Shown here: piece by piece, positions 1 to 64,000 of the stretch | Layout of the letters: every line of letters starts with the position of its first letter | Position numbering within the stretch: position 1 is the stretch's first letter | Assembly: GCF_029543085.1 (NCBI RefSeq) | Contig: NZ_CP119967.1 | Span: 1,266,501-1,330,500, forward strand | DNA: 64,000 bases | Source: Pseudomonas sp. A34-9 | GTDB taxonomy: Bacteria > Pseudomonadota > Gammaproteobacteria > Pseudomonadales > Pseudomonadaceae | Direction: 5' to 3' | Translations under genes and position numbers: made by a program | The notes under the pieces: generated by a model | Seen by the model: only the letters and a program-made list of their open reading frames with translations | Databases searched by the model: none | What the model was told of the DNA's origin: nothing

Positions 1-249
1 CACTACACCATCGCCGGTTTTGAACTCACCGATAAGCACGAACTGGTGGTTTACAACCTCGATCCTGAACAGATCAATCAAGCGATCAAACAGAAAGCCC
101 TCGACGGTCAGGCCTTCCCGACCGACGATGGCGACGGCGTGTTGGTCGACAGCCGCCTCGACAAGGTCTTTGCTTACCTCGACGATCCGGCCAATTCCGA
201 TGTTTTCGTTGAAGCCGTGCGCTACCAGCGTCAGGCCCGCGTCCAATAA
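1..249 (+). CDS. 3' end of an unidentified protein (partial)
   Basis: The first reading frame is open from the window edge to a TAA at 247-249 and gives the last 82 residues of a protein whose start lies outside. The tail is acidic and soluble, with a stretch near TDDGDGVLVDSRLDK and an end at RYQRQARVQ. I do not recognise the family. It lies 32 bp upstream of the DUF1704 gene on the same strand, so the two may be co-transcribed. Codon use matches the neighbours, so this is a genuine coding end rather than a chance frame. A GTG at 46 could open a shorter frame, but coding character begins before it. Confidence 0.6.
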   Translation, partial: HYTIAGFELTDKHELVVYNLDPEQINQAIKQKALDGQAFPTDDGDGVLVDSRLDKVFAYLDDPANSDVFVEAVRYQRQARVQ

Positions 250-281
250 TTAACACGTCAGGTTTTCTACAGGAGTTTCGG

Positions 282-1559
282 GTGGACGATTACCAGCAGA
301 CGATACGCATGTTGTCCGACCGCATTGTGCTGGCGCAGACGCCGATCCGTGTGCTCGACGCGGTCAAGTGGGACGAGAACATCCGCAAGGGTTTTCTCAA
401 GGCCAAAGGCAAGGAAATGCCGGCGGTGGATCGCGACTATTACCTCAATCGGCCGCTGAGTTTCGATTCGAGCAAGGTCAAACTGGAGTTCCAGAACATC
501 GAGCGCGACATCACCCGCCAGCTCGGTCAGTTCAACCCGGTCGGGCAGATCATGCGGCGCATGTGCAAGGAGTACCGCATGGTCGTGCGCATGCTCGAGG
601 CGCGCGGCACCGAGGATTTCGGCCTGATCTCGCAGGAGCTGTATGGCGCCGCGTCCGATGCGTTCCACGCCGGTGACCCGACGCTGGCCGACCTCGGCCT
701 GATGATGTCCGACTACCTGAACAACATTGATGGCCGTGGCGACCTCAAGGACGAGCCGAAAATCCTCACCGCCAAAGACGCGGTGCACTTGCTGCAGACC
801 CGTCTGAACAAGGTGTTCGGCGAGGCCGAGGAAACCATTCGCGTGTTTGAGTCAGACGGCATTGTTGCTGATGCCGCAGCGGGCGCCGACTACATCAAGA
901 TCCGCACCGACGCGATGTTCAACGATCGCGATGTGCGCGCGCTGGAGGTCCACGAAGGGCTGGTGCATGTCGGCACCACGCTCAATGGACTGAACCAGCC
1001 GATCTGCACCTTCCTCTCCAAAGGCCCGCCGTCGTCGACGGTGACCCAGGAAGGCCTGGCGATCCTCATGGAAATCATCACCTTCGCCTCCTACCCGAGC
1101 CGTCTGCGCAAACTGACCAACCGCACCCGCGCCATTCACATGGTCGAGGAGGGCGCCGACTTCCTGCAGATCTTCGAGTTCTTCCGCGAGCAGGGTTTCG
1201 AAATGGCGGAAAGTTACGGCAACGCCAGTCGGGTTTTCCGTGGCTCGACGCCGACCGGTCTGCCATTCACCAAAGACTTGTCCTACCTCAAGGGCTTTAT
1301 CATGGTTTACAACTACATTCAGTTGGCCGTGCGTAAGGGCAAGCTTGAGCAGATTCCGCTGTTGTTCTGCGGTAAGACCACGCTGGAAGACATGCGTACC
1401 CTGCGCCAGTTGGTGGATGAAGGGCTGGTGGTGCCACCGAAGTATTTGCCGGATCAGTTCCGCGATTTGAACGCGTTGTCGGCGTGGATGTGCTTCTCCA
1501 ACTTCCTCAACCACTTGAGCCTGGACCGGATCGAAGCCGACTACTCCAATATCCTTTAA
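282..1559 (+). CDS. DUF1704 / QEGLA-motif protein, putative zinc metallopeptidase
   Basis: 425 residues, full length. Databases call this family 'flavohemoglobin expression-modulating QEGLA motif protein' (DUF1704). The namesake QEGLA is at residues 256-260. Upstream, residues 224-229 read HEGLVH, an HExxxH zinc site, and the glutamate of QEGLA is a plausible third ligand. The same domain defines the animal tubulin tyrosine carboxypeptidase MATCAP, which suggests a peptidase fold. The bacterial substrate is unknown to me and the link with flavohemoglobin is only a family name. The GTG start at 282 follows an AGGAG at 271-275. No signal peptide or membrane segment is visible, so it should be cytoplasmic. 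Confidence 0.85.
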   Translation: MDDYQQTIRMLSDRIVLAQTPIRVLDAVKWDENIRKGFLKAKGKEMPAVDRDYYLNRPLSFDSSKVKLEFQNIERDITRQLGQFNPVGQIMRRMCKEYRMVVRMLEARGTEDFGLISQELYGAASDAFHAGDPTLADLGLMMSDYLNNIDGRGDLKDEPKILTAKDAVHLLQTRLNKVFGEAEETIRVFESDGIVADAAAGADYIKIRTDAMFNDRDVRALEVHEGLVHVGTTLNGLNQPICTFLSKGPPSSTVTQEGLAILMEIITFASYPSRLRKLTNRTRAIHMVEEGADFLQIFEFFREQGFEMAESYGNASRVFRGSTPTGLPFTKDLSYLKGFIMVYNYIQLAVRKGKLEQIPLLFCGKTTLEDMRTLRQLVDEGLVVPPKYLPDQFRDLNALSAWMCFSNFLNHLSLDRIEADYSNIL

Positions 1560-1568
1560 TGCCACACC

Positions 1569-1672
1569 GATCGTTCCCATGCTCTGCGTGGGAATGCCGC
1601 CATGGACGCTCTGCGTCCACTGTGACGCAGAGCGTCACGGGATGCATTCCCACGCGGAGCGTGGGAACGATC
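1569..1672. repeat. Palindromic dispersed repeat, nested inverted arms
   Basis: A 104-bp element starts GATCGTTCCC and ends with its complement GGGAACGATC. Inside the outer arms is a second, near-perfect inverted pair, GACGCTCTGCGTC / GACGCAGAGCGTC. The same outer ends recur at 31288-31400 with a different centre, so this is a dispersed, MITE-like palindrome common in Pseudomonas. It lies between the DUF1704 stop and the lipoprotein start and could end transcription or protect mRNA ends. Confidence 0.8.
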
Positions 1673-1711
1673 TCACTGTATTCCAACCTGATTTCTGCGA
1701 GGTTTCACCGG

Positions 1712-2617
1712 ATGAGAATCCTCGGCATCTTTTGCCTGCTCCTGACCCTCAGCGGTTGCAGTTCTTTGTTGTTCTACCCCGAGCCGGGTCAGATCTTCAC
1801 CCCGGAAAAAGCCAAACTCCAATACCGTACCGTCACCCTGGTCACGGCTGATGGCCTGAAGCTCAACGCCTGGTGGTTACCGGCCAAACCCGGTGTCGAA
1901 GTCAAAGGCACCGTTCTCCATCTGCACGGCAACGGCGGCAATTTGCCGATGCATTTGGGTGGCAGTTGGTGGCTGCCGAAAAACGGCTATCAAGTGCTGC
2001 TGGTCGACTATCGCGGTTATGGCCTGTCCGAGGGCGAGCCGAGTTTGCCGGCGATCTATCAGGACATCGACGCCGCGTTTGCGTGGCTGGACAAGGCGCC
2101 GGAAGTCAAAGGCAAGCCGCTGATTCTGCTCGGTCAGAGCCTCGGTGGTTCGATGGCCGTGCATTGGCTGGTGCAGCATCCCGAGCGGCAGAAACAACTG
2201 AAAGCGCTGGTGCTCGACGGCGTACCCGCGAGCTATCGTAGCGTCGGCCAATACGCGCTCAGTACCTCGTGGCTGACCTGGCCATTTCAGGTGCCGCTGT
2301 CGTGGCTGGTACCGGATGGCGACAGCGCGATCAATTCGATGCCACACCTTAACGGCGTGCCGAAGCTGATTTTCCACAGCATCGATGATCCGCTGGTGCC
2401 GCTGTCCAACGGCATCCGTCTGTATCAGGCCGCACCGCCGCCGCGCGTGCTGCAGTTGACCCGTGGCGGCCATGTGCAAACGTTCGGCGACCCGGTCTGG
2501 CGTCAAGTGATGCTGCGCTACCTCGACGATCCCGAGCATTTCAACGGCCTGCGCCGCCTCGGCGAAATCCCCAATTATCCGCAACCCCCGAATTCTGAAG
2601 ATGAGAGTCCGCAATGA
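1712..2617 (+). CDS. Alpha/beta-hydrolase lipoprotein (BEM46/ABHD13-like)
   Basis: 301 residues. A lipoprotein signal ends at LSGC (Cys16), followed by SS, so it is probably outer-membrane anchored. An alpha/beta-hydrolase fold follows: oxyanion motif HGNGGN at 72-77, nucleophile elbow GQSLGG at 141-146 (Ser143), acidic residue in SIDDPLVP near 225 and catalytic His near 254 (GGHVQ). This arrangement fits serine hydrolases of the BEM46/ABHD13 type; the substrate cannot be inferred. The ATG at 1712 was chosen because it directly precedes the lipoprotein signal; the longer open frame upstream runs through the 1569-1672 repeat. Its stop overlaps the next start as ATGA, so the two are translationally coupled. 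Confidence 0.85.
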   Translation: MRILGIFCLLLTLSGCSSLLFYPEPGQIFTPEKAKLQYRTVTLVTADGLKLNAWWLPAKPGVEVKGTVLHLHGNGGNLPMHLGGSWWLPKNGYQVLLVDYRGYGLSEGEPSLPAIYQDIDAAFAWLDKAPEVKGKPLILLGQSLGGSMAVHWLVQHPERQKQLKALVLDGVPASYRSVGQYALSTSWLTWPFQVPLSWLVPDGDSAINSMPHLNGVPKLIFHSIDDPLVPLSNGIRLYQAAPPPRVLQLTRGGHVQTFGDPVWRQVMLRYLDDPEHFNGLRRLGEIPNYPQPPNSEDESPQ

Positions 2618-2943
2618 CTGAAGAACGCAACGCCATCCCGCTGATCATCACCGGTATCTGCAGCATCCTCGGCACCGTCGGGGCGCTGTGGTACTACGGC
2701 TACCTGCACTTCGCCAAACCCGAGGATGCGTTGCTGCTCAACGAATTCACCATGCTCAAGACGGTTGCGGGGGAGGATTACAAGGTCTCGCTGGACCCGG
2801 CACCGCAAGTGGCGCAATGCATCGATGGCGTGCTGGTGTTGTTCGATACCGAGCAGAAAGGTCTGACCGGTGTACTGATCAATGCGCAGAAAAAAGCCGT
2901 GCGTTGCATGGGTGAAGAGACCCCGAAGAAGCTGCAAGAGTGA
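2614..2943 (+). CDS. Small single-span membrane protein, unknown function
   Basis: 109 residues. One hydrophobic helix lies near residues 9-30 (IPLIITGICSILGTVGALWY), followed by a soluble tail of about 75 residues with two cysteines (QCIDG and RCMGE). It overlaps the hydrolase lipoprotein by 4 bp (ATGA), so it is almost certainly in the same operon. I recognise no family. The spacing suggests an inner-membrane anchored periplasmic protein working with, or merely co-made with, the hydrolase. Confidence 0.75.
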   Translation: MTEERNAIPLIITGICSILGTVGALWYYGYLHFAKPEDALLLNEFTMLKTVAGEDYKVSLDPAPQVAQCIDGVLVLFDTEQKGLTGVLINAQKKAVRCMGEETPKKLQE

Positions 2944-2958
2944 TTCTGCAGGTTCAGC

Positions 2959-3263
2959 CCTCACCCTAACCCTCTCCCAGAGGGAGAGGGGACTGACCGA
3001 GGTGTCTTTCGAGTTATGCCGACCTGAAAGATTGTGTCGATTATGGATTCGGCAAAGCACTTTCAGGTCGACGCAGCTATTGAGCATCCCCCAATCGGCT
3101 CCCTCTCCCTCGGGAGAGGGGACTGACCGAGGTGTCTTTCGAGTTACGCCGACCTGAAAGAGAGTTTCGACTATGGATTCGGCAAAGCACTTTCAGGTCG
3201 ACACAGCTATTGAGCATCTCCCAATCGGCTCCCTCTCCCTCGGGAGAGGGCTGGGGTGAGGGG
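2959..3263. repeat. Two 130-bp direct repeats inside a CCCTCACCC...GGGTGAGGG palindrome
   Basis: Unit 1 (2991-3120) and unit 2 (3121-3250) are near-identical, differing at a handful of positions. Each starts GACTGACCGAGG and ends CCCTCGGGAGAGGG. The array is bounded on the left by CCCTCACCCTAACCCTCTCC and on the right by GGCTGGGGTGAGGGG, which are roughly complementary. Each unit also holds inverted arms GACCTGAAAG / CTTTCAGGTC. The edge sequence is a very common proteobacterial palindrome; the internal unit looks like a mobile or recombinogenic module duplicated once. Confidence 0.85.
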
Positions 3264-3284
3264 CCGCGGTTTCAGCAATCATGA

Positions 3285-3319
3285 AAAAGCCCCGCCTGAC
3301 TGAGTCAGGCGGGGCTTTT
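3285..3319. terminator. Rho-independent terminator, bidirectional
   Basis: A 15-bp GC-rich stem AAAAGCCCCGCCTGA / TCAGGCGGGGCTTTT with a short loop and T/A runs on both sides. It sits 18 bp beyond the stop of the leftward OmpA-family gene and can also stop rightward transcripts from the hydrolase operon. Confidence 0.9.
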
Positions 3320-3336
3320 GCGTTACAGCAGGGCGC

Positions 3337-4125
3337 TTAGTTCGAGCTGACTGCCGAACGTGGCATCACTGGCTGGTTGTCGTTGGAAATGGTCACTTCC
3401 ACACGACGGTTCATCGCACGGCCCGAAGCGCTGCCATTCTCGGCAACCGGGTATTCCTTGCCGTAGCCTTGAGTGACGATACGCGCTGGATCAACACCCA
3501 TTTTCACCAGTGCGGTGCGCACGGAGTTGGCGCGACGCTCAGACAGCGACTGGTTGTGGCTGGCGGTACCGGTGCTGTCGGTGTAGCCCTCGACGATCAC
3601 TTTGCGATCCGGGTTTTCCTGGAGGAACTGCGCCAGTTTGTTGATGTTCACCAGACCGCTGGATTTCAGGTCGGCACGGTCGGTTGCGAACAGCACATCA
3701 CCGAAGGTCACCAGCGTACCGCGATCGGTCTGCTTGGCGTTGAGGCTGTCCTGCAGCTGCTTGATCTGCTGATCGCGAGCATCCAGACGCGCCTGGGCAC
3801 GTTGGGCGGCGGCGTTCTTCAGGTTGTTTTCAGCGGTGCGCAGAGCGATGGTCTGCTTGGCCACTTCTACGCGCTGGTTGGTCAGGTAGGCCAGTTGGTC
3901 AACCTTGGCTGCGTCTTGTTTGTCCAGGTAAGCCTTGTCGGCCTTATCCAGGTAATCACTGGCGTCTTTGGTTTCCAGTGCCGCGACTTTGCTCGCCTGC
4001 GGGTTGGCTTGCAGGCCCGAGTAGTTGGTGCGCGCCTGTTCCAGGTTCGGATTAGGCGGAGTCGAGCACGCAGCCAGAGCGACACTTGCGGCCAGAAGAG
4101 CTGGGATCATCAGTTGCTTGCGCAT
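3337..4125 (-). CDS. OmpA-family outer-membrane lipoprotein, LptF-like (lipotoxin F)
   Basis: 262 residues. The lipoprotein signal ends LAAC (Cys20). Residues about 25-130 form an alanine- and glutamine-rich helical/DUF4398-type region, followed by an OmpA-like peptidoglycan-binding domain with VEGYTDSTG at 178-186 and the RRANSV / GRAMNRRVEV signatures. Length, domain order and neighbours match the P. aeruginosa lipoprotein LptF. It should tether the outer membrane to peptidoglycan. It is second in an operon with the DUF4398 lipoprotein 54 bp upstream. The predicted AlgU promoter above that gene would place both under envelope-stress control. Confidence 0.85.
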   Translation of the reverse strand: MRKQLMIPALLAASVALAACSTPPNPNLEQARTNYSGLQANPQASKVAALETKDASDYLDKADKAYLDKQDAAKVDQLAYLTNQRVEVAKQTIALRTAENNLKNAAAQRAQARLDARDQQIKQLQDSLNAKQTDRGTLVTFGDVLFATDRADLKSSGLVNINKLAQFLQENPDRKVIVEGYTDSTGTASHNQSLSERRANSVRTALVKMGVDPARIVTQGYGKEYPVAENGSASGRAMNRRVEVTISNDNQPVMPRSAVSSN

Positions 4126-4179
4126 AATTTTTCGTCCTTTCTATCGATAAAGTTTCAGCGTTGCGATCGGGATGCGCGC

Positions 4180-4587
4180 TTACTGCTGCACTGGGCGCTG
4201 ACTTTCCTGACGCAGTTCCTGAACACCTTTCTGGGAATCCTTTACAGCCAGTTCAGCCTTGGCTGCCTGAGCCTTGCGTTCGGCGACGCGAGCGTCCCAC
4301 TCGGCCTGTTCGGACAGGCGACGGGCCTCGTCATACTTCTTGTCGTGCATGGCGATTTCGGCTTGTTTCAGTTTGTCCTGCGCTTGCTTCATCTCAACCG
4401 CGGCGAACTCTGTACCGCCAGCGCTGACCGCACTGTTCACGGCCGATTGGGTCACGGCGTACTGCTCGGTCGGTGGATTACCGGCGCAACCGGCCAGTAC
4501 GAAGCTGGTGCCGATTGCCAGGGCGGCCAGTTTCAGACCGCGCAGGTGGGTAAACGTGGTTTGGTTTTTCATGGTCTTCAACTCCAT
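4180..4587 (-). CDS. DUF4398-domain lipoprotein
   Basis: 135 residues from the ATG at 4587. A hydrophobic signal ends LAGC followed by AGNPP, so it is lipidated. The mature part is a charged alpha-helical coiled coil rich in A, K, E and Q (KQAQDKLKQAEIAMHDKKYD), as in DUF4398 proteins. The start at 4587 has AGGAG seven bases upstream; an in-frame ATG at 4572 is the alternative and would give a more typical signal peptide. It precedes the OmpA-type lipoprotein, whose N-terminal half is of related composition, suggesting a functional pair in the envelope. Confidence 0.8.
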   Translation of the reverse strand: MELKTMKNQTTFTHLRGLKLAALAIGTSFVLAGCAGNPPTEQYAVTQSAVNSAVSAGGTEFAAVEMKQAQDKLKQAEIAMHDKKYDEARRLSEQAEWDARVAERKAQAAKAELAVKDSQKGVQELRQESQRPVQQ

Positions 4588-4689
4588 TAGGCATCTCCTG
4601 AAAACATCTGAATCCATCCTGGTCGAGGAGCCGTAAGCGTCGTATGAAAGCGCGTTTTTGAAACGCTCGTTCCAGGCGTGGTTACTGGT

Positions 4690-4717
4690 TCCGACCGGTG
4701 GCATTTTTCAAAAGTTC
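4690..4717 (-). promoter_or_regulatory. Predicted AlgU (sigma-E type) promoter
   Basis: Read on the minus strand, GAACTT (4717-4712) is followed after 17 bases by TCGGA (4694-4690). This closely matches the ECF sigma-22/AlgU consensus GAACTT-N16/17-TCTGA. It lies about 100 bp upstream of the DUF4398 lipoprotein start and faces it. AlgU control of the P. aeruginosa lptF locus is, to my knowledge, established, which strengthens the call. Confidence 0.65.
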
Positions 4718-4855
4718 AGAAAAGATGGCCTATCGCCAAAAAAACTTTGACCGAATGGACAAGGCTCTAAATCGGGAACTTTGGCGGGGGAGAGTGGTAC
4801 GCGCGCGGTTTTAAGACGCCAAAAACACATCGATTTTCAGTTTGAAATACGATCC

Positions 4856-4947
4856 CTGTAGGAGTGAGCCTGCTCGCGATGGCGTCGTATCAGACAACAA
4901 AAATGTTGAATGAAAAACCGCTATCGCGAGCAGGCTCACTCCTACAG
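4856..4947. repeat. Paired REP palindrome
   Basis: Arms CTGTAGGAGTGAGCCTGC and its complement face each other around a 40-bp centre. It is the standard inverted REP pair of the P. fluorescens group, and it recurs almost unchanged at 34670-34757 and 62843-62934. From 4588 to 4963 I see only the AlgU-type promoter and this repeat. Confidence 0.9.
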
Positions 4948-4963
4948 TTTGATCTAGGTTGTG

Positions 4964-5308
4964 TCAGTGTTTTTGCTTGCCTTCTGCGGCCGAGAGGTCA
5001 TGTAAATGTCGGCGTGACAGCGCCAGAAACCGCGGCGTCGGCCCGACGTCTTCATACAGCGGATCGCCTTCCTCATCGGTCGCCACCACCGTCGAACCTT
5101 TCACATACGGCAGACTCGCTTCGAACTCTTCAAGCGCCGCGCCGATCAGTTCGCCGAGCAGTTCTTCGGCATGCCGTTTGGGGTACATCTCGGCAATCGC
5201 CGCCAAGCGCGCAGCGGCCTCGACGTCCAGATGAATCGTGTAGCCAGTGTCGGTCAGGCGACCTTTGGCGTTTTCTTCCCAATGCTGGGCGAGTTCACGA
5301 ATTTTCAT
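4964..5308 (-). CDS. Conserved Pseudomonas protein (annotated elsewhere as pilin assembly/type 1 pili tip component)
   Basis: 114 residues, soluble, no signal peptide. It starts MKIRELAQHWEENAKGRL and is well conserved next to ppc in pseudomonads. Databases often carry names such as 'pilin assembly protein', which the sequence itself does not support: there is no pilin or chaperone motif, and the N-terminal half looks like a small helical domain. The ATG at 5308 follows GAGGTCATC. It is divergent from ppc with a 213-bp gap. Function unknown. Confidence 0.75.
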   Translation of the reverse strand: MKIRELAQHWEENAKGRLTDTGYTIHLDVEAAARLAAIAEMYPKRHAEELLGELIGAALEEFEASLPYVKGSTVVATDEEGDPLYEDVGPTPRFLALSRRHLHDLSAAEGKQKH

Positions 5309-5521
5309 GATGACCTCATTTCGTGCCTGCTCATGGCAGGCCTGGGTGAGTGTCCGGCAGCGCCGGCGGCAAGCCGTTGTACGGCTTACTGTTGAGACTA
5401 GCTTTCGCCCGCAAGGTTTAAAGTCCCTTGGTCGGATGCTTGTAAGAAGCGTCGTAGAGCGGCACTCTCTAGGTCATGCACTCGTTTCTAAGCCGTCCGG
5501 ATTACTGCTGGGGAATTGCTG

Positions 5522-8152
5522 ATGACCGATATTGATGCACGCTTGCGCGAAGATGTTCACCTGCTCGGAGAGCTGTTGGGCAACACCATTCGAGACCAGT
5601 ACGGCGAGGCTTTCCTCGACAAGATCGAGCAGATCCGCAAAGGCGCCAAGGCTGACCGGCGTGGCTCGATGGATGCTGAACTGAGTGCCAGCCTCAATCA
5701 ATTGAGCGAAGACGAATTGCTCCCGGTAGCGCGGGCGTTCAACCAGTTTCTCAACCTGGCGAACATCGCCGAGCAGTATCAGTTGATCCATCGGCGCGAA
5801 GAGTCGCAGCCGGCACCGTTCGAATCCCGTGTGCTGCCGGAATTGCTCGCGCGTTTGCGCAGCGAAGGCCACAGCGCCGAATCGCTGGCCCGGCAACTGG
5901 CGCGGCTGGAAATTGAACTGGTGCTGACCGCGCACCCGACTGAAGTCGCGCGGCGCACGCTGATCCAGAAGTACGACGCGATCGCCGCGCAACTCGCCGC
6001 GCAGGACCATCGCGACCTGACCAGCGCCGAACGCGAACAGATTCAAAACACCCTGCAACGGCTGATCGCCGAAGCCTGGCATACCGAAGAAATCCGCCGC
6101 ACGCGGCCGACGCCGGTTGATGAAGCCAAGTGGGGTTTCGCGGTGATCGAACACTCGCTGTGGCAAGCGATTCCCAACCATATGCGCAAGGCCGACAAGG
6201 CTTTGTATGACGCGACCGGCCTGCGTCTGCCACTGGAAGCGGCGCCGATCCGCTTCGCTTCTTGGATGGGCGGCGACCGAGACGGCAACCCCAACGTCAC
6301 CGCCGCCGTGACCCGCGAAGTGCTACTGCTGGCGCGCTGGATGGCCGCCGATTTGTACCTGCGCGATGTCGACCATCTCGCGGCTGAACTGTCGATGCAG
6401 CAGGCCAGCGATGCCCTCAAAGCCAAGGCCGGCGACAGCGCCGAGCCGTATCGTGCGGTGCTCAAACAACTGCGCGAACGCCTGCGTGCAACGCGCAACT
6501 GGGCGCATGCCGCCCTGACCGCACCGACGCCTGCCCCCGCCGATGTGCTGCACAACAACCGCGATCTGCTCGATCCGCTGGAGCTGTGTTTCAACTCGCT
6601 GCACGAGTGCGGCATGGGCGTCATTGCTGACGGCCCGTTGCTCGATTGCTTGCGCCGGGCAGTGACCTTTGGCTTGTTCCTCGTGCGTCTGGATGTGCGC
6701 CAGGACTCGTCGCGGCACAGCTCGGCGATGACCGAAATCACCGACTACCTCGGTCTTGGTCGCTACGAAGATTGGGACGAAGAACAGCGCATCGCTTTCC
6801 TCACCCGCGAGCTGAGCAACCGTCGGCCACTGCTGCCGGCGCATTTCAAACCCTCGGCCGACACCGCCGAAGTGCTCAACACCTGCAAGGAAATCGCCGC
6901 CGCGCCGGGTGCGTCGCTCGGTTCCTACGTGATCTCCATGGCTGGTGCCGCTTCCGATGTGCTCGCCGTGCAACTGCTGCTCAAAGAGTCCGGCGTGTTG
7001 CGGCCGATGCGCGTCGTGCCGCTGTTCGAAACCCTCGCCGACCTCGACAACGCCGGGCCGGTGATGGAGCGGCTGTTGCTGCTGCCGGGCTATCGCGCAC
7101 GGCTGCAAGGCCCACAGGAAGTCATGATCGGCTACTCCGACTCGGCCAAGGACGCCGGCACCACGGCGGCGGCCTGGGCGCAATATCGCGCACAGGAGCG
7201 GCTGGTGGAAATCTGCCGCGAACAGCAAGTCGAACTGCTGCTGTTCCACGGTCGTGGCGGTACCGTGGGCCGTGGCGGTGGCCCGGCGCACGCGGCAATT
7301 CTGTCGCAGCCACCGGGTTCGGTGGCGGGGCGGTTCCGCACCACCGAGCAGGGGGAAATGATTCGATTCAAATTCGGTCTGCCGGACATCGCCGAGCAAA
7401 ATCTCAATCTGTATCTGGCGGCAGTGCTTGAAGCAACGTTGTTGCCGCCACCACCGCCGACGCCGGAATGGCGCCATCTGATGGATGAATTGGCGGCTGA
7501 CGGTGTCAGTGCTTATCGCCAGGTGGTGCGGGAAAATCCGCAGTTCGTCGAGTACTTCCGTCAATCCACCCCAGAGCAGGAATTGGGGCGCTTGCCACTG
7601 GGCAGTCGTCCAGCCAAGCGTCGCGCAGGCGGTATCGAAAGTCTGCGGGCGATTCCGTGGATCTTTGGCTGGACGCAAACACGGCTGATGCTACCAGCGT
7701 GGCTCGGTTGGGAATCGGCGCTGAGCAAGGCGCTGGAACGCGGCGAAGGCGAGTTGCTCGGACAGATGCGCGAGCAATGGCCGTTCTTCCGCACCCGTAT
7801 CGACATGCTGGAAATGGTCCTGGCCAAGGCTGACGCCGATATCGCGCGGTCCTACGACGAGCGTCTGGTCGAGCCGGATCTGCTGCCGTTGGGCGCGCAG
7901 TTACGCGACCTATTGTCGCAGGCGTGCGCGGTGGTGCTCGGCCTGACTGGCCAGTCGCAGTTGCTGGCACATAGCCCCGACACCCTCGAATTCATCCGTT
8001 TGCGCAACACCTACCTCGACCCGTTGCATCTATTGCAGGCCGAATTGCTGGCCCGTTCGCGACAGCAAGATGTCGAGCAGGGCAGCCCGGTGGAACAGGC
8101 GTTGCTGGTGTCTGTGGCGGGTATTGCCGCCGGTTTGCGAAATACCGGCTAA
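5522..8152 (+). CDS. ppc: Phosphoenolpyruvate carboxylase
   Basis: 876 residues. It catalyses the irreversible carboxylation of PEP with bicarbonate to oxaloacetate, refilling the TCA cycle. Two hallmark motifs are present: the catalytic histidine in [10 protein letters not shown] near residue 138, and the glycine-rich [14 protein letters not shown] near residue 575. The C-terminus ends in RNTG, as in nearly all family members. The ATG at 5522 was preferred over the upstream TTG at 5516 because it aligns with known Ppc starts ([11 protein letters not shown]) and follows a TGGGGA. Cytosolic homotetramer, normally allosterically controlled. Confidence 0.97.
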
Positions 8153-8382
8153 CGTTTTTGTCGTGGCGCACGGCACTAGGCACCAATGCCGGGTGCCGCT
8201 TTGCCTGACGGATGAAAATGCCGCCAGGCGACAGTTATTGACGGGGTTGCGACTTGGGTTACCGCGTCGCAAGGTCGCGGGGGGCGTCGGTTTCTCCGAC
8301 TTTTGGCGTCTTGTGTGGGCGCAGCCTGCTGTGTATCTTGATCAGCCTTTGGCCGTTTGTGCGGCCACGACCCGTATTTTCA

Positions 8383-8415
8383 GGATTCGTCCCAAGAGGC
8401 GAATCCTTTGTTTTG
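8383..8415 (+). terminator. Putative terminator between ppc and adk
   Basis: Stem GGATTCG (8383-8389) / CGAATCC (8400-8406) followed by TTTGTTTTG. It probably ends ppc transcription. The remainder of the 300-bp gap (8153-8452) shows no reading frame and no promoter that I would defend. Confidence 0.5.
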
Positions 8416-8440
8416 TAAAAGCTTTTTATAAAAAAATTGA

Positions 8441-9100
<660 letters not shown>

Positions 9101-9124
9101 AAAGTCTGATCGGCTGCATCATCC

Positions 9125-9150
9125 ACGGCCCGCTTGCGGGCCGTAGTTGT
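9125..9150 (+). terminator. Hairpin after adk
   Basis: Perfect 9-bp stem ACGGCCCGC / GCGGGCCGT with a two-base loop, then AGTTGTTT. A plausible intrinsic terminator of adk; the T-run is weak and the loop very tight. Confidence 0.5.
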
Positions 9151-9193
9151 TTATACTGACGCCCTTTTCCCCACCCCTGTTTTGGAAACATCG

Positions 9194-9868
9194 ATGAGCA
9201 CCTTGCTGGCCCTGGACACCGCGACTGAAGCTTGCTCCGTTGCCTTGCTGCATGACGGCAAGGTCACGAGCCATTACGAGGTGATTCCGCGCCTGCATGC
9301 ACAGAAGCTGCTGCCGATGATCCAGCAACTGTTGGCCGACGCCGGCACCACGTTGCAGGCGGTCGATGCCATTGCCTTCGGTCGCGGCCCGGGTGCGTTT
9401 ACCGGGGTGCGGATCGCCATTGGTGTGGTGCAAGGTTTGGCGTTCGCGCTGGATCGTCCGGTGTTGCCAGTGTCCAACCTGGCCGTGCTGGCGCAACGTG
9501 CGTTGCGTGAACATGGCGTGAGCCAGGTCGCGGCGGCCATCGATGCGCGGATGGATGAAGTGTATTGGGGCTGCTACCGCGAGACGGCGGGGGAGATGCG
9601 GCTTGTCGGTGCCGAAGCGGTGTTGCCGCCGGAAGTCGCCGCGCTGCCGGCCGATGCCAGTGGCGACTGGTTCGGTGCCGGCACCGGTTGGGGTTATGCC
9701 GAGCGCATCGCGGTCAACCTCACCGGTTCCGACGCCAGCATGCTGCCCCACGCCGAAGACTTGCTGACCCTGGCGCGTTTTGCCTGGGAGCGCGGCGAGT
9801 CGATCCCGGCGGATGACGCACAACCGGTTTATCTGCGCGATAAAGTCGCCACGCCCAAGGCTCGTTGA
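9194..9868 (+). CDS. tsaB: tRNA threonylcarbamoyladenosine biosynthesis protein TsaB
   Basis: 224 residues, ASKHA-fold protein. TsaB scaffolds TsaD and TsaE in the universal t6A37 tRNA modification. The start MSTLLALDTATEACSVAL carries the beta-hairpin nucleotide-fold signature, and FGRGPGAFTGVRIA near residue 56 is the family motif. The ATG at 9194 aligns with known TsaB starts; the open frame extends 60 bp upstream but through the adk terminator hairpin. Length is typical. Confidence 0.95.
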   Translation: MSTLLALDTATEACSVALLHDGKVTSHYEVIPRLHAQKLLPMIQQLLADAGTTLQAVDAIAFGRGPGAFTGVRIAIGVVQGLAFALDRPVLPVSNLAVLAQRALREHGVSQVAAAIDARMDEVYWGCYRETAGEMRLVGAEAVLPPEVAALPADASGDWFGAGTGWGYAERIAVNLTGSDASMLPHAEDLLTLARFAWERGESIPADDAQPVYLRDKVATPKAR

Positions 9869-9875
9869 GCTTTTA

Positions 9876-9951
9876 AAAAGATCGCAGCCTGCGGCAGCTC
9901 CTGCAAGGATCGCCTTCCAACCGCAGGAGCTGCCGCAGGCTGCGATCTTTT
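9876..9951. repeat. REP-type palindrome, second family
   Basis: Arms AAAAGATCGCAGCCTGCGGC... and the exact complement ...GCTGCGATCTTTT flank an 18-bp centre. This belongs to a different REP family from the GAGTGAGCC type; another copy lies at 27484-27572. The T-rich end could act as a terminator for tsaB. Confidence 0.9.
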
Positions 9952-10090
9952 GATCTTCCAAAGCCAATCGTCAGTTTCTAACCCCTCGCTTTAAACCTTT
10001 TGCGCGTTATGTGTTCTAGTTATCACTCGGCGGTTTGCTAAGTCGGTCAAGTGCCGCTAAATTGCCATCATCGATACCGAGCATGAAATT

Positions 10091-10402
10091 ATGCGTATAG
10101 ACGGCCTTTCCTCTCAGTCCTACCCCATCAAGCGCAAGCCTCGCAAAGGCCATGTGACTGTGGATGAGTCCGTCGACGATATCGACGGTGAGCTGGAATT
10201 CCCGACTGAAGAGCAACTGGCTGCCCGTGCTGCCGCCAAAGCTGCCGCGCAACGCCTGAGCAATCTGCCCGCCCGCCAACAAGACATGATCTACCACCGC
10301 GCCATGAGCAAAAGTGTAGCGATGGCCCTCGCCAGCTACCTGAGCACCGCCGGTTTTGTCGATTGGGACGCAGACGTGCTGGGCCTCGATCTGTACATCT
10401 GA
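10091..10402 (+). CDS. Conserved hypothetical protein
   Basis: 103 residues: a basic N-terminus (YPIKRKPRKGHVTVDE), an acidic middle, and an alanine-rich helical half (LAARAAAKAAAQRLSNLP). No signal or membrane segment. I recognise it only as a protein conserved near tsaB/DUF72 in pseudomonads. Its TGA overlaps the DUF72 start by one base (TGATG), indicating translational coupling. Function unknown. Confidence 0.7.
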   Translation: MRIDGLSSQSYPIKRKPRKGHVTVDESVDDIDGELEFPTEEQLAARAAAKAAAQRLSNLPARQQDMIYHRAMSKSVAMALASYLSTAGFVDWDADVLGLDLYI

Positions 10403-11262
10403 TGGATCTGCCTTACTACCTCGGTTGCCCGTCCTGGAGCGAGAATGCCTGGCGCGAGTATCTGTACCCGGTAGATGCAAAAACCGCCGATTTCCTCGGT
10501 CTCTATTCGCAAGTGTTCAACGCCGTTGAAGGCAACACGACCTTCTACGCCAGCCCGTCGCCTGCCACCGTGCAGCGTTGGGCTGAGGTTATGCCCGAAC
10601 ACTTTCGCTTCACCGCCAAATTCCCCGGCGACATCAGCCACAGCGGGGATCTGCGCGAGCAACTGACCGCCGCCGAAACCTTCCTGCAATTACTCAAGCC
10701 TCTCGGTCAGCGTGTGTCGCCGCTGTGGCTGCAACTGTCGAAAAGCTTCGCGCCGCATCGACTGCCGGAACTGGCGGGGTTCATCGATGCGCTGGATTGC
10801 CCGTTGGCGGTGGAAGTGCGCCATGAACAGTTCTTCGCCAAGGGTGAAAGCGAACGTCTGCTCAATCGCCTGCTGCTGGACCGTGGCGTGGAGCGCATTT
10901 GTCTCGATCCGCGTGCGCTGTTCAGTTGCCTGTCGACCGAGTCTTCGGTAATTCACGCGCAATCGAAAAAGCCGCGAGTGCCGACACGTCCGGCGGCGTT
11001 TACTCAGTTCCCGCAAGTGCGCTTCATTGGCCATCCCGAACTGGAAGCCAACGACAGCTTCCTCGTGCCGTGGGTGGCGAAAATCGCCGAGTGGATCGAA
11101 GAGGGCCGCACGCCGTACATGTTCCTGCACACCGCTGACAACCTGCTTGCGGCGAAACTGGCGCAACGTTTTCATGCACAACTGATGCAACGTTTGCCTG
11201 GCCTGCCATCGCTGCCTGAGCTATACAGAGAACCCGCCGCCGAGCAACTTGGCCTGCTCTGA
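10402..11262 (+). CDS. DUF72 family protein (YecE-like)
   Basis: 286 residues. DUF72 proteins adopt a TIM-barrel fold, but their reaction is not established. Signatures visible are YLGCPSWSENAWREYLYP at the start, FNAVEGNTTFYASPS, FTAKFPGDISH and a late PYMFLHTADN segment. It starts on the overlapping TGATG with the preceding small gene. Length and motif order are typical, with no sign of damage. Confidence 0.88.
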   Translation: MDLPYYLGCPSWSENAWREYLYPVDAKTADFLGLYSQVFNAVEGNTTFYASPSPATVQRWAEVMPEHFRFTAKFPGDISHSGDLREQLTAAETFLQLLKPLGQRVSPLWLQLSKSFAPHRLPELAGFIDALDCPLAVEVRHEQFFAKGESERLLNRLLLDRGVERICLDPRALFSCLSTESSVIHAQSKKPRVPTRPAAFTQFPQVRFIGHPELEANDSFLVPWVAKIAEWIEEGRTPYMFLHTADNLLAAKLAQRFHAQLMQRLPGLPSLPELYREPAAEQLGLL

Positions 11263-11292
11263 GGCGTTTTTTTCCTGCTCAGGAGCCTGCCG

Positions 11293-12114
11293 ATGGACGC
11301 CCAAACCCGTAAAGCGCACACCTTCAAAGCCCTGCATGAGCAACCGGGGATATTCGTCATTCCCAATCCGTGGGATGCCGGCTCGGCAAAAATGCTCGCC
11401 AGTCTCGGCTATCAGGCCTTGCCGACGACCAGCGCCGGTTATGCGTTTTCCCAAGGCAAGGCCGATGGTGCCTTGAGCCTGGATGAGACCTTGGCCAATG
11501 TCCGGGCAATCGTTGCCGCGACTGATTTACCCGTGGCGGTGGATCTGGAAAACGGTTTCGCCGACGATCCCGCTGAGAGCGCCAAGAGTTTGCTGCGCGC
11601 GGCTGACGCGGGCGCCGTCGGTGGTTCGATCGAAGACGCGACGGGCCGCGCGGATGCGCCGATCTATTGCTTCGAACATGCCGTGGCCCGAATCGAGGCG
11701 GCCGTCGCGGCGGTGCGCACGCTGCCATTTCCCTTCATCCTCACCGCGCGTGCGGAAAACTACCTGCACGGCAATCCCGACATCAACGACACCGTCCGCC
11801 GCTTGCAGGCCTTCGCCGAAGCGGGCGCCGACGTGTTGTACGCGCCGGGTTTGCGCAACGCCGAAGAGGTGCTGGCGGTGGTGCGCGCGGTAGCGCCGAA
11901 ACCGGTCAATGTGTTGATGTCCGGCGGCTTGAAACTGACCGTGCAGCAATTGCAGGAAATGGGCGTGCGGCGGATCAGCACCGGTTCGGCCTTGGCGTTG
12001 GCGGCGTTCGGCGAGTTCTTGCGTGCGGCTGAAGAAATCCAGCAGTCCGGCACCTTCGGCTTCACCTCGCAGTCGATGCCGTACGCCAAGGCTAATCAAT
12101 TCTTCAAAGGCTGA
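11293..12114 (+). CDS. Isocitrate lyase / PEP mutase superfamily protein
   Basis: 273 residues. The fold is indicated by IPNPWDAGSAKML, the Asp-containing segment VAVDLENGFAD, SIEDATGR and FILTARAENYL. Members include PEP mutase, oxaloacetate decarboxylase and 2-methylisocitrate lyase. The KKCGH lyase loop of true isocitrate lyases is absent, so a C-C bond-cleaving or phosphonate-type role cannot be chosen from sequence. The ATG at 11293 follows CAGGAG. It ends 2 bp before the extensin-like gene starts. Confidence 0.85.
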   Translation: MDAQTRKAHTFKALHEQPGIFVIPNPWDAGSAKMLASLGYQALPTTSAGYAFSQGKADGALSLDETLANVRAIVAATDLPVAVDLENGFADDPAESAKSLLRAADAGAVGGSIEDATGRADAPIYCFEHAVARIEAAVAAVRTLPFPFILTARAENYLHGNPDINDTVRRLQAFAEAGADVLYAPGLRNAEEVLAVVRAVAPKPVNVLMSGGLKLTVQQLQEMGVRRISTGSALALAAFGEFLRAAEEIQQSGTFGFTSQSMPYAKANQFFKG

Positions 12115-12116
12115 GC

Positions 12117-12809
12117 ATGGGGCGATGGATTGCACTCACCGTGCTGCTGATCACCGGCGGCGCCTTGATCAGTGTCTGGCGCGGTTGGCTGGACGTGCCG
12201 GCGCAATGGAGTCCCTGGGCGCCGCTGGACGTGAAAGCCGCGCCCAACTGGCTGACCGGCTATAAGCTGATGCGCTTGCGCAGTGATCCTGAACTCTGCG
12301 CCCGGGCATTGAGCAGTTCCGATCTGCGCGTCACACGTCAATCCGACAGTCCTGATGCCAAGTGTCCGCTGATCGGTGCCCTTCGTGTGCAGGGCGGTGA
12401 GGTGGCGCTGAGCAGCAGTTTCCTCGCCAGTTGTCCGCTGGCGGTGGCCTACGCGATGTTTGAGCGCCACACCCTGCAACCCGCCGCGCAAGCCGTTTAC
12501 GGGCAGAAGGTCGCGCGCGTCGATCACCTTGGCAGCTTCGCTTGTCGCAATGTTTACAACCGCGAGAGCGGGGCGCTCAGCCGCCATGCCAGCGCCGCTG
12601 CATTGGACATCGCCGGGTTTCGTCTGGCCGACGGCCGCAGCATCAGCGTACTCGAGGACTGGCCCAGGCAAAATCAGGACGCGCAGTTTCTGCGTCAGCT
12701 GCGCGACGGCGCCTGCGAGGCGTTCAGTGTGGTGTTGAGCCCGGATTACAACGCCGCCCATCGCAATCATTTTCATGTCGATGTCGGACGCTGGAGCGTG
12801 TGTCGCTGA
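12117..12809 (+). CDS. Extensin-like family protein, probable periplasmic D,D-peptidase fold
   Basis: 230 residues. An N-terminal hydrophobic helix (residues 4-22) acts as signal anchor. The rest is the bacterial 'extensin-like C-terminal' domain, whose conserved histidines and aspartate (SRHASAAALDIAGF near 158-171; HRNHFHVDVG near 216-225) resemble the zinc site of LAS-type D-alanyl-D-alanine peptidases. Several cysteines suggest disulphides. It abuts the PEP-mutase-like gene (2 bp), so an operon is likely, and converges on the minus-strand gene with only 3 bp between stops. Peptidoglycan role is inferred. Confidence 0.8.
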   Translation: MGRWIALTVLLITGGALISVWRGWLDVPAQWSPWAPLDVKAAPNWLTGYKLMRLRSDPELCARALSSSDLRVTRQSDSPDAKCPLIGALRVQGGEVALSSSFLASCPLAVAYAMFERHTLQPAAQAVYGQKVARVDHLGSFACRNVYNRESGALSRHASAAALDIAGFRLADGRSISVLEDWPRQNQDAQFLRQLRDGACEAFSVVLSPDYNAAHRNHFHVDVGRWSVCR

Positions 12810-12812
12810 GGC

Positions 12813-13433
12813 TTAAGCGGCGAGGCGCAGGTTCTGCAGAACGATCGGGCGCGCCCAGCCGTTATCGAAGTCCAGCGCCTTCTGCTGCTCGACGATCTCT
12901 TCTGGCGGGAACGGTGGATAAGGCTTTTGCAGCAAATCCAGATCGAATTCGGCAATCGGCAGGTACAGCGGTTTTTTCTGCGGTGCCGGGCCAGGCTCTG
13001 GAACGGGTTGACCATTGTTGATCACGACCGGGCGCACCCAACTGCTGTCGAAATCCTGCTGGGCCTGCTGAGCCTTGAGTTCTTCTGGCGGGAACGGCGG
13101 GAACGGCTTGTCCAGCAGTTCCATTTCGAACTCGGCGATCGGCAGGAACAGCGGCTCTGGCGGACGCACTTCGGTTTCCACCACATCGCATTCACGCTGG
13201 CTGACGATGTGCGCGTGCAGCTCGCTGCCGATGGTCGGTTCTTCCGGGCTGTTCAGGTCAACCGGCGGAAACGTGCCGCAGGCAGGCACCACTTCACTCG
13301 TCTGTTCGGCCATCGCCTGGGCAAAGAAATCCTGCCACAGGTGACTGACGCCGCTCAGTGCTTGAGTGTTGTGACGGCTAAAGTCGCCATGGGGCGAGAT
13401 GTAGCCTATCGATGTGGGAAGAATGCCTGACAT
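12813..13433 (-). CDS. Conserved Pseudomonas protein with an internal duplication
   Basis: 206 residues, no signal peptide. The second half is an exact-order duplication: a block of about 50 residues starting PLFLPIAEFEMELLDKPFPP is repeated as PLYLPIAEFDLDLLQKPYPP, each going on through PFPPEE and ending in DF..WxRPxV. Proline-rich linkers separate them. I do not know the function; the repeat looks like a peptide-binding or assembly motif. It is divergent from rsmJ. Confidence 0.7.
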   Translation of the reverse strand: MSGILPTSIGYISPHGDFSRHNTQALSGVSHLWQDFFAQAMAEQTSEVVPACGTFPPVDLNSPEEPTIGSELHAHIVSQRECDVVETEVRPPEPLFLPIAEFEMELLDKPFPPFPPEELKAQQAQQDFDSSWVRPVVINNGQPVPEPGPAPQKKPLYLPIAEFDLDLLQKPYPPFPPEEIVEQQKALDFDNGWARPIVLQNLRLAA

Positions 13434-13525
13434 TTTTTTCGGTTGACGCTCAGCTCTGGCAAAATGCGCGTTGAATGAGTTATCGGCGGTTTTTGCCGAT
13501 CCTTAAATTTTTGAGCGTGTTTTCC

Positions 13526-14308
13526 ATGATTGAGCAACCCGCGGCCTGCCGCATCCATGTTCAGGCCCTCGGCCCGACGTTTGAAGCGCAAGCCGGGCAA
13601 TGGGCCGAGCGCCTGGGCCTGCCGCTTGAAGTGGCGGACGGCGAGTTTGCCTTGCAGGTCGGCGAGCAGGGTTTGCAGCTGCAACAGCTCGGCCCGGATG
13701 CACCGGGACCGGTGCGCGTCGACTTCGTCGAGGGTGGCGCGGCACACCGTCGATTGTATGGCGGCGGCAGCGGGCAGATGATCGCCAAGGCTGTCGGCAT
13801 TGCCCAAGGCGTGCGCCCGCGCGTGCTGGATGCCACGGCGGGGCTGGGCAAGGATGCGTTCGTGCTGGCCAGTCTTGGTTGCGAGATGAGCCTGATCGAG
13901 CGCCAGCCGTTGATTGGCGCCTTGCTGGAGGATGGTCTGGCGCGCGCTGCGGAAGATTTCGACGTGGCGCCGATCGTCGCGCGGATGACGTTGCTCAAGG
14001 GCAATTCCATCGAGGTCATGCAGCATTGGGAAGGCGAGCCGCCGCAGGTGATCTATCTCGACCCAATGTTTCCGCATCGCGAGAAAACCGCGCTGGTGAA
14101 GAAAGAAATGCGCCTGTTCCGGCCGTTGGTGGGCGATGACCCGGATGCGCCGGCGTTGCTCGAAGCCGCGTTGGCCTTGGCAACACACCGGGTGGTGGTC
14201 AAGCGTCCGCGCAAGGCTCCGTGCATTGCGGGGCCGAAGCCGAGTCATGCGCTGGATGGCAAATCTAGCCGGTATGACATTTACCCAAAGAAAGCGCTCA
14301 AACCTTAG
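13526..14308 (+). CDS. rsmJ: 16S rRNA (guanine1516-N2)-methyltransferase RsmJ
   Basis: 260 residues. RsmJ (YhiQ) methylates G1516 of 16S rRNA using S-adenosylmethionine. The SAM-binding motif I is [19 protein letters not shown] (near 97-115) and the catalytic motif is [11 protein letters not shown] (near 177), followed by VVKRPRKAP and the C-terminal [12 protein letters not shown], all family hallmarks. The ATG at 13526 gives the usual length; upstream in-frame codons lie in poorly coding sequence. It converges on the TetR gene across a REP palindrome. Confidence 0.94.
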
Positions 14309-14323
14309 ACCGAGTTGTCCCTA

Positions 14324-14388
14324 TTCGCGAGCAAGCTCGCTCCCACATTTGAATGCATTCCAATGTGGGAGCGAGCTTGCTCGCGAAG
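14324..14388. repeat. REP palindrome between convergent genes
   Basis: Near-perfect inverted repeat TTCGCGAGCAAGCTCGCTCC...complement, with a short centre. It lies 16 bp after rsmJ and 25 bp before the TetR stop, so it can serve both as a transcript end. Confidence 0.9.
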
Positions 14389-14412
14389 GCGTCCGCTCAG
14401 ACACCTTAAAAG

Positions 14413-15048
14413 TCAGGGCCTGTACGCCCGCATAAACAACTCCACCACTTCCCGCACATGGCTCTCTGCAGCCTCTTCGCTCAACGGCTCCCCGCAGCCA
14501 TACAACAAACGAAAATTCCCCGCGCCCTTGATCAGGCAGAAGAAATGCTCGGCGGCATTGCGCGGCAGATCGATGTTCAGCACGCCCGTCTCATGGATGC
14601 GCGTCAACAGCCGCTCCATCCCCAGCACCATGCGCTGCGGCCCTGCCTCGAAGAAGATCAGCGACAAGTTCGGATCCTGGCTGCCCAGCGCCATGATCAA
14701 ACGGTGCAAATTCACCGACTCATCGCTGTTGATCAGCTGATGAAAGCCTCGCGCAATGTTCAGCAACACATTTTCCACGGCAATGCCTTCGGGCAATTCG
14801 AAGAACAGTGGCGGTAATTGCTCTTCGCATTTGGCCACTACGGCGGCGGAGAACAGCGTCTCCTTGTCGTTGAAGTGGCTATAGACCGTCAGCTTCGACA
14901 CGCCAGCCTCGCTGGCGACCGCGTCCATGCTGGTGTTGGCATAACCATGACTCAGAAACAGAATTTTCGCCGCGTCGAGGATCGCCTGGCGCTTGGCCAG
15001 ATCCTTGGGGCGGCCCGGACCGTTTGGAGCTGAAAGATTGTTCGACAT
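14413..15048 (-). CDS. mexL: TetR-family repressor of the adjacent RND pump, MexL type
   Basis: 211 residues. A TetR HTH occupies about residues 18-64 (AILDAAKILFLSHGYANTSM, GVSKLTVYSHFNDKETLF); the rest is a helical ligand domain. It is divergent from a MexJ/MexK-type pump with 94 bp between starts, the arrangement of mexL-mexJK in P. aeruginosa, where MexL represses the pump and itself. The inverted repeat in the gap is the likely operator. The symbol rests on synteny, family and length; inducers here are unknown. Confidence 0.82.
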   Translation of the reverse strand: MSNNLSAPNGPGRPKDLAKRQAILDAAKILFLSHGYANTSMDAVASEAGVSKLTVYSHFNDKETLFSAAVVAKCEEQLPPLFFELPEGIAVENVLLNIARGFHQLINSDESVNLHRLIMALGSQDPNLSLIFFEAGPQRMVLGMERLLTRIHETGVLNIDLPRNAAEHFFCLIKGAGNFRLLYGCGEPLSEEAAESHVREVVELFMRAYRP

Positions 15049-15060
15049 TCTTCGCTTTTA

Positions 15061-15108
15061 ATACTGGACTGGTGAGTTTGCTATTAATAACATACCCGCC
15101 AGTATAAT
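15061..15108 (+). promoter_or_regulatory. Predicted mexJK promoter with inverted-repeat operator
   Basis: ATACTGG (15061-15067) and its complement CCAGTAT (15099-15105) flank a perfect octamer palindrome TATTAATA. A -10 box TATAAT (15103-15108) overlaps the right arm, with a candidate -35 TTGCTA at 15078-15083 and a long 19-bp spacer. A TetR dimer bound here would cover the pump promoter and the start region of its own gene. Confidence 0.55.
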
Positions 15109-15142
15109 TATTCCAGGCACCATTAGCGAAAGGTCCGTCACC

Positions 15143-16255
15143 ATGTTCCGCCATGCTCTGCACCTCACCTGGCCACTTGCATTGCCAGTCAGTCTGGCGT
15201 TCCTTTTGTCCGCGTGTGGTCAGGAAGAGGCGACGCAAGTCACCGTGCGCCCGGCCATGGTGGTGCAGCCAGAGCCTTCGGCGCAGGCGATGGAAAGTTA
15301 TCCGGGTGAGGTGCGCGCCCGCTACGAACCCGATCTGGCGTTCCGTATTGGCGGCAAAGTCAGCCGACGACTGGTCGATGAAGGCCAGCGTGTAAAGGCT
15401 GATCAACCGCTCGCCGAACTCGATCCGCAAGACGTGCGCCTGCAACTGGAAGCCACCCGCGCCCAAGTCAGCGCCGCCGAAGCCAATCTCAATCTGGTCC
15501 GCGCCGAGCGTGATCGCTACAAGACCCTGATGGATCGGCAGATGGTTAGCCGCTCGGCTTACGACAATGCCGAAAACCTTTACCGCTCCGGTGAGGCCCG
15601 CCTCAAACAAATCAAAGCTGAATTCAACGTTTCGACCAATCAGGCCAGTTACGCGGTGCTGCGTGCGCCGCAGGATGGCGTGGTGGCCAAGCGTTCGGTC
15701 GAGGTGGGGCAGGTCGTCGCCGCCGGGCAAACGGTGTTTACCCTCGCCACCGACGGCGAGCGCGAAGTGCTGATCAGCCTGCCGGAGCAGAGCTTCGGGC
15801 GCTTCAAGGTCGGTCAGCCAGTGACGGTCGAGCTGTGGACGCAACAGAATCAGCGCTTCGCCGGGCAGATCCGCGAATTGTCGCCCGCCGCCGATCCACG
15901 CTCGCGCACCTTTGCTGCACGCATTTCCTTCACCGGCGGCAAAGTCCCGGCCGAACTGGGCCAGAGCGCCCGGGTGTTTGTGCAATCGGCGGACAGCGTT
16001 TCCCTCTCGGTGCCGCTCTCGGCACTCACCGCTGAAAACGGCGCGACCTACGTCTGGGTCGTCAACGGCAACAACACCTTGAAGAAAACCCCGGTGCGCA
16101 TCGGCCCGTTCGGCGAGAAAAGCGTGCCAGTGCTCGAAGGCTTGAACGCCAGTGACTGGGTGGTGGCCGCTGGCGTGCATGTGTTGCTCGAAGGGCAGCA
16201 GGTGCGTCCGGTAGATCGCTCCAATCGCGTGGTCAATCTGGCGAACAAGGAGTAA
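15143..16255 (+). CDS. mexJ: RND efflux periplasmic adaptor, MexJ type
   Basis: 370 residues. The lipoprotein signal ends LSAC (Cys25). The membrane-fusion-protein order is present: a biotinyl-lipoyl half (LAFRIGGKVSRRLVDEGQRV), an alpha-helical hairpin (about 95-160), the second lipoyl half (GVVAKRSVEVGQVVAAGQ), then beta-barrel and membrane-proximal domains. It links the inner-membrane pump MexK to an outer-membrane channel. No channel gene is present next to it, as in P. aeruginosa, where MexJK borrows OprM or OpmH. The next gene starts 6 bp downstream. Confidence 0.88.
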   Translation: MFRHALHLTWPLALPVSLAFLLSACGQEEATQVTVRPAMVVQPEPSAQAMESYPGEVRARYEPDLAFRIGGKVSRRLVDEGQRVKADQPLAELDPQDVRLQLEATRAQVSAAEANLNLVRAERDRYKTLMDRQMVSRSAYDNAENLYRSGEARLKQIKAEFNVSTNQASYAVLRAPQDGVVAKRSVEVGQVVAAGQTVFTLATDGEREVLISLPEQSFGRFKVGQPVTVELWTQQNQRFAGQIRELSPAADPRSRTFAARISFTGGKVPAELGQSARVFVQSADSVSLSVPLSALTAENGATYVWVVNGNNTLKKTPVRIGPFGEKSVPVLEGLNASDWVVAAGVHVLLEGQQVRPVDRSNRVVNLANKE

Positions 16256-16261
16256 GCCCCG

Positions 16262-19200
16262 ATGCGCTTCAACCTTTCCGAATGGGCGCTGCGTAATCGC
16301 CAGATCGTACTGTTCCTGATGCTTTTGCTGGCCATCGTTGGTGCGTTGTCCTACACCAAACTCGGCCAGAGTGAAGACCCGCCGTTTACCTTCAAGGCCA
16401 TGGTGATTCAAACCCGTTGGCCGGGCGCGACCGCGCAGGAAGTCTCGCGGCAGGTGACCGAACGCATCGAAAAGAAACTGATGGAAACCGGTGAGTACGA
16501 ACGCATCGTGTCGTTCTCGCGCCCCGGCGAATCGCAGGTCACCTTCATTGCCCGCGACTCGATGCATTCCAAGGAAATCCCCGATCTTTGGTATCAGGTG
16601 CGCAAGAAGGTCAGTGATATTCGCCAGACCTTGCCGCCGGATATTCAGGGGCCGTTTTTCAACGATGAATTCGGCACCACGTTCGGCAATATCTATGCGC
16701 TGACGGGGGATGGTTTCGATTACGCGGTGCTCAAGGATTACGCCGATCGCATCCAGATCCAGCTGCAACGGGTCAAGGATGTCGGCAAGGTCGACCTGCT
16801 TGGTTTGCAGGACGAGAAAATCTGGGTCGAACTGTCCAACGTCAAACTCGCGACCCTCGGCTTGCCGCTGGCGGCGGTGCAACAGGCGCTGCAAGAGCAG
16901 AACGCGGTCTCTACCGCCGGGTTTTTTGAAACCGCTAGCGAGCGATTGCAGCTACGGGTCTCGGGGAATTTTCAGACGGTCGAGGAGATAAAAAACTTTC
17001 CGATCCGCGTCGGCGATCGTACGTTCCGTATCTCCGATGTCGCCGATGTGCGTCGTGGTTTCAACGATCCACCGGCGCCGCGCATGCGTTTCATGGGCGA
17101 AGACGCAATCGGTCTGGCCGTGGCGATGAAGGATGGCGGCGACATTCTGGTGCTGGGTAAGGCGCTGGAAGTCGAGTTCTCGCGCATCCAGAAGAACCTT
17201 CCGGCCGGCATGCAATTGCGCAAGGTATCCGATCAGCCGGCGGCGGTGAAAACCGGGGTCGGCGAGTTCGTTCAGGTACTGGTCGAAGCGCTGGCGATTG
17301 TCTTGCTGGTGAGCTTCTTCTCCCTCGGCGTGCGCACCGGCATGGTCGTGGCGCTGACCATTCCGCTGGTGCTGGCGATGACTTTCGCCTGCATGTATTA
17401 CCTGGGCATCGGCCTGCACAAGATTTCACTCGGCGCGCTGGTGTTGGCGTTGGGCTTGCTGGTAGACGACGCGATCATCGCCGTGGAAATGATGGCGATC
17501 AAAATGGAGCAGGGTTTCGACCGCATCCGCGCGGCGAGTTACGCCTGGACCAGCACCGCGTTCCCGATGCTCACCGGGACATTGATTACTGCCGCAGGTT
17601 TTCTGCCGATTGCCACGGCGCAGTCCGGCACCGGCGAATACACCCGTTCGATCTTTCAGGTGGTGACCATCGCGTTGCTTGCGTCCTGGGTCGCGGCGGT
17701 CATGTTCGTGCCGTACCTGGGGGAAAAACTCCTGCCGGATCTGGCGAAAATTCATGCGGCCAAACATGGCACTGGCGATGGCCAGCCTGATCCGTATGGC
17801 ACGCCGTTTTATCAGCGGGTTCGGCGTTTGGTGGAGTGGTGCGTGGCGCACCGCAAGACCGTGATCGTGCTGACGGTGGGGTTGTTTATCGCCTCGGTGA
17901 TGTTGTTCCGCTTCGTCCCGCAGCAGTTTTTTCCGGCTTCCAATCGACTGGAACTGATGGTCGATCTGAAGCTGGCGGAAGGCGCCTCGCTGGCCAATAC
18001 CACCGGTGAGGTGAAACGGCTGGAGGCGATGCTCAAGGAGCATGCCGGCATTGATAATTACGTCGCCTATGTTGGTACGGGATCGCCGCGTTTCTATCTG
18101 CCGCTGGATCAGCAATTGCCGGCGGCGAGTTTCGCGCAGTTTGTGGTGTTGGCGAAAACCATCGAGGAGCGTGAAGCGCTGCGCACTTGGTTGATCGAGA
18201 CGCTTAACGAGCAGTTCCCGGCATTGCGTTCGCGGGTCACTCGGCTGGAAAACGGTCCGCCGGTTGGCTATCCGGTGCAGTTCCGCGTCACCGGTGAACA
18301 CATCGAAGAAGTTCGGGCGTTGGCGCGCAAGGTTGCAGCGAAGGTTCGCGAGAACCCGCATGTGGTCAATGTGCATCTGGATTGGGAAGAGCCGAGCAAG
18401 GCGGTGTACCTGAATATCGATCAGGAGCGCGCCCGGGCGCTGGGTGTGAGCACGGCCAATCTGGCGAAATTCCTGCAGAGTTCGTTGACCGGCTCGAGTG
18501 TCAGTCAGTATCGCGAAGACAATGAGTTGATCGAGATTCTGCTGCGCGGCACGGTGCATGAGCGTACTGAGTTGTCGTTGCTGTCGAGTCTGGCGGTGCC
18601 GACGGATAACGGCCGCAGTGTGGCGTTGTCGCAGATTGCCACGCTTGAATATGGGTTTGAGGAAGGGATTATCTGGCATCGTAATCGCCTGCCGAACGTG
18701 ACTGTGCGGGCGGATATTTATGGCAAGGAGCAGCCGGCGACGCTGGTGAAGCAGATCATGCCGACGCTGGATTCGATTCGCGCCGAGCTGCCGGATGGCT
18801 ATCTGTTGGATGTTGGCGGCACGGTGGAGGATTCCGAGCGTGGGCAGAAGTCGGTGAATGCCGGGGTACCGATGTTTATTGTCGTGGTGCTGACCCTGCT
18901 GATGGTGCAGTTGCGCAGTTTTTCGCGCACGGCGATGGTGTTTTTGACGGCACCGTTGGGCTTGATCGGGGTGACGTTGTTTTTGATGGTGTTCCGCCAG
19001 CCGTTCGGGTTTGTGGCGATGTTGGGGACGATCGCGCTGTCCGGGATGATCATGCGTAATTCGGTGATTCTGGTGGATCAGATCGAGCAGGATATCGCTT
19101 CGGGGCTTAAGCCTTGGCAGGCTATTATCGAGGCTACGGTTCGGCGTTTTCGGCCGATCGTTCTGACGGCGTTGGCGGCGGTTTTGGCGATGATTCCGTT

Positions 19201-19330
19201 GTCGAGGAGTGTGTTTTTTGGGCCGATGGCGGTGGCGATCATGGGTGGGTTGATTGTGGCTACGGCGCTGACGCTTTTGTTTTTGCCGGCGTTGTATGCG
19301 GCCTGGTTCCGGGTTCGTCGGGAGGTTTGA
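16262..19330 (+). CDS. mexK: RND multidrug efflux transporter, MexK type
   Basis: 1022 residues, full length. An inner-membrane proton-driven exporter with 12 membrane helices and two large periplasmic loops. Visible landmarks are the first helix (RQIVLFLMLLLAIVGALSY), the TM4 motif ALVLALGLLVDDAIIAVEMM carrying the paired aspartates of proton relay, and the TM10-12 half (MFIVVVLTLLMVQLRSFSRT; FGPMAVAIMGGLIVATAL). It belongs to the AcrB/MexK family rather than the heavy-metal CzcA type. It forms an operon with mexJ. In P. aeruginosa MexJK exports triclosan and, with OprM, some antibiotics; substrates here are inferred only. Confidence 0.9.
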   Translation: MRFNLSEWALRNRQIVLFLMLLLAIVGALSYTKLGQSEDPPFTFKAMVIQTRWPGATAQEVSRQVTERIEKKLMETGEYERIVSFSRPGESQVTFIARDSMHSKEIPDLWYQVRKKVSDIRQTLPPDIQGPFFNDEFGTTFGNIYALTGDGFDYAVLKDYADRIQIQLQRVKDVGKVDLLGLQDEKIWVELSNVKLATLGLPLAAVQQALQEQNAVSTAGFFETASERLQLRVSGNFQTVEEIKNFPIRVGDRTFRISDVADVRRGFNDPPAPRMRFMGEDAIGLAVAMKDGGDILVLGKALEVEFSRIQKNLPAGMQLRKVSDQPAAVKTGVGEFVQVLVEALAIVLLVSFFSLGVRTGMVVALTIPLVLAMTFACMYYLGIGLHKISLGALVLALGLLVDDAIIAVEMMAIKMEQGFDRIRAASYAWTSTAFPMLTGTLITAAGFLPIATAQSGTGEYTRSIFQVVTIALLASWVAAVMFVPYLGEKLLPDLAKIHAAKHGTGDGQPDPYGTPFYQRVRRLVEWCVAHRKTVIVLTVGLFIASVMLFRFVPQQFFPASNRLELMVDLKLAEGASLANTTGEVKRLEAMLKEHAGIDNYVAYVGTGSPRFYLPLDQQLPAASFAQFVVLAKTIEEREALRTWLIETLNEQFPALRSRVTRLENGPPVGYPVQFRVTGEHIEEVRALARKVAAKVRENPHVVNVHLDWEEPSKAVYLNIDQERARALGVSTANLAKFLQSSLTGSSVSQYREDNELIEILLRGTVHERTELSLLSSLAVPTDNGRSVALSQIATLEYGFEEGIIWHRNRLPNVTVRADIYGKEQPATLVKQIMPTLDSIRAELPDGYLLDVGGTVEDSERGQKSVNAGVPMFIVVVLTLLMVQLRSFSRTAMVFLTAPLGLIGVTLFLMVFRQPFGFVAMLGTIALSGMIMRNSVILVDQIEQDIASGLKPWQAIIEATVRRFRPIVLTALAAVLAMIPLSRSVFFGPMAVAIMGGLIVATALTLLFLPALYAAWFRVRREV

Positions 19331-19369
19331 TTCTTTTGTGACGTGGCGGCCTTCGGGCCGACCATGCTC

Positions 19370-19678
19370 TTGGGGTTTTGGGTGTATATCCGTTGCTTCG
19401 GGTGCTGCGGCTGGCGGTTTCGCCCTTACGGCGAGTCCCTTTGGCAAACGCCGGAGTGCCGGCCCAGCCCAAAGGAACCAAAGGTCTTTGCCCTGACGTT
19501 CGGCCCGCTCGCTGGGGCTCGGGGTTCCTTCGCTCCGGGATCGATCCGGGGGCATCGCCTACGGTTTGCTTCGCTGCACCTCCTCTCGATGTGTTCGACT
19601 TCGTCGAACGGTCGCTGCGCTCCCACCCCCGGATCAATCCCTCCACTCAGCCTGCCGACGGGCTCTAAGATCAAAAGC
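19370..19678. repeat. Long dispersed Pseudomonas non-coding repeat
   Basis: About 300 bp beginning TTGGGGTTTTGGGTGTATAT. I recognise it as a repeat scattered in many Pseudomonas genomes. It contains a 16-base inverted pair, GGGATCGATCCGGGGG (19537-19552) / CCCCCGGATCAATCCC (19626-19641), with one mismatch, enclosing a smaller hairpin GTTCGAC / GTCGAAC. Open frames across it on both strands look non-coding. It sits directly after mexK. Confidence 0.65.
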
Positions 19679-19743
19679 CGCAGCCGAGCTAACGCTCATC
19701 CTGTTGAGTGGTGAGGAGCAGAAGCGATCTGCTCTTGCTCTTT

Positions 19744-20135
19744 TGTGGTAGCGAGCCTGCTCGCGAAGGCGGCCTGACAGCCGACCTGTTGCTTGCAGAT
19801 GTACGCAATCCAATTGTAGGAGTGAGCCTGCTCGCGAAGGCGGCCTGACAGTCGAGCTGTTGCTTGCAGATGTACGCAATCCAATTGTAGGAGCGAGCCT
19901 GCTCGCGAAGGCGGCCTGACAGCCGACCTGTTGCTTGCAGATGTACGCCATCCAATTGTAGGAGTGAGCCTGCTCGCGATGACGCCCTGACAGCCACCCA
20001 ATCTCTGCTTGAATGCACGCGCCGAAACTGTGGGAGCTGGCTTGCCAGCGATGACGGCCTGACAGCCGACCAAGCCTTGAACTGAAAATGCTCGATTCAA
20101 ATGTGGGAGCCAGCCTGCTGGCGAAGACGATCTGA
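19744..20135 (+). repeat. Head-to-tail array of six REP units
   Basis: Six units in the same orientation start at about 19751, 19822, 19893, 19964, 20036 and 20109, so the periods are 71, 71, 71, 72 and 73 bp. Each holds a REP core (G-GAGCC-GCTCGCGA) and the tag GGCCTGACAG. The first three spacers (TTGCTTGCAGATGTACGC...) are almost identical, while the last two have diverged in both REP core and spacer. This differs from the inverted REP pairs elsewhere in the window and points to stepwise tandem duplication. Confidence 0.9.
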
Positions 20136-20231
20136 AAGGCGAAGTTGTTTAACTGTGTTACGAAAATTCAGAACCTTCCCACATGTTTTTCAGGTTGTCC
20201 GTCGGACGTGCGATCTCTAGCCTTAGGTTGT

Positions 20232-20316
20232 CGCTGCAAAAATCAGCGACCGGGTTTCGCAGCCCGGTTAAACTTCAGACGCACAGCGTCCACTATCCGA
20301 AACGGGCGCTTTTTTA
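20232..20316 (+). promoter_or_regulatory. Structured leader with candidate transcription attenuator
   Basis: Consecutive hairpins: GTCGCTG / CAGCGAC, then CCGGG / CCCGG, then a stem AGCGTCC / GGGCGCT (20285-20291 / 20304-20310, one G-U pair) followed at once by a run of six T. The last is a good intrinsic terminator, yet it stands about 145 bp upstream of the DUF6124 start rather than after a gene, which suggests premature termination of a leader transcript or the 3' end of a small RNA. Confidence 0.5.
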
Positions 20317-20327
20317 TGCCTGTGTCA

Positions 20328-20406
20328 TGGCGGTTGTGCGCGGGATACCTTCGGGTATGCCGGGTGCCTGAAGTCCCGGTCTGCGAACCTGCGTACAGCT
20401 GCCACC
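20328..20406 (+). ncRNA. C4 antisense RNA-like element
   Basis: A 14-bp closing stem (20328-20341 with 20391-20404, three G-U pairs, no mismatch) encloses two hairpins, ATACC-TTCG-GGTAT (core) and CCGGG/CCCGG. The fold, the CTTCGGG loop and the 3' segment CTGCGAACCTGCGTACAG match, from memory, the C4 antisense RNA of phages P1/P7. The 3' arm AGCTGCCACC (20397-20406) can pair completely with GGTGGCGGCT (20429-20438; one G-U), which lies 10 bases upstream of the AGGAG of the DUF6124 gene. That is the expected geometry for control of a downstream gene. Confidence 0.6.
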
Positions 20407-20461
20407 TAACATTCGTTTCGCAGCGAACGGTGGCGGCTCCATTACTTCAGGAGATTTCGCC

Positions 20462-20719
20462 ATGTTCAAACCCACGCCAAACCCGCCCAAACCCGTCAAT
20501 AATCCCAGCACAATCTTCACCGTCCTTCCCGAGGTCGATTCCGAAACATTACTCGCTCACGCCTGTGAAACGCTGGCCTCAGCCAACATCATGGCCACGG
20601 AACTGGCGTTCACCCTGAGTGGCCCGACGTGTAATCATCTTCTGGGGATTCAGCAGATGATCTCCCTCGCAGAGCTGTCGGTGAACCGCGTCCTTGATCA
20701 AGTCGATCCGCAAACCTGA
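20462..20719 (+). CDS. DUF6124-type small protein
   Basis: 85 residues starting MFKPTPNPPKP. I recognise the pattern (proline-rich start, then FTVLPEVDSETLLAHACETLASANIMA and LLGIQQMISLAELSVNRVLD) as DUF6124, small Pseudomonas proteins of unknown function that often follow this structured leader. It is shorter than most I remember, with the middle linker missing. The ATG follows CAGGAG at 20448-20453. It is soluble and lacks a signal. A strong terminator follows 8 bp after the stop, so it is a single-gene unit. Confidence 0.75.
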   Translation: MFKPTPNPPKPVNNPSTIFTVLPEVDSETLLAHACETLASANIMATELAFTLSGPTCNHLLGIQQMISLAELSVNRVLDQVDPQT

Positions 20720-20726
20720 CGCCCAA

Positions 20727-20767
20727 CAAAAAGCCCGCTGAACCCCAAGGGTTCAGCGGGCTTTTTG
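20727..20767. terminator. Rho-independent terminator, bidirectional
   Basis: An 18-19 bp stem CAAAAAGCCCGCTGAACC / GGTTCAGCGGGCTTTTTG with a 3-5 base loop and T-runs on both strands. It serves both the DUF6124 gene and the convergent DUF4197 gene. Confidence 0.92.
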
Positions 20768-20779
20768 TCGTTCAGAATA

Positions 20780-21469
20780 TTACAACGTCCCAAACACCTT
20801 CTTCGCCAGACTGGTCGCCGCAGCAGCCGGGTTCTGGCGGATGGTTTCTTCCTGTTTGCCGATCATTTCGAACAAGCCATTGAGCGCTTGCTCGGTCACG
20901 TAGTTTTCAACGTTGGCGCTCTTGGCATCAACGACGCCAAACGCTGCAGCCTGGCCGGCGAACGAGTTGTACTTCTGCGCTACGCCAACCTTGTCGGTCG
21001 CCTGTTTGACGATCGGCAGGAACTTGGCGCGGATCTGTTCGCGGCTGGATTTGTCGAGGTATTGCGTGGCCGAGTCCTTGCCGCCGCTGAGGATGCCTTT
21101 GGCGTCTGCCACGCTCATTTTCTTCACGGCGTCGACGAGGATTGGCTGGGCCTGAGTCACCGCGGATTCCGCTGCCTTGTTCATGGCGGTTTCCAGTTCT
21201 TCAACCTGAGCGCCCATGCCGAAGGCTTTCATCTTGCTCGCGGCTTTGCCGAGTTTGCCCGGCAGCTCGATCTTCACGTCCGGGTTGTTGCTGAAGCCGC
21301 CGGGGGTGCCCAGTTGCTTGACGGCGATTTGCGCGCCTTGGGTCAGGGCGTCCTTGAGGCCGCCGGTGGCGTCTTTTTGCGACAGGTCACTGAGCGACAG
21401 CGCCAGCGCGCTGGCGGAGATCATCAGGCCTGCGCACAGGCCGGCGAAGCGAAGGGTAGGGCGGAGCAT
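20780..21469 (-). CDS. DUF4197 domain protein, exported
   Basis: 229 residues. A Sec signal peptide (MLRPTLRFAGLCAGLMISAS, predicted cut near ALA) precedes a mostly helical domain with GGLKDALTQGAQIAVKQLG and a YNSFAGQAAAFG / NYVTEQALNGLFEMIG segment typical of DUF4197. The function of the family is not known to me. The ATG at 21469 was chosen for its signal peptide and AAGGAACC upstream. It is 21 bp downstream of the YbaY-type gene, so the two are probably one operon. Confidence 0.82.
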   Translation of the reverse strand: MLRPTLRFAGLCAGLMISASALALSLSDLSQKDATGGLKDALTQGAQIAVKQLGTPGGFSNNPDVKIELPGKLGKAASKMKAFGMGAQVEELETAMNKAAESAVTQAQPILVDAVKKMSVADAKGILSGGKDSATQYLDKSSREQIRAKFLPIVKQATDKVGVAQKYNSFAGQAAAFGVVDAKSANVENYVTEQALNGLFEMIGKQEETIRQNPAAAATSLAKKVFGTL

Positions 21470-21490
21470 GGCAGGTTCCTTGAAAGACAA

Positions 21491-21889
21491 TTAGCGAACG
21501 GCGTCGACGCGGATTTTCAGCGGCTGCGGATCGTTGCCGTCGAGTTGCACGGCATGGTTTTCGGTGGTGATGAACATCAGCTCGCCGTTGACCTCGATGC
21601 GCGCGCTGACCGAGTAGCGATGGCCGGGTTTGACCTGGGCCGGATCGTAGCTAAAGTGGAACGGCAGCGGCACCTGGCCTTTGACCGGGCCTTTTTGCTC
21701 GTCGAGTACGACGGCTGGCGCATCGGCCAGCGAGACGTCTTGCAAGCTGACGCTGAGGGTCGCGCTCGGTGGCAGGGCGATGCGCTGCAGGTAGAACACT
21801 TCACCGTCGAGGCCGACCTTGCCGGCAGGTGTGGTCGATTGGCAGGCGCTGAGCAGTGTGGCGGCAGCGAGAATGGTCAGTTTTTTCAT
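21491..21889 (-). CDS. YbaY-family lipoprotein
   Basis: 132 residues. The lipoprotein signal ends LSAC (Cys16). The mature domain is beta-rich with the YbaY pattern LDGEVFYLQRIALPPSATLSV...LQDVSLADAP...PLPFHFSYDP, and FITTENHAVQ near the end. Family members include E. coli YbaY and the T3SS pilotin YscW, but no secretion genes lie nearby, so a general envelope role is more likely. RBS AAGGAG. First gene of a two-gene unit with the DUF4197 protein. Confidence 0.82.
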   Translation of the reverse strand: MKKLTILAAATLLSACQSTTPAGKVGLDGEVFYLQRIALPPSATLSVSLQDVSLADAPAVVLDEQKGPVKGQVPLPFHFSYDPAQVKPGHRYSVSARIEVNGELMFITTENHAVQLDGNDPQPLKIRVDAVR

Positions 21890-21907
21890 AGGTGGTTCTC
21901 CTTTCAG

Positions 21908-21998
21908 TGTGGGAGCGAGCCTGCTCGCGAAAGCGGTTTAGCATTCAACATTTCAGTTGTCTGACACTCCGTCTTCGCGAGCAGGCTCGCTCCTACCA
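21908..21998. repeat. Paired REP palindrome
   Basis: Arms GTGGGAGCGAGCCTGCTCGC and complement around a 44-bp centre. It lies 8 bp beyond the plsB stop and just upstream of the YbaY-type gene; it may end plsB transcripts. Confidence 0.9.
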
Positions 21999-22006
21999 GG
22001 TTTTCA

Positions 22007-24508
22007 TCAGGCGTCGGGCTGTGTGGCGACCTGGTCGGCCGCATCTTCACTGCGATGCAGCGCCACCTGACGGATCGACAAACGAATCTCCGCCGGCAAT
22101 ACGCGTTTGGCCGCACCTTCGGCGAGTTCGCCGAGCAGCTCGTGGTAGCTCAGTTTGCCGGCCTCGTCGCGACGCAGCACGTCGAGGTCGAGCAGGGTCT
22201 GGATGAAGTGGCGGAACAGGCTCTTGTCGAAGAACTCCGGGGCGTTGAGGCCATGCAGGATCGACAGGCGCTGCGCCATGACCGTGCAGAGGTCTTCCAG
22301 CTCTTCGGCGCTGATGCTGTTCTGGCCGCTGTTGAGCAGCAAGGACACGGTCATGTAGAAACGCTGCAAGGTCTGGGCGATGCTCTTCGACAGCAGCGTC
22401 AGCAACACGAAATGCCGCGAACTCGGTGCCGGACGCAGGTAGACGTCCTTCTCGAAACGCAGCAAACCTTGCTCGACAAACGCCTCCAGCCACTGATCGA
22501 CCACACCGTCCAGTTCGTCCAGCGTCCAGCGAATGAACAGCTCCGATTGCAGGTACGGGTACAGCGCGCGGGTGTAGCGCAGGATCTGTTCGCGGCTCAT
22601 GCGTGAGGTGCTCTGGAAGAAACTCGCCAGCAGCGCAGGCAACGCGAAGATGTGCAGCACGTTGTTGCGGTAATAGGTCATCAGGACGGCGTTCTGCTCG
22701 TCCAGATAGAGGATCTTGCCCAGCGCATCGTTCTGCTCGGCGAGCAGGTCCATGTCCTTTACATGCTCGATCAACGCGCGGCCGTCGCCTTCCGGCAGCG
22801 TGGTGTGCGGTGAATAAGGGACTTTGCGCAGCAGCGCCAGGTACAGATCCAGCACCCGCGCCATCGCGCGATCGTCCAGTGCCAGACGGGTAGTCGACAG
22901 CAGCGCCAGTGCCACCAGATTGACCGGGTTGATCGCTGCGGCTTCGTTGAGATGCTGCGCGACTTTTTCGCCGAGGCGGTTGGTGGTCTCGTTGAGCCAT
23001 GCCGGTTTGTACTGCGGACCGAGCTCCTGCTGGCGCCAGTCCGGTTGCTCGGCGTCGAGGAATTCCGCCAGTTTGATCGGCTCGCCGAAGTTCACCGCGA
23101 CCTGACCGAAGCGCTGCTTGAGCGCGCCGATGACTTTGAAAATGTCGAAGATCGATTCTTTCTTCTTGCTCGCGCCGCGCAGTTCGCCGAGGTAGGTGCG
23201 ACCCTCCAGCACACGCTCATAACCGATGTACACCGGCACAAACACGATGGGCATGCGCGACGAACGCAGGAAACTGCGCAGGGTGATCGCGAGCATCCCG
23301 GTTTTCGGTTGCAGCATGCGCCCGGTCCGCGACCGGCCGCCCTCGACGAAGTATTCGACCGGGAAGCCTTTGGTGAACAGGGTGTGCAGGTATTCGTTGA
23401 ACACCGAGGTGTACAGCGGATTGCCCTTGAACGTGCGGCGCATGAAGAATGCCCCGCCGCGACGTAGCAGGCTGCCGATCACCGGCATGTTGAGGTTGAT
23501 TCCGGCGGCGATGTGCGGCGGGGTCAGGCCGTTGCGGAACAGCAGATACGACAGCAGCAGGTAGTCGATGTGGCTGCGGTGGCACGGCACGTAGATCACT
23601 TCGTGACCCTGAGCGACTTTCTGCACGCCTTCGATGTGGTTGACCTTGATGCCGTCGTAGATCTTGTTCCAGAACCAGCTCAGCACCACTTCGAGGAAGC
23701 GGATCGCGGTGTAGGTGTAGTCCGAGGCGATTTCGTTGCCGTAACGCAGGGCTTGGGCCTTGGCTTTTTCCGCGGAGATGTTTTCGCGTTCGGCTTCGTC
23801 GAGGATTGCTTGTTTGACCAATGGCTGGTTGAGCAGGCCTTTGACCAGGTTTCGACGGTGGGAAATGTCCGGGCCGATGACCGCTGCTTTGAGGTTGCGG
23901 AAGTGTACGCGCAGGATCCGCTGGGCCATGCGCACGGTGCGTTCGTGACCCTTGTTGTGTTCGATCAATTCGCGCAGATGGATCGGCGCCGAGAATTGCA
24001 CGCGGGTTTTACGCCCGAGGACGATGATGCTCAGCAAGCGACGCAGGCGCCCGGTGACGGCCCAACTGTCGGCAAACAGCAGTTTCCACGGACTGTTTTC
24101 GCTGTCCGGTGACTGGCCCCAGAACACGCTGACCGGGATGATCTGCGCGTCTTCAGCAGCATTCTGCGTGAGCGCGCTGACCAGGCGGGTCAGGGTCGGC
24201 GGCGCACCGCGTTTGTCTTGGCGCCCGAGCCAGTCGGGATCCGGCGTCAGGTAGAAAAACGCTGCCGGTTCGATCAGTGAACCCACAGATACCGGCAACA
24301 CTGGACGCGGCAGGCCGGCCTTGGTGCACTCGGTGTCGAGCACCGCCAGATCGGTCAGCGAAGGGTTTTGCAGGACGTAGAACACCGGACGACTGCGGTC
24401 GAGGTTGAGGGTGAACGACGACTGGTTGATCGTCTCCGAGCGAACCCAGAGGTACAACAGTCGGCGCAAGGTGCCAAACACAAGACGGCGGAACGGGGAA
24501 CGGGTCAT
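22007..24508 (-). CDS. plsB: Glycerol-3-phosphate 1-O-acyltransferase PlsB
   Basis: 833 residues. It makes lysophosphatidic acid from glycerol-3-phosphate and acyl-ACP/CoA, the first committed step of phospholipid synthesis, at the inner membrane. The catalytic HRSHID is at residues 310-315 (HX4D). [11 protein letters not shown] near 390 binds glycerol-3-phosphate, and GAFFMRRTF and [17 protein letters not shown] blocks III/IV are present. Length matches E. coli PlsB (about 807) with a slightly longer tail. The gene appears to be a single unit. Confidence 0.96.
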
Positions 24509-24610
24509 ACGGCTTCTGCGTGAGTGAATAAAACCGAGCGTTTGCTCGGGTGGGCGCTAGTGTGACGGATTCATCGAAAATCGGCAAAAAAGCGGCGAAG
24601 TAATCTCCTG

Positions 24611-24638
24611 TTGAGAGTTTTCGCGCCTGTCATATACT
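24611..24638 (+). promoter_or_regulatory. Predicted sigma-70 promoter of the cold-shock gene
   Basis: TTGAGA (24611-24616), a 16-bp spacer and TATACT (24633-24638). This gives a 5' leader of about 100 nt with a hairpin GGCTTT / AAAGCC just before the ribosome binding site, a layout common in cold-shock mRNAs. Confidence 0.6.
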
Positions 24639-24746
24639 CGGCGGTCTGTCGCCGGGGCCCTTTTATGGACGTCGGACGCAGGCTGACGTTCCGCAAAGGC
24701 TTTCCTGCGAAAAGCCTGTTCAATAATAAAAAAGGAGTATGAACAG

Positions 24747-24956
24747 ATGGCAACACGTGAAACCGGCAACGTGAAGTGGTTCAACGACGCCAAGGGCTAC
24801 GGCTTTATACAGCGCGAAGACGGGGTGGACGTGTTCGTGCACTACCGCGCGATTCGCGGCGAAGGGCATCGGTCGCTGACCGAAGGCCAGCAGGTTGAAT
24901 ACGCATTGATTACTGGCGAGAAGGGTTTGCAGGCTGAGGATGTTGTAGGCTTGTAA
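24747..24956 (+). CDS. Cold-shock domain protein
   Basis: 69 residues, one OB-fold. RNP-1 KGYGFI (near 16-21) and RNP-2 VDVFVHY (near 27-33) are intact, and the start reads [17 protein letters not shown]. It binds single-stranded RNA/DNA and acts as an RNA chaperone. The sequence is closer to constitutive or CspD/CapB-like forms than to E. coli CspA, but cold induction cannot be judged. The ATG at 24747 follows AAAAAGGAG. Transcribed alone, divergent from plsB. Confidence 0.95.
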
Positions 24957-25034
24957 CAGCAGCTTCGAGCTGCAAGCCACAAGCTACAAGCAGTTCAGCT
25001 TGAGACTTGCAGCTTGCAGCTCATAACTTGCAGC
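24957..25034. repeat. GCAGCT/CTGCAAG-rich palindromic spacer
   Basis: A mosaic of AGCTGCAAG and CTTGCAGCT words that can fold as a long imperfect hairpin ending CAGCTGCTTTT. It lies between convergent genes and probably ends both transcripts. Similar words recur at 30395-30420. Confidence 0.55.
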
Positions 25035-25039
25035 TGCTT

Positions 25040-25417
25040 TTAGGCGGTTTTCCAGGTGATCTCTTCTTCACCGTCTTCGCTGATGCGAATCCAGCGATCC
25101 GCCGTCTCTTCACCTTCTTCCTCGACCCACGTCCCCGGCGCGCAACGCACTTCCACGTTCAGCGCAGCAAAGGCGGCGCGGGCGCAGGCGATGTCGTCGT
25201 CCCATGGGGTCTGGTCGCTTTCCAGGTACAGGCTGTTCCATTTGCCCACGGCTTTCGGCAGCCAGGTCACCGGCACATTGCCGGCCTTGCACTTGTAAGT
25301 CTGGCCTTTCTGTACCCACTCGCTGCACGGGCCCAACGCGGCGCCCAGCCAGGCAGAAATGGCCTTGTGGTCGACGTCGGCGTCTTTCAGGTAAATCTCG
25401 ATATCCGGTTGGCGCAT
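25040..25417 (-). CDS. Conserved hypothetical protein
   Basis: 125 residues, soluble and acidic, without signal. It starts MRQPDIEIYLKDADVDH and has conserved-looking segments CSEWVQKGQTYKCKAG and WNSLYLESDQTPWDDDI. I remember it only as the gene between csp and rlmA in pseudomonads. The ATG at 25417 was chosen for GAGGACATCC upstream; the frame runs further but into the intergenic hairpin. Function unknown. Confidence 0.75.
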   Translation of the reverse strand: MRQPDIEIYLKDADVDHKAISAWLGAALGPCSEWVQKGQTYKCKAGNVPVTWLPKAVGKWNSLYLESDQTPWDDDIACARAAFAALNVEVRCAPGTWVEEEGEETADRWIRISEDGEEEITWKTA

Positions 25418-25492
25418 GGATGTCCTCACTGCGGGTCTGAAAAATCCATTCGCGGATTTAGCCGGCCCCGGGCGTTTGCCCGGAACCAAAAG

Positions 25493-26302
25493 TTATTGAA
25501 GAACGAAATAATCGTAGCGCATCGACACGGTGGTCTCGAACGGCTCGGCCTGTTCGATCACCGCCGCACGACGCTCGGCACTGGCGCGCCAGCCGTGGGG
25601 TGTCATCGCCAACAGGTTGGCGCGATCCTCGGGCTTGTCCAGCGTCAGCCTGAATTCCAGGGTTTCGCTGTGCGCCAGCGCCATGCCTTCAGGCACCAGG
25701 GCCAGATGCTTGTCGTCGGTGTACTCGCGAACTTCGTCGTACAGGCGTTCGCGCAGTTCCATCAGATGGCCGCTGGTCGGGCCGACTTTCATCAAACCGC
25801 CGCCAACACTGAGCAGGCGTTTGGCTTCTGCCCAGTCCAGAGGACTGAAAACACTGGCGAGAAACTGGCAACTGCCCGATGCCAACGGCACGCGGGCCAT
25901 GCTGGCGATCAACCAGGTGATGGCCGGGTTGCGTTTGCAGGCGCGTTTGACCGCTTCACGGGAGATGTCCAGCGCGTAGCCATCCGCGTTCGGCAAGGCC
26001 TCGGCGATCTGCGCGGTGTAATAACCCTCGCCACAGCCGATGTCGACCCAGCGATCCGGCGCATAACTCGCCGCCAGTTCGGCCAGACGCTTGGCCACGG
26101 GTGCGTAATGCCCGGCGTTCAAGAAATCCCGGCGCGCCTCGACCATCGCCTGGTTGTCGCCAGGATCACGGCTGTTCTTGTGCTGCACCGGCAGCAGGTT
26201 CAGGTAACCCTGACGCGCACGGTCGAAGCGGTGGCCGGCGGGGCAAACCACGCCGTTATCCAGCGCATTCAGCGGTGCGCTGCAGATGGGGCAAGCAAGC
26301 AT
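25493..26302 (-). CDS. rlmA: 23S rRNA (guanine-N1)-methyltransferase RlmA
   Basis: 269 residues. It methylates N1 of G745 (or G748) in helix 35 of 23S rRNA. An N-terminal zinc finger (CPIC at 4-7, CPAGH at 20-24) precedes RARQGYLNLLPVQ and the SAM-binding motif VDIGCGEGYY near 86. Length is normal. Its ATG overlaps the dapE stop by one base (TGATG), so translation is coupled to dapE. Confidence 0.93.
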   Translation of the reverse strand: MLACPICSAPLNALDNGVVCPAGHRFDRARQGYLNLLPVQHKNSRDPGDNQAMVEARRDFLNAGHYAPVAKRLAELAASYAPDRWVDIGCGEGYYTAQIAEALPNADGYALDISREAVKRACKRNPAITWLIASMARVPLASGSCQFLASVFSPLDWAEAKRLLSVGGGLMKVGPTSGHLMELRERLYDEVREYTDDKHLALVPEGMALAHSETLEFRLTLDKPEDRANLLAMTPHGWRASAERRAAVIEQAEPFETTVSMRYDYFVLQ

Positions 26303-27453
26303 CAGGCGAGCAACTTTATCAGGGTCTGGTAGTAGATCTCGGTCAGCACGTCGAGATCGGCCGCCAATACGCGCTCATTGACCTGGTGGATAGTCGCGTT
26401 GACCGGGCCCAGTTCAACCACTTGCGTGCCCATGGTCGCGATGAAACGGCCATCGGAAGTGCCGCCGCTGGTGGAAGCCTTGGTCTCGCGGCCGGTGATG
26501 TCCTTGATGCTCGCCGACACCGCGTCGAGCAGCGCGCCCGGTTCGGTGAGGAACGGCAGGCCGGACAGCGCCCAGTCGATGTGCCAGTCCAGATCGTGCT
26601 TGTCGAGGATGTCGGCGACGCGTTTCTGCAGGCCTTCGACGGTCGATTCGGTGGAGAAGCGGAAGTTGAACACCGCCACCAGATCGCCCGGGATCACGTT
26701 GGTCGCGCCGGTGCCGGAGTTGACGTTGGAGATCTGGAAACTGGTCGGCGGGAAGAAATCGTTACCGTGATCCCAATGCTCGGCGGCCAGTTCGGCCAGC
26801 GCCGGGGCAGCAAGGTGGATCGGGTTCTTCGCCAGATGCGGGTAAGCAACGTGCCCCTGAATGCCACGAACGGTGAGCTTGGCGCCCAGCGAGCCGCGAC
26901 GGCCGTTTTTCACCACGTCGCCGACCAGTGTGGTGCTCGACGGTTCGCCGACGATGCACCAGTCCAGACGTTCGTTACGTGCTGCCAGACGTTCGACCAC
27001 AGCCTTGGTGCCATGGTGCGCCGGACCTTCTTCGTCGCTGGTGATAAGGAACGCGACCTTGCCTTTGTGGTTCGGGTAGTCAGCGACAAAGCGCTCGGCG
27101 GCAACGGTCATCGACGCCAGGCTGCCCTTCATGTCTGCCGCGCCACGGCCGCAGAGCATGCCGTGTTCATCGATCAGCGCGTTGAACGGGTCGATCTGCC
27201 ACGCCGTCACCGGGCCGGTCGGCACCACGTCGGTGTGACCGGCGAAGCACAGCACCGGGCCGTCGTTGTTGCCGTGGGTCGCCCAGAAGTTATCCACATC
27301 TTCGATGCGCATCGGCTCGAGGGTGAAACCGGCATCGCCCAGGCGCTGCATCATCTGCTTCTGGCAATCGGCGTCGACCGGCGTCACGGACGGACGGCGG
27401 ATCAGGTCGATGGCGAGTTGGAGGGTCGGCGAAAGGTCGGCGTGGGCCGTCAT
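26302..27453 (-). CDS. dapE: Succinyl-diaminopimelate desuccinylase
   Basis: 383 residues. DapE removes succinate from N-succinyl-LL-diaminopimelate in lysine and peptidoglycan precursor synthesis; it is a di-zinc M20 enzyme. Metal ligands are visible as AGHTDVV (His73), GRGAADMKG (Asp107) and the TSDEEGPA catalytic/ligand pair near 141-142. The ATG at 27453 gives the usual length; an upstream open frame passes through the REP element and is not coding. It works with the dapD and dapC products, both also in this window. Confidence 0.96.
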
Positions 27454-27483
27454 GTAATAACTCCGGATGCGCACGGTAAACTT

Positions 27484-27572
27484 GTAGGAGCTGCCGAAGG
27501 CTGCGATCTTTTGATTTTGTTTTTTAAAATCAACAGCAAGATCAAAAGATCGCAGCCTTCGGCAGCTCCTAC
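27484..27572. repeat. REP palindrome in the dapE leader
   Basis: Arms GTAGGAGCTGCCGAAGGCTG and complement, same family as 9876-9951. It begins 30 bp upstream of the dapE start, inside any transcript entering from ndvB or from a promoter further upstream. Confidence 0.9.
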
Positions 27573-27612
27573 CGAGTTTGTTGGCATTGAAAAAGGCATT
27601 CATTCTAAAGCA

Positions 27613-27638
27613 AAACGGCGGCCCGAAGGCCGCCGTTT
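27613..27638 (-). terminator. Terminator after ndvB
   Basis: An 11-bp stem AAACGGCGGCC / GGCCGCCGTTT with a CGAA tetraloop, 18 bp past the ndvB stop. The U-run on the minus strand is short. Confidence 0.75.
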
Positions 27639-27656
27639 GACGTTATCCGTTACCGA

Positions 27657-30245
27657 TTATGCGGCAGCCGGCTCAGGCGCAGCCGCAGGTTTGGGCAGCG
27701 ACGACAGGAACGCCATGATCAGCGCCGCCAGATACGGCAGCGACTGCACCAGCAACATCACCACCCAGAAACGCATGTCGTTGCTCGGCATGCCGTTGAC
27801 CAGATAGATCCCCAGCGCCGCGCCCCACAACAGCAGCATGATGAACAGCTCTTCCCGAGCCTCGGAAATCGCCACCCAGAAGCCATGGTTGTCGGCGTTT
27901 TTCGGCGTGCGGAAGAACGGAATGCTGCTGGTGAAGAAGCCGTACAGCACCGCTTTGGCGATGGTGTGCGACAACGCCAGTCCGGCCAGCGCCGCGCAGA
28001 ACGCATCTTTCAGGTTCACGCCGACGGCGCGACGGTAGAGGAAGATGATCTTGCCGACCTTGAACACGAACAATGCCAGCGGCGGGATTGCGAAGATCAG
28101 CAGTGGCGGATCAACCCGTTGCGGCACGATGATCATCGCCGCCGACCACAACAGCGCGCCGACGGTGAAGAAGATGTTCATGCCGTCCGCGACCCACGGC
28201 AGCCAGCCGGCAAGGAAGTGGTAACGCTGGCCGCGCGTCAGCTCGGTGTCCTTGCCGCGCAGCAGGCTGCCGGTGTGGCGCTTGATGATCTGGATCGCAC
28301 CGTAGGCCCAGCGGAAACGCTGTTTCTTGAAGTCTATGAAGGTATCCGGCATCAGACCCTTGCCGTAGCTGTTGTGGTAATACGCCGCCGACAGGCCTTT
28401 CTCGAAAACACGCAGACCGAGTTCGGCGTCTTCACAGATGCACCAGTCGGCCCAGCCCAACTCTTCCAGCACCGAGCGCCGGGTCATGGTCATGGTGCCG
28501 TGCTGGATGATCGCGTCACGGTCGTTACGGGTGACCATGCCGATGTGGAAGAAGCCTTTGTATTCGGCGTAGCAAAGCTTCTTGAAGGTGCTTTCGTTCT
28601 GGTCGCGATAATCCTGCGGCGATTGCACCACAGCGATTTTCGGGTCGGCGAAGTGCGGCACCATGTGCTTGAGCCAGTTCGGGTGTACGCAGTAATCGGA
28701 GTCGATCACCGCGATCACTTCGGCATCCTTGGCGGTGTGCGGAATCAGGTAGTTCAGTGCGCCGCCCTTGAAACCGGCCAGGGGCGAGACGTGGAAGAAC
28801 TTGAAGCGCGGGCCGAGGGTTTCGCAGTAGTCGCGCACCGGTTCCCACACCGCCGGATCCTTGGTGTTGTTGTCGATGATCAAGACTTCGTAGTCTGGAT
28901 AATCGAGCGCCGCCAGTGCGTCGAGGGTCTGTTTGACCATCTCCGGCGGCTCGTTGTAGCACGGCACGTGGATCGAGACTTTCGGCCGGTAGCTGGAGTC
29001 GCCTTCGACGGGCAGGAATTCGCGCCGACGTTTGTGAATCCACACCGCCTCGGCCAATTCATGCGCTTCGGTGAGCAAAACGATAAACACCCCGAGCGCG
29101 CCGAGCGCCAAGAGGAATCCGACGGTCAAACTGAACCACGTGCTGTATTGCAGGCTGTAGTCGTAACCGATCCACACCAATACCGAACCGCAGAGAAACG
29201 CGATGAAGGTCAGGAAGATCCGCCCACGTTGACGCAGGGCCGAGCCGTCGATCATCAGCAGGGTCAGCGACAACAGCGCCAGCACCACCGAACCGATGGC
29301 CAGTACGCGCCACTGCGGGATCGCGACGACCGGGCCTTCGAAGTTGAATTTCTGCTGGCGCGCGGCGTTGAACACGCCCCAATACGCGCCGACCGAGCCT
29401 TCGTCGCTGGCCTTCCACGGCTGGTCAAACGCTTCGATCACGAAGTAGTTGAAGCCCTGGCGGTTAAGTTTGTTGACCAGGTTGCGCAGGTAGATCGCCT
29501 GATCCGCCGGCGACGCATCGGCGCCACCGCGCATGCGCCCGTTGCTCGGCCAGCCGACCTCGGAGAGCAGCAGCGGTTTTTTCGGGAACAGCTTTTTCAG
29601 GTCGCGAGCGCGGTCGAAAACAAATTGGCCAGCCTTGTCGACTGGAATGAACTCCCAGTACGGCAGAACGTGGGCGGCAATCAGGTCAACGTGTTTGGCC
29701 AGTTCCGGGTGTTCTTCCCAGACGTGCCATTGCTCGGACGTGGTCACCGGCACTTTCACCGCCGCGCGGACGCGATCGAGCAGCACGCTCAGTTCTTGGG
29801 CGGTGATTTCCTTACGGAAGATCGCTTCGTTACCGACCACCACGCGCACCACGCTGCGCGAAGTGTTGGCCAGTTCGATGGCGCGGGTGATTTCCCGCTC
29901 GTTGCGTTCCTGATCGGGGCTGATCCAGATCCCCAGCGTCACGCGCAGACCGAATTCCTCAGCCAGTTTCGGGATGTCTTGCAGTGAGCCGTCGACCGAG
30001 TAGATGCGGATGTTGTCCGTCAGCTTGCTCATGATCTCCAGGTCGCGGCGCATTTCGTCGTCAGTCGGATACTGATCCTTCTGCGGGAATTGTCCTTGCT
30101 GGAACGGCGAATAGGAGAAACCGGAGATCTGCTCCGGCCAGTTCGGCGCGGAAACCGGGCGGTTGATCAGCGCCCAGAAACCGGTGAACAGGGCGGCGAT
30201 GGCCAGCACCACCACCAGGTTGAGTCCAAATTTACGCGATGACAT
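27657..30245 (-). CDS. ndvB: Beta-glucan synthase NdvB, GH17-GT2 fusion
   Basis: 862 residues. After an N-terminal membrane helix (NLVVVLAIAALFTGFWALI) comes a periplasmic GH17 domain (about 35-320) with both catalytic glutamates (VVGNEAIF and LLLSEVGWPSNG). Several membrane helices follow, then a cytoplasmic GT2 domain with PCYNEPPE, the DxD in VIDSDYC, a CEDAELGLR acid and QRFRW (the processive Q/RxxRW), then more helices. It makes beta-(1,3)-linked glucans that the GH17 domain trims or cyclises. In P. aeruginosa ndvB glucans contribute to biofilm antibiotic tolerance. The ATG at 30245 gives the standard length. Confidence 0.93.
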   Translation of the reverse strand: MSSRKFGLNLVVVLAIAALFTGFWALINRPVSAPNWPEQISGFSYSPFQQGQFPQKDQYPTDDEMRRDLEIMSKLTDNIRIYSVDGSLQDIPKLAEEFGLRVTLGIWISPDQERNEREITRAIELANTSRSVVRVVVGNEAIFRKEITAQELSVLLDRVRAAVKVPVTTSEQWHVWEEHPELAKHVDLIAAHVLPYWEFIPVDKAGQFVFDRARDLKKLFPKKPLLLSEVGWPSNGRMRGGADASPADQAIYLRNLVNKLNRQGFNYFVIEAFDQPWKASDEGSVGAYWGVFNAARQQKFNFEGPVVAIPQWRVLAIGSVVLALLSLTLLMIDGSALRQRGRIFLTFIAFLCGSVLVWIGYDYSLQYSTWFSLTVGFLLALGALGVFIVLLTEAHELAEAVWIHKRRREFLPVEGDSSYRPKVSIHVPCYNEPPEMVKQTLDALAALDYPDYEVLIIDNNTKDPAVWEPVRDYCETLGPRFKFFHVSPLAGFKGGALNYLIPHTAKDAEVIAVIDSDYCVHPNWLKHMVPHFADPKIAVVQSPQDYRDQNESTFKKLCYAEYKGFFHIGMVTRNDRDAIIQHGTMTMTRRSVLEELGWADWCICEDAELGLRVFEKGLSAAYYHNSYGKGLMPDTFIDFKKQRFRWAYGAIQIIKRHTGSLLRGKDTELTRGQRYHFLAGWLPWVADGMNIFFTVGALLWSAAMIIVPQRVDPPLLIFAIPPLALFVFKVGKIIFLYRRAVGVNLKDAFCAALAGLALSHTIAKAVLYGFFTSSIPFFRTPKNADNHGFWVAISEAREELFIMLLLWGAALGIYLVNGMPSNDMRFWVVMLLVQSLPYLAALIMAFLSSLPKPAAAPEPAAA

Positions 30246-30433
30246 AGCTATTTCGGGTTCCAAAGGCTGTGGAACGAAGGATCGGTCGGCTAGACGCCCG
30301 AGGGGCGCGCATCCTACACCGGCAGTTCGCAAGTCGTACATCAGACAGGGAAATGCCCGACATTGGGCAGCCGACTTTGACTTAAGTTCTTACACTTGTA
30401 GCTCGAAGCTTAAAACTTGTCGCTGTGTAGCCC

Positions 30434-30439
30434 TATAAT
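30434..30439 (+). promoter_or_regulatory. Candidate -10 box for tcdA
   Basis: Perfect TATAAT 26 bp upstream of the tcdA ATG. The -35 is weak (TTAAAA at 30410-30415, 18-bp spacer). Confidence 0.4.
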
Positions 30440-30465
30440 GCGCGCCGGTTTTTGGGGTAATGGTC

Positions 30466-31278
30466 ATGAGTACAGAAGATCCGCGGTTTGCAGGCATCGC
30501 CCGTTTGTATGGCATCGAAGGTCTGGCGCGTTTGCGCGCGGCCCATGTGGCGATCGTCGGCGTCGGTGGCGTCGGTTCCTGGGCGGCGGAAGCCATGGCC
30601 CGTTGTGGCGTCGGCGAGATTTCGCTGTTCGACCTCGATGACGTCTGCGTCAGCAACGCCAATCGGCAGTTGCACGCGCTGGACAGCACCGTCGGCAAAC
30701 CCAAGGTCGAGGTCATGGCCGAGCGCCTGCGCGGGATCAACCCGGATTGCACCGTGCACGCGGTGGCGGACTTCGTCACCCGCGAGACCATGGCCGAATA
30801 CATCACGCCGAACATCGACTGCGTGATCGACTGCATCGACGCGGTCAACGCCAAGGCTGCGCTGATCGCCTGGTGCAAGCGCCGCAAGATTCAGATCATC
30901 ACCACCGGTGGTGCGGGCGGGCAGATCGATCCAACGCTGATTCAGGTGTGCGATCTCAACCGTACGTTCAACGACCCGTTGGCCTCGAAAGTGCGCTCGA
31001 CGTTGCGTCGTGACTACGGCTTCTCGCGCACCGTGACCCGCCATTACAGCGTGCCCTGTGTGTTTTCCACGGAACAGCTGCGTTATCCGAAACCCGATGG
31101 CAGCATTTGTTTGCAGAAGAGTTTTGTCGGCGACGGCGTGAAGCTGGACTGCGCCGGCGGGTTTGGTGCGGTGATGATGGTCACGGCGACGTTCGGCATG
31201 GTCGCGGCGACTAAGGCTGTGGACAAGATTGTCGCGGGTGTTCGGCGCCCGGCGGATCGGGTCAAACCTCAGGCCTGA
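30466..31278 (+). CDS. tcdA: tRNA threonylcarbamoyladenosine dehydratase TcdA (CsdL)
   Basis: 270 residues, E1/ThiF-like. It cyclises t6A37 of tRNA to ct6A using ATP. The nucleotide-binding loop VGVGGVGSWAAEAMARCGVG is near 31-50, FDLDDVCVSNANRQ follows, and the late cysteine segment SVPCVFSTEQ is present. In E. coli it is linked to csdA-csdE, whose products supply sulfur relay. Here the same genes lie next door but on the opposite strand and convergent. The second ATG (30466) was preferred over 30460: it fits the family start MSTEDPRF and the GGGG upstream. Confidence 0.95.
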   Translation: MSTEDPRFAGIARLYGIEGLARLRAAHVAIVGVGGVGSWAAEAMARCGVGEISLFDLDDVCVSNANRQLHALDSTVGKPKVEVMAERLRGINPDCTVHAVADFVTRETMAEYITPNIDCVIDCIDAVNAKAALIAWCKRRKIQIITTGGAGGQIDPTLIQVCDLNRTFNDPLASKVRSTLRRDYGFSRTVTRHYSVPCVFSTEQLRYPKPDGSICLQKSFVGDGVKLDCAGGFGAVMMVTATFGMVAATKAVDKIVAGVRRPADRVKPQA

Positions 31279-31287
31279 CCAGTGACC

Positions 31288-31400
31288 GATCATTCCCGCG
31301 CTCCGCGTGGGAATGCAGCCCGGGACGCTCTGAGTTCCAAATCAAGAGCCGAACGCGGAGCGCCCGTTGAGGCATTCCCACGCAGAGCGTGGGAACGATC
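31288..31400. repeat. Palindromic dispersed repeat
   Basis: Starts GATCATTCCC and ends GGGAACGATC, the same ends as the element at 1569-1672, with an unrelated centre. It fills the space between the convergent tcdA and csdE genes; its last two bases lie within the csdE stop codon. Confidence 0.8.
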
Positions 31401-31806
31401 AGTCAGGGGCGAGTTCACGCATTCGCTGCAGCACGGCATTCAAGCCATTGCTGCGCGAGGGGGATAACTGGCGCGAAAGGCCGAGTTGATTGAACCAGTC
31501 CGGCAAATCCACTTGCTGCAATTCTTCCGCCGACAAGCCATTGACCCGCAACAGCAACAACGCCACCAACCCGCGAATCATCCGCGCATCGCTGCTCGCG
31601 TTGAATTGCCAGTGACCGTCACGCAACGCCCCAACCAGCCACACCTGGCTTTCACAGCCATGCACCCGGTTGGCTTCGCACTTGTCCGCGTCATCCAGCA
31701 GCGGCAGGCGATCGCCAATCTGCATCAGCAGCCGCGCCCGCTGTTCCCAGCCCGCTGCATTCTGAAAAGTCTGCAACGCTTCGGCTGCCTCGACCGGCAG
31801 GCTCAT
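31399..31806 (-). CDS. csdE: SufE-family sulfur acceptor CsdE
   Basis: 135 residues. It accepts persulfide sulfur from CsdA. The reactive Cys51 sits in RVHGCESQVWL, the family signature. The following half (MIRGLVALLLLRVNGL) is typical. The ATG overlaps the csdA stop (ATGA), so the pair is translationally coupled. SufE itself is close in sequence; the csdA partner and neighbouring tcdA decide the name. Confidence 0.92.
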   Translation of the reverse strand: MSLPVEAAEALQTFQNAAGWEQRARLLMQIGDRLPLLDDADKCEANRVHGCESQVWLVGALRDGHWQFNASSDARMIRGLVALLLLRVNGLSAEELQQVDLPDWFNQLGLSRQLSPSRSNGLNAVLQRMRELAPD

Positions 31807-33008
31807 CGCAACAACTCCAGCGCCTGATCCAGCGCTTCAAAGAAACGCTCCAGATCCTCGGAGTCGTTGTACAGCGCCAGCGACACACGAATCGCTCCAG
31901 CCAGCTCAAGGCTTTTCAGCAGCGGCATCGCGCAATGATGCCCGGCGCGCACGGCGATCCCTTGTTCTGTCAGCAAGTGCGCCAAATCGGCGTTGTGCAC
32001 GCCCTCGACGACAAAACTCGCCAGCGCCAGTTGCGGCTTGCCGAGCAGACGAATGCCGTTACGAGCGGCGAGGCCTCGCAGCAGATAGTCATGCAGCGCC
32101 GCTTCGTGGGCAGACACCGCGTCCTGATCCAGCCCGGCCAGATAATCGAGCGTCGCGCCAAGGCCGATCACACTGGCAATCGGCGGCGTACCCGCTTCAA
32201 AACCCAGTGGCGCAGGGCGGAAACGCGAGTCGTGATAGTTGGCTTCCAGGACCATTTCGCCGCCGAACTGCCAGGGCTTCAGCTGCTCAAGTGCTGCATT
32301 GCGCCCGAACAGCACGCCAAGGCCATCGGGGCCATAGAGCTTGTGGCTGGAAAACACATAAAAGTCGCAACCCAGCGCCTGCACGTCGTGGCGACCGTGC
32401 ACCACACCTTGCGCGCCATCGACCACGGTCAGCGCGTTCTGCGCCTTGGCCATGCCCAGCAACGCTGGCAACGGTTGCCACGAACCGAGTACGTTGGAAA
32501 GCTGACTGACCGCCAGCAACCGCGTGCGCGGGCCGATCAAATGCACAGCGGCAGCGAGGTCGATCAAGCCGTCGGCGTCCAGCGGCAGGATCACCAGTTT
32601 GAGACTGCGCCGTTGCGCCAGTTGCTGCCACGGCAGCAGGTTGGCGTGATGCTCCAGGGCGCTGATGACAATCTCATCGCCCGGGTGGAAAAGATGTTCC
32701 AGGCCATAGGCCAGGAGGTTCAGCGCACTGGTGGCGCCGTGGGTGAAGATGATCCGCCCGCTGTCACCGGCATTCAGCCACTGCGCGACCTTGAGTCGAC
32801 TGTCTTCGAACGCCTGCGTGGCATGGGCACCGGGCAGGTGTTGCGCACGATGCACATTGGCCGCGCCGTTGGCGTAGTAATGCGTCAGTGCGGCGAGCAG
32901 GGCTTGGGGTTTTTGCGTGGTGGCGGCGTTGTCCAGATAGGTCTGGTCTTGCCGTTGCAGCGCGGCGATGGCCGGGAAATCGGCGCGCCAGGGGGAGGGA
33001 ATCATCAT
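31803..33008 (-). CDS. csdA: Cysteine desulfurase CsdA
   Basis: 401 residues, PLP-dependent class V aminotransferase fold. It removes sulfur from cysteine as persulfide and hands it to CsdE. YLDNAATTQKP opens the domain, VFSSHKLYGPDG carries the PLP lysine (near 224), and RAGHHCAMPLL holds the active cysteine (near 354). Two consecutive ATGs begin it (33008 and 33005); the first has the better AGGG spacing. The open frame continues upstream but through a REP palindrome. Confidence 0.93.
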   Translation of the reverse strand: MMIPSPWRADFPAIAALQRQDQTYLDNAATTQKPQALLAALTHYYANGAANVHRAQHLPGAHATQAFEDSRLKVAQWLNAGDSGRIIFTHGATSALNLLAYGLEHLFHPGDEIVISALEHHANLLPWQQLAQRRSLKLVILPLDADGLIDLAAAVHLIGPRTRLLAVSQLSNVLGSWQPLPALLGMAKAQNALTVVDGAQGVVHGRHDVQALGCDFYVFSSHKLYGPDGLGVLFGRNAALEQLKPWQFGGEMVLEANYHDSRFRPAPLGFEAGTPPIASVIGLGATLDYLAGLDQDAVSAHEAALHDYLLRGLAARNGIRLLGKPQLALASFVVEGVHNADLAHLLTEQGIAVRAGHHCAMPLLKSLELAGAIRVSLALYNDSEDLERFFEALDQALELLR

Positions 33009-33050
33009 CTGTTCAGCCCTGTGAACTTGGGCGGGGTGTACACAAGACAC

Positions 33051-33122
33051 TGTGGGAGCGAGCCTGCTCGCGAAGCTTTTTGCGTCCATATGGACGCCTT
33101 CGCGAGCAGGCTCGCTCCCACA
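33051..33122. repeat. REP palindrome between dapD and csdA
   Basis: Near-perfect inverted arms TGTGGGAGCGAGCCTGCTCG and complement with a 22-bp centre that itself contains GTCCATATGGAC. It lies 14 bp past the dapD stop. Confidence 0.9.
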
Positions 33123-33136
33123 AGTGCCTGCGGCAC

Positions 33137-34171
33137 TTAGTTGTGAGCGTGCAGCGCTTCGTTCAGTTCGATCGCCGATTTGTGGGTTTTGCATTCCACA
33201 GCGCCGGTTTCCGAATTGCGACGGAACAGCAGGTCAGTCTGACCGGCCAGCTCACGCGCCTTCACAACCTTGACCAGGTTGTTGTTTTCGTCGAGCAGCG
33301 CGACCTTGGTGCCGGCGGTCACGTACAGGCCCGACTCAACGGTGTTGCGGTCGCCCAACGGAATACCGATACCGGCGTTGGCGCCGATCAAACAGCCTTC
33401 GCCGACCTTGATCACGATGTTGCCGCCGCCCGACAGGGTGCCCATGGTCGAGCAACCGCCGCCCAGGTCCGAACCCTTGCCGACGAATACGCCAGCGGAT
33501 ACACGGCCTTCGATCATGCCCGGGCCTTCGGTGCCGGCGTTGAAGTTGATGAAACCTTCGTGCATCACGGTGGTGCCTTCACCGACGTAAGCGCCCAGGC
33601 GCAGACGCGCGGCGTCAGCGATACGCACGCCGGCCGGAACCACGTAGTCGGTCATTTTCGGGAACTTGTCCACCGAGAACACTTCCAGCAGGTCGCCACG
33701 CAGGCGCGCTTCCAGTTGCATTTCGGCCAGTTCGCTCAGGTCGATGGCGCCCTGGCTGGTCCATGCGACGTTTGGCAGCAGCGGGAAGATCCCGGCCAGG
33801 CTCACGCCGTGTGGTTTGACCAGACGGTGCGACAGCAGGTGCAGCTTGAGGTAAGCCTCAGGTGTCGAAGTCAGCTGTGCGTCTTCGGCCAGCAGGGTGG
33901 CGACCAGCGGCTTGTGGCTCTCGGCCAGACGGGTCAGCAGCTTGCCTTGCACGGCATCGATGCCTTTCACGGCTTCAGCCAGCTGCGCTGCCTGGGCGGT
34001 GGTGAAAGTGATGGCCTGGTTGCCTTCGGTGTAACCGAGGATCGGCGCAACCGCGGCGACCAGTTCGGCCGAAGGATTGAGCAGTGGCTGTGCGTAGAAC
34101 ACTTCCAGCCACGCGCCTTGACGGTTCTGAGTGCCGACACCAAAGGCGATGCTGAACAGGGAATTGGACAT
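33137..34171 (-). CDS. dapD: Tetrahydrodipicolinate N-succinyltransferase
   Basis: 344 residues. DapD succinylates tetrahydrodipicolinate in lysine/DAP synthesis. The long N-terminal domain followed by a left-handed beta-helix (hexapeptide repeats from about 180, GVRIADAARLRLGAYVGEGT) is the large Pseudomonas/actinobacterial form, not the 274-residue E. coli form. The GGGCSTMGTLSGGGNIVI segment is well conserved. It works in sequence with DapC and DapE. Upstream is the ArsC-like gene in the same direction, 33 bp away. Confidence 0.95.
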   Translation of the reverse strand: MSNSLFSIAFGVGTQNRQGAWLEVFYAQPLLNPSAELVAAVAPILGYTEGNQAITFTTAQAAQLAEAVKGIDAVQGKLLTRLAESHKPLVATLLAEDAQLTSTPEAYLKLHLLSHRLVKPHGVSLAGIFPLLPNVAWTSQGAIDLSELAEMQLEARLRGDLLEVFSVDKFPKMTDYVVPAGVRIADAARLRLGAYVGEGTTVMHEGFINFNAGTEGPGMIEGRVSAGVFVGKGSDLGGGCSTMGTLSGGGNIVIKVGEGCLIGANAGIGIPLGDRNTVESGLYVTAGTKVALLDENNNLVKVVKARELAGQTDLLFRRNSETGAVECKTHKSAIELNEALHAHN

Positions 34172-34204
34172 GTAAATACACCTCTACAAAGAGTGACGGG
34201 CTGC

Positions 34205-34567
34205 TTACTTCAGAGCGGCCGCGTAGATATCTGGCTTGAAGCCAATCAGGGTTCGGTCACCGAGATCGAGCACCGGGCGCTTGATCATCGAGGGTTGAGC
34301 GAGCATCAGTTCGATGGCTTTCGACTGGTCGAGATCGGCTTTACGTTCGTCGTCGAGTTTGCGAAAGGTCGTGCCTGCACGGTTCAACACCGTTTGCCAG
34401 CCGTGTTCGTCACACCATTGGGTCAGGTGCTCACGGTCGATGCCGGCGGTTTTGTAATCATGAAAGTCGTAGCTGACAGCGTGTTCATCGAGCCAGGTGC
34501 GCGCCTTCTTCATGGTGTCGCAGGCTTTGATGCCGAAAAGGTGCAACGTTTTACTTGAAACGGTCAA
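34205..34567 (-). CDS. ArsC/Spx-family protein (YffB type), TTG start
   Basis: 120 residues, thioredoxin-like fold. The reactive cysteine is in LFGIKACDTMKKARTWL, and RPVLDLGDRTLIGFKPD is the C-terminal signature. YffB proteins are probably glutathione-dependent thiol reductases, not true arsenate reductases. The family N-terminus aligns with a TTG at 34567 preceded by AAGGGGG; no ATG or GTG fits, and the first upstream start (34663) is far from the family start. It is directly upstream of dapD, a neighbourhood conserved in pseudomonads. Confidence 0.85.
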   Translation of the reverse strand: MTVSSKTLHLFGIKACDTMKKARTWLDEHAVSYDFHDYKTAGIDREHLTQWCDEHGWQTVLNRAGTTFRKLDDERKADLDQSKAIELMLAQPSMIKRPVLDLGDRTLIGFKPDIYAAALK

Positions 34568-34669
34568 GGAATCGCCCCCTTTACAGGTGCTGGAGAAAAA
34601 TGGTGTCGGATTATGCCATGACCAAACGGTTTCGCGGCGCCTGAGGTCGATTTCCCACCGCAAAACCCT

Positions 34670-34757
34670 GTAGGAGTGAGCCTGCTCGCGATGGCGATTT
34701 ACCTGCCACTACATTGTTGAATGTTAAACCGTTATCGCGAGCAGGCTCACTCCTACA
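34670..34757. repeat. Paired REP palindrome
   Basis: Arms TGTAGGAGTGAGCCTGCTCG and complement around a 40-bp centre, almost the same as 4856-4947 and 62843-62934. It occupies most of the divergent gap between the ArsC-like gene and the antiporter; no clear promoter was found there. Confidence 0.9.
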
Positions 34758-34861
34758 AGGGGATTTGCGACAGGGCGTGCGACATAGGTGCAACGGTCAG
34801 ACGCATCCTAAGCGGCTAATATGGCAGTTCAACGCTGTCGATTGTCTGAGATTTCCGCTTT

Positions 34862-36493
34862 ATGCAAACTGCTTATACCGTCCTGATCCTGCTGATGCTG
34901 GTCAGCGTTTCGCGGTTGGTCGGACGGGTCATCCCGCTGCCACTGCCTCTGGTACAAATTGCCGCCGGTGCGTTGTTGGCCTGGCCGACCCTCGGCCTGC
35001 ATGTGGCCCTTGATCCCGAACTGTTTCTGTTTCTGTTCCTGCCGCCGCTGTTGTTTTCCGACGGTTGGCGCATGCCCAAACGCGAGTTCTGGCGTCTGCG
35101 CGGGCCGATCCTGACGCTGGCCGTCGGGCTGGTGCTGTTCACGGTGGTCGGCGCTGGCTATTTCATTCATTGGTTGTTGCCGTCAATTCCGTTGCCGGTC
35201 GCCTTCGCCCTGGCGGCGGTGCTGTCGCCGACGGACGCCGTGGCGGTGTCGGCCATTTCGCAGAATCGCTTGCCCACGCCGCTGATGCATATGCTGCAGG
35301 GCGAAGCGCTGATGAACGATGCTTCGGGTCTGGTGACGTTTAAATTTGCCCTGGCGGCGGCAGTGACTGGCGTGTTTTCGCTGACCAATGCGAGTCTGAC
35401 CTTCGTCGTGGTAGCGCTCGGCGGGCTGGCGGTCGGCGTGGCGCTGAGCTGGCTGGTCGGGCGCTTGCGGGCGTGGATGATCGCCCGTGGCTGGGATGAT
35501 CCGGCAACTCACGTGGTGTTCATGTTGCTGCTGCCGTTCGCGGCTTACGTGTTGGCCGAACGTCTTGGCGTCTCGGGCATACTCTCGGCCGTCGCGGCGG
35601 GGATGATGCAGAGCTGGCTCGATCTGTTGCCACGGCAGACCAGCACCCGGCTGCTCAATCGCAGCGTCTGGTCGCTGCTGGAGTTCGCTTTCAACGGGCT
35701 GATTTTCCTTCTGCTCGGCCTGCAATTGCCGGACATCATCAAAGCCGTGGTCAGCCACGAGCCGACGTTGTGGCCGACCCTGTTATATCGCTGTCTGGAT
35801 GTCGTGGCGATTTTCCTCGCCCTGGTATTGCTGCGGTTTATCTGGGTGCAGAGCATCTGGCGTTTGTCTGTGCTGCTGCGCCGTTTGCGTGGCAAGGGCG
35901 AGCTGACGCAGGTGCCGACCGCGCGCTCCTGCTGGCTGCTGACGGTCGGTGGTGTGCGCGGTGCGGTGACGCTGGCGGGTGTGATGTCGGTGCCGATGTT
36001 GATGGGGGCCGATGCTTTTCCCGAGCGTGACCTGTTGATCTTCATCGCTGCCGGGGTGATTTTGCTGTCGCTGGTGTCGGCGTGTATCGCACTGCCGCTG
36101 TTGCTGCGTGGCATAGAAAAGAGCCCCGATGACAAGCGTCGGCAGGAAGTGCGTGACGCCTGGCGCAAAACCGCAGAAGCGGCGATTCATGCGCTGGAGA
36201 CACAGGAAACCACCCCGCAGGACGCTGCTCAGGCGGCTCTGTCAGCAGAACTGAAGGCGCGGATCATGTCCGAATATCGCCATCAGCTTGAGGTGTTCAA
36301 TGACTCGGCAGAAGCTCAGGCGCTGGCGTTCCAGATGGATCTGCTGGAGCGCCGTTTGCGTCTGAAGGCGCTGCGAGCGCAACGCCTTGAACTCTATAAC
36401 CTCAGTCGTCAACACCAGATCGGTGACGACGTATTGCGCGAGGTTTTGGGGGAGCTTGATTTGAGTGAGGCGAATCTGGGGCAGGTCAAGTAG
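34862..36493 (+). CDS. CPA1-family Na+(K+)/H+ antiporter
   Basis: 543 residues: about 12 membrane helices (residues 5-405) and a C-terminal charged, helical cytoplasmic tail of about 135 residues. LSPTDAVAVSAI and GEALMNDASGLVTFKFAL (NDA..L) are the transport-site motifs of NhaP/YjcE-type antiporters. It exchanges Na+ or K+ for H+ to regulate pH and osmolarity. The start ATG has only a weak ribosome binding site. It is a monocistronic unit and converges on the first metzincin gene, overlapping its 3' end by 8 bp. Confidence 0.88.
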   Translation: MQTAYTVLILLMLVSVSRLVGRVIPLPLPLVQIAAGALLAWPTLGLHVALDPELFLFLFLPPLLFSDGWRMPKREFWRLRGPILTLAVGLVLFTVVGAGYFIHWLLPSIPLPVAFALAAVLSPTDAVAVSAISQNRLPTPLMHMLQGEALMNDASGLVTFKFALAAAVTGVFSLTNASLTFVVVALGGLAVGVALSWLVGRLRAWMIARGWDDPATHVVFMLLLPFAAYVLAERLGVSGILSAVAAGMMQSWLDLLPRQTSTRLLNRSVWSLLEFAFNGLIFLLLGLQLPDIIKAVVSHEPTLWPTLLYRCLDVVAIFLALVLLRFIWVQSIWRLSVLLRRLRGKGELTQVPTARSCWLLTVGGVRGAVTLAGVMSVPMLMGADAFPERDLLIFIAAGVILLSLVSACIALPLLLRGIEKSPDDKRRQEVRDAWRKTAEAAIHALETQETTPQDAAQAALSAELKARIMSEYRHQLEVFNDSAEAQALAFQMDLLERRLRLKALRAQRLELYNLSRQHQIGDDVLREVLGELDLSEANLGQVK

Positions 36494-37199
36494 GCAGTGC
36501 CCGGTAGTCGAGGGCAGGATAGATTGTTCTGGCGAAGTTTTTGTCGCCTTCGCTCAGCGTCCTGGTCTCTTCGATATTCAGTCTATTGAACGTCCAGGCG
36601 CCGGGTACCCCGTAATGCATGACTGAATGTTTATCGTAGGCACCGTAGACTGCGTGAGCCGGAAGGCGGTTGAAGTAGTTCTCATCGACATCTTCTTTAT
36701 CCCAGCCTTCCTTTGCCATTACGGCATAGATGGTCGGTTTGTCCCATGGGATATTGGCGTCCGGGTGAAGGTGCGCATGATGAAATCCCAGTGCATGCCC
36801 GAATTCATGCAGCACTATCTTTTCGAATAGAGGAGAGTCAGTCTTTATTCCCAGAACCATGGTCGGCTCTTCCTGGGCAAGCAACAGCGCGTTTGTGCCG
36901 AGTTGTGAATGACTGGCTTCGCCTTCTACTGCAATTCGGATCTGGCCTTGGCCATCTTCCACGAGTTCAAGGGCCAGGCTGATATACGGTTCCCATTGCC
37001 GAATACAATACTCGATGCGTAGTCGCAGGTCGGCGGGGACATCTTCCTTGAAAGAAAAGGTGACAGTACTGGCATTTTCCCAGAGCCAATTCGGGTGTGT
37101 CACAGAACGTTTGTGGCGCACTGCTGTTGTGAGTTGGTTGGTAGAAGGGGATACCTTCAGCCCCGGTCGCATCATTTTTACAAAGTGATAGTTGTGCAT
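36486..37199 (-). CDS. Metzincin zinc protease (M12-like), paralogue 1
   Basis: 237 residues. The zinc site HEFGHALGFHH (HExxHxxGxxH) is at about 131-141 and the Met-turn SVMHY near 192-196, so the catalytic domain looks complete. It resembles astacin/ZnMc-type peptidases. No signal peptide is visible: the N-terminus is MHNYHFVKMM, so export would need another route. The ATG at 37199 has AAGGA eight bases upstream; the TTG at 37205 is not spaced for it. It is a paralogue of the next gene upstream and lies in AT-richer DNA than its neighbours. Substrate unknown. Confidence 0.85.
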   Translation of the reverse strand: MHNYHFVKMMRPGLKVSPSTNQLTTAVRHKRSVTHPNWLWENASTVTFSFKEDVPADLRLRIEYCIRQWEPYISLALELVEDGQGQIRIAVEGEASHSQLGTNALLLAQEEPTMVLGIKTDSPLFEKIVLHEFGHALGFHHAHLHPDANIPWDKPTIYAVMAKEGWDKEDVDENYFNRLPAHAVYGAYDKHSVMHYGVPGAWTFNRLNIEETRTLSEGDKNFARTIYPALDYRALPT

Positions 37200-37393
37200 A
37201 TTCAATATCCTTATTGTTTATGGCGGAAGTGTCCTGTGTGGATGTTTGGTGATTCTCAGGCAGGAAGAAGATAATGCGTTTCACGCGTTTTGGTTGAGTG
37301 TTGTTGTAACGCAATGCTTAAAACGCCGCCTTGCACAATGCAAGATGGCAGGGGTATTTATTGGTGAGTTACAGTGCCTTGGTTCTTCTGTAT

Positions 37394-38149
37394 TCAAGGG
37401 CGTTCGCAGGAGCCGCCGTCCGAGTGCTCAACCGGATATAAATGACTGACGATATGCTTGTCATGGTGGCTCAGTTCCGTGTTCATCGGTACTTCGAACC
37501 GGCCGTCGGTCAGCTCTTTCTCGACCGGATAGTGCATGATCGAGGTTTTGTCATAATCCGTAATGGTGCTTGCTTCACTGATCGGTGTGAACAGGTTCAG
37601 GTCTACAGCGTTTTTGTCCATGCCCCATTTTTTTGCGTACTCTTCATAGACCTTGGCCTTGTTCCAGGGAATATTGGCATCCGGATGCAGGTGTTCATGA
37701 TGCAAACCCAGAGCATGGCCAAACTCATGCAAAACAACGGTTCTGAAATCAAAGTCCGTCGGCCGCGAAGAAATGAACAGGGTCGGTTCTTTTGCATCGA
37801 TGGCGAGTGCATCGGTGCCAATCTGCGATGCATTCTGGTCCGTGGCGGTTTTGATCCTGATAATGCCTTGCTTTCCCTCAATAAAGACTAATGGCAGGCT
37901 GATATAGTCCGCCCATTCCCGGATCAATGCTTTAATGGCGTCTTTCAGGGCGGCGGGCGGATTGTCCATAAATGAAATGGTCAATGTTCGTGACGGGTTC
38001 CAGAACTTAGTATTGAGTGCGGTGGCGCGAGCCGATACTTTGCCTGTTTGTTTGTTGGCCATGTTTTTCGGGTTTTCGTTAATGGCAGAACGATAACTGG
38101 CTATTGGATCATTAACACCAAGTAGTAGGCAGGGTTTGAGTGTGTGCAC
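37394..38149 (-). CDS. Metzincin zinc protease (M12-like), paralogue 2
   Basis: 251 residues. Zinc site HEFGHALGLHHEH near 141-153 and Met-turn SIMHYPV near 207 are intact. From the zinc site it shares HLHPDANIPW with paralogue 1, and both lengths and the region before the site align, so they arose by duplication. The GTG at 38149 has AAGGA seven bases upstream and gives an MH start like its paralogue; the TTG at 38155 is a poorer choice. No signal peptide. The 194-bp gap to paralogue 1 shows no gene. Confidence 0.85.
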   Translation of the reverse strand: MHTLKPCLLLGVNDPIASYRSAINENPKNMANKQTGKVSARATALNTKFWNPSRTLTISFMDNPPAALKDAIKALIREWADYISLPLVFIEGKQGIIRIKTATDQNASQIGTDALAIDAKEPTLFISSRPTDFDFRTVVLHEFGHALGLHHEHLHPDANIPWNKAKVYEEYAKKWGMDKNAVDLNLFTPISEASTITDYDKTSIMHYPVEKELTDGRFEVPMNTELSHHDKHIVSHLYPVEHSDGGSCERP

Positions 38150-38340
38150 CTTCAATTCCTTTTAAAGATCTTAAATTGCGTAAAGCGCCAAATCAGCTAT
38201 TTGCTTGGTCGCACTTTTTAAATGTGTTGATGGGTCGGGTACGAAACTTTATGGATGTAAAGTCTCACTGCAATCAAGTTATAGCGCGGGAAAGGAAGGT
38301 TTAAAGCTTTTAGTTGTAAGGGGGTATTTTATATAGGAGT

Positions 38341-38367
38341 GGTCGCGCCAGTCTGCCTGGCGCGACC
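38341..38367 (-). terminator. Hairpin after dapC
   Basis: Perfect 10-bp stem GGTCGCGCCA / TGGCGCGACC with a 7-base loop, 10 bp past the dapC stop. The U-tract is poor. It separates the housekeeping dapC unit from the metzincin pair read in the same direction. Confidence 0.6.
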
Positions 38368-38377
38368 CATTAAGTTG

Positions 38378-39577
38378 TTACTTATGCCGACTGATAAAGT
38401 CGCGAATTCGTTCTGCGGCCTCCACGCATTCCGCCAATGGCGCAACCAGTGCCATGCGTACACGACCAGCGCCCGGGTTGACGCCTTCCACTTCCCTGGA
38501 GAGATAGGAGCCCGGCACTACGGTCACGTGTTCTTCAGCGAACAGGTCCCGGCAGAACGCCGCGTCATCACCTTGCACGTTCGGCCACAGATAAAAGCTG
38601 CCATCCGGGCGCTGTACGTCCATCACCGGGCTGAGGATCTCCAGCACCGCATCGAATTTCTCGCGATACAGCGCACGGTTGGCGCGCACATGAACTTCGT
38701 CATTCCACGCCGCCACGCTGGCCAGTTGCGTTTGTACCGGCATCGCGCAGCCGTGGTAGGTGCGATACAGCAGGAAGCCTTTGAGGATGTCGGCGTCACC
38801 GGCCACGAAACCGGAGCGCAGGCCCGGCAGGTTGGAACGCTTGGACAGGCTATGGAACACCACGCAACGCTTGAAGTCTTTGCGGCCCAGTTCGACGCAG
38901 GCCGTCAGCAGGCCCGGCGGTGGAGTCTGTTCGTCGAAGTACAGCTCGCTGTAGCACTCGTCGGCGGCGATCACGAAGTCGTATTCATCCGCCAGAGCGA
39001 TGAGTTTTTTCAGGGTGTCGACCGGGATCAGTGCACCGGTGGGGTTGCCCGGCGAGCAGAGGAACAGGATCTGGCAGCGTTTCCAGATGTCCGGCGAAAC
39101 CGCATCGAAATCCGGGTTGAAGCCGTTCTCGTCGAGGCACGGCAGGTAATGCGGCTTGGCGCCGGCGAGGAACGCCGCGCCTTCGTAGATCTGGTAGAAC
39201 GGGTTCGGGCTGACCACCAGCGCGTCGTCGCCACGGTTGACCACGGTCTGGGTGAACGCGAACAACGCTTCACGGGTGCCGTTGACCGGCAGCACGTTGC
39301 GCGCCGGATCGATCCAGCCGCCAGGCACACCGAAACGCCGCTCGCACCAGCCGGCAATGGCTTCACGCAGCGCCGGGATACCGAGGGTCGTCGGATACAC
39401 CGCCATCTGATCCAGACTGTTGGCCAGTGCTTCGGCGACAAAGCTTGGCGAACGGTGTTTCGGCTCGCCGATCGACAGGGCGATCGGGCGTTTATCCGGG
39501 TTCGGGGTCACGGTGCCGAGCAGGGCGCGGAGCTTTTCGAACGGGTACGGCTGGAGCTGGTTCAGAGCGTTGTTCAT
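38378..39577 (-). CDS. dapC: N-succinyldiaminopimelate aminotransferase
   Basis: 399 residues, PLP-dependent class I/II aminotransferase. It converts N-succinyl-2-amino-6-oxopimelate to N-succinyl-LL-diaminopimelate with glutamate. CSPGNPTGA, ADECYSELYF and the PLP lysine in FHSLSKRSNLPGLRSG (near 240) are clear. The ATG at 39577 gives MNNALNQLQPYPFEKL, the usual start. Last gene of map-glnD-dapC; 44 bp separate it from glnD. Confidence 0.92.
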   Translation of the reverse strand: MNNALNQLQPYPFEKLRALLGTVTPNPDKRPIALSIGEPKHRSPSFVAEALANSLDQMAVYPTTLGIPALREAIAGWCERRFGVPGGWIDPARNVLPVNGTREALFAFTQTVVNRGDDALVVSPNPFYQIYEGAAFLAGAKPHYLPCLDENGFNPDFDAVSPDIWKRCQILFLCSPGNPTGALIPVDTLKKLIALADEYDFVIAADECYSELYFDEQTPPPGLLTACVELGRKDFKRCVVFHSLSKRSNLPGLRSGFVAGDADILKGFLLYRTYHGCAMPVQTQLASVAAWNDEVHVRANRALYREKFDAVLEILSPVMDVQRPDGSFYLWPNVQGDDAAFCRDLFAEEHVTVVPGSYLSREVEGVNPGAGRVRMALVAPLAECVEAAERIRDFISRHK

Positions 39578-39621
39578 TGGGGCTGGGTCTCTCGCAAAGC
39601 CATTTGAATCCGGGGGCGCCA

Positions 39622-42324
39622 TCAAATACTGAGGCGCGACAATTTGATATCGGGTTCCTGATTGACGCTCAGTTGCTCAACGATCGCATCCTGCAAGCGG
39701 CTACACAGCAACGGGTCGGACAGCGGCTGGTTGTGGGCGTCGGTGATAAAGAACACGTCTTCCACCCGCTCGCCGAGGGTCGCAATCTTGGCGTTCTGCA
39801 GCGACAGGTCGAACTCGAGGAAAATCCCGCCGATTCGCGCCAGCAGTCCCGGACGATCAGGCGCAGTCAATTCCAGCACCGTCACCGGACGCTGGGCATC
39901 GTTGTGAATCGTCACTTGTGGCGCAAAGGCGAAATGCTTGAGCTGGCGCGGCACGCGGCGCTGAATGATCGTCGGGTAGTCGTCCGGGTTGCGCAGGGCT
40001 TCGGTCAGGCCTTCGCGGATTTGCTTGACCCGCGCCGGGTTGTCGCCGATGGATTCGCCTTCGTTGTCGAGCACGATGTAGGTGTCGAGGGTGAACTGGC
40101 TGCTCGAAGTGATAACCCGGGCGTCATGAATGTTCAGATTGAGCTGATCCATGGCAGCCACGGTCACGGCGAAAAAGTCGTGCTGATCCGGTGCATAAAT
40201 GAAGATCTGTGTGCCGCCCTCGAACTCGCGCTGGGTGGTTTCCTTGATCAGCACCAGCGGTCCGCCATCGACCGGTTGCTGCAGGATCGCGTCACTGTGC
40301 CAGGCCACGTCGCCGGCGGTGTGGCGCAGGAAGTAGTCATCGCCCAGTTGCGCCCACAACTGCTCGACATCATCCGGGTCAGTGCCGCCGCGCACCAGAA
40401 TGTCCAGCGCGGCGCTCTGGGTCTGGCGGATCTGCTCTTCGCGATCCACGGGATTTTCCAGGCCGCGGCGCAAGGCGCGTTTGGTCTCGGTATAGAGCTG
40501 GCGCAACAGGCTGGCGCGCCATGAGTTCCACAGCGTCGGATTGGTCGCGTTGATGTCGGCGACGGTCAGCACATAGAGATAGTCGAGACGGGTTTCATCG
40601 CCGACGGCCAAGGCAAAGTCGTGGATCACCTGCGGGTCGGACAAGTCCTTGCGCTGCGCCGTGGTCGACATCACCAAATGGTTCTGCACCAGCCAGACGA
40701 TCAGGCGGCTGTCCCACACCGGCAACTGGTGGCGCTGGCAGAACGCTTCGGCATCGACCGCACCGATCTCCGAGTGATCGCCATGCCGGCCCTTACCGAT
40801 GTCGTGATACAGGCCCGCCATGTAGATGAGCTCTGGCTTGGGCAGTTTGGCCATGAGCTTGGCGGCCAGCGGAAACTTCTCCGAGACCTGGGTGTACTGC
40901 AATTTGCGCAGGTGCTTGATCAGGTTCAGCGTGTGGGCATCGACCGTATAAATATGGAACAGGTCATGCTGCATCTGGCCGACGATAAAACCGAACTCCG
41001 GCAGATAACGGCCAAGGATGCCGTAACGGTTCATCCGGCGCAGGTTGCGGTGGATGCCGATCTTGCACTTGAAGAGCTCGATGAACAGGCTGGTGTTGCG
41101 GATATCGTTGCGGAAGTTGTCGTCGATCAAGTGACGGTTCTCGCGCAGCAGACGAATGGTGTCGGCGCGCACGCCTTTGATTTCTGGCTGCTGGGCCATC
41201 AGCACGAAGATTTCGAGCATGGCGAACGGCGTGCGGCGGAACACGTTGTCGTTGCGTGCTTCGATGTAGCCGTCGTGGAGCTGGAAGCGCGAGTTGATCG
41301 GCTGCGGCGGCGCTTCGTCTTCCGGGGCGAGGATGACCTCTTCGAAGTGCTGGATGATCAGGTCGCTGAGCTGGGCGATGCTCATCACTACACGGAAATA
41401 TTGCTGCATGAAGTTTTCGACGGCCTGTTTGGCGTCGTCGCCTTCAAAACCGAGTAGCCCGGCGATGGTCCTTTGATGGTCGAACAGCAAGCGGTCTTCA
41501 GAGCGACCGGCGAGCATGTGCAGGGCATAGCGCACTTTCCAGAGGAATTCCTGGGAAGAGGCGAGCAGGGCGTTTTCGCTTTCGACGAGGAAACCTTCGC
41601 CGGCGAGGGCGCGCAGGTTCAGGGTGCCGTATTGGCGACGCGCCACCCACAGAATCGTCTGAATATCCCGCAGTCCGCCGGGCGAGCCTTTGACGTTGGG
41701 TTCCAGGTTGTATTCGGTGTCGTTGTATTTGTGGTGGCGAGCCTTCTGTTCAGCACGCTTGGCGAGGAAAAACTCCTTGGCCGGCCACATGTGTGCGGTG
41801 CTGGTGACGTCGAGCATGCGCTGGCGCAGACGCTCGGGGCCGCAGATGGTGCGGCTCTCCATGAGGTTGGTGACCACCGTCAGGTCAGCGCGGGCTTCTT
41901 CGGCGCATTCATCGACCGAGCGTACGCTCTGACCGACTTCCAGGCCGATGTCCCACAGCAATGTCAGAAAACGCTCGATGGAGTCGCGGAAAACTTCGTG
42001 ATCGGCGCTGTCCAGCAGGATCAGCAAATCAATGTCGGAATACGGGTGCAATTCACCGCGGCCGTAGCCGCCGACCGCGACCAGCGCGATATCGGCGTCT
42101 TCGCTCCAGTTGAACTGCTCCCAGGCCTTTTGCAGGATGTTGTCGACGAACCAGGCACGGTCTTCGATCAGGCGACGGATATCGCGGCCATTGCGAAAAC
42201 GCGTGTCGAGTACTTCGCGAGCCTGGCGGATCGCCTTCTTGAACGCCGCGATAGGACTCGCTTTCAGGGCCAGTTCAGCCTGGAACTGGCCGCGGTCGAA
42301 GAGTTCGGGATCCACCTGCGGCAT
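39622..42324 (-). CDS. glnD: PII uridylyltransferase / uridylyl-removing enzyme
   Basis: 900 residues. GlnD senses glutamine and modifies PII proteins to control nitrogen metabolism. Domain order is complete: nucleotidyltransferase with [19 protein letters not shown] (near 85-103), a helical linker, an HD domain ([15 protein letters not shown] near 515) for deuridylylation, and two C-terminal ACT domains (starting [12 protein letters not shown] and [17 protein letters not shown]). It lies 41 bp downstream of map. Confidence 0.97.
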
Positions 42325-42365
42325 CGATTGGCTTTCCTTCTATAAGGCTGGGAGCGTTTGCTGGA

Positions 42366-43148
42366 TCAGGCCGAGATGCGCGGGATGGTGTCGTCGGCGC
42401 GCAGGGTGAAGATCTCGTAGCCGGTGTCGGTGACCAGCAGGGTGTGTTCCCACTGAGCCGACAGCTTGCGGTCTTTGGTGATCGCGGTCCAACCGTCGCC
42501 CAATACTTTGGTGTCGGCCTTGCCCTGGTTGATCATCGGTTCGATGGTGAAGGTCATGCCGGCCTTCAGTTCCATGCCGGTGCCGGCACGGCCGTAGTGC
42601 AGAATCTGCGGCTCTTCGTGGAAGACCTTGCCAATACCGTGACCGCAGAACTCGCGAACCACCGAGAAACCGTTCTTCTCGGCGTGCTTCTGGATCACTT
42701 CGCCGATGTCGCCGAGGCGGCAGCCAGGTTTGACGATTTCGATCGCCTTGTACATGCATTCCTGAGTGATCTGCGACAGGCGCTCGGCCCACACCGGCAC
42801 TTCGCCGACGTGGAACATGCGGCTGGTGTCGCCGTGGTAACCGTCTTTGATCACTGTGACGTCGATATTCAGGGTGTCACCGTTTTTCAGCGGCTTGTCG
42901 TTCGGTATGCCGTGGCAGACCACGTGGTTGATCGAGGTGCAGATCGACTTCGGGTAGCCCTTGTAGTTGAGCGGGGCAGGGATGGCTTGCTGCACATTGA
43001 CGATGTAGTCGTGGCAGATCTGGTTCAGCTCATCGGTGGTGACGCCCGGTTTGACATGTTCGGCAATCATTTCCAGCACATCGGCGGCCAGTTTGCCGGC
43101 GACACGCATGCCAGCGATGTCCTCGGGGGTTTTGAGGTTGACGGTCAT
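42366..43148 (-). CDS. map: Methionine aminopeptidase, type I
   Basis: 260 residues. It removes N-terminal methionine from new proteins. The five metal ligands of the pita-bread fold are visible: IDVTVIKDGYHGDTSRMF (two aspartates), GHGIGKVFHEEP (His), FTIEPMIN (Glu) and a late WEHTLLV (Glu). HVVCHGIP holds the substrate histidine. The ATG at 43148 gives the standard length; the open frame extends far upstream without coding character. It is divergent from rpsB. Confidence 0.96.
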   Translation of the reverse strand: MTVNLKTPEDIAGMRVAGKLAADVLEMIAEHVKPGVTTDELNQICHDYIVNVQQAIPAPLNYKGYPKSICTSINHVVCHGIPNDKPLKNGDTLNIDVTVIKDGYHGDTSRMFHVGEVPVWAERLSQITQECMYKAIEIVKPGCRLGDIGEVIQKHAEKNGFSVVREFCGHGIGKVFHEEPQILHYGRAGTGMELKAGMTFTIEPMINQGKADTKVLGDGWTAITKDRKLSAQWEHTLLVTDTGYEIFTLRADDTIPRISA

Positions 43149-43375
43149 ACAGGCTCTCTCTGCGCTCGGCGGCGCTTGCTGATACGAATAGGGTGGCAGG
43201 TGTGCGTTTTGCGACCCTGAAAAACGCGATTCTAACAGACGCACGGCGCAATTCAGCGCCCGCGTGCATCGCTTCTCTCTATACAATGGTGCGTTCGGGG
43301 CCGATTCCAAGGGGGCTGCGCCCATGTCCTTGGTGCGAATACAGATTCCGGGTTCCGTTTCTGCGCACCCTGTGG

Positions 43376-43381
43376 TATAAA
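43376..43381 (+). promoter_or_regulatory. Candidate -10 of the rpsB promoter
   Basis: TATAAA followed by a GC-rich discriminator (ATGCGCCGC), as at stringently controlled translation genes. A weak -35 (TTCCGT at 43353-43358) is 17 bp upstream. Confidence 0.45.
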
Positions 43382-43417
43382 ATGCGCCGCTTTCCGGGGA
43401 TACCCCGAAAAGCTTAA

Positions 43418-43521
43418 ATCCACACACGTGTCGACACGATGACCTGGGTGCTTTTGGCTTTATGCCACTGGTTGGTCATTGGGATACGTGGAGGCCAAAC
43501 CCGACTTATTAAGGAACTATC
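43418..43521 (+). promoter_or_regulatory. rpsB mRNA leader, candidate S2 autoregulatory structure
   Basis: The leader contains a 12-base palindrome CGTGTCGACACG, then a long hairpin closed by ATGACC / GGTCAT with an inner TGGC / GCCA stem, then GGGATACGTGGAGGCC just before the ribosome binding site. Gamma-proteobacterial rpsB leaders carry conserved structures for repression by S2; this one is a reasonable candidate by position and conserved-looking sequence. Confidence 0.45.
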
Positions 43522-44259
43522 ATGTCCCAAGTCAATATGCGCGATATGCTGAAGGCCGGTGTGCACTTCGGTCACCAAACCCGTTACTGGAATCCGAAAA
43601 TGGGTAAGTACATTTTCGGCGCGCGTAACAAGATTCACATCATCAACCTTGAAAAAACCCTGCCAATGTTCAACGAAGCTCTGACTTTCGTAGAGCGTCT
43701 GGCCCAGGGCAAAAACAAGATTCTGTTCGTCGGCACCAAGCGTTCCGCTGGCAAGATCGTTGCTGAAGAAGCAGCACGTTGCGGTTCGCCGTACGTCGAT
43801 CACCGCTGGTTGGGCGGCATGCTGACCAACTTCAAAACCATTCGTGCTTCCATCAAGCGTCTGCGTGACCTTGAAGTTCAAGCCGAAGACGGTACTTTCG
43901 CCAAGCTGACCAAGAAAGAAGCGCTGATGCGCTCCCGTGATCTTGAAAAGCTGGATCGTTCGCTGGGCGGTATCAAGGACATGGGCGGTCTGCCAGACGC
44001 ACTGTTCGTGATCGACGTTGACCACGAGCGCATCGCGATCACCGAAGCCAACAAGCTGGGCATCCCGGTCATCGGCGTTGTCGACACCAACAGCAGCCCG
44101 GAAGGCGTTGACTACATCATCCCAGGCAACGATGACGCAATCCGCGCTATCCAGCTGTACATGGGTTCGATGGCTGACGCAGTAATCCGTGGTCGCAACA
44201 ATGTTGCTGGCGGCACTGTAGAATTCGCAGCTGAAGAAACTCAGGCTGCAGCTGAGTAA
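43522..44259 (+). CDS. rpsB: 30S ribosomal protein S2
   Basis: 245 residues. S2 binds the 30S subunit late and helps recruit S1. Starts [46 protein letters not shown] and [20 protein letters not shown] are family blocks. The ATG at 43522 follows AAGGAACTATC. Followed by a strong terminator before tsf, so much rpsB transcription probably stops there. Confidence 0.98.
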
Positions 44260-44287
44260 TTGACGCCCTGGCGTTGACTCAGTAAGC

Positions 44288-44312
44288 AAAAAGGGGGCTT
44301 GGCCCCCTTTTT
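44288..44312 (+). terminator. Terminator/attenuator between rpsB and tsf
   Basis: An 11-bp stem AAAAAGGGGGC / GCCCCCTTTTT with a 3-base loop and a run of T. It lies 28 bp after the rpsB stop. Confidence 0.9.
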
Positions 44313-44451
44313 GCCACCTCGAAAACCATTTGTCGGCAGCGCAGCTACAGCTTCTGTAACGTGCAGCAGCTACAACGTGGGGTTCGGGACGAATTGATCG
44401 CCCGTTCGATCGGGTGGAATGGTTGAAAACCTATCCAAGAGGAATTTGAAA

Positions 44452-45315
44452 ATGGCAGCAATTACTGCAGCGTTGGTTAAAGAACTGCGCGAGCGTACCG
44501 GCGAAGGCATGATGGATTGCAAGAAAGCCCTGGAAAAGGCTGACGGCGACATCGAAAAAGCCATTGATGACATGCGTGCTTCGGGCGCAATCAAGGCTGC
44601 CAAAAAAGCTGGCAACGTTGCCGCTGAAGGCGCCATCGCTCTGAAAGAAGACGGCAAATCTGCTGTTCTGCTGGAAGTGAACTCGCAGACCGACTTCCTG
44701 GCTCTGCAGGACGACTTCAAGGCATTCGTTGCTGAAAGCATTGAAAAAGCCTTCGCTGACAAGCTGACTGATGTTGCTCCGCTGATCGAAGCTCAAGAAG
44801 CTGCTCGCCTGGTACTGGTCGGCAAGGTTGGCGAAAACGTCAACATCCGTCGTCTGGTTCGCGTAGAAGGCGACGTTGTTGGTGGCTACCTGCACGGCAA
44901 TAAGATCGGTGTTGCAGTTGTTCTGAAAGGCGGCAACGTTGAACTGGCCAAAGACATCGCTATGCACGTAGCGGCCAGCAACCCTGAGTTCCTGCTGCCA
45001 TCGGAAGTTTCGGCTGAAGCTATCGAACGCGAAAAAGCTGTGTTCCTGCAGTTGAACGAAGAAAAAATCAAAGGCAAGCCAGAAAACATTGTTGAAAATA
45101 TGGTCAAGGGCCGTATCAGCAAGTTCCTGGCTGAAGCAAGCCTGGTTGAGCAGGCGTTCGTCAAGAACCCTGAAGTCAAGGTTGGCGAACTGGCCAAGAA
45201 GGCTGGCGCTGAAATCGTTTCCTTCACCTACTTCAAAGTAGGCGAAGGCATCGAGAAGCCGGTCGACAACTTCGCTGAAGAAGTTGCTGCCCAGCTGGCT
45301 GCCGCCAAGCAATAA
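44452..45315 (+). CDS. tsf: Translation elongation factor Ts
   Basis: 287 residues. EF-Ts exchanges GDP for GTP on EF-Tu. The N-terminal UBA-like region MAAITAALVKELRERTGEGM and DCKKAL are hallmark, and NSQTDFLA contains the TDFV-type contact. The ATG at 44452 follows AGAGGAATTTG. Codon use is strongly biased, as expected for a highly expressed gene. Usual partner of rpsB. Confidence 0.98.
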   Translation: MAAITAALVKELRERTGEGMMDCKKALEKADGDIEKAIDDMRASGAIKAAKKAGNVAAEGAIALKEDGKSAVLLEVNSQTDFLALQDDFKAFVAESIEKAFADKLTDVAPLIEAQEAARLVLVGKVGENVNIRRLVRVEGDVVGGYLHGNKIGVAVVLKGGNVELAKDIAMHVAASNPEFLLPSEVSAEAIEREKAVFLQLNEEKIKGKPENIVENMVKGRISKFLAEASLVEQAFVKNPEVKVGELAKKAGAEIVSFTYFKVGEGIEKPVDNFAEEVAAQLAAAKQ

Positions 45316-45338
45316 GACGGTTTTTCAACTGTCGCCCG

Positions 45339-45374
45339 AAAGAGGCTGCCCGCTTACGCGCGCAGCCTCTTTTC
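45339..45374 (+). terminator. Terminator after tsf
   Basis: An 11-bp stem AAAGAGGCTGC / GCAGCCTCTTT with a 12-base loop, ending in TTTT. It separates tsf from the pyrH-frr-uppS unit. Confidence 0.85.
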
Positions 45375-45524
45375 AGATGGGGGAGCCAGTTTTTAATTGG
45401 TTTCCACTTGGAACTGACTTACAAAGCCATGTTCCGATGGCGCTGAAGCAGCGCCAAGCTAGAGTGAACGCCAGCTGTAAACAGCTCGCAAAGAATTTTA
45501 AATACGCCGCAGGAGAGATTCGCA

Positions 45525-46268
45525 ATGGCTCAGCAGGGCAGTGGTTATCAGGCTCGCTATAAACGCATTCTACTCAAGCTTAGCGGCGAGGCCCTGATGG
45601 GCTCGGAAGAGTTCGGGATCGATCCAAAAGTATTGGATCGCATGGCGCTGGAGGTTGGCCAACTGGTCGGCATCGGCGTTCAGGTCGGTCTGGTGATCGG
45701 CGGCGGCAACCTGTTCCGTGGCGAAGCCCTGAGCAAAGCCGGTATGGACCGGGTGACAGGCGACCACATGGGCATGCTGGCCACTGTGATGAACGCCCTG
45801 GCCATGCGCGATGCGCTGGAACGTGCCAATATCTCGGCCATCGTCATGTCGGCCATTTCCATGGTTGGCGTGACGGATCACTACGATCGCCGCAAAGCCA
45901 TGCGTCATCTGAACTCCAAAGACGTCGTGATTTTCGCAGCCGGTACCGGCAATCCGTTCTTCACCACGGATTCGGCAGCCTGCCTGCGTGCAATCGAAAT
46001 CGATGCCGATGTCGTGCTCAAAGCGACCAAGGTCGATGGCGTTTACACCGCTGACCCGTTCAAAGACCCGCATGCCGAGAAGTTCGATCATCTGACTTAT
46101 GATGAAGTGCTGGATCGCAAGCTGGGTGTAATGGATCTGACAGCTATCTGCCTGTGCCGCGACCACAAAATGCCGCTGCGCGTATTCAACATGAACAAAC
46201 CTGGTGCCCTGCTGAACATCGTCCATGGCGGCGCTGAAGGCACCCTGATCGAGGAAGGTCAACAATGA
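45525..46268 (+). CDS. pyrH: UMP kinase
   Basis: 247 residues. Phosphorylates UMP to UDP; hexameric amino-acid-kinase fold. [23 protein letters not shown] and [15 protein letters not shown] are family motifs. The ATG at 45525 follows CAGGAGAG. The leader holds a small hairpin GGCGCTG / CAGCGCC (45439-45455) without a T-run. The stop overlaps the frr start (ATGA). Confidence 0.97.
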
Positions 46269-46822
46269 TCAACGAAATCAAAAAAGACGCTCAAGAGCGC
46301 ATGCAAAAATCCCTGGACTCTCTGGGCCATGCATTCGGCCAGATTCGTACCGGCAAGGCTCACCCAAGCATCCTGGGCAGCGTGATGGTGCCGTACTACG
46401 GTGCAGACACCTCCATCACCCAAGTGGCCAACATCACTGTAAAAGACTCGCGCACCCTGCAAGTCGTAGCCTTCGAGCGCAACATGCTCGCAGCGGTCGA
46501 CAAGGCAATCCAGAGCGCAGGCCTGAACCTCAATCCGACCAACCTGGGCGAGTTGTTGCTGATTTCCATGCCTGCCCTGACTGAAGAAACCCGCAAGGGC
46601 TTCACCAAGCAGGCGCGCAGTGCCGCCGAAGACGCGCGTGTTGCTGTGCGCAACATCCGTCGCGATGCCCTGGGCGAGCTGAAGAAGCTGGTCAAGGATA
46701 AAGAAATCAGCGAAGACGAAGAGCGTCGTGCAATCGCCGATATCGATAAGCTGACCAAGGATTCCGAAGCCCAGATCACCAAGGCTACGGAAGAGAAAGA
46801 AAAAGACCTGATGGCCGTATAA
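46265..46822 (+). CDS. frr: Ribosome recycling factor
   Basis: 185 residues, the exact usual length. With EF-G it splits post-termination ribosomes. Starts [30 protein letters not shown] and the C-terminal [20 protein letters not shown] block are present ([18 protein letters not shown]). The long helical bundle is apparent. Overlaps pyrH by 4 bp. Confidence 0.98.
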
Positions 46823-46836
46823 GGGTCGAGTTTTTA

Positions 46837-47592
46837 ATGGACAAGACCAAGCAGACTGCGCCGTCCGCGGTGCCGCGCCATGTCGCGATCATCATGGATG
46901 GCAACAATCGCTGGGCTAAAAAACGCTTTATGCCGGGTGTTGCCGGGCATAAAGCGGGCGTGGATGCCGTGCGGGCCGTGATCGAGGTGTGTGCAGAGGC
47001 CAAGGTCGAAGTACTTACCCTGTTCGCGTTTTCCAGTGAGAACTGGCAGCGTCCGGCCGATGAAGTCAGTGCCTTGATGGATCTGTTCTTCAAGGCCTTG
47101 CGTCGTGAAGCCAAGCGCCTCAACGACAACAACATCAGCCTGCGCATCATCGGCGATCGTTCGCGCTTTCATCCGGAGCTTCAGGCAGCAATGCGTGAAG
47201 CCGAAGCGATGACGGCGGGTGCCAACCGGTTCATCCTGCAGATCGCTGCCAATTACGGCGGTCAGTGGGATATTGCTCAGGCTGCTCAGCGTCTGGCGCG
47301 TGAAGTCCAGGCCGGGCACCTGCGCCCGGAGGACATCACCCCGGATCTGCTGCAAACCTGTCTGGCGACCGGCGATCTGCCATTGCCGGACCTGTGCATC
47401 CGTACCGGTGGCGAACACCGCATCAGCAACTTCCTGCTGTGGCAACTGGCTTACGCCGAGTTGTACTTCTCCGACCTGTTCTGGCCGGACTTCAAACACG
47501 ATGCCATGCGCAATGCGCTGGCCGATTTCGCTTCACGCCAGCGTCGTTTCGGTAAAACGAGCGAGCAGGTCGAAGCTGGAGCCCGGGTTTAA
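46837..47592 (+). CDS. uppS: Undecaprenyl diphosphate synthase
   Basis: 251 residues, cis-prenyltransferase. It makes C55-PP, the carrier lipid for peptidoglycan and O-antigen. The catalytic aspartate is in IIMDGNNRWAKKR (near 20), with GHKAGVDAVR, FAFSSENWQRP and RTGGEHRISNFLLWQ. Its stop TAA shares a base with the cdsA ATG (TAATG). Confidence 0.97.
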   Translation: MDKTKQTAPSAVPRHVAIIMDGNNRWAKKRFMPGVAGHKAGVDAVRAVIEVCAEAKVEVLTLFAFSSENWQRPADEVSALMDLFFKALRREAKRLNDNNISLRIIGDRSRFHPELQAAMREAEAMTAGANRFILQIAANYGGQWDIAQAAQRLAREVQAGHLRPEDITPDLLQTCLATGDLPLPDLCIRTGGEHRISNFLLWQLAYAELYFSDLFWPDFKHDAMRNALADFASRQRRFGKTSEQVEAGARV

Positions 47593-48398
47593 TGCTTAAA
47601 CAACGAATCATCACTGCACTGATCCTGCTGCCGATTGCCTTGTGCGGGTTTTTCCTGCTGGAAGGCTCCGGTTTTGCCTTGTTCATCGGTCTGGTCGTGA
47701 CTCTGGGGGCGTGGGAATGGGCGCGTCTGGCAGGCTTCACCGGGCAAGCGTTCCGCGTGGGTTTTGCCGCCGTGGTCGCGTTCATGCTGTTTATCATGTA
47801 CATCCTGCCCGGGCTTGCCCCCTGGGTGTTGGGGGCTTCTGTGCTGTGGTGGGCGGTGGCAACCTGGCTGGTGCTGACCTATCCACAATCCAGCGCGCAT
47901 TGGTCTAGCGCCGCTACCAAGCTGGTCATCGGTCTGTTGATTCTGTTACCGGCCTGGCAAGGCCTGGTCCAGATCAAGCAGTACCCGCTGGGTAACTGGC
48001 TGATCATGGCGGTGATGGTGCTGGTCTGGGGGGCTGATATCGGGGCTTATTTCTCCGGTCGCAAATTCGGCAAGCGCAAGCTGGCCCCGCACGTCAGCCC
48101 AGGCAAAAGCTGGGAAGGCGTCTATGGTGGTCTTGCGCTGAGTCTGGTGATTACTGCCATTGTCGCGTTTGCCCGCGACTGGACCGTCGCCGAGTTGCTT
48201 AAAGGCTTGATTGGCGCTGCGCTGATCGTCTTCATCTCCGTGGTGGGCGACCTGACCGAAAGCATGTTCAAGCGTCAGTCCGGCATCAAGGACAGCAGTA
48301 ACCTGCTGCCTGGCCATGGCGGCGTACTTGATCGTATCGACAGCCTGACAGCGGCCATCCCGGTGTTTGCCGTGCTGCTGTGGATGGCTGCACCGTGA
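47592..48398 (+). CDS. cdsA: Phosphatidate cytidylyltransferase
   Basis: 268 residues, about eight membrane helices. It makes CDP-diacylglycerol from phosphatidic acid and CTP, downstream of PlsB. The signature [20 protein letters not shown] ending [13 protein letters not shown] is at about 217-248. Overlapping junctions with uppS and dxr indicate tight operon packing. Confidence 0.96.
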
Positions 48399-49585
48399 GT
48401 CGCCCTCAACAGATCACCGTTCTGGGCGCGACCGGCTCGATCGGTCTGAGTACGCTGGATGTCATTGCCCGCCATCCTGAGCGTTATCAGGTGTTCGCGC
48501 TGAGTGGTTTCACGCGCCTGAGTGAGCTTTTCGCCTTGTGCGTGCGTCACGTGCCGCAATTTGCCGTGGTGCCGGAAGCTACCGTTGCGCGGGGTTTGCA
48601 GGATGATTTGCGTGCTGCCGGTTTACCGACCCGCGTGCTGGTGGGGGAGGAGGGCCTGTGCCAGGTCGCTGCTGCTCCGGAAGTCGATGCAGTGATGGCG
48701 GCGATCGTTGGTGCGGCAGGGCTGCGTCCTACCCTGGCGGCTGTCGAAGCGGGCAAGAAGATTCTTCTGGCCAATAAAGAGGCGCTGGTAATGTCCGGCG
48801 CCTTGTTCATGCAAGCGGTGCGCAAGAGCGGTTCGGTACTGCTGCCGATCGACAGCGAACACAACGCGATTTTCCAGTGCATGCCACAGGATTTTGCCCG
48901 TGGATTGGGCTCGGTCGGTGTCCGTCGGATTTTACTCACAGCCTCTGGTGGTCCGTTCCGACAGACGCCGATGAGCGAGCTGGCGCATGTTTCACCTGAG
49001 CAGGCGTGTGCTCACCCGAACTGGTCTATGGGGCGCAAGATTTCGGTCGATTCGGCCAGCATGATGAATAAAGGTCTCGAACTGATCGAGGCCTGTTGGT
49101 TGTTTGATGCAAAGCCGTCGCAAGTCGAGGTGGTGATTCACCCGCAGAGCGTCATTCACTCGCTGGTCGATTATGTCGATGGTTCGGTGCTGGCGCAGTT
49201 GGGTAATCCCGACATGCGCACGCCGATCGCCAATGCCCTGGCCTGGCCGGAGCGCATTGATTCCGGCGTGGCACCGCTGGATTTGTTTGCTGTGGCGCGC
49301 CTGGACTTCGAAGCGCCGGATGAACAGCGCTTCCCTTGCCTGCGTTTGGCACGGCAGGCGGCCGAGGCTGGCGACAGCGCTCCGGCGATGCTCAACGCGG
49401 CGAACGAAGTGGCGGTGGCAGCGTTTCTCGACGGACGGGTTCGTTACCTGGAAATCGCGAGTATCATCGAGGAAGTCTTGAGCCTCGAACCGGTCGTAGC
49501 GCTGGCAGATCTCGATGCCGTATTTACGGCAGACGCCAAGGCGCGAGTTCTGGCCGAGCAGTGGTTGAAGCGCCACGATCGATAG
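48395..49585 (+). CDS. dxr: 1-deoxy-D-xylulose-5-phosphate reductoisomerase
   Basis: 396 residues. Second step of the MEP isoprenoid route, NADPH- and Mn-dependent, supplying Upp[14 protein letters not shown] binds [14 protein letters not shown] and [11 protein letters not shown] carry metal/substrate contacts, and TASGGPFR is the substrate loop. The GTG at 48395 overlaps the cdsA stop (GTGA) and aligns with MSRPQ- starts in other pseudomonads; an upstream ATG at 48380 in the frame is less likely. Confidence 0.96.
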
Positions 49586-49639
49586 AATTTGCTACACAAT
49601 GGCTACACGCGGCACTGAACAGGACTGCGGAGAAAATAG

Positions 49640-50992
49640 ATGAGCGCGCTCTATATGATTGCCGGCACCCTGATCGCTTTGGGTGTGCTGGTCACCTTTC
49701 ACGAATTCGGCCACTTCTGGGTCGCGCGTCGCTGTGGCGTCAAGGTTCTGCGTTTCTCCGTAGGCTTTGGCATGCCGTTGTTGCGCTGGCACGACAAGCA
49801 AGGCACCGAGTTTGTGGTTGCCGCGATTCCGCTGGGCGGCTACGTCAAAATGCTCGACGAACGTGAGGGTGAAGTCCCGGTCGATCAGCTTGATCAATCG
49901 TTCAACCGCAAATCCGTACGTCAGCGTATCGCCATTGTTGCGGCCGGCCCCATTGCCAATTTTCTCTTGGCGCTGGTGTTCTTCTGGGTGTTGGCGATGC
50001 TCGGCAGCGAGCAGGTGCGTCCGGTCATCGGTGCGGTTGAATCCGGCAGTATCGCCGCCAGTGCCGGTTTGAGCGCAGGTGAGGAAATCGTCGCTATCGA
50101 TGGAGAGCCGACGACCGGTTGGGCGGCCGTCAATCTGCAGTTGGTGCGGCGCCTGGGCGAAAGCGGTTCTCTGCAGTTGCTGGTGCGTGAGCAGGGTTCG
50201 ACAGCGGATTCGCCGCGTGAGCTGAAGCTGGATAACTGGCTTAAAGGTGCTGATGAGCCAGACCCGATCCGTTCTTTGGGTATTCGTCCGTGGCGCCCGG
50301 CGTTGCCACCGGTACTTGCCGAACTTGATCCGAAAGGCCCGGCTCAGGCTGCCGGTCTGAAAACAGGTGATCGCCTGTTGGCACTCGACGGCCAGGCGCT
50401 GAATGACTGGCAGCAGGTGGTCGATACGGTTCGTACGCGTCCTGATACCAAAATCATGCTGCGCATCGAGCGCGACAGTGCTCAAATCGACGTCCCTGTC
50501 ACGCTGGCGGCGCGCGGTGAAAGCAAATCGCCAAGCGGATATCTGGGTGCAGGTGTAAAAGCTGTCGACTGGCCGCCGGAGATGATTCGCGAGGTCAGTT
50601 ACGGGCCGCTGGCTGCTATTGGCGAGGGTGCCCGTCGCACTTGGACCATGAGCATCCTGACGCTCGATTCGCTAAAGAAAATGCTGTTCGGCGAGCTCTC
50701 GGTAAAAAACTTGAGTGGACCGATAACCATTGCTAAAGTGGCGGGCGCTTCTGCCCAGTCGGGTGTCGCTGATTTCCTGAATTTCCTTGCTTATCTGAGT
50801 ATTAGCCTGGGCGTTCTGAATTTGCTGCCCATTCCTGTACTGGATGGGGGGCATTTGTTGTTTTATCTGATCGAGTGGGCGCGTGGTCGTCCCTTGTCGG
50901 ATCGGGTGCAAGGTTGGGGGATACAGATCGGTATCAGTTTGGTGGTCGGGGTGATGTTGCTTGCTCTGGTCAACGATCTGGGTCGACTGTAA
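49640..50992 (+). CDS. rseP: Site-2 intramembrane metalloprotease RseP (MucP)
   Basis: 450 residues. It cleaves anti-sigma factor MucA/RseA within the membrane, freeing AlgU. The HEFGH zinc motif is at 21-25 in the first helix, two PDZ domains occupy about 115-300, and LNLLPIPVLDGGHLLF (near 393) gives the third ligand. It connects to the predicted AlgU promoter at 4690-4717. RBS GGAGAAAATAG. Confidence 0.96.
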   Translation: MSALYMIAGTLIALGVLVTFHEFGHFWVARRCGVKVLRFSVGFGMPLLRWHDKQGTEFVVAAIPLGGYVKMLDEREGEVPVDQLDQSFNRKSVRQRIAIVAAGPIANFLLALVFFWVLAMLGSEQVRPVIGAVESGSIAASAGLSAGEEIVAIDGEPTTGWAAVNLQLVRRLGESGSLQLLVREQGSTADSPRELKLDNWLKGADEPDPIRSLGIRPWRPALPPVLAELDPKGPAQAAGLKTGDRLLALDGQALNDWQQVVDTVRTRPDTKIMLRIERDSAQIDVPVTLAARGESKSPSGYLGAGVKAVDWPPEMIREVSYGPLAAIGEGARRTWTMSILTLDSLKKMLFGELSVKNLSGPITIAKVAGASAQSGVADFLNFLAYLSISLGVLNLLPIPVLDGGHLLFYLIEWARGRPLSDRVQGWGIQIGISLVVGVMLLALVNDLGRL

Positions 50993-51012
50993 CGCTTCGC
51001 TGAATTGCGAAT

Positions 51013-51039
51013 CTGCCGCATTTTGCGGCAGTTTGTTTA
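51013..51039 (+). terminator. Hairpin between rseP and bamA
   Basis: Stem CTGCCGC / GCGGCAG followed by TTTGTTTA, 21 bp after the rseP stop. It may reduce readthrough into bamA. Confidence 0.65.
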
Positions 51040-51066
51040 TTGCCAGTTGGAATAAGAAAGGACTTC

Positions 51067-53442
51067 ATGAAACGTCTGCTGCTAACTGCGGTTCTCACCG
51101 TATTGATGATCGCCGAAGTTCACGCCGAGTCCTTCACTATCTCTGATATTCGCGTCAATGGCCTCCAGCGGGTCTCCGCGGGTAGCGTCTTTGGTGCCTT
51201 GCCGTTGAACGTCGGTGAGCAGGCGGATGATCGTCGCCTGGTGGAATCCACTCGTGCGTTGTTCAAAACCGGTTTCTTTCAAGATATCCAGCTGGGCCGC
51301 GAAGGCAACGTTCTGGTAATCACGGTCGTTGAACGCCCGTCGGTCGCCAGTATCGAGATCGAAGGCAACAAGGCGATCTCCACTGAAGACTTGATGAAAG
51401 GTCTCAAACAGTCCGGTCTGGCCGAAGGCGAGATCTTCCAGCGCGCCACCCTTGAGGGTGTGCGTAACGAGCTGCAACGCCAGTACGTCGCGCAAGGCCG
51501 CTACTCGGCTACCGTTGATACCGAAGTGGTGTCGCAGCCGCGCAACCGCGTTGGTCTGAAAGTGAAGATCAACGAAGGCACCGTTGCGGCCATTCAGCAC
51601 ATCAACGTGGTGGGTAACACGGTTTTCCCTGAAGAAGACCTGACCGATCTGTTCGAGCTGAAAACCACCAACTGGCTGTCGTTCTTCAAGAACGATGACA
51701 AGTACGCCCGTGAAAAGCTTTCCGGTGACCTGGAGCGTCTGCGCTCCTACTACCTGGACCGTGGCTATATCAACATGGATATCGCTTCGACCCAGGTATC
51801 CATCACCCCGGACAAGAAGCACGTCTACATCACTGTCAACGTCAACGAAGGCGAGAAGTACACCGTTCGTGACGTCAAGCTCAGCGGTGATCTGAAAGTC
51901 CCTGAGGATCAAGTCAAATCCCTGCTGCTGGTGCAGAAGGGGCAGGTGTTCTCGCGCAAGCTGATGACCACCACGTCCGAACTGATCACCCGTCGACTGG
52001 GTAACGAGGGTTACACCTTTGCCAACGTCAACGGCGTACCTCAGCCGCACGATGAAGATCACACTGTAGACATCCTGTTCGCCGTTGATCCGGGCAAGCG
52101 TGCCTACGTCAACCGCATCAACTTCCGTGGCAACACCAAGTCCGAGGACGAAGTGCTGCGTCGTGAAATGCGTCAGATGGAAGGCGGTTGGGCTTCGACT
52201 TACTTGATCGACCAATCCAAAACCCGTCTTGAGCGTCTGGGCTTCTTTAAGGAAGTCAACGTTGAAACCCCGGCCGTGCCAGGTGTCGACGACCAGGTTG
52301 ACGTGAACTACGCCGTTGAAGAACAGGCTTCCGGTTCGATTACCGCCAGTGTCGGTTTCGCCCAGAGTGCCGGTCTGATCCTTGGTGGTTCGATCACCCA
52401 GAACAACTTCCTCGGTACCGGTAACCGCGTCAGCGTTGGCCTGACCCGCAGCGAATACCAGAGCCGCTACAACTTCGGCTACGTTGACCCGTACTGGACC
52501 GCCGATGGCGTGAGCCTGGGTTACAACGCGTTCTATCGCACCACCGACTACAAAGACCTCGACGTCGACGTAGCCAGCTATGCGGTAGACAGCCTGGGTG
52601 CCGGTGTGAACGTTGGTTACCCGATCAGCGAGACTTCGCGTCTGACCTTCGGCCTGTCCGCTCAACAAGACACGATCAAGACCGGTACCTACACCGTTGA
52701 CGAGATTTTCGACTTCGTTAACAAAGAAGGCGACAAGTACCTGAACTTCAAGGCTTCGGCCGGCTGGTCTGAATCGACCCTGAACAAAGGCGTACTGCCG
52801 ACCCGTGGCCGTTCCCAGAGCCTGACTCTGGAAACCACCATTCCAGGCAGCGACCTGTCGTTCTACAAACTGGATTACCGCGGTCAGCTGTTCCAGCCGA
52901 TCAGCGAGAACTACACCCTGCGCCTGCATACCGAATTGGGTTATGGCGACGGTTATGGTTCGACCGACGGCTTGCCGTTCTATGAAAACTACTATGCTGG
53001 TGGTTTCAACTCGGTTCGTGGTTTCAAGGACAGTACTCTCGGCCCACGTAGTACGCCGAGTAAAGGTACCAACCCGGGCACGCTGGCTGACCCGGACCAG
53101 GATCCACTGCCGTTCGGTGGTAACGTCCTGATCCAGGGTGGTGTCGAGGTTCTGTTCCCGCTGCCGTTCGTGAAAGATCAACGCTCCCTGCGTACCTCGG
53201 TATTCTGGGATGTCGGTAACGTGTTTGACTCCAAGTGCTCGGACACTACAAACGCCAACGGCTCGAAGTCGAACACCCAGTGTAACGACATCAGCCTGAG
53301 CAACATGGCCAGTTCCGTCGGTGTGGGTGTGACCTGGGTCACCGCACTGGGTCCTCTGAGCTTTGCGTTGGCCATGCCGATCAAGAAACCGGATGACGCT
53401 GAAACTCAAGTGTTCCAATTCTCCCTCGGCCAGACGTTCTAA
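51067..53442 (+). CDS. bamA: Outer-membrane assembly factor BamA (Omp85/Opr86)
   Basis: 791 residues. Core of the BAM complex that inserts beta-barrel proteins. A signal peptide ends at VHAES, five POTRA domains span about 22-420, and a 16-strand barrel follows with the conserved VRGF segment (FNSVRGFKDS) in the lid loop. It ends in FSLGQTF, a terminal phenylalanine typical of barrel proteins. The ATG at 51067 follows AAAGGACTTC. Followed by skp, lpxD and fabZ. Confidence 0.97.
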   Translation: MKRLLLTAVLTVLMIAEVHAESFTISDIRVNGLQRVSAGSVFGALPLNVGEQADDRRLVESTRALFKTGFFQDIQLGREGNVLVITVVERPSVASIEIEGNKAISTEDLMKGLKQSGLAEGEIFQRATLEGVRNELQRQYVAQGRYSATVDTEVVSQPRNRVGLKVKINEGTVAAIQHINVVGNTVFPEEDLTDLFELKTTNWLSFFKNDDKYAREKLSGDLERLRSYYLDRGYINMDIASTQVSITPDKKHVYITVNVNEGEKYTVRDVKLSGDLKVPEDQVKSLLLVQKGQVFSRKLMTTTSELITRRLGNEGYTFANVNGVPQPHDEDHTVDILFAVDPGKRAYVNRINFRGNTKSEDEVLRREMRQMEGGWASTYLIDQSKTRLERLGFFKEVNVETPAVPGVDDQVDVNYAVEEQASGSITASVGFAQSAGLILGGSITQNNFLGTGNRVSVGLTRSEYQSRYNFGYVDPYWTADGVSLGYNAFYRTTDYKDLDVDVASYAVDSLGAGVNVGYPISETSRLTFGLSAQQDTIKTGTYTVDEIFDFVNKEGDKYLNFKASAGWSESTLNKGVLPTRGRSQSLTLETTIPGSDLSFYKLDYRGQLFQPISENYTLRLHTELGYGDGYGSTDGLPFYENYYAGGFNSVRGFKDSTLGPRSTPSKGTNPGTLADPDQDPLPFGGNVLIQGGVEVLFPLPFVKDQRSLRTSVFWDVGNVFDSKCSDTTNANGSKSNTQCNDISLSNMASSVGVGVTWVTALGPLSFALAMPIKKPDDAETQVFQFSLGQTF

Positions 53443-53487
53443 GCGTCTGACCCAAGATAACGACAATGGATTTTGTAGGAGTGCATC

Positions 53488-53991
53488 GTGCGTAAGTTGA
53501 CTCAATTGGTTCTCCTGGCCTCCTTGATGGTGGCAGGCCCGGCATTTGCCGACATGAAAATCGCTGTTCTGAACTATCAGATGGCTCTGCTGGAATCCGA
53601 TGCGGCCAAGAAGTACGCCGTGGACGCCGAGAAGAAGTTCGGTCCACAACTGACCAAACTGAAAACCCTGGAAAGCAGTGCCAAGGGTATCCAGGATCGT
53701 CTGATGGCCGGTGGCGACAAAATGCAGCAGGGTGAGCGTGAGCGTCTGGAGCTGGAATTCAAGCAAAAGGCCCGTGACTTCCAGTTCCAGTCCAAGGAAC
53801 TGAACGAAGCCAAAGCCGTTGCTGACCGCGAAATGCTCAAGCAACTGAAGCCGAAGCTGGATAGCGCAGTGGAAGAAGTCATCAAGAAAGGTGGTTTTGA
53901 TCTGGTGTTCGAGCGTGGTGCAGTGATCGATGTCAAACCTCAGTACGACATCACGCGCCAGGTTATCGAGCGCATGAATCAGCTGAAGTAA
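53488..53991 (+). CDS. skp: Periplasmic chaperone Skp (OmpH)
   Basis: 167 residues. It holds unfolded outer-membrane proteins between SecYEG and BAM. A signal peptide (VRKLTQLVLLASLMVAGPAFA) precedes a small beta core and a long coiled-coil hairpin rich in K, E and Q (about 40-130). It uses a GTG start at 53488 preceded by TAGGAGTGCATC. Classic position between bamA and lpxD. Confidence 0.94.
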   Translation: MRKLTQLVLLASLMVAGPAFADMKIAVLNYQMALLESDAAKKYAVDAEKKFGPQLTKLKTLESSAKGIQDRLMAGGDKMQQGERERLELEFKQKARDFQFQSKELNEAKAVADREMLKQLKPKLDSAVEEVIKKGGFDLVFERGAVIDVKPQYDITRQVIERMNQLK

Positions 53992-53994
53992 CCC

Positions 53995-55050
53995 ATGACC
54001 GTGAATATCAAGCTCGGCCAATTGGCCGAGTTCCTCGGCGCCACCCTGCGTGGCGACCCTGAGACGAAAATTACTGGGCTAGCCACTTTGCAAGAGGCTG
54101 GCCCAGCTCAGTTGAGCTTTCTGGCAAACCCTCAATATCGCAAATACCTCGCCGGCTCGCAGGCAGCAGCACTGTTGCTCAAAGAAGCCGATGCCGAAGG
54201 TTTTGCCGGTAATGCGTTGGTGGTGCCGGATCCTTACCTGGCTTACGCGCGAATCTCGCATCTGTTCGATCCCAAGCCAAAAGCCTCTGCGGGTATCCAT
54301 CCGTCGGCGGTCATTGCGCCTGACGCAGTGGTTGATCCAACCGCCAGCATCGGTCCGTTCGTGGTGATCGAGGCCGGTGCGCGGATCGCGGCAAACGTGA
54401 CACTGGGCGCGCATTGCTTCATCGGCGCGCGCAGTGAAATCGGCGAAGGCGGCTGGCTAGCGCCCCGCGTAACGCTGTATCACGACGTGCGCATCGGCAA
54501 GCGTGTGGTTATCCAGTCCGGTGCCGTGCTCGGCGGCGAAGGTTTCGGTTTCGCCAACGAAAAAGGCATCTGGCAGAAAATCGCCCAGATTGGTGGCGTG
54601 ACCATCGGCGACGATGTCGAGATTGGCGTGAACACCGCTATCGACCGCGGTGCGTTGGCCGATACCGTGATCGGCAATGGCGTGAAGCTCGACAACCAGA
54701 TTCAGATCGCCCACAACGTTCAGGTCGGTGATCACACCGCCATGGCGGCGTGTGTCGGCATTTCCGGCAGCACCAAGATCGGCAAGCACTGCATGCTCGC
54801 CGGCGGTGTTGGCCTGGTGGGCCACATTGATATTTGCGACAACGTTTTCCTCACCGGGATGACCATGGTGACTCACTCGATTACCGAGCCGGGTGCCTAT
54901 TCTTCCGGTACAGCCATGCAACCGGCGGCCGAATGGCGCAAAAGCGCGGCCCGCATCCGTCAGCTCGATGACATCGCGCGACGTTTGAAACAGCTGGAAA
55001 AGCGCGTAGGGGAAGTGACCCCTGACGGCAATGCTTCATCAGATGGCTGA
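53995..55050 (+). CDS. lpxD: UDP-3-O-(3-hydroxyacyl)glucosamine N-acyltransferase
   Basis: 351 residues. Third step of lipid A synthesis. An N-terminal uridine-binding domain ([19 protein letters not shown]) precedes a left-handed beta-helix of hexapeptide repeats and a C-terminal helix. The catalytic histidine is expected in [19 protein letters not shown] (near 240). The ATG is 3 bp after the skp stop. Confidence 0.96.
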
Positions 55051-55077
55051 TACCATTTCCATATCAAGTGTGCACAG

Positions 55078-55128
55078 CCTCTAGACTGCCTCCTTGATTT
55101 GCTAGAGGAGTGCGCGTCAGTCGCGCTC
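55078..55128 (+). promoter_or_regulatory. Two adjoining hairpins in the fabZ leader
   Basis: CCTCTAG (55078-55084) / CTAGAGG (55102-55108), then GAGTGCG (55108-55114) / CGCGCTC (55122-55128, one G-U). They share a base at the join, so they may be alternatives. No T-run follows. Function unclear; mRNA processing or attenuation is possible. Confidence 0.35.
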
Positions 55129-55156
55129 CCAATCTTTACATAGGCTTCCCCCCGAA

Positions 55157-55597
55157 ATGATGGACATCAACGAGATTCGCGAATACCTGCCTCACCGTTA
55201 CCCGTTCCTGCTGGTGGACCGGGTGGTGGAACTGGACACTGAAGGCAAGCGCATTCGCGCCTACAAGAATGTCAGCATCAATGAACCGTTCTTCAATGGT
55301 CACTTCCCTGCGCATCCAATCATGCCGGGCGTGCTGATCATCGAAGCGATGGCTCAGGCTGCCGGGATCCTCGGTTTCAAAATGCTTGACGTCAAACCGG
55401 CCGACGGCACTCTTTATTACTTCGTTGGCTCCGACAAGCTGCGTTTCCGTCAGCCGGTGCTGCCGGGCGATCAGTTGATCCTCGAAGCCAGGTTCATCAG
55501 CTGCAAGCGTCAGATCTGGAAGTTCGAGTGCCAGGCTTCGGTCGATGGCAAGCCAGTCTGCTCGGCTGAAATCATCTGTGCGGAACGCAAGCTATGA
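55157..55597 (+). CDS. fabZ: 3-hydroxyacyl-[acyl-carrier-protein] dehydratase FabZ
   Basis: 146 residues, hot-dog fold. Dehydrates 3-hydroxyacyl-ACP in fatty acid synthesis, competing with LpxA for the same substrate pool. Catalytic His49 in [14 protein letters not shown] and Glu63 in VLIIEAMAQ are in place. Two ATGs in a row start it (55157, 55160); the first matches the P. aeruginosa [14 protein letters not shown]. The stop overlaps lpxA by 4 bp. Confidence 0.97.
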
Positions 55598-56370
55598 GTT
55601 TGATTGACCCTCGCGCAATCATCGATCCGTCGGCCGTTCTGGCTGATGGCGTCGAGGTCGGCCCGTGGTCGATCATCGGCGCAGGTGTGGAAATCGGCGA
55701 GGGTACCGTGATCGGGCCGCATGTAATCCTCAAAGGCCCGACCCGCATCGGTAAGCACAATCGCATCTACCAGTTTTCCTCGGTAGGCGAAGATACGCCC
55801 GATCTGAAGTACAAGGGTGAAGAAACCCGTCTGGTGATCGGTGACCACAACGTCATCCGCGAAGGCGTGACTATCCACCGTGGCACCGTTCAAGACCGTT
55901 CGGAAACCACGCTGGGCGATCACAACCTGATCATGGCCTATGCCCACATCGGTCACGACAGTGTCATCGGTAACCACTGCATTCTGGTCAACAACACTGC
56001 GTTGGCCGGCCATGTGCATGTGGATGACTGGGCGATTCTCTCCGGCTTCACCCTTGTTCACCAGTATTGCCACATTGGCGCGCACAGCTTTTCCGGCATG
56101 GGCACCGCCATCGGCAAGGACGTTCCCGCGTTCGTCACCGTGTTCGGCAACCCGGCAGAAGCGCGCAGCATGAACTTCGAAGGCATGCGCCGTCGCGGTT
56201 TCAGCGAGGACGCGATCCACACCCTGCGTCGCGCTTACAAAACCGTCTATCGTCAGGGCCTCACAGTCGAACAGGCGCTGGCTGAATTGGCCGAACCTGC
56301 GGCGCAGTTCCCGGAAGTCGCGATATTCCGCGACTCCATCCAGTCGTCGACTCGCGGCATCACTCGCTGA
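55594..56370 (+). CDS. lpxA: UDP-N-acetylglucosamine O-acyltransferase
   Basis: 258 residues. First step of lipid A synthesis. Left-handed beta-helix of hexapeptide repeats, with the catalytic histidine in [15 protein letters not shown] (near 121-125) and a C-terminal helical domain ([18 protein letters not shown]). In Pseudomonas the acyl chain is 3-hydroxydecanoyl. Overlaps fabZ; lpxB follows 2 bp later. Confidence 0.97.
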
Positions 56371-56372
56371 TC

Positions 56373-57503
56373 ATGGCCAATCTGCGTATTGCGCTGGTGG
56401 CGGGTGAAGCCTCCGGTGACATTCTGGGCGCCGGTCTCATGCGTGCGCTCAAGACACAGCACCCAGCGGTCGAGTTCATCGGCGTCGGTGGCCCGTTGAT
56501 GCAGGCCGAAGGCCTGACGTCCTACTTTCCCATGGAGCGTTTGTCGGTCATGGGTCTGGTGGAAGTCCTTGGTCGGTTGCGCGAGTTGCTCAAGCGTCGC
56601 AAGGATCTGATCGCTACGTTGATCGCCGAGAAGCCGGACGTGTTCATCGGCATCGATGCACCGGACTTCAACCTCAATATCGAACTCAAGCTGCGTCAGG
56701 CCGGGATCAAGACCGTGCATTACGTCAGCCCGTCGGTGTGGGCATGGCGCCAGAAACGCGTGTTGAAGATCCGCGAAGGCTGCGATCTGATGCTGACGCT
56801 GCTGCCGTTCGAAGCCAGATTTTACGAAGAGAAAGGCGTACCGGTACGGTTCGTCGGCCACACCCTGGCCGATACCATTCCGCTGGAAGCTGATCGCGCT
56901 GCGGCGCGCGCCGAACTGGGCCTGCCCGACGGCCCGCTGGTGGCGTTGATGCCCGGCAGCCGAGGCGGTGAAGTTTCCCGCCTGGGTGCGCTTTTCCTCG
57001 ATACCGCCGAGCGCCTGCGCGCCCTGCGCCCGGGCTTGCGCTTCGTCATTCCGTGCGCCAACCCTGAACGCCGAGCGCAGCTTGAAGAGCTGCTCGCGGG
57101 TCGCGATCTGCCGGTGACCCTGCTCGACGGCAAGTCGCACCTGGCCCTGGCCGCGTGCAACGCCGTGCTGATCGCCTCCGGCACCGCGACCCTCGAAGCG
57201 CTGCTGTACAAGCGGCCGATGGTGGTGGCCTACCGTTTGGCCCCGCTGACGTTCTGGATCCTAAAACGCATGGTCAAGAGCCCGTACGTGTCCTTGCCAA
57301 ATCTGCTGGCCCAGCGTTTGCTGGTGCCAGAATTGTTGCAGGATGATGCGACGGTCGAAGCGTTGGCGCAGACCCTGTCGCCGCTGATCGAAGGTGGCGA
57401 AGAACAGACCCGCGGGTTCGACGAGATCCACCGCACACTGCGGCTGGATGCCTCTAATCAGGCGGCGGACGCCGTCCTCAACCTGATCGGTCAGACACGA
57501 TGA
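56373..57503 (+). CDS. lpxB: Lipid A disaccharide synthase
   Basis: 376 residues, GT19 family. It joins UDP-diacylglucosamine and lipid X. Starts [20 protein letters not shown], with [25 protein letters not shown] and the donor-site [13 protein letters not shown] all present. The stop overlaps the rnhB start (ATGA). Confidence 0.97.
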
Positions 57504-58141
57504 GCAAGGCAAGCATGCAGATGGGCCTGGATTTCACCCTGGTCGCCGAAGTCGAAGAACTGGTGGCCGGTGTCGATGAAGTCGGGCGTGGCCCGTTGTG
57601 CGGCGCCGTGGTCACGGCGGCAGTGATCCTCGATCCGAATCGGCCGATTCTCGGTCTCAACGACTCGAAGAAGCTCACCGAAGCCAAGCGCGAAAAGCTC
57701 TACGACGAAATCATCGAGAAATCCCTGAGCTGGTGCATTGCCCGCGCCGAAGTCGAAGAAATCGACGAGCTGAATATTTTGCACGCGACCATGCTGGCCA
57801 TGCAGCGCGCAGTCGCCGGCCTGCACATTCAGCCGAAATTGGCGATGATCGATGGCAACCGCTGCCCGCAGCTGCCGATGCGCGCCGAAGCGGTAGTGCA
57901 GGGCGACGGCAAGGTGCCGGCCATTGCGGCTGCGTCGATTCTGGCCAAGGTCAGCCGCGACCGCGAAATGGCTGCATTCGAATTGATCTATCCGGGTTAC
58001 GGCATCGGTGGCCACAAAGGCTACCCGACGCCCGTTCATCTGGAAGCGTTGGTGCGTCTTGGCCCGACGCCGATTCACCGGCGCTCGTTCGCCCCGGTGC
58101 GTCAGGCTTATGAAGCGCTGGAAGGTCTGACGCAGGTTTAG
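57500..58141 (+). CDS. rnhB: Ribonuclease HII
   Basis: 213 residues. Cuts RNA in RNA:DNA hybrids and removes single ribonucleotides from DNA. The first catalytic acids are in [14 protein letters not shown] (near 23-36); the remaining acids are in [16 protein letters not shown] and IDGNRCPQL segments. [12 protein letters not shown] is the C-terminal signature. Coupled to lpxB by overlap. Confidence 0.96.
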
Positions 58142-58164
58142 TCGCAAGGCTGATGTTTTATTCG

Positions 58165-58195
58165 AGGCCCGGTACAATCCGGGCCTTGTTGTCTC
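58165..58195 (+). terminator. Hairpin before dnaE
   Basis: Perfect 8-bp GC-rich stem AGGCCCGG / CCGGGCCT with a 6-base loop and TGTTGTCT tail. Probably a weak terminator between rnhB and dnaE. Confidence 0.55.
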
Positions 58196-58217
58196 TATGT
58201 AACTGGACAGGATCACT

Positions 58218-61200
58218 ATGCCGGCTTCATTCGTTCATCTACGCCTGCACACTGAATACTCCCTGGTCGACGGGCTGGTGCGGATCAAGCCACTGGTTAA
58301 GGCGCTGACGGCCATGAACATGCCGGCGGTCGCGGTCACCGACCAGAACAACATGTGTTCTCTGGTCAAATTCTATAAAAACACCATGGGCGCCGGCATC
58401 AAGCCGATTTGCGGCGCCGACCTGTGGCTGTCGAACAAGGATCCGGACGCACCGCTGAGCCGGATCAGTCTGTTGGTGATGAATGCCAAGGGCTATCGCA
58501 ACCTCACTGAATTGATCTCGCGCGGCTTCATCGAAGGCCAGCGCAACGGCATGATCATTGTCGAGCGCGAGTGGGTGGCCGAGGCCAACGAAGGTCTGAT
58601 CATGCTGTCCGCCGCCAAAGAAGGCGAGATCGGCATGGCGATGATTGGCGGCAACCCGGGCGAAGCCGAAGCCCTGACGCGCGAATGGATGGCGGTGTTC
58701 CCGGATCGTTTCTATCTGGAAATCCAGCGCACCAATCGTCCTAACGATGAAGAGCAACTGCACGGGGCCGTAGCGCTTGCCGATAAACTGGGCGCGCCGC
58801 TGGTGGCGACCAACGATGTGCGCTTCATCAAGCAGGAAGACTTCGCCGCCCACGAAACCCGCGTGTGCATCGGTGAGGGCCGTGCCCTCGACGATCCGCG
58901 GCGTTCGAAGAATTACAGCGACCAGCAATACCTGAAAAGCGCCGAGGAAATGATCGAGCTGTTCAGTGACATTCCCGATGCCATCGAAAACACCGTCGAG
59001 ATTGCCAAGCGCTGCAACATCGAAGTGAAGCTGGGCACGCACTTTTTGCCCAACTTCCCGATCCCCGATGGCATGACCATCGATGAGTATTTCCGCAAAG
59101 TGTCCTTCGACGGCCTCGAAGAACGCCTGGCGGTGCTGCTGCCCAAAGACACCACCGAAGATTACGAAGCCAAGCGCCAGGTCTACGTCGACCGCTTGAA
59201 TTTCGAGCTGGATATCATCATCCAGATGGGCTTCCCCGGTTACTTCCTGATCGTTATGGACTTTATCCAGTGGGCCAAGAACAACGGCGTACCGGTAGGT
59301 CCGGGCCGTGGATCGGGTGCCGGGTCGCTGGTGGCTTATGTACAGAAGATCACCGATCTCGATCCGCTGGAATACGACCTGCTGTTCGAACGTTTCCTTA
59401 ACCCGGAACGGGTCTCGATGCCCGACTTCGACGTCGACTTCTGCATGGACGGCCGTGACCGGGTGATCGACTACGTGGCCGAGAAATACGGCCGTAACGC
59501 GGTCAGCCAGATCATCACCTTCGGCTCCATGGCCGCCAAGGCTGTGGTGCGCGACGTGGCGCGGGTGCAGGGCAAGTCTTACGGTCTGGCGGATCGTCTG
59601 TCGAAGATGATCCCGTTCGAAGTCGGCATGACCCTGGAAAAAGCCTACGAGCAGGAAGAGATCCTGCGTGACTTCATCAAGGTCGATGAAGAAGCGGCAG
59701 AGATCTGGGAGATGGCGCGCAAGCTTGAAGGTGTTGTGCGTAACGTCGGTAAGCACGCCGGTGGTGTGGTTATTGCTCCGACCAAACTGACTGACTTCTC
59801 GCCGATCTATTGCGACGAGGCCGGTGACGGTCTGGTAACCCAGTTCGACAAGGACGACGTTGAAGCGGCCGGTCTGGTGAAGTTCGACTTCCTCGGTCTG
59901 CGGACCCTGACGATCATCGACTGGGCGCTGAAAACCATCAACCGCGACCGCGCCAAGGTCAACGAGCCGCCGCTGGATATCGCGTTTATCCCGCTGGACG
60001 ACAAACCGACTTACACGCTGTTGCAAAAAGCTGAAACCACCGCGGTGTTCCAGCTCGAATCGCGCGGCATGAAAGAGCTGATCAAAAAGCTCAAGCCCGA
60101 CTGCCTCGAAGACTTGATCGCACTGGTGGCCCTGTTCCGTCCGGGCCCGCTGCAGTCCGGCATGGTGGACGACTTCATTAACCGTAAGCACGGTCGCGCC
60201 GAACTGGCGTACCCGCACTCGGATTACCAGTACGAAGGTTTGAAGCCGGTTCTGGCGCCGACCTACGGCATCATCCTGTATCAGGAACAGGTGATGCAGA
60301 TTGCCCAGGTCATGGCCGGTTACACCCTCGGCGGTGCGGACATGCTCCGTCGCGCGATGGGTAAGAAAAAACCCGAAGAAATGGCCAAGCAGCGCGGCGG
60401 TTTCATCGAAGGTTGCGCGACCAATAATATCGACGCCGACCTTGCCGGTAACATTTTCGACCTGGTAGAAAAATTCGCCGGTTACGGCTTCAACAAATCC
60501 CACTCCGCTGCCTACGGACTGGTCTCGTACCAAACTGCGTGGCTGAAAGCTCACTACCCGGCGCCGTTCATGGCCGCGGTACTGTCGGCGGATATGCACA
60601 ACACCGACAAGGTCGTGACCTTGATCGAAGAAATTCGCACCATGAAGCTGCGTCTCGACGCGCCGGATGTGAATACTTCGGAGTTCAAGTTCACGGTGAA
60701 CGACGACGGCCGCATCGTCTATGGCCTCGGCGCGATCAAAGGCGTCGGCGAAGGCCCGGTTGAGGCGATCACCGAGGCGCGTCAGGCAGGTCCGTTCAAG
60801 GATCTGTTCGACTTCTGCGCCCGTGTCGACCTCAAACGTATCAACAAACGTACCCTCGACGGCTTGATCCGCAGCGGTGCGCTGGATCGTCTGGGACCGT
60901 ACTTTCACGACGAGCAAAAGGCTTACCAGGCCAATATCGACCGTAACCGTGCCGTGCTGCTGGCGGCGATGGAAGAGGCGATCAAGGCGGCCGAACAAAC
61001 CGCGCGCACCCACGACAGCGGTCACGCCGATCTCTTTGGCGGGCTGTTTGTCGAGGAAGACGCCGACGTTTATGCGTCCCATCGCAAGGCCAAGGAGCTG
61101 ACCCTCAAGGAACGCCTCAAAGGTGAGAAAGACACCCTCGGCCTGTACCTGACCGGTCACCCGATCGACGAATACGAAGGCGAGATTCGCCGTTTCGCCC

Positions 61201-61739
61201 GCCAGCGCATCATCGACCTGAAACCGGCGCGCGACACGCAGACCGTGGCAGGGATGATCATTGCCCTGCGGGTGATGAAGAACAAGAAGGGCGACAAGAT
61301 GGGCTTCATCACCCTCGACGACCGCTCGGGGCGGATCGAGGCATCTTTGTTTGCCGATGCGTTCCATTCTGCGCAATCGTTGTTGCAGACCGACGCAATG
61401 GTGGTGGTCGAAGGCGAAGTCAGCAACGACGACTTCTCCGGCGGCCTGCGCCTGCGGGTCAAGCGGGTGATGAGCATGGAAGATGCCCGCACCAACCTCG
61501 CCGAGAGCTTGCGCCTGAAGCTGCAAACCCAGGATCTGAAAGGCGATCAGCTACGCTGGTTGGGGGATTTGCTCAAGCGCCATCGTGGCGCGTGCCCGAT
61601 CACCATGGAGTACACCAGCCCGGATGCCAAGACCTTGCTGCAGTTTGGCGAGACGTGGCGGATCGACCCGGCGGATGCCTTGATTCAGGCTCTGCGTGAC
61701 CAGTTCGGGCGAGACAACGTCTTCCTCCAATACCGTTGA
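58218..61739 (+). CDS. dnaE: DNA polymerase III alpha subunit
   Basis: 1173 residues, full length. Replicative polymerase. An N-terminal PHP domain opens with HLRLHTEYSLVDG. The catalytic palm has PDFDVDFCMDGRD near 400 (two aspartates), with the third aspartate expected near 555 in VKFDFLGLRTL. GYGFNKSHSAAYGLVSY is the helix-hairpin region, and an OB domain lies near 1000 (VAGMIIALRVMKNKKGDKMG). The ATG at 58218 follows ACAGGATCACT. Confidence 0.98.
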   Translation: MPASFVHLRLHTEYSLVDGLVRIKPLVKALTAMNMPAVAVTDQNNMCSLVKFYKNTMGAGIKPICGADLWLSNKDPDAPLSRISLLVMNAKGYRNLTELISRGFIEGQRNGMIIVEREWVAEANEGLIMLSAAKEGEIGMAMIGGNPGEAEALTREWMAVFPDRFYLEIQRTNRPNDEEQLHGAVALADKLGAPLVATNDVRFIKQEDFAAHETRVCIGEGRALDDPRRSKNYSDQQYLKSAEEMIELFSDIPDAIENTVEIAKRCNIEVKLGTHFLPNFPIPDGMTIDEYFRKVSFDGLEERLAVLLPKDTTEDYEAKRQVYVDRLNFELDIIIQMGFPGYFLIVMDFIQWAKNNGVPVGPGRGSGAGSLVAYVQKITDLDPLEYDLLFERFLNPERVSMPDFDVDFCMDGRDRVIDYVAEKYGRNAVSQIITFGSMAAKAVVRDVARVQGKSYGLADRLSKMIPFEVGMTLEKAYEQEEILRDFIKVDEEAAEIWEMARKLEGVVRNVGKHAGGVVIAPTKLTDFSPIYCDEAGDGLVTQFDKDDVEAAGLVKFDFLGLRTLTIIDWALKTINRDRAKVNEPPLDIAFIPLDDKPTYTLLQKAETTAVFQLESRGMKELIKKLKPDCLEDLIALVALFRPGPLQSGMVDDFINRKHGRAELAYPHSDYQYEGLKPVLAPTYGIILYQEQVMQIAQVMAGYTLGGADMLRRAMGKKKPEEMAKQRGGFIEGCATNNIDADLAGNIFDLVEKFAGYGFNKSHSAAYGLVSYQTAWLKAHYPAPFMAAVLSADMHNTDKVVTLIEEIRTMKLRLDAPDVNTSEFKFTVNDDGRIVYGLGAIKGVGEGPVEAITEARQAGPFKDLFDFCARVDLKRINKRTLDGLIRSGALDRLGPYFHDEQKAYQANIDRNRAVLLAAMEEAIKAAEQTARTHDSGHADLFGGLFVEEDADVYASHRKAKELTLKERLKGEKDTLGLYLTGHPIDEYEGEIRRFARQRIIDLKPARDTQTVAGMIIALRVMKNKKGDKMGFITLDDRSGRIEASLFADAFHSAQSLLQTDAMVVVEGEVSNDDFSGGLRLRVKRVMSMEDARTNLAESLRLKLQTQDLKGDQLRWLGDLLKRHRGACPITMEYTSPDAKTLLQFGETWRIDPADALIQALRDQFGRDNVFLQYR

Positions 61740-61878
61740 CCGGCAAGTGCCATCACTGCGCTTGCCCGCAACCTGAATTTTTAATCTCGACCTCAGCGCG
61801 CCTCTCCCTTAAGGTAGGGCGCGAATAGACAACCGGCCGGCCCAAGCTCATTTGGGACACGACCCAAGACGGACGCCT

Positions 61879-62826
61879 ATGAACCCGAATTTTCTAGATT
61901 TCGAACAGCCGATCGCCGACCTGCAAGCCAAGATCGAAGAGTTGCGCTTGGTCGGTAATGACAATTCGCTGAATATCGGCGATGAGATCTCCCGCCTGCA
62001 GGACAAGAGCAAAACGCTGACCGAAGACATCTTCGGCAAGCTGACCAGCTGGCAGATCGCACGCCTGGCGCGTCACCCGAAACGCCCGTACACCCTCGAC
62101 TACATCGAGCACATCTTCACCGAGTTCGACGAACTGCACGGCGACCGTCACTTCTCTGACGACGCAGCAATCGTTGGCGGCATCGCCCGTCTGGAAGACC
62201 AGCCGGTGATGATCATCGGTCACCAGAAAGGCCGTGAAGTGCGCGAGAAGGTCCGCCGTAACTTCGGCATGCCGCGTCCGGAAGGCTACCGCAAGGCTTG
62301 CCGTCTGATGGAGATGGCCGAGCGTTTCAAAATGCCGATCCTGACCTTCATCGACACCCCGGGTGCCTACCCAGGCATCGACGCTGAAGAGCGCAACCAG
62401 AGCGAAGCCATTGCCTGGAACCTGCGTGTGATGGCGCGCCTGAAAACGCCGATCATCGCTACCGTTATCGGTGAGGGCGGTTCCGGTGGTGCACTGGCGA
62501 TCGGCGTCTGCGATCAGCTGAACATGCTGCAATACTCGACCTACGCGGTGATCTCGCCGGAAGGTTGCGCTTCGATTCTGTGGAAAACCGCAGAAAAGGC
62601 GCCGGATGCTGCTGAAGCGATGGGCATTACTGCCGAGCGCCTGAAAGGCCTGGGCATTGTCGACAAGGTGATCAGCGAGCCTCTGGGCGGTGCGCACCGT
62701 GATCCGGCCGCTGCGGCTGCGTCGATCCGTGCCGAGCTGAGCTCGCAACTGGCGATGCTGAAGAAGTTCGATAACGAAGCGCTGCTCAAGCGCCGTTATG
62801 ATCGACTGATGAGCTACGGTCTCTAA
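61879..62826 (+). CDS. accA: Acetyl-CoA carboxylase carboxyltransferase subunit alpha
   Basis: 315 residues. With AccD it transfers the carboxyl group to acetyl-CoA, giving malonyl-CoA for fatty acid synthesis. [20 protein letters not shown] opens it, and [27 protein letters not shown] and [13 protein letters not shown] are crotonase-fold signatures. The ATG at 61879 gives the normal length; an upstream start at 61852 lacks support. Same strand as dnaE, 139 bp away. Confidence 0.97.
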
Positions 62827-62842
62827 GTCGAACGCAATACCC

Positions 62843-62934
62843 ATGTAGGAGTGAGCCTGCTCGCGATGAGGGCGTAACATTCAACCAATGTGTTGGCTGT
62901 CACACCGCTATCGCGAGCAGGCTCACTCCTACAT
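62843..62934. repeat. Paired REP palindrome
   Basis: Arms ATGTAGGAGTGAGCCTGCTC and complement around a 46-bp centre, closely matching 4856-4947 and 34670-34757. It separates accA from tilS. Confidence 0.9.
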
Positions 62935-62957
62935 TCGTTTGGGGCAAAGAGTTAAAT

Positions 62958-64000
62958 ATGGGTCAGTCCATGATTGATTTGCCTTCCCGGCTTTTGCGCA
63001 ACCTTGAGCCTTGGCGCAACGCCGCTCATTGGCGCATCGCGTTTTCCGGTGGTCTTGATTCCACTGTCCTGCTGCATCTGCTCGCCCATCTCGCAAAATC
63101 CGAATCCGTTCCTCCACTAAGCGCTATCCATGTCCATCACGGCCTTCAGGCTGCGGCTGACGCGTGGCCACAACATTGCCAGTCCGTCTGCGATGCGCTG
63201 GGTGTGCCGTTGCAAGTGGAGCGCGTGACGGTGCAACCGGGTGCAAGCCTGGAACGCGCGGCGCGGGATGCGCGTTACGCGGTGTTCAGTTCGCTGACGT
63301 CAGCCAATGACCTTTTGCTCACTGGCCAGCATCGCGATGATCAAGCGGAAACGCTGCTGTTCCGGTTGTTACGTGGCGCCGGTGTGCGCGGATTGTCCGG
63401 GATGCCGGCGCAGCGGCCAGTGGGGCAGGGCACGCTGGTTCGTCCGTTGCTGGGGATCTCTCGGGCCGAACTGCAAGCGTATGCGCAAGCTCATCAATTG
63501 CGTTGGATCGAAGATCCGTCCAATCAGGATCGGCAATTCTCGCGCAACTATCTGCGCCATCAGATCATGCCGTTGCTGACCGGTCGCTGGCCGCAAGCGC
63601 AGGCGAGCATGGCCCGCAGCGCCGCGCATCTGCGTGAGGCGCAGGGGCTGCTCGACGAACTGGCGCAGATCGACCTGGCGCAAGCCGCGACTGCTCATGA
63701 TTTCGCATGGCTGGGTTTGCCGTCGCTGGAACTGGCTCCACTCGCCGCACTGTCCGCCGCCCGCCAACGAAACGCGATCAGCCATTGGCTCGAGCCCTTC
63801 ACACAACTGCCCGATAGCGACCATTGGTCGGGATGGACGGATCTGTGCGAGGCCGCTCACGACGCTTCGCCCGTCTGGCGGCTGGCTGAGGGCGAGCTGC
63901 ACCGTAGCGCCGGTCGTGTGTGGTGGCTGAGCGGCATCTGGTTGCGCACGCCAGTGATCGGTGCCGACTGGCAAGCGCCGTCGTCAGCGCTACGCTTGGC
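62958..64000 (+). CDS. tilS: tRNA(Ile)-lysidine synthase TilS (partial, 3' end outside)
   Basis: At least 347 residues, open to the window edge. TilS converts C34 of the AUA-reading tRNA-Ile to lysidine. The PP-loop FSGGLDSTVLLH (near 31-42) is the ATP pyrophosphatase motif; HVHHGLQ, TGQHRDDQAETLLFRLLRG and RNYLRHQIMPLL follow in the family order. Two in-frame ATGs (62958 and 62970) have similar weak ribosome binding sites, so the exact start is open. Position after accA is conserved in pseudomonads. Confidence 0.93.
   Translation, partial: MGQSMIDLPSRLLRNLEPWRNAAHWRIAFSGGLDSTVLLHLLAHLAKSESVPPLSAIHVHHGLQAAADAWPQHCQSVCDALGVPLQVERVTVQPGASLERAARDARYAVFSSLTSANDLLLTGQHRDDQAETLLFRLLRGAGVRGLSGMPAQRPVGQGTLVRPLLGISRAELQAYAQAHQLRWIEDPSNQDRQFSRNYLRHQIMPLLTGRWPQAQASMARSAAHLREAQGLLDELAQIDLAQAATAHDFAWLGLPSLELAPLAALSAARQRNAISHWLEPFTQLPDSDHWSGWTDLCEAAHDASPVWRLAEGELHRSAGRVWWLSGIWLRTPVIGADWQAPSSALRL

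Follow-up and report, generated by a model that had tools for sequence, protein, structure and literature searches.

A phage P1-type C4 antisense cassette that probably controls DUF6124 genes in many copies on Pseudomonas chromosomes

The locus studied here raises the question of what an antisense RNA of phage immunity does on a bacterial chromosome, where it lies directly ahead of a small DUF6124 gene. C4 RNA is known from the phages P1 and P7, the C4 RNA of P1 is described as covering the ribosome-binding site by base pairing and so blocking translation, and 21 C4-like sRNAs are reported in Acinetobacter baumannii (all in the available excerpts of PMC5320573). We analysed a 64,000-nt stretch of the chromosome of Pseudomonas sp. 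A34-9, hereafter called the window. The five neighbouring genes checked by Pfam encode an RND pump, its HlyD-type partner, DUF4197, YscW and an acyltransferase with a GPAT_C domain; among these five there is no phage gene, as an earlier note on this DNA had said of the surroundings. Our reading, which we consider very likely to be correct, is that at this locus a host chromosome bears all the parts of a P1-like C4 antisense cassette, that the C4 RNA represses the translation of DUF6124, and that the cassette has been amplified into a set of mostly private switches.

The earlier note had proposed a C4-like RNA at positions 20328–20461, with a covariance-model search as the check. The search bore this out, since the full-length match to the Rfam C4 model scored clearly above the gathering cut-off (Table 1), and a scan of the whole window returned identical scores for C4 and c4-a1b1 (78.0 and 57.7 bits). 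The folding energy of the 134-nt stretch is −59.5 kcal/mol, compared with −47.5 ± 3.8 for shuffled sequences (z −3.2; 2 of 200 shuffles equal or better). A stem enclosing two hairpins was found as described, with a closing stem of 17 bp in both the Rfam alignment and the fold instead of the 14 bp claimed. The linker a′ (CTGCGAA) is complementary to TTCGCAG both downstream (a2) and upstream (a1) of C4, and b′, in the loop of the second hairpin, is complementary to b2 at the ribosome-binding site. The c4-a1b1 element is a copy of the C4 targets on the upstream side. The terminator-like hairpin that follows it is absent from the output of a consensus terminator scanner, whose limit of 8 is exceeded by its loop. 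The isrK model (RF01394) gave a sub-threshold match at 20230–20315, which spans the a1b1 element and this hairpin (45.4 bits, and 35.1 bits in P1; cut-off 50). A sigma-70 scan of positions 20080–20800 found no promoter-like site. By eye, two types of conserved block can be seen further upstream, namely CCTTGCGCC-TTGCCTAC-CAGAATCCGCCGGCTTGTGCG ahead of some copies, and CAGAACCTTCCCACA-CAGGTTGTCCGTCGGACGT, which contains an inverted repeat and occurs in this copy as well (window 20108–20222); both are possible promoters or regulator sites.

Table 1. Features of the C4 cassette in the window, and cargo of C4 copies elsewhere in the genome
Feature	Position	Strand	Remarks
c4-a1b1 leader element, two hairpins (RF03163)	20217–20270	+	full-length Rfam match, 57.7 bits, cut-off 46.7
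a1 TTCGCAG	20256–20262	+	7-bp complement of C4 linker a′; also annotated in P1
b1 ACTTCAG	20272–20278	+	7-bp complement to part of C4 loop b′; read from sequence
Terminator-like hairpin AGCGTCC...GGGCGCT with T-run	20285–20315	+	between a1b1 and C4; read from sequence
C4 antisense RNA (RF01695)	20323–20409	+	full-length Rfam match, 78.0 bits, gathering cut-off 45
Mature C4 RNA (putative)	about 20329–20406	+	ends by analogy with P1
b′ CCTGAAGT	20367–20374	+	apical loop of second C4 hairpin
a′ CTGCGAA	20381–20387	+	linker from second hairpin to closing stem
3′ arm	20397–20406	+	3′ strand of closing stem (part) and tail; the arm of the earlier note
a2 TTCGCAG	20417–20423	+	downstream target of a′; flanks TTCG and CGAA
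Third complementarity GGTGGCGGCT	20429–20438	+	pairs with the C4 3′ arm; the target of the earlier note
b2 ACTTCAGG	20444–20451	+	target of b′; overlaps Shine-Dalgarno AGGAG (20449–20453)
DUF6124 gene, 85 aa	20462–20719	+	PF19619, 91.1 bits
C4 copies c04, c13			cargo DUF3077
C4 copy c09	G000:C1:6303337–6303423		cargo Bro-N, phage antirepressor type
C4 copies c05, c32, c40, c41			cargo a family without name, about 100 aa
C4 copy c01			cargo a 52-aa ORF; DUF3077 gene further downstream

The record of phage P1 (AF234172) annotates a1, b1, C4, a2, b2 and icd; the a′ linker of this phage reads CTGTCAA and its b′ loop TCACTAAC. The window locus resembles P1 in the fold, in the order a1-b1-C4-a2-b2-gene, in the placement of a′ in the linker and of b′ in the second loop, and in the position of b2 just ahead of the gene. 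The two differ in spacing, with a2 and b2 beginning 1 and 30 nt after the end of the model match in P1 and 8 and 35 nt after it in the window, i.e., 7 and 5 nt further downstream. They also differ in that the window cassette is chromosomal, carries DUF6124 in place of icd-ant and belongs to a genome with 41 C4 copies. As its downstream gene is DUF6124, neither an antirepressor gene nor icd, the locus is not a C4-icd-ant operon of the P1 type. The 10-bp pairing of the C4 3′ arm with a site ahead of DUF6124, on which the earlier note had built its comparison, is present with one G-U pair; however, it is not the P1 kind of target, since in P1 it is the linker a′ and the loop b′ of the second hairpin that bind the annotated targets. 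In P1 itself, we read an imperfect counterpart of the arm pairing in the same interval.

The single domesticated switch suggested earlier had to be given up, because the genome contains 41 C4 matches, each above the Rfam cut-off. For the a1b1 element, 37 matches were found at E ≤ 0.001, with 21 of them above the cut-off. A DUF6124 domain is encoded within 900 nt downstream of 33 of the 41 C4 copies, and C4 lies upstream of 33 of the 38 DUF6124 genes in the genome; other cargo is listed in Table 1. The C4 fold alignment, made from 30 of the 41 own copies and P1, has 95.7% of its cells paired and two-sided changes in 18 of 27 pairs (0 of 500 shuffles). By our own criterion, a terminator-like site precedes C4 in 5 of the 41 copies, the window copy included, and one of the five (c19) has a poor T-run; a terminator or attenuator as a part of every copy was thereby refuted. 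Five DUF6124 genes of the genome are without C4, and the leaders of two of them were tested for a partner in trans, with none clear. In copy c31 (G000:C1:882374 region), the DUF6124 frame is apparently shifted inside the gene (82-aa ORF, domain match further on).

Comparison of the 41 copies revealed that the recognition sequences change together with their targets. Of the 7 nt of the linker a′, all form standard pairs with the a2 of the same copy in 36 copies and 6 do so in the other 5; for a1 of the same copy these numbers are 37 and 4. Among the copies there are 23 distinct linkers (CTACCAA is common to 7 copies), and one position of the linker-target pair is occupied by GC 16, AT 14, CG 6 and TA 5 times. 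The mean number of linker pairs was 6.88 on the own target versus 5.42 ± 0.10 in 300 shuffles, and the loop pairing run had a median of 10 bp on the own leader versus 6 on others. A 7/7 linker combined with a loop run of at least 8 was found in 28 of 41 own combinations and in 35 of 1640 mismatched ones, while 13 of the 41 copies lacked this strict two-part match on their own gene. Against the downstream leader, the loop b′ scored 21.7 on its own and 14.6 on others (z 16.4) and the linker a′ 18.0 and 13.0 (z 13.7), with 0 of 10000 permutations as high in either case; for the upstream 150 nt, the preference for the own copy gave z 9.4 for the loop and 12.2 for the linker. All permutation tests reported here, also those on other sets of cassettes, leave relatedness between copies uncorrected. 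The stem closing the a1b1 element likewise prefers its own copy (z 6.7; 0 of 5000 permutations). No other target matches the loop as well as its own in 18 of the 41 copies; for the linker this holds in 4, because linkers recur between copies. When the comparison is restricted to 23 copies whose linkers all differ, the linker's own target ranks first alone in 7 of them and first or joint first in 22. These matches suggest that each C4 acts chiefly on the gene of its own copy, most copies having matched a′/a and b′/b pairs, and insulation between copies is incomplete. The DUF6124 gene also stands as the likely C4 target proposed by the earlier note; a2 and b2 both lie before it and both co-vary strongly.

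The same pattern was found outside this genome. In 64 cassettes from named Pseudomonas (taken from 65 C4 matches in 64 of 80 loci, one being dropped as a duplicate or too short), z was 16.8 for the loop and 13.7 for the linker; in 31 cassettes from other Pseudomonas genomes it was 14.2 and 8.3, and in 21 cassettes from other genera 10.6 and 9.8, with 0 of 5000 permutations as high in each case. Since matched a′ and b′ recur in other genera, they look like a general property of C4, and what is peculiar to Pseudomonas is the number of C4 copies and their cargo.

The 3′ arm behaved differently from the linker and the loop. Its score at the window copy is the highest of the 41 (26), yet over all copies it reached 17.1 on the own downstream leader and 16.8 on those of other copies (z 1.0; 1774 of 10000 permutations as high), with z −1.6 for the upstream 150 nt, and the own target was its sole best in 0 of 41 copies. 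In the other sets, the arm signal was z 2.6 in the 64 named-Pseudomonas cassettes, 2.9 in the 31 from other Pseudomonas and 4.4 in the 21 from other genera (38, 11 and 0 of 5000 permutations as high, respectively). The arm-target pairing was thus rejected as the specificity element: it is present, yet own and other leaders score about alike in this genome. Covariation of arm and target, as envisaged in the earlier note, is not copy-specific here and is weak but real elsewhere, so that the arm may add to the pairing without being the main discriminator.

Across 149 Pseudomonas genomes, C4 was found above the cut-off in 137 and DUF6124 in 117 (138 and 118 at E ≤ 0.001). Copy numbers of the two correlate with a Spearman coefficient of 0.87, where at least 27 C4 copies were taken as 27 and at least 38 DUF6124 copies as 38. 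At E ≤ 0.001, no genome of the 149 has DUF6124 without C4, 20 have C4 alone and 11 have neither. A class-wide search found C4 in 18 of 274 sampled genomes, or 17 of 273 excluding the present one, with 1–6 matches found in each of the 17; its filters were stricter and at most 15 candidates were scored per genome, which makes copy numbers and misses lower bounds. No C4 match was found in 16 of the 80 named DUF6124 loci. By eye, an a1b1-like hairpin stands right before DUF6124 in 11 of these 16 (L135, L138, L144, L148, L149, L150, L162, L182, L184, L186 and L205), which may be either targets without a switch or genes under a C4 located elsewhere.

The gene named as DUF6124 by the earlier note was confirmed as such by its Pfam match. 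At the same site, the DUF6124 protein has about 128 aa in the relatives L132, L140 and L142 and 85 aa in L128, L129 and L131, and by this comparison the window gene is an N-terminally shortened allele. The last three relatives, whose DUF6124 genes adjoin the same DUF4197 gene, gave dN/dS values of 0.26 (L128), 0.20 (L129) and 0.14 (L131) against the window gene; the value obtained with L132 (0.08) was discarded, since the gene there is longer and the alignment of the first codons joins non-homologous positions. Six paralogue pairs of equal length, of eight tried, had dN/dS values of 0.03–0.18. DUF6124 is therefore under purifying selection. Two DUF6124 proteins had no match in PHROGs and none among the PADLOC defence models, and in profile comparison DUF6124 was not similar to Icd or to the Bro-N set. 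Its profile link to DUF3077 is weak (E 2.6e-4, probability 43) but gains support from one protein that matches both domains.

The order of the elements suggests how the cassette may work. One transcript would run from the a1b1 leader through the terminator, where there is one, and C4 to the a2b2 leader and DUF6124. C4 would be cut from this transcript or would act within it, its linker a′ pairing with a2 while b′, in the loop of the second hairpin, covers the Shine-Dalgarno sequence by pairing with b2, so that DUF6124 would stay untranslated in the resting state; it is the P1-type anatomy that leads us to read the C4 as blocking translation over the ribosome-binding site. The upstream a1b1 element, holding the same two targets, could bind C4 and relieve the repression, as is reported for IsrK of the Gifsy-1 prophage. 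There, as given in the accessible portion of PMC4825925, a short terminated leader RNA lies upstream of a stable RNA that is released by processing of the read-through transcript (IsrK/STnc1160/orf45-anrP), and IsrK switches on translation of the read-through mRNA. By analogy, STnc1160 would correspond to C4 and IsrK to a1b1. In the same portion, a co-expression result speaks against IsrK simply inactivating the STnc1160 RNA, and on this report a1b1 is a candidate reliever here and no more. Gifsy-1 differs in that it is a prophage locus acting on an antiterminator, whereas the terminator-like site of the present family is confined to 5 of 41 copies. The CI RNA of phage P4 with seqA/seqC, likened by its description in that portion of PMC4825925, is also a processed antisense RNA between two complementary targets; unlike the mechanism proposed here, it acts on transcription termination. 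In A. baumannii AB5075, according to the excerpted text of PMC5320573, Group 1 comprises many C4-like RNAs in one genome (21) with a variable a′ loop, which are expressed and apparently processed at the P1-type site. That text assigns no cognate downstream genes to them, whereas here co-varying targets tie most C4s to a gene. Through amplification, many Pseudomonas genomes have come to carry the cassette in dozens of copies.

Co-variation would look alike for a trans-acting RNA and for pairing inside one mRNA. The C4 fold and the a2/b2 pairing could thus form a translational attenuator within a single mRNA, with no free RNA; C4 has its targets beside it on the same strand, no more than about 50 nt away, and cis pairing, too, would give a C4 that fits mainly its own downstream gene. 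However, in the P1 annotation C4 is an RNA of its own whose target is the icd/ant mRNA, the 21 C4-like RNAs of A. baumannii are expressed and the full-length ones apparently processed (excerpts of PMC5320573), and an upstream a1b1 copy would be without an obvious role in a pure cis switch. We regard such a cis-acting leader as possible, if rather unlikely. A small protein behind an antisense RNA, in many copies with distinct recognition sequences, also calls to mind a type I toxin-antitoxin-like unit, in which DUF6124 would be harmful when made and C4 would be the RNA antitoxin, and the Icd protein behind the C4 of P1 is indeed annotated as an inhibitor of cell division. Given that the two DUF6124 proteins had no match in the defence library and that no profile link to Icd was found, we judge this improbable.

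The phage origin of the RNA family raises the matter of whether the cassettes are decaying relics of prophages, i.e., leftovers of phage immunity without present function. C4 is a family known from phages, a Bro-N gene is the cargo of 1 of the 41 own copies, Bro-N-type genes lie behind high-scoring C4s in 7 of the 31 cassettes from other Pseudomonas genomes, AntA, pRha and Bro-N genes follow C4 in other genera, and a DUF3077 cargo protein matches the phage family phrog_36471 (E 1.8e-10). Decay is nevertheless very hard to reconcile with complementarity kept through two-sided changes in dozens of copies, with dN/dS values that are not neutral in the DUF6124 copies tested, and with DUF6124 above the cut-off in most of the 149 Pseudomonas genomes; moreover, a single DUF6124 query matched 1 of 50,697 phage records and 0 of 72,556 plasmids, and a single DUF3077 query matched none of the phage records. 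Another way to account for the numbers is a selfish or mobile unit of about 700 bp that spreads for its own sake. Many copies are homologous over an interval of about −200 to +490 relative to the start of C4, and the site in the window carries DNA similar to the cassette near DUF4197 in 3 of 25 Pseudomonas loci (the window, L107 and L105). This idea earns little credence from us, because copies c15, c27 and c34 share more than the unit (about −720 to +500), neighbouring pairs suggest local duplication, and the DUF6124 protein is under strong purifying selection.

Within the preferred reading of amplified C4 switches, the divergence of genes and switches can be compared. Among 39 own genes, 17 pairs are more than 86% identical in DNA, and 16 of the 17 differ in their recognition sequences while 1 has the same. 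Three such pairs lie about 1–3 kb apart with different a′/b′: the genes are 97.8% identical and the C4 cores 76% in c03/c26, 96.9% and 73% in c12/c28, and 92.5% and 63% in c06/c16. Gene conversion or recombination between copies is a simple reading of this mismatch. We tentatively entertain a further idea, doubtful as it is, of a genomic library of dozens of antisense-switched small proteins, in which copies of the same sequence would silence each other and recognition sequences would be driven apart for this reason, amounting to an intragenomic incompatibility system. If true, it would also tell resident from incoming cassettes. The best natural pair with regard to mutual silencing is c28/c29 (G000:C1:1892989 and 3527213), with identical C4 at distant places and genes that are 90.5% identical.

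C4, a1b1 and a multi-copy set of C4 are already known. Of the undescribed module that the earlier note had envisaged, the link to DUF6124 stands, whereas the regulator belongs to a known Rfam family. DUF6124 was not found in the open-licence PMC papers, nor were its link to C4, the genus-wide amplification and the copy-specific matches; they may have been published elsewhere. DUF6124, with DUF3077 as a second cargo, gains a testable mode of control, and the results suggest that an RNA known from phage immunity entered the chromosome and gained many copies throughout the genus. The cassettes (41, 64, 31 and 21) provide more than 100 natural matched RNA-target pairs for measuring the rules of antisense specificity. 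For C4-like RNAs elsewhere, e.g., in A. baumannii, they suggest the adjacent gene as the first candidate target.

The chromosomal site itself varies. Rfam searches of 20 of the other 24 DUF4197 loci found C4 in L107 and a1b1 alone in L105, and 13 more loci have the pump end and DUF4197 in the same stretch with no similarity to the cassette. The cassette thus sits at this site in some members of the genus. Of the 80 named loci, which were chosen by DUF6124 similarity, 14 include DUF4197 or the pump end in the retrieved stretch. In L102, L103, L104 and L106, another gene, which by its motif we take to be Fic-like, adjoins DUF4197 at the cassette site. No tRNA was found in the 64-kb window. Directly upstream of the cassette, at window 19743–20142, there are short GAGCCTGCTCGCGAAGGC-like repeats with a spacing of about 71 bp, presumably of the REP type, and an ordinary t44 RNA was found at window 43403–43500 (69.9 bits, Rfam).
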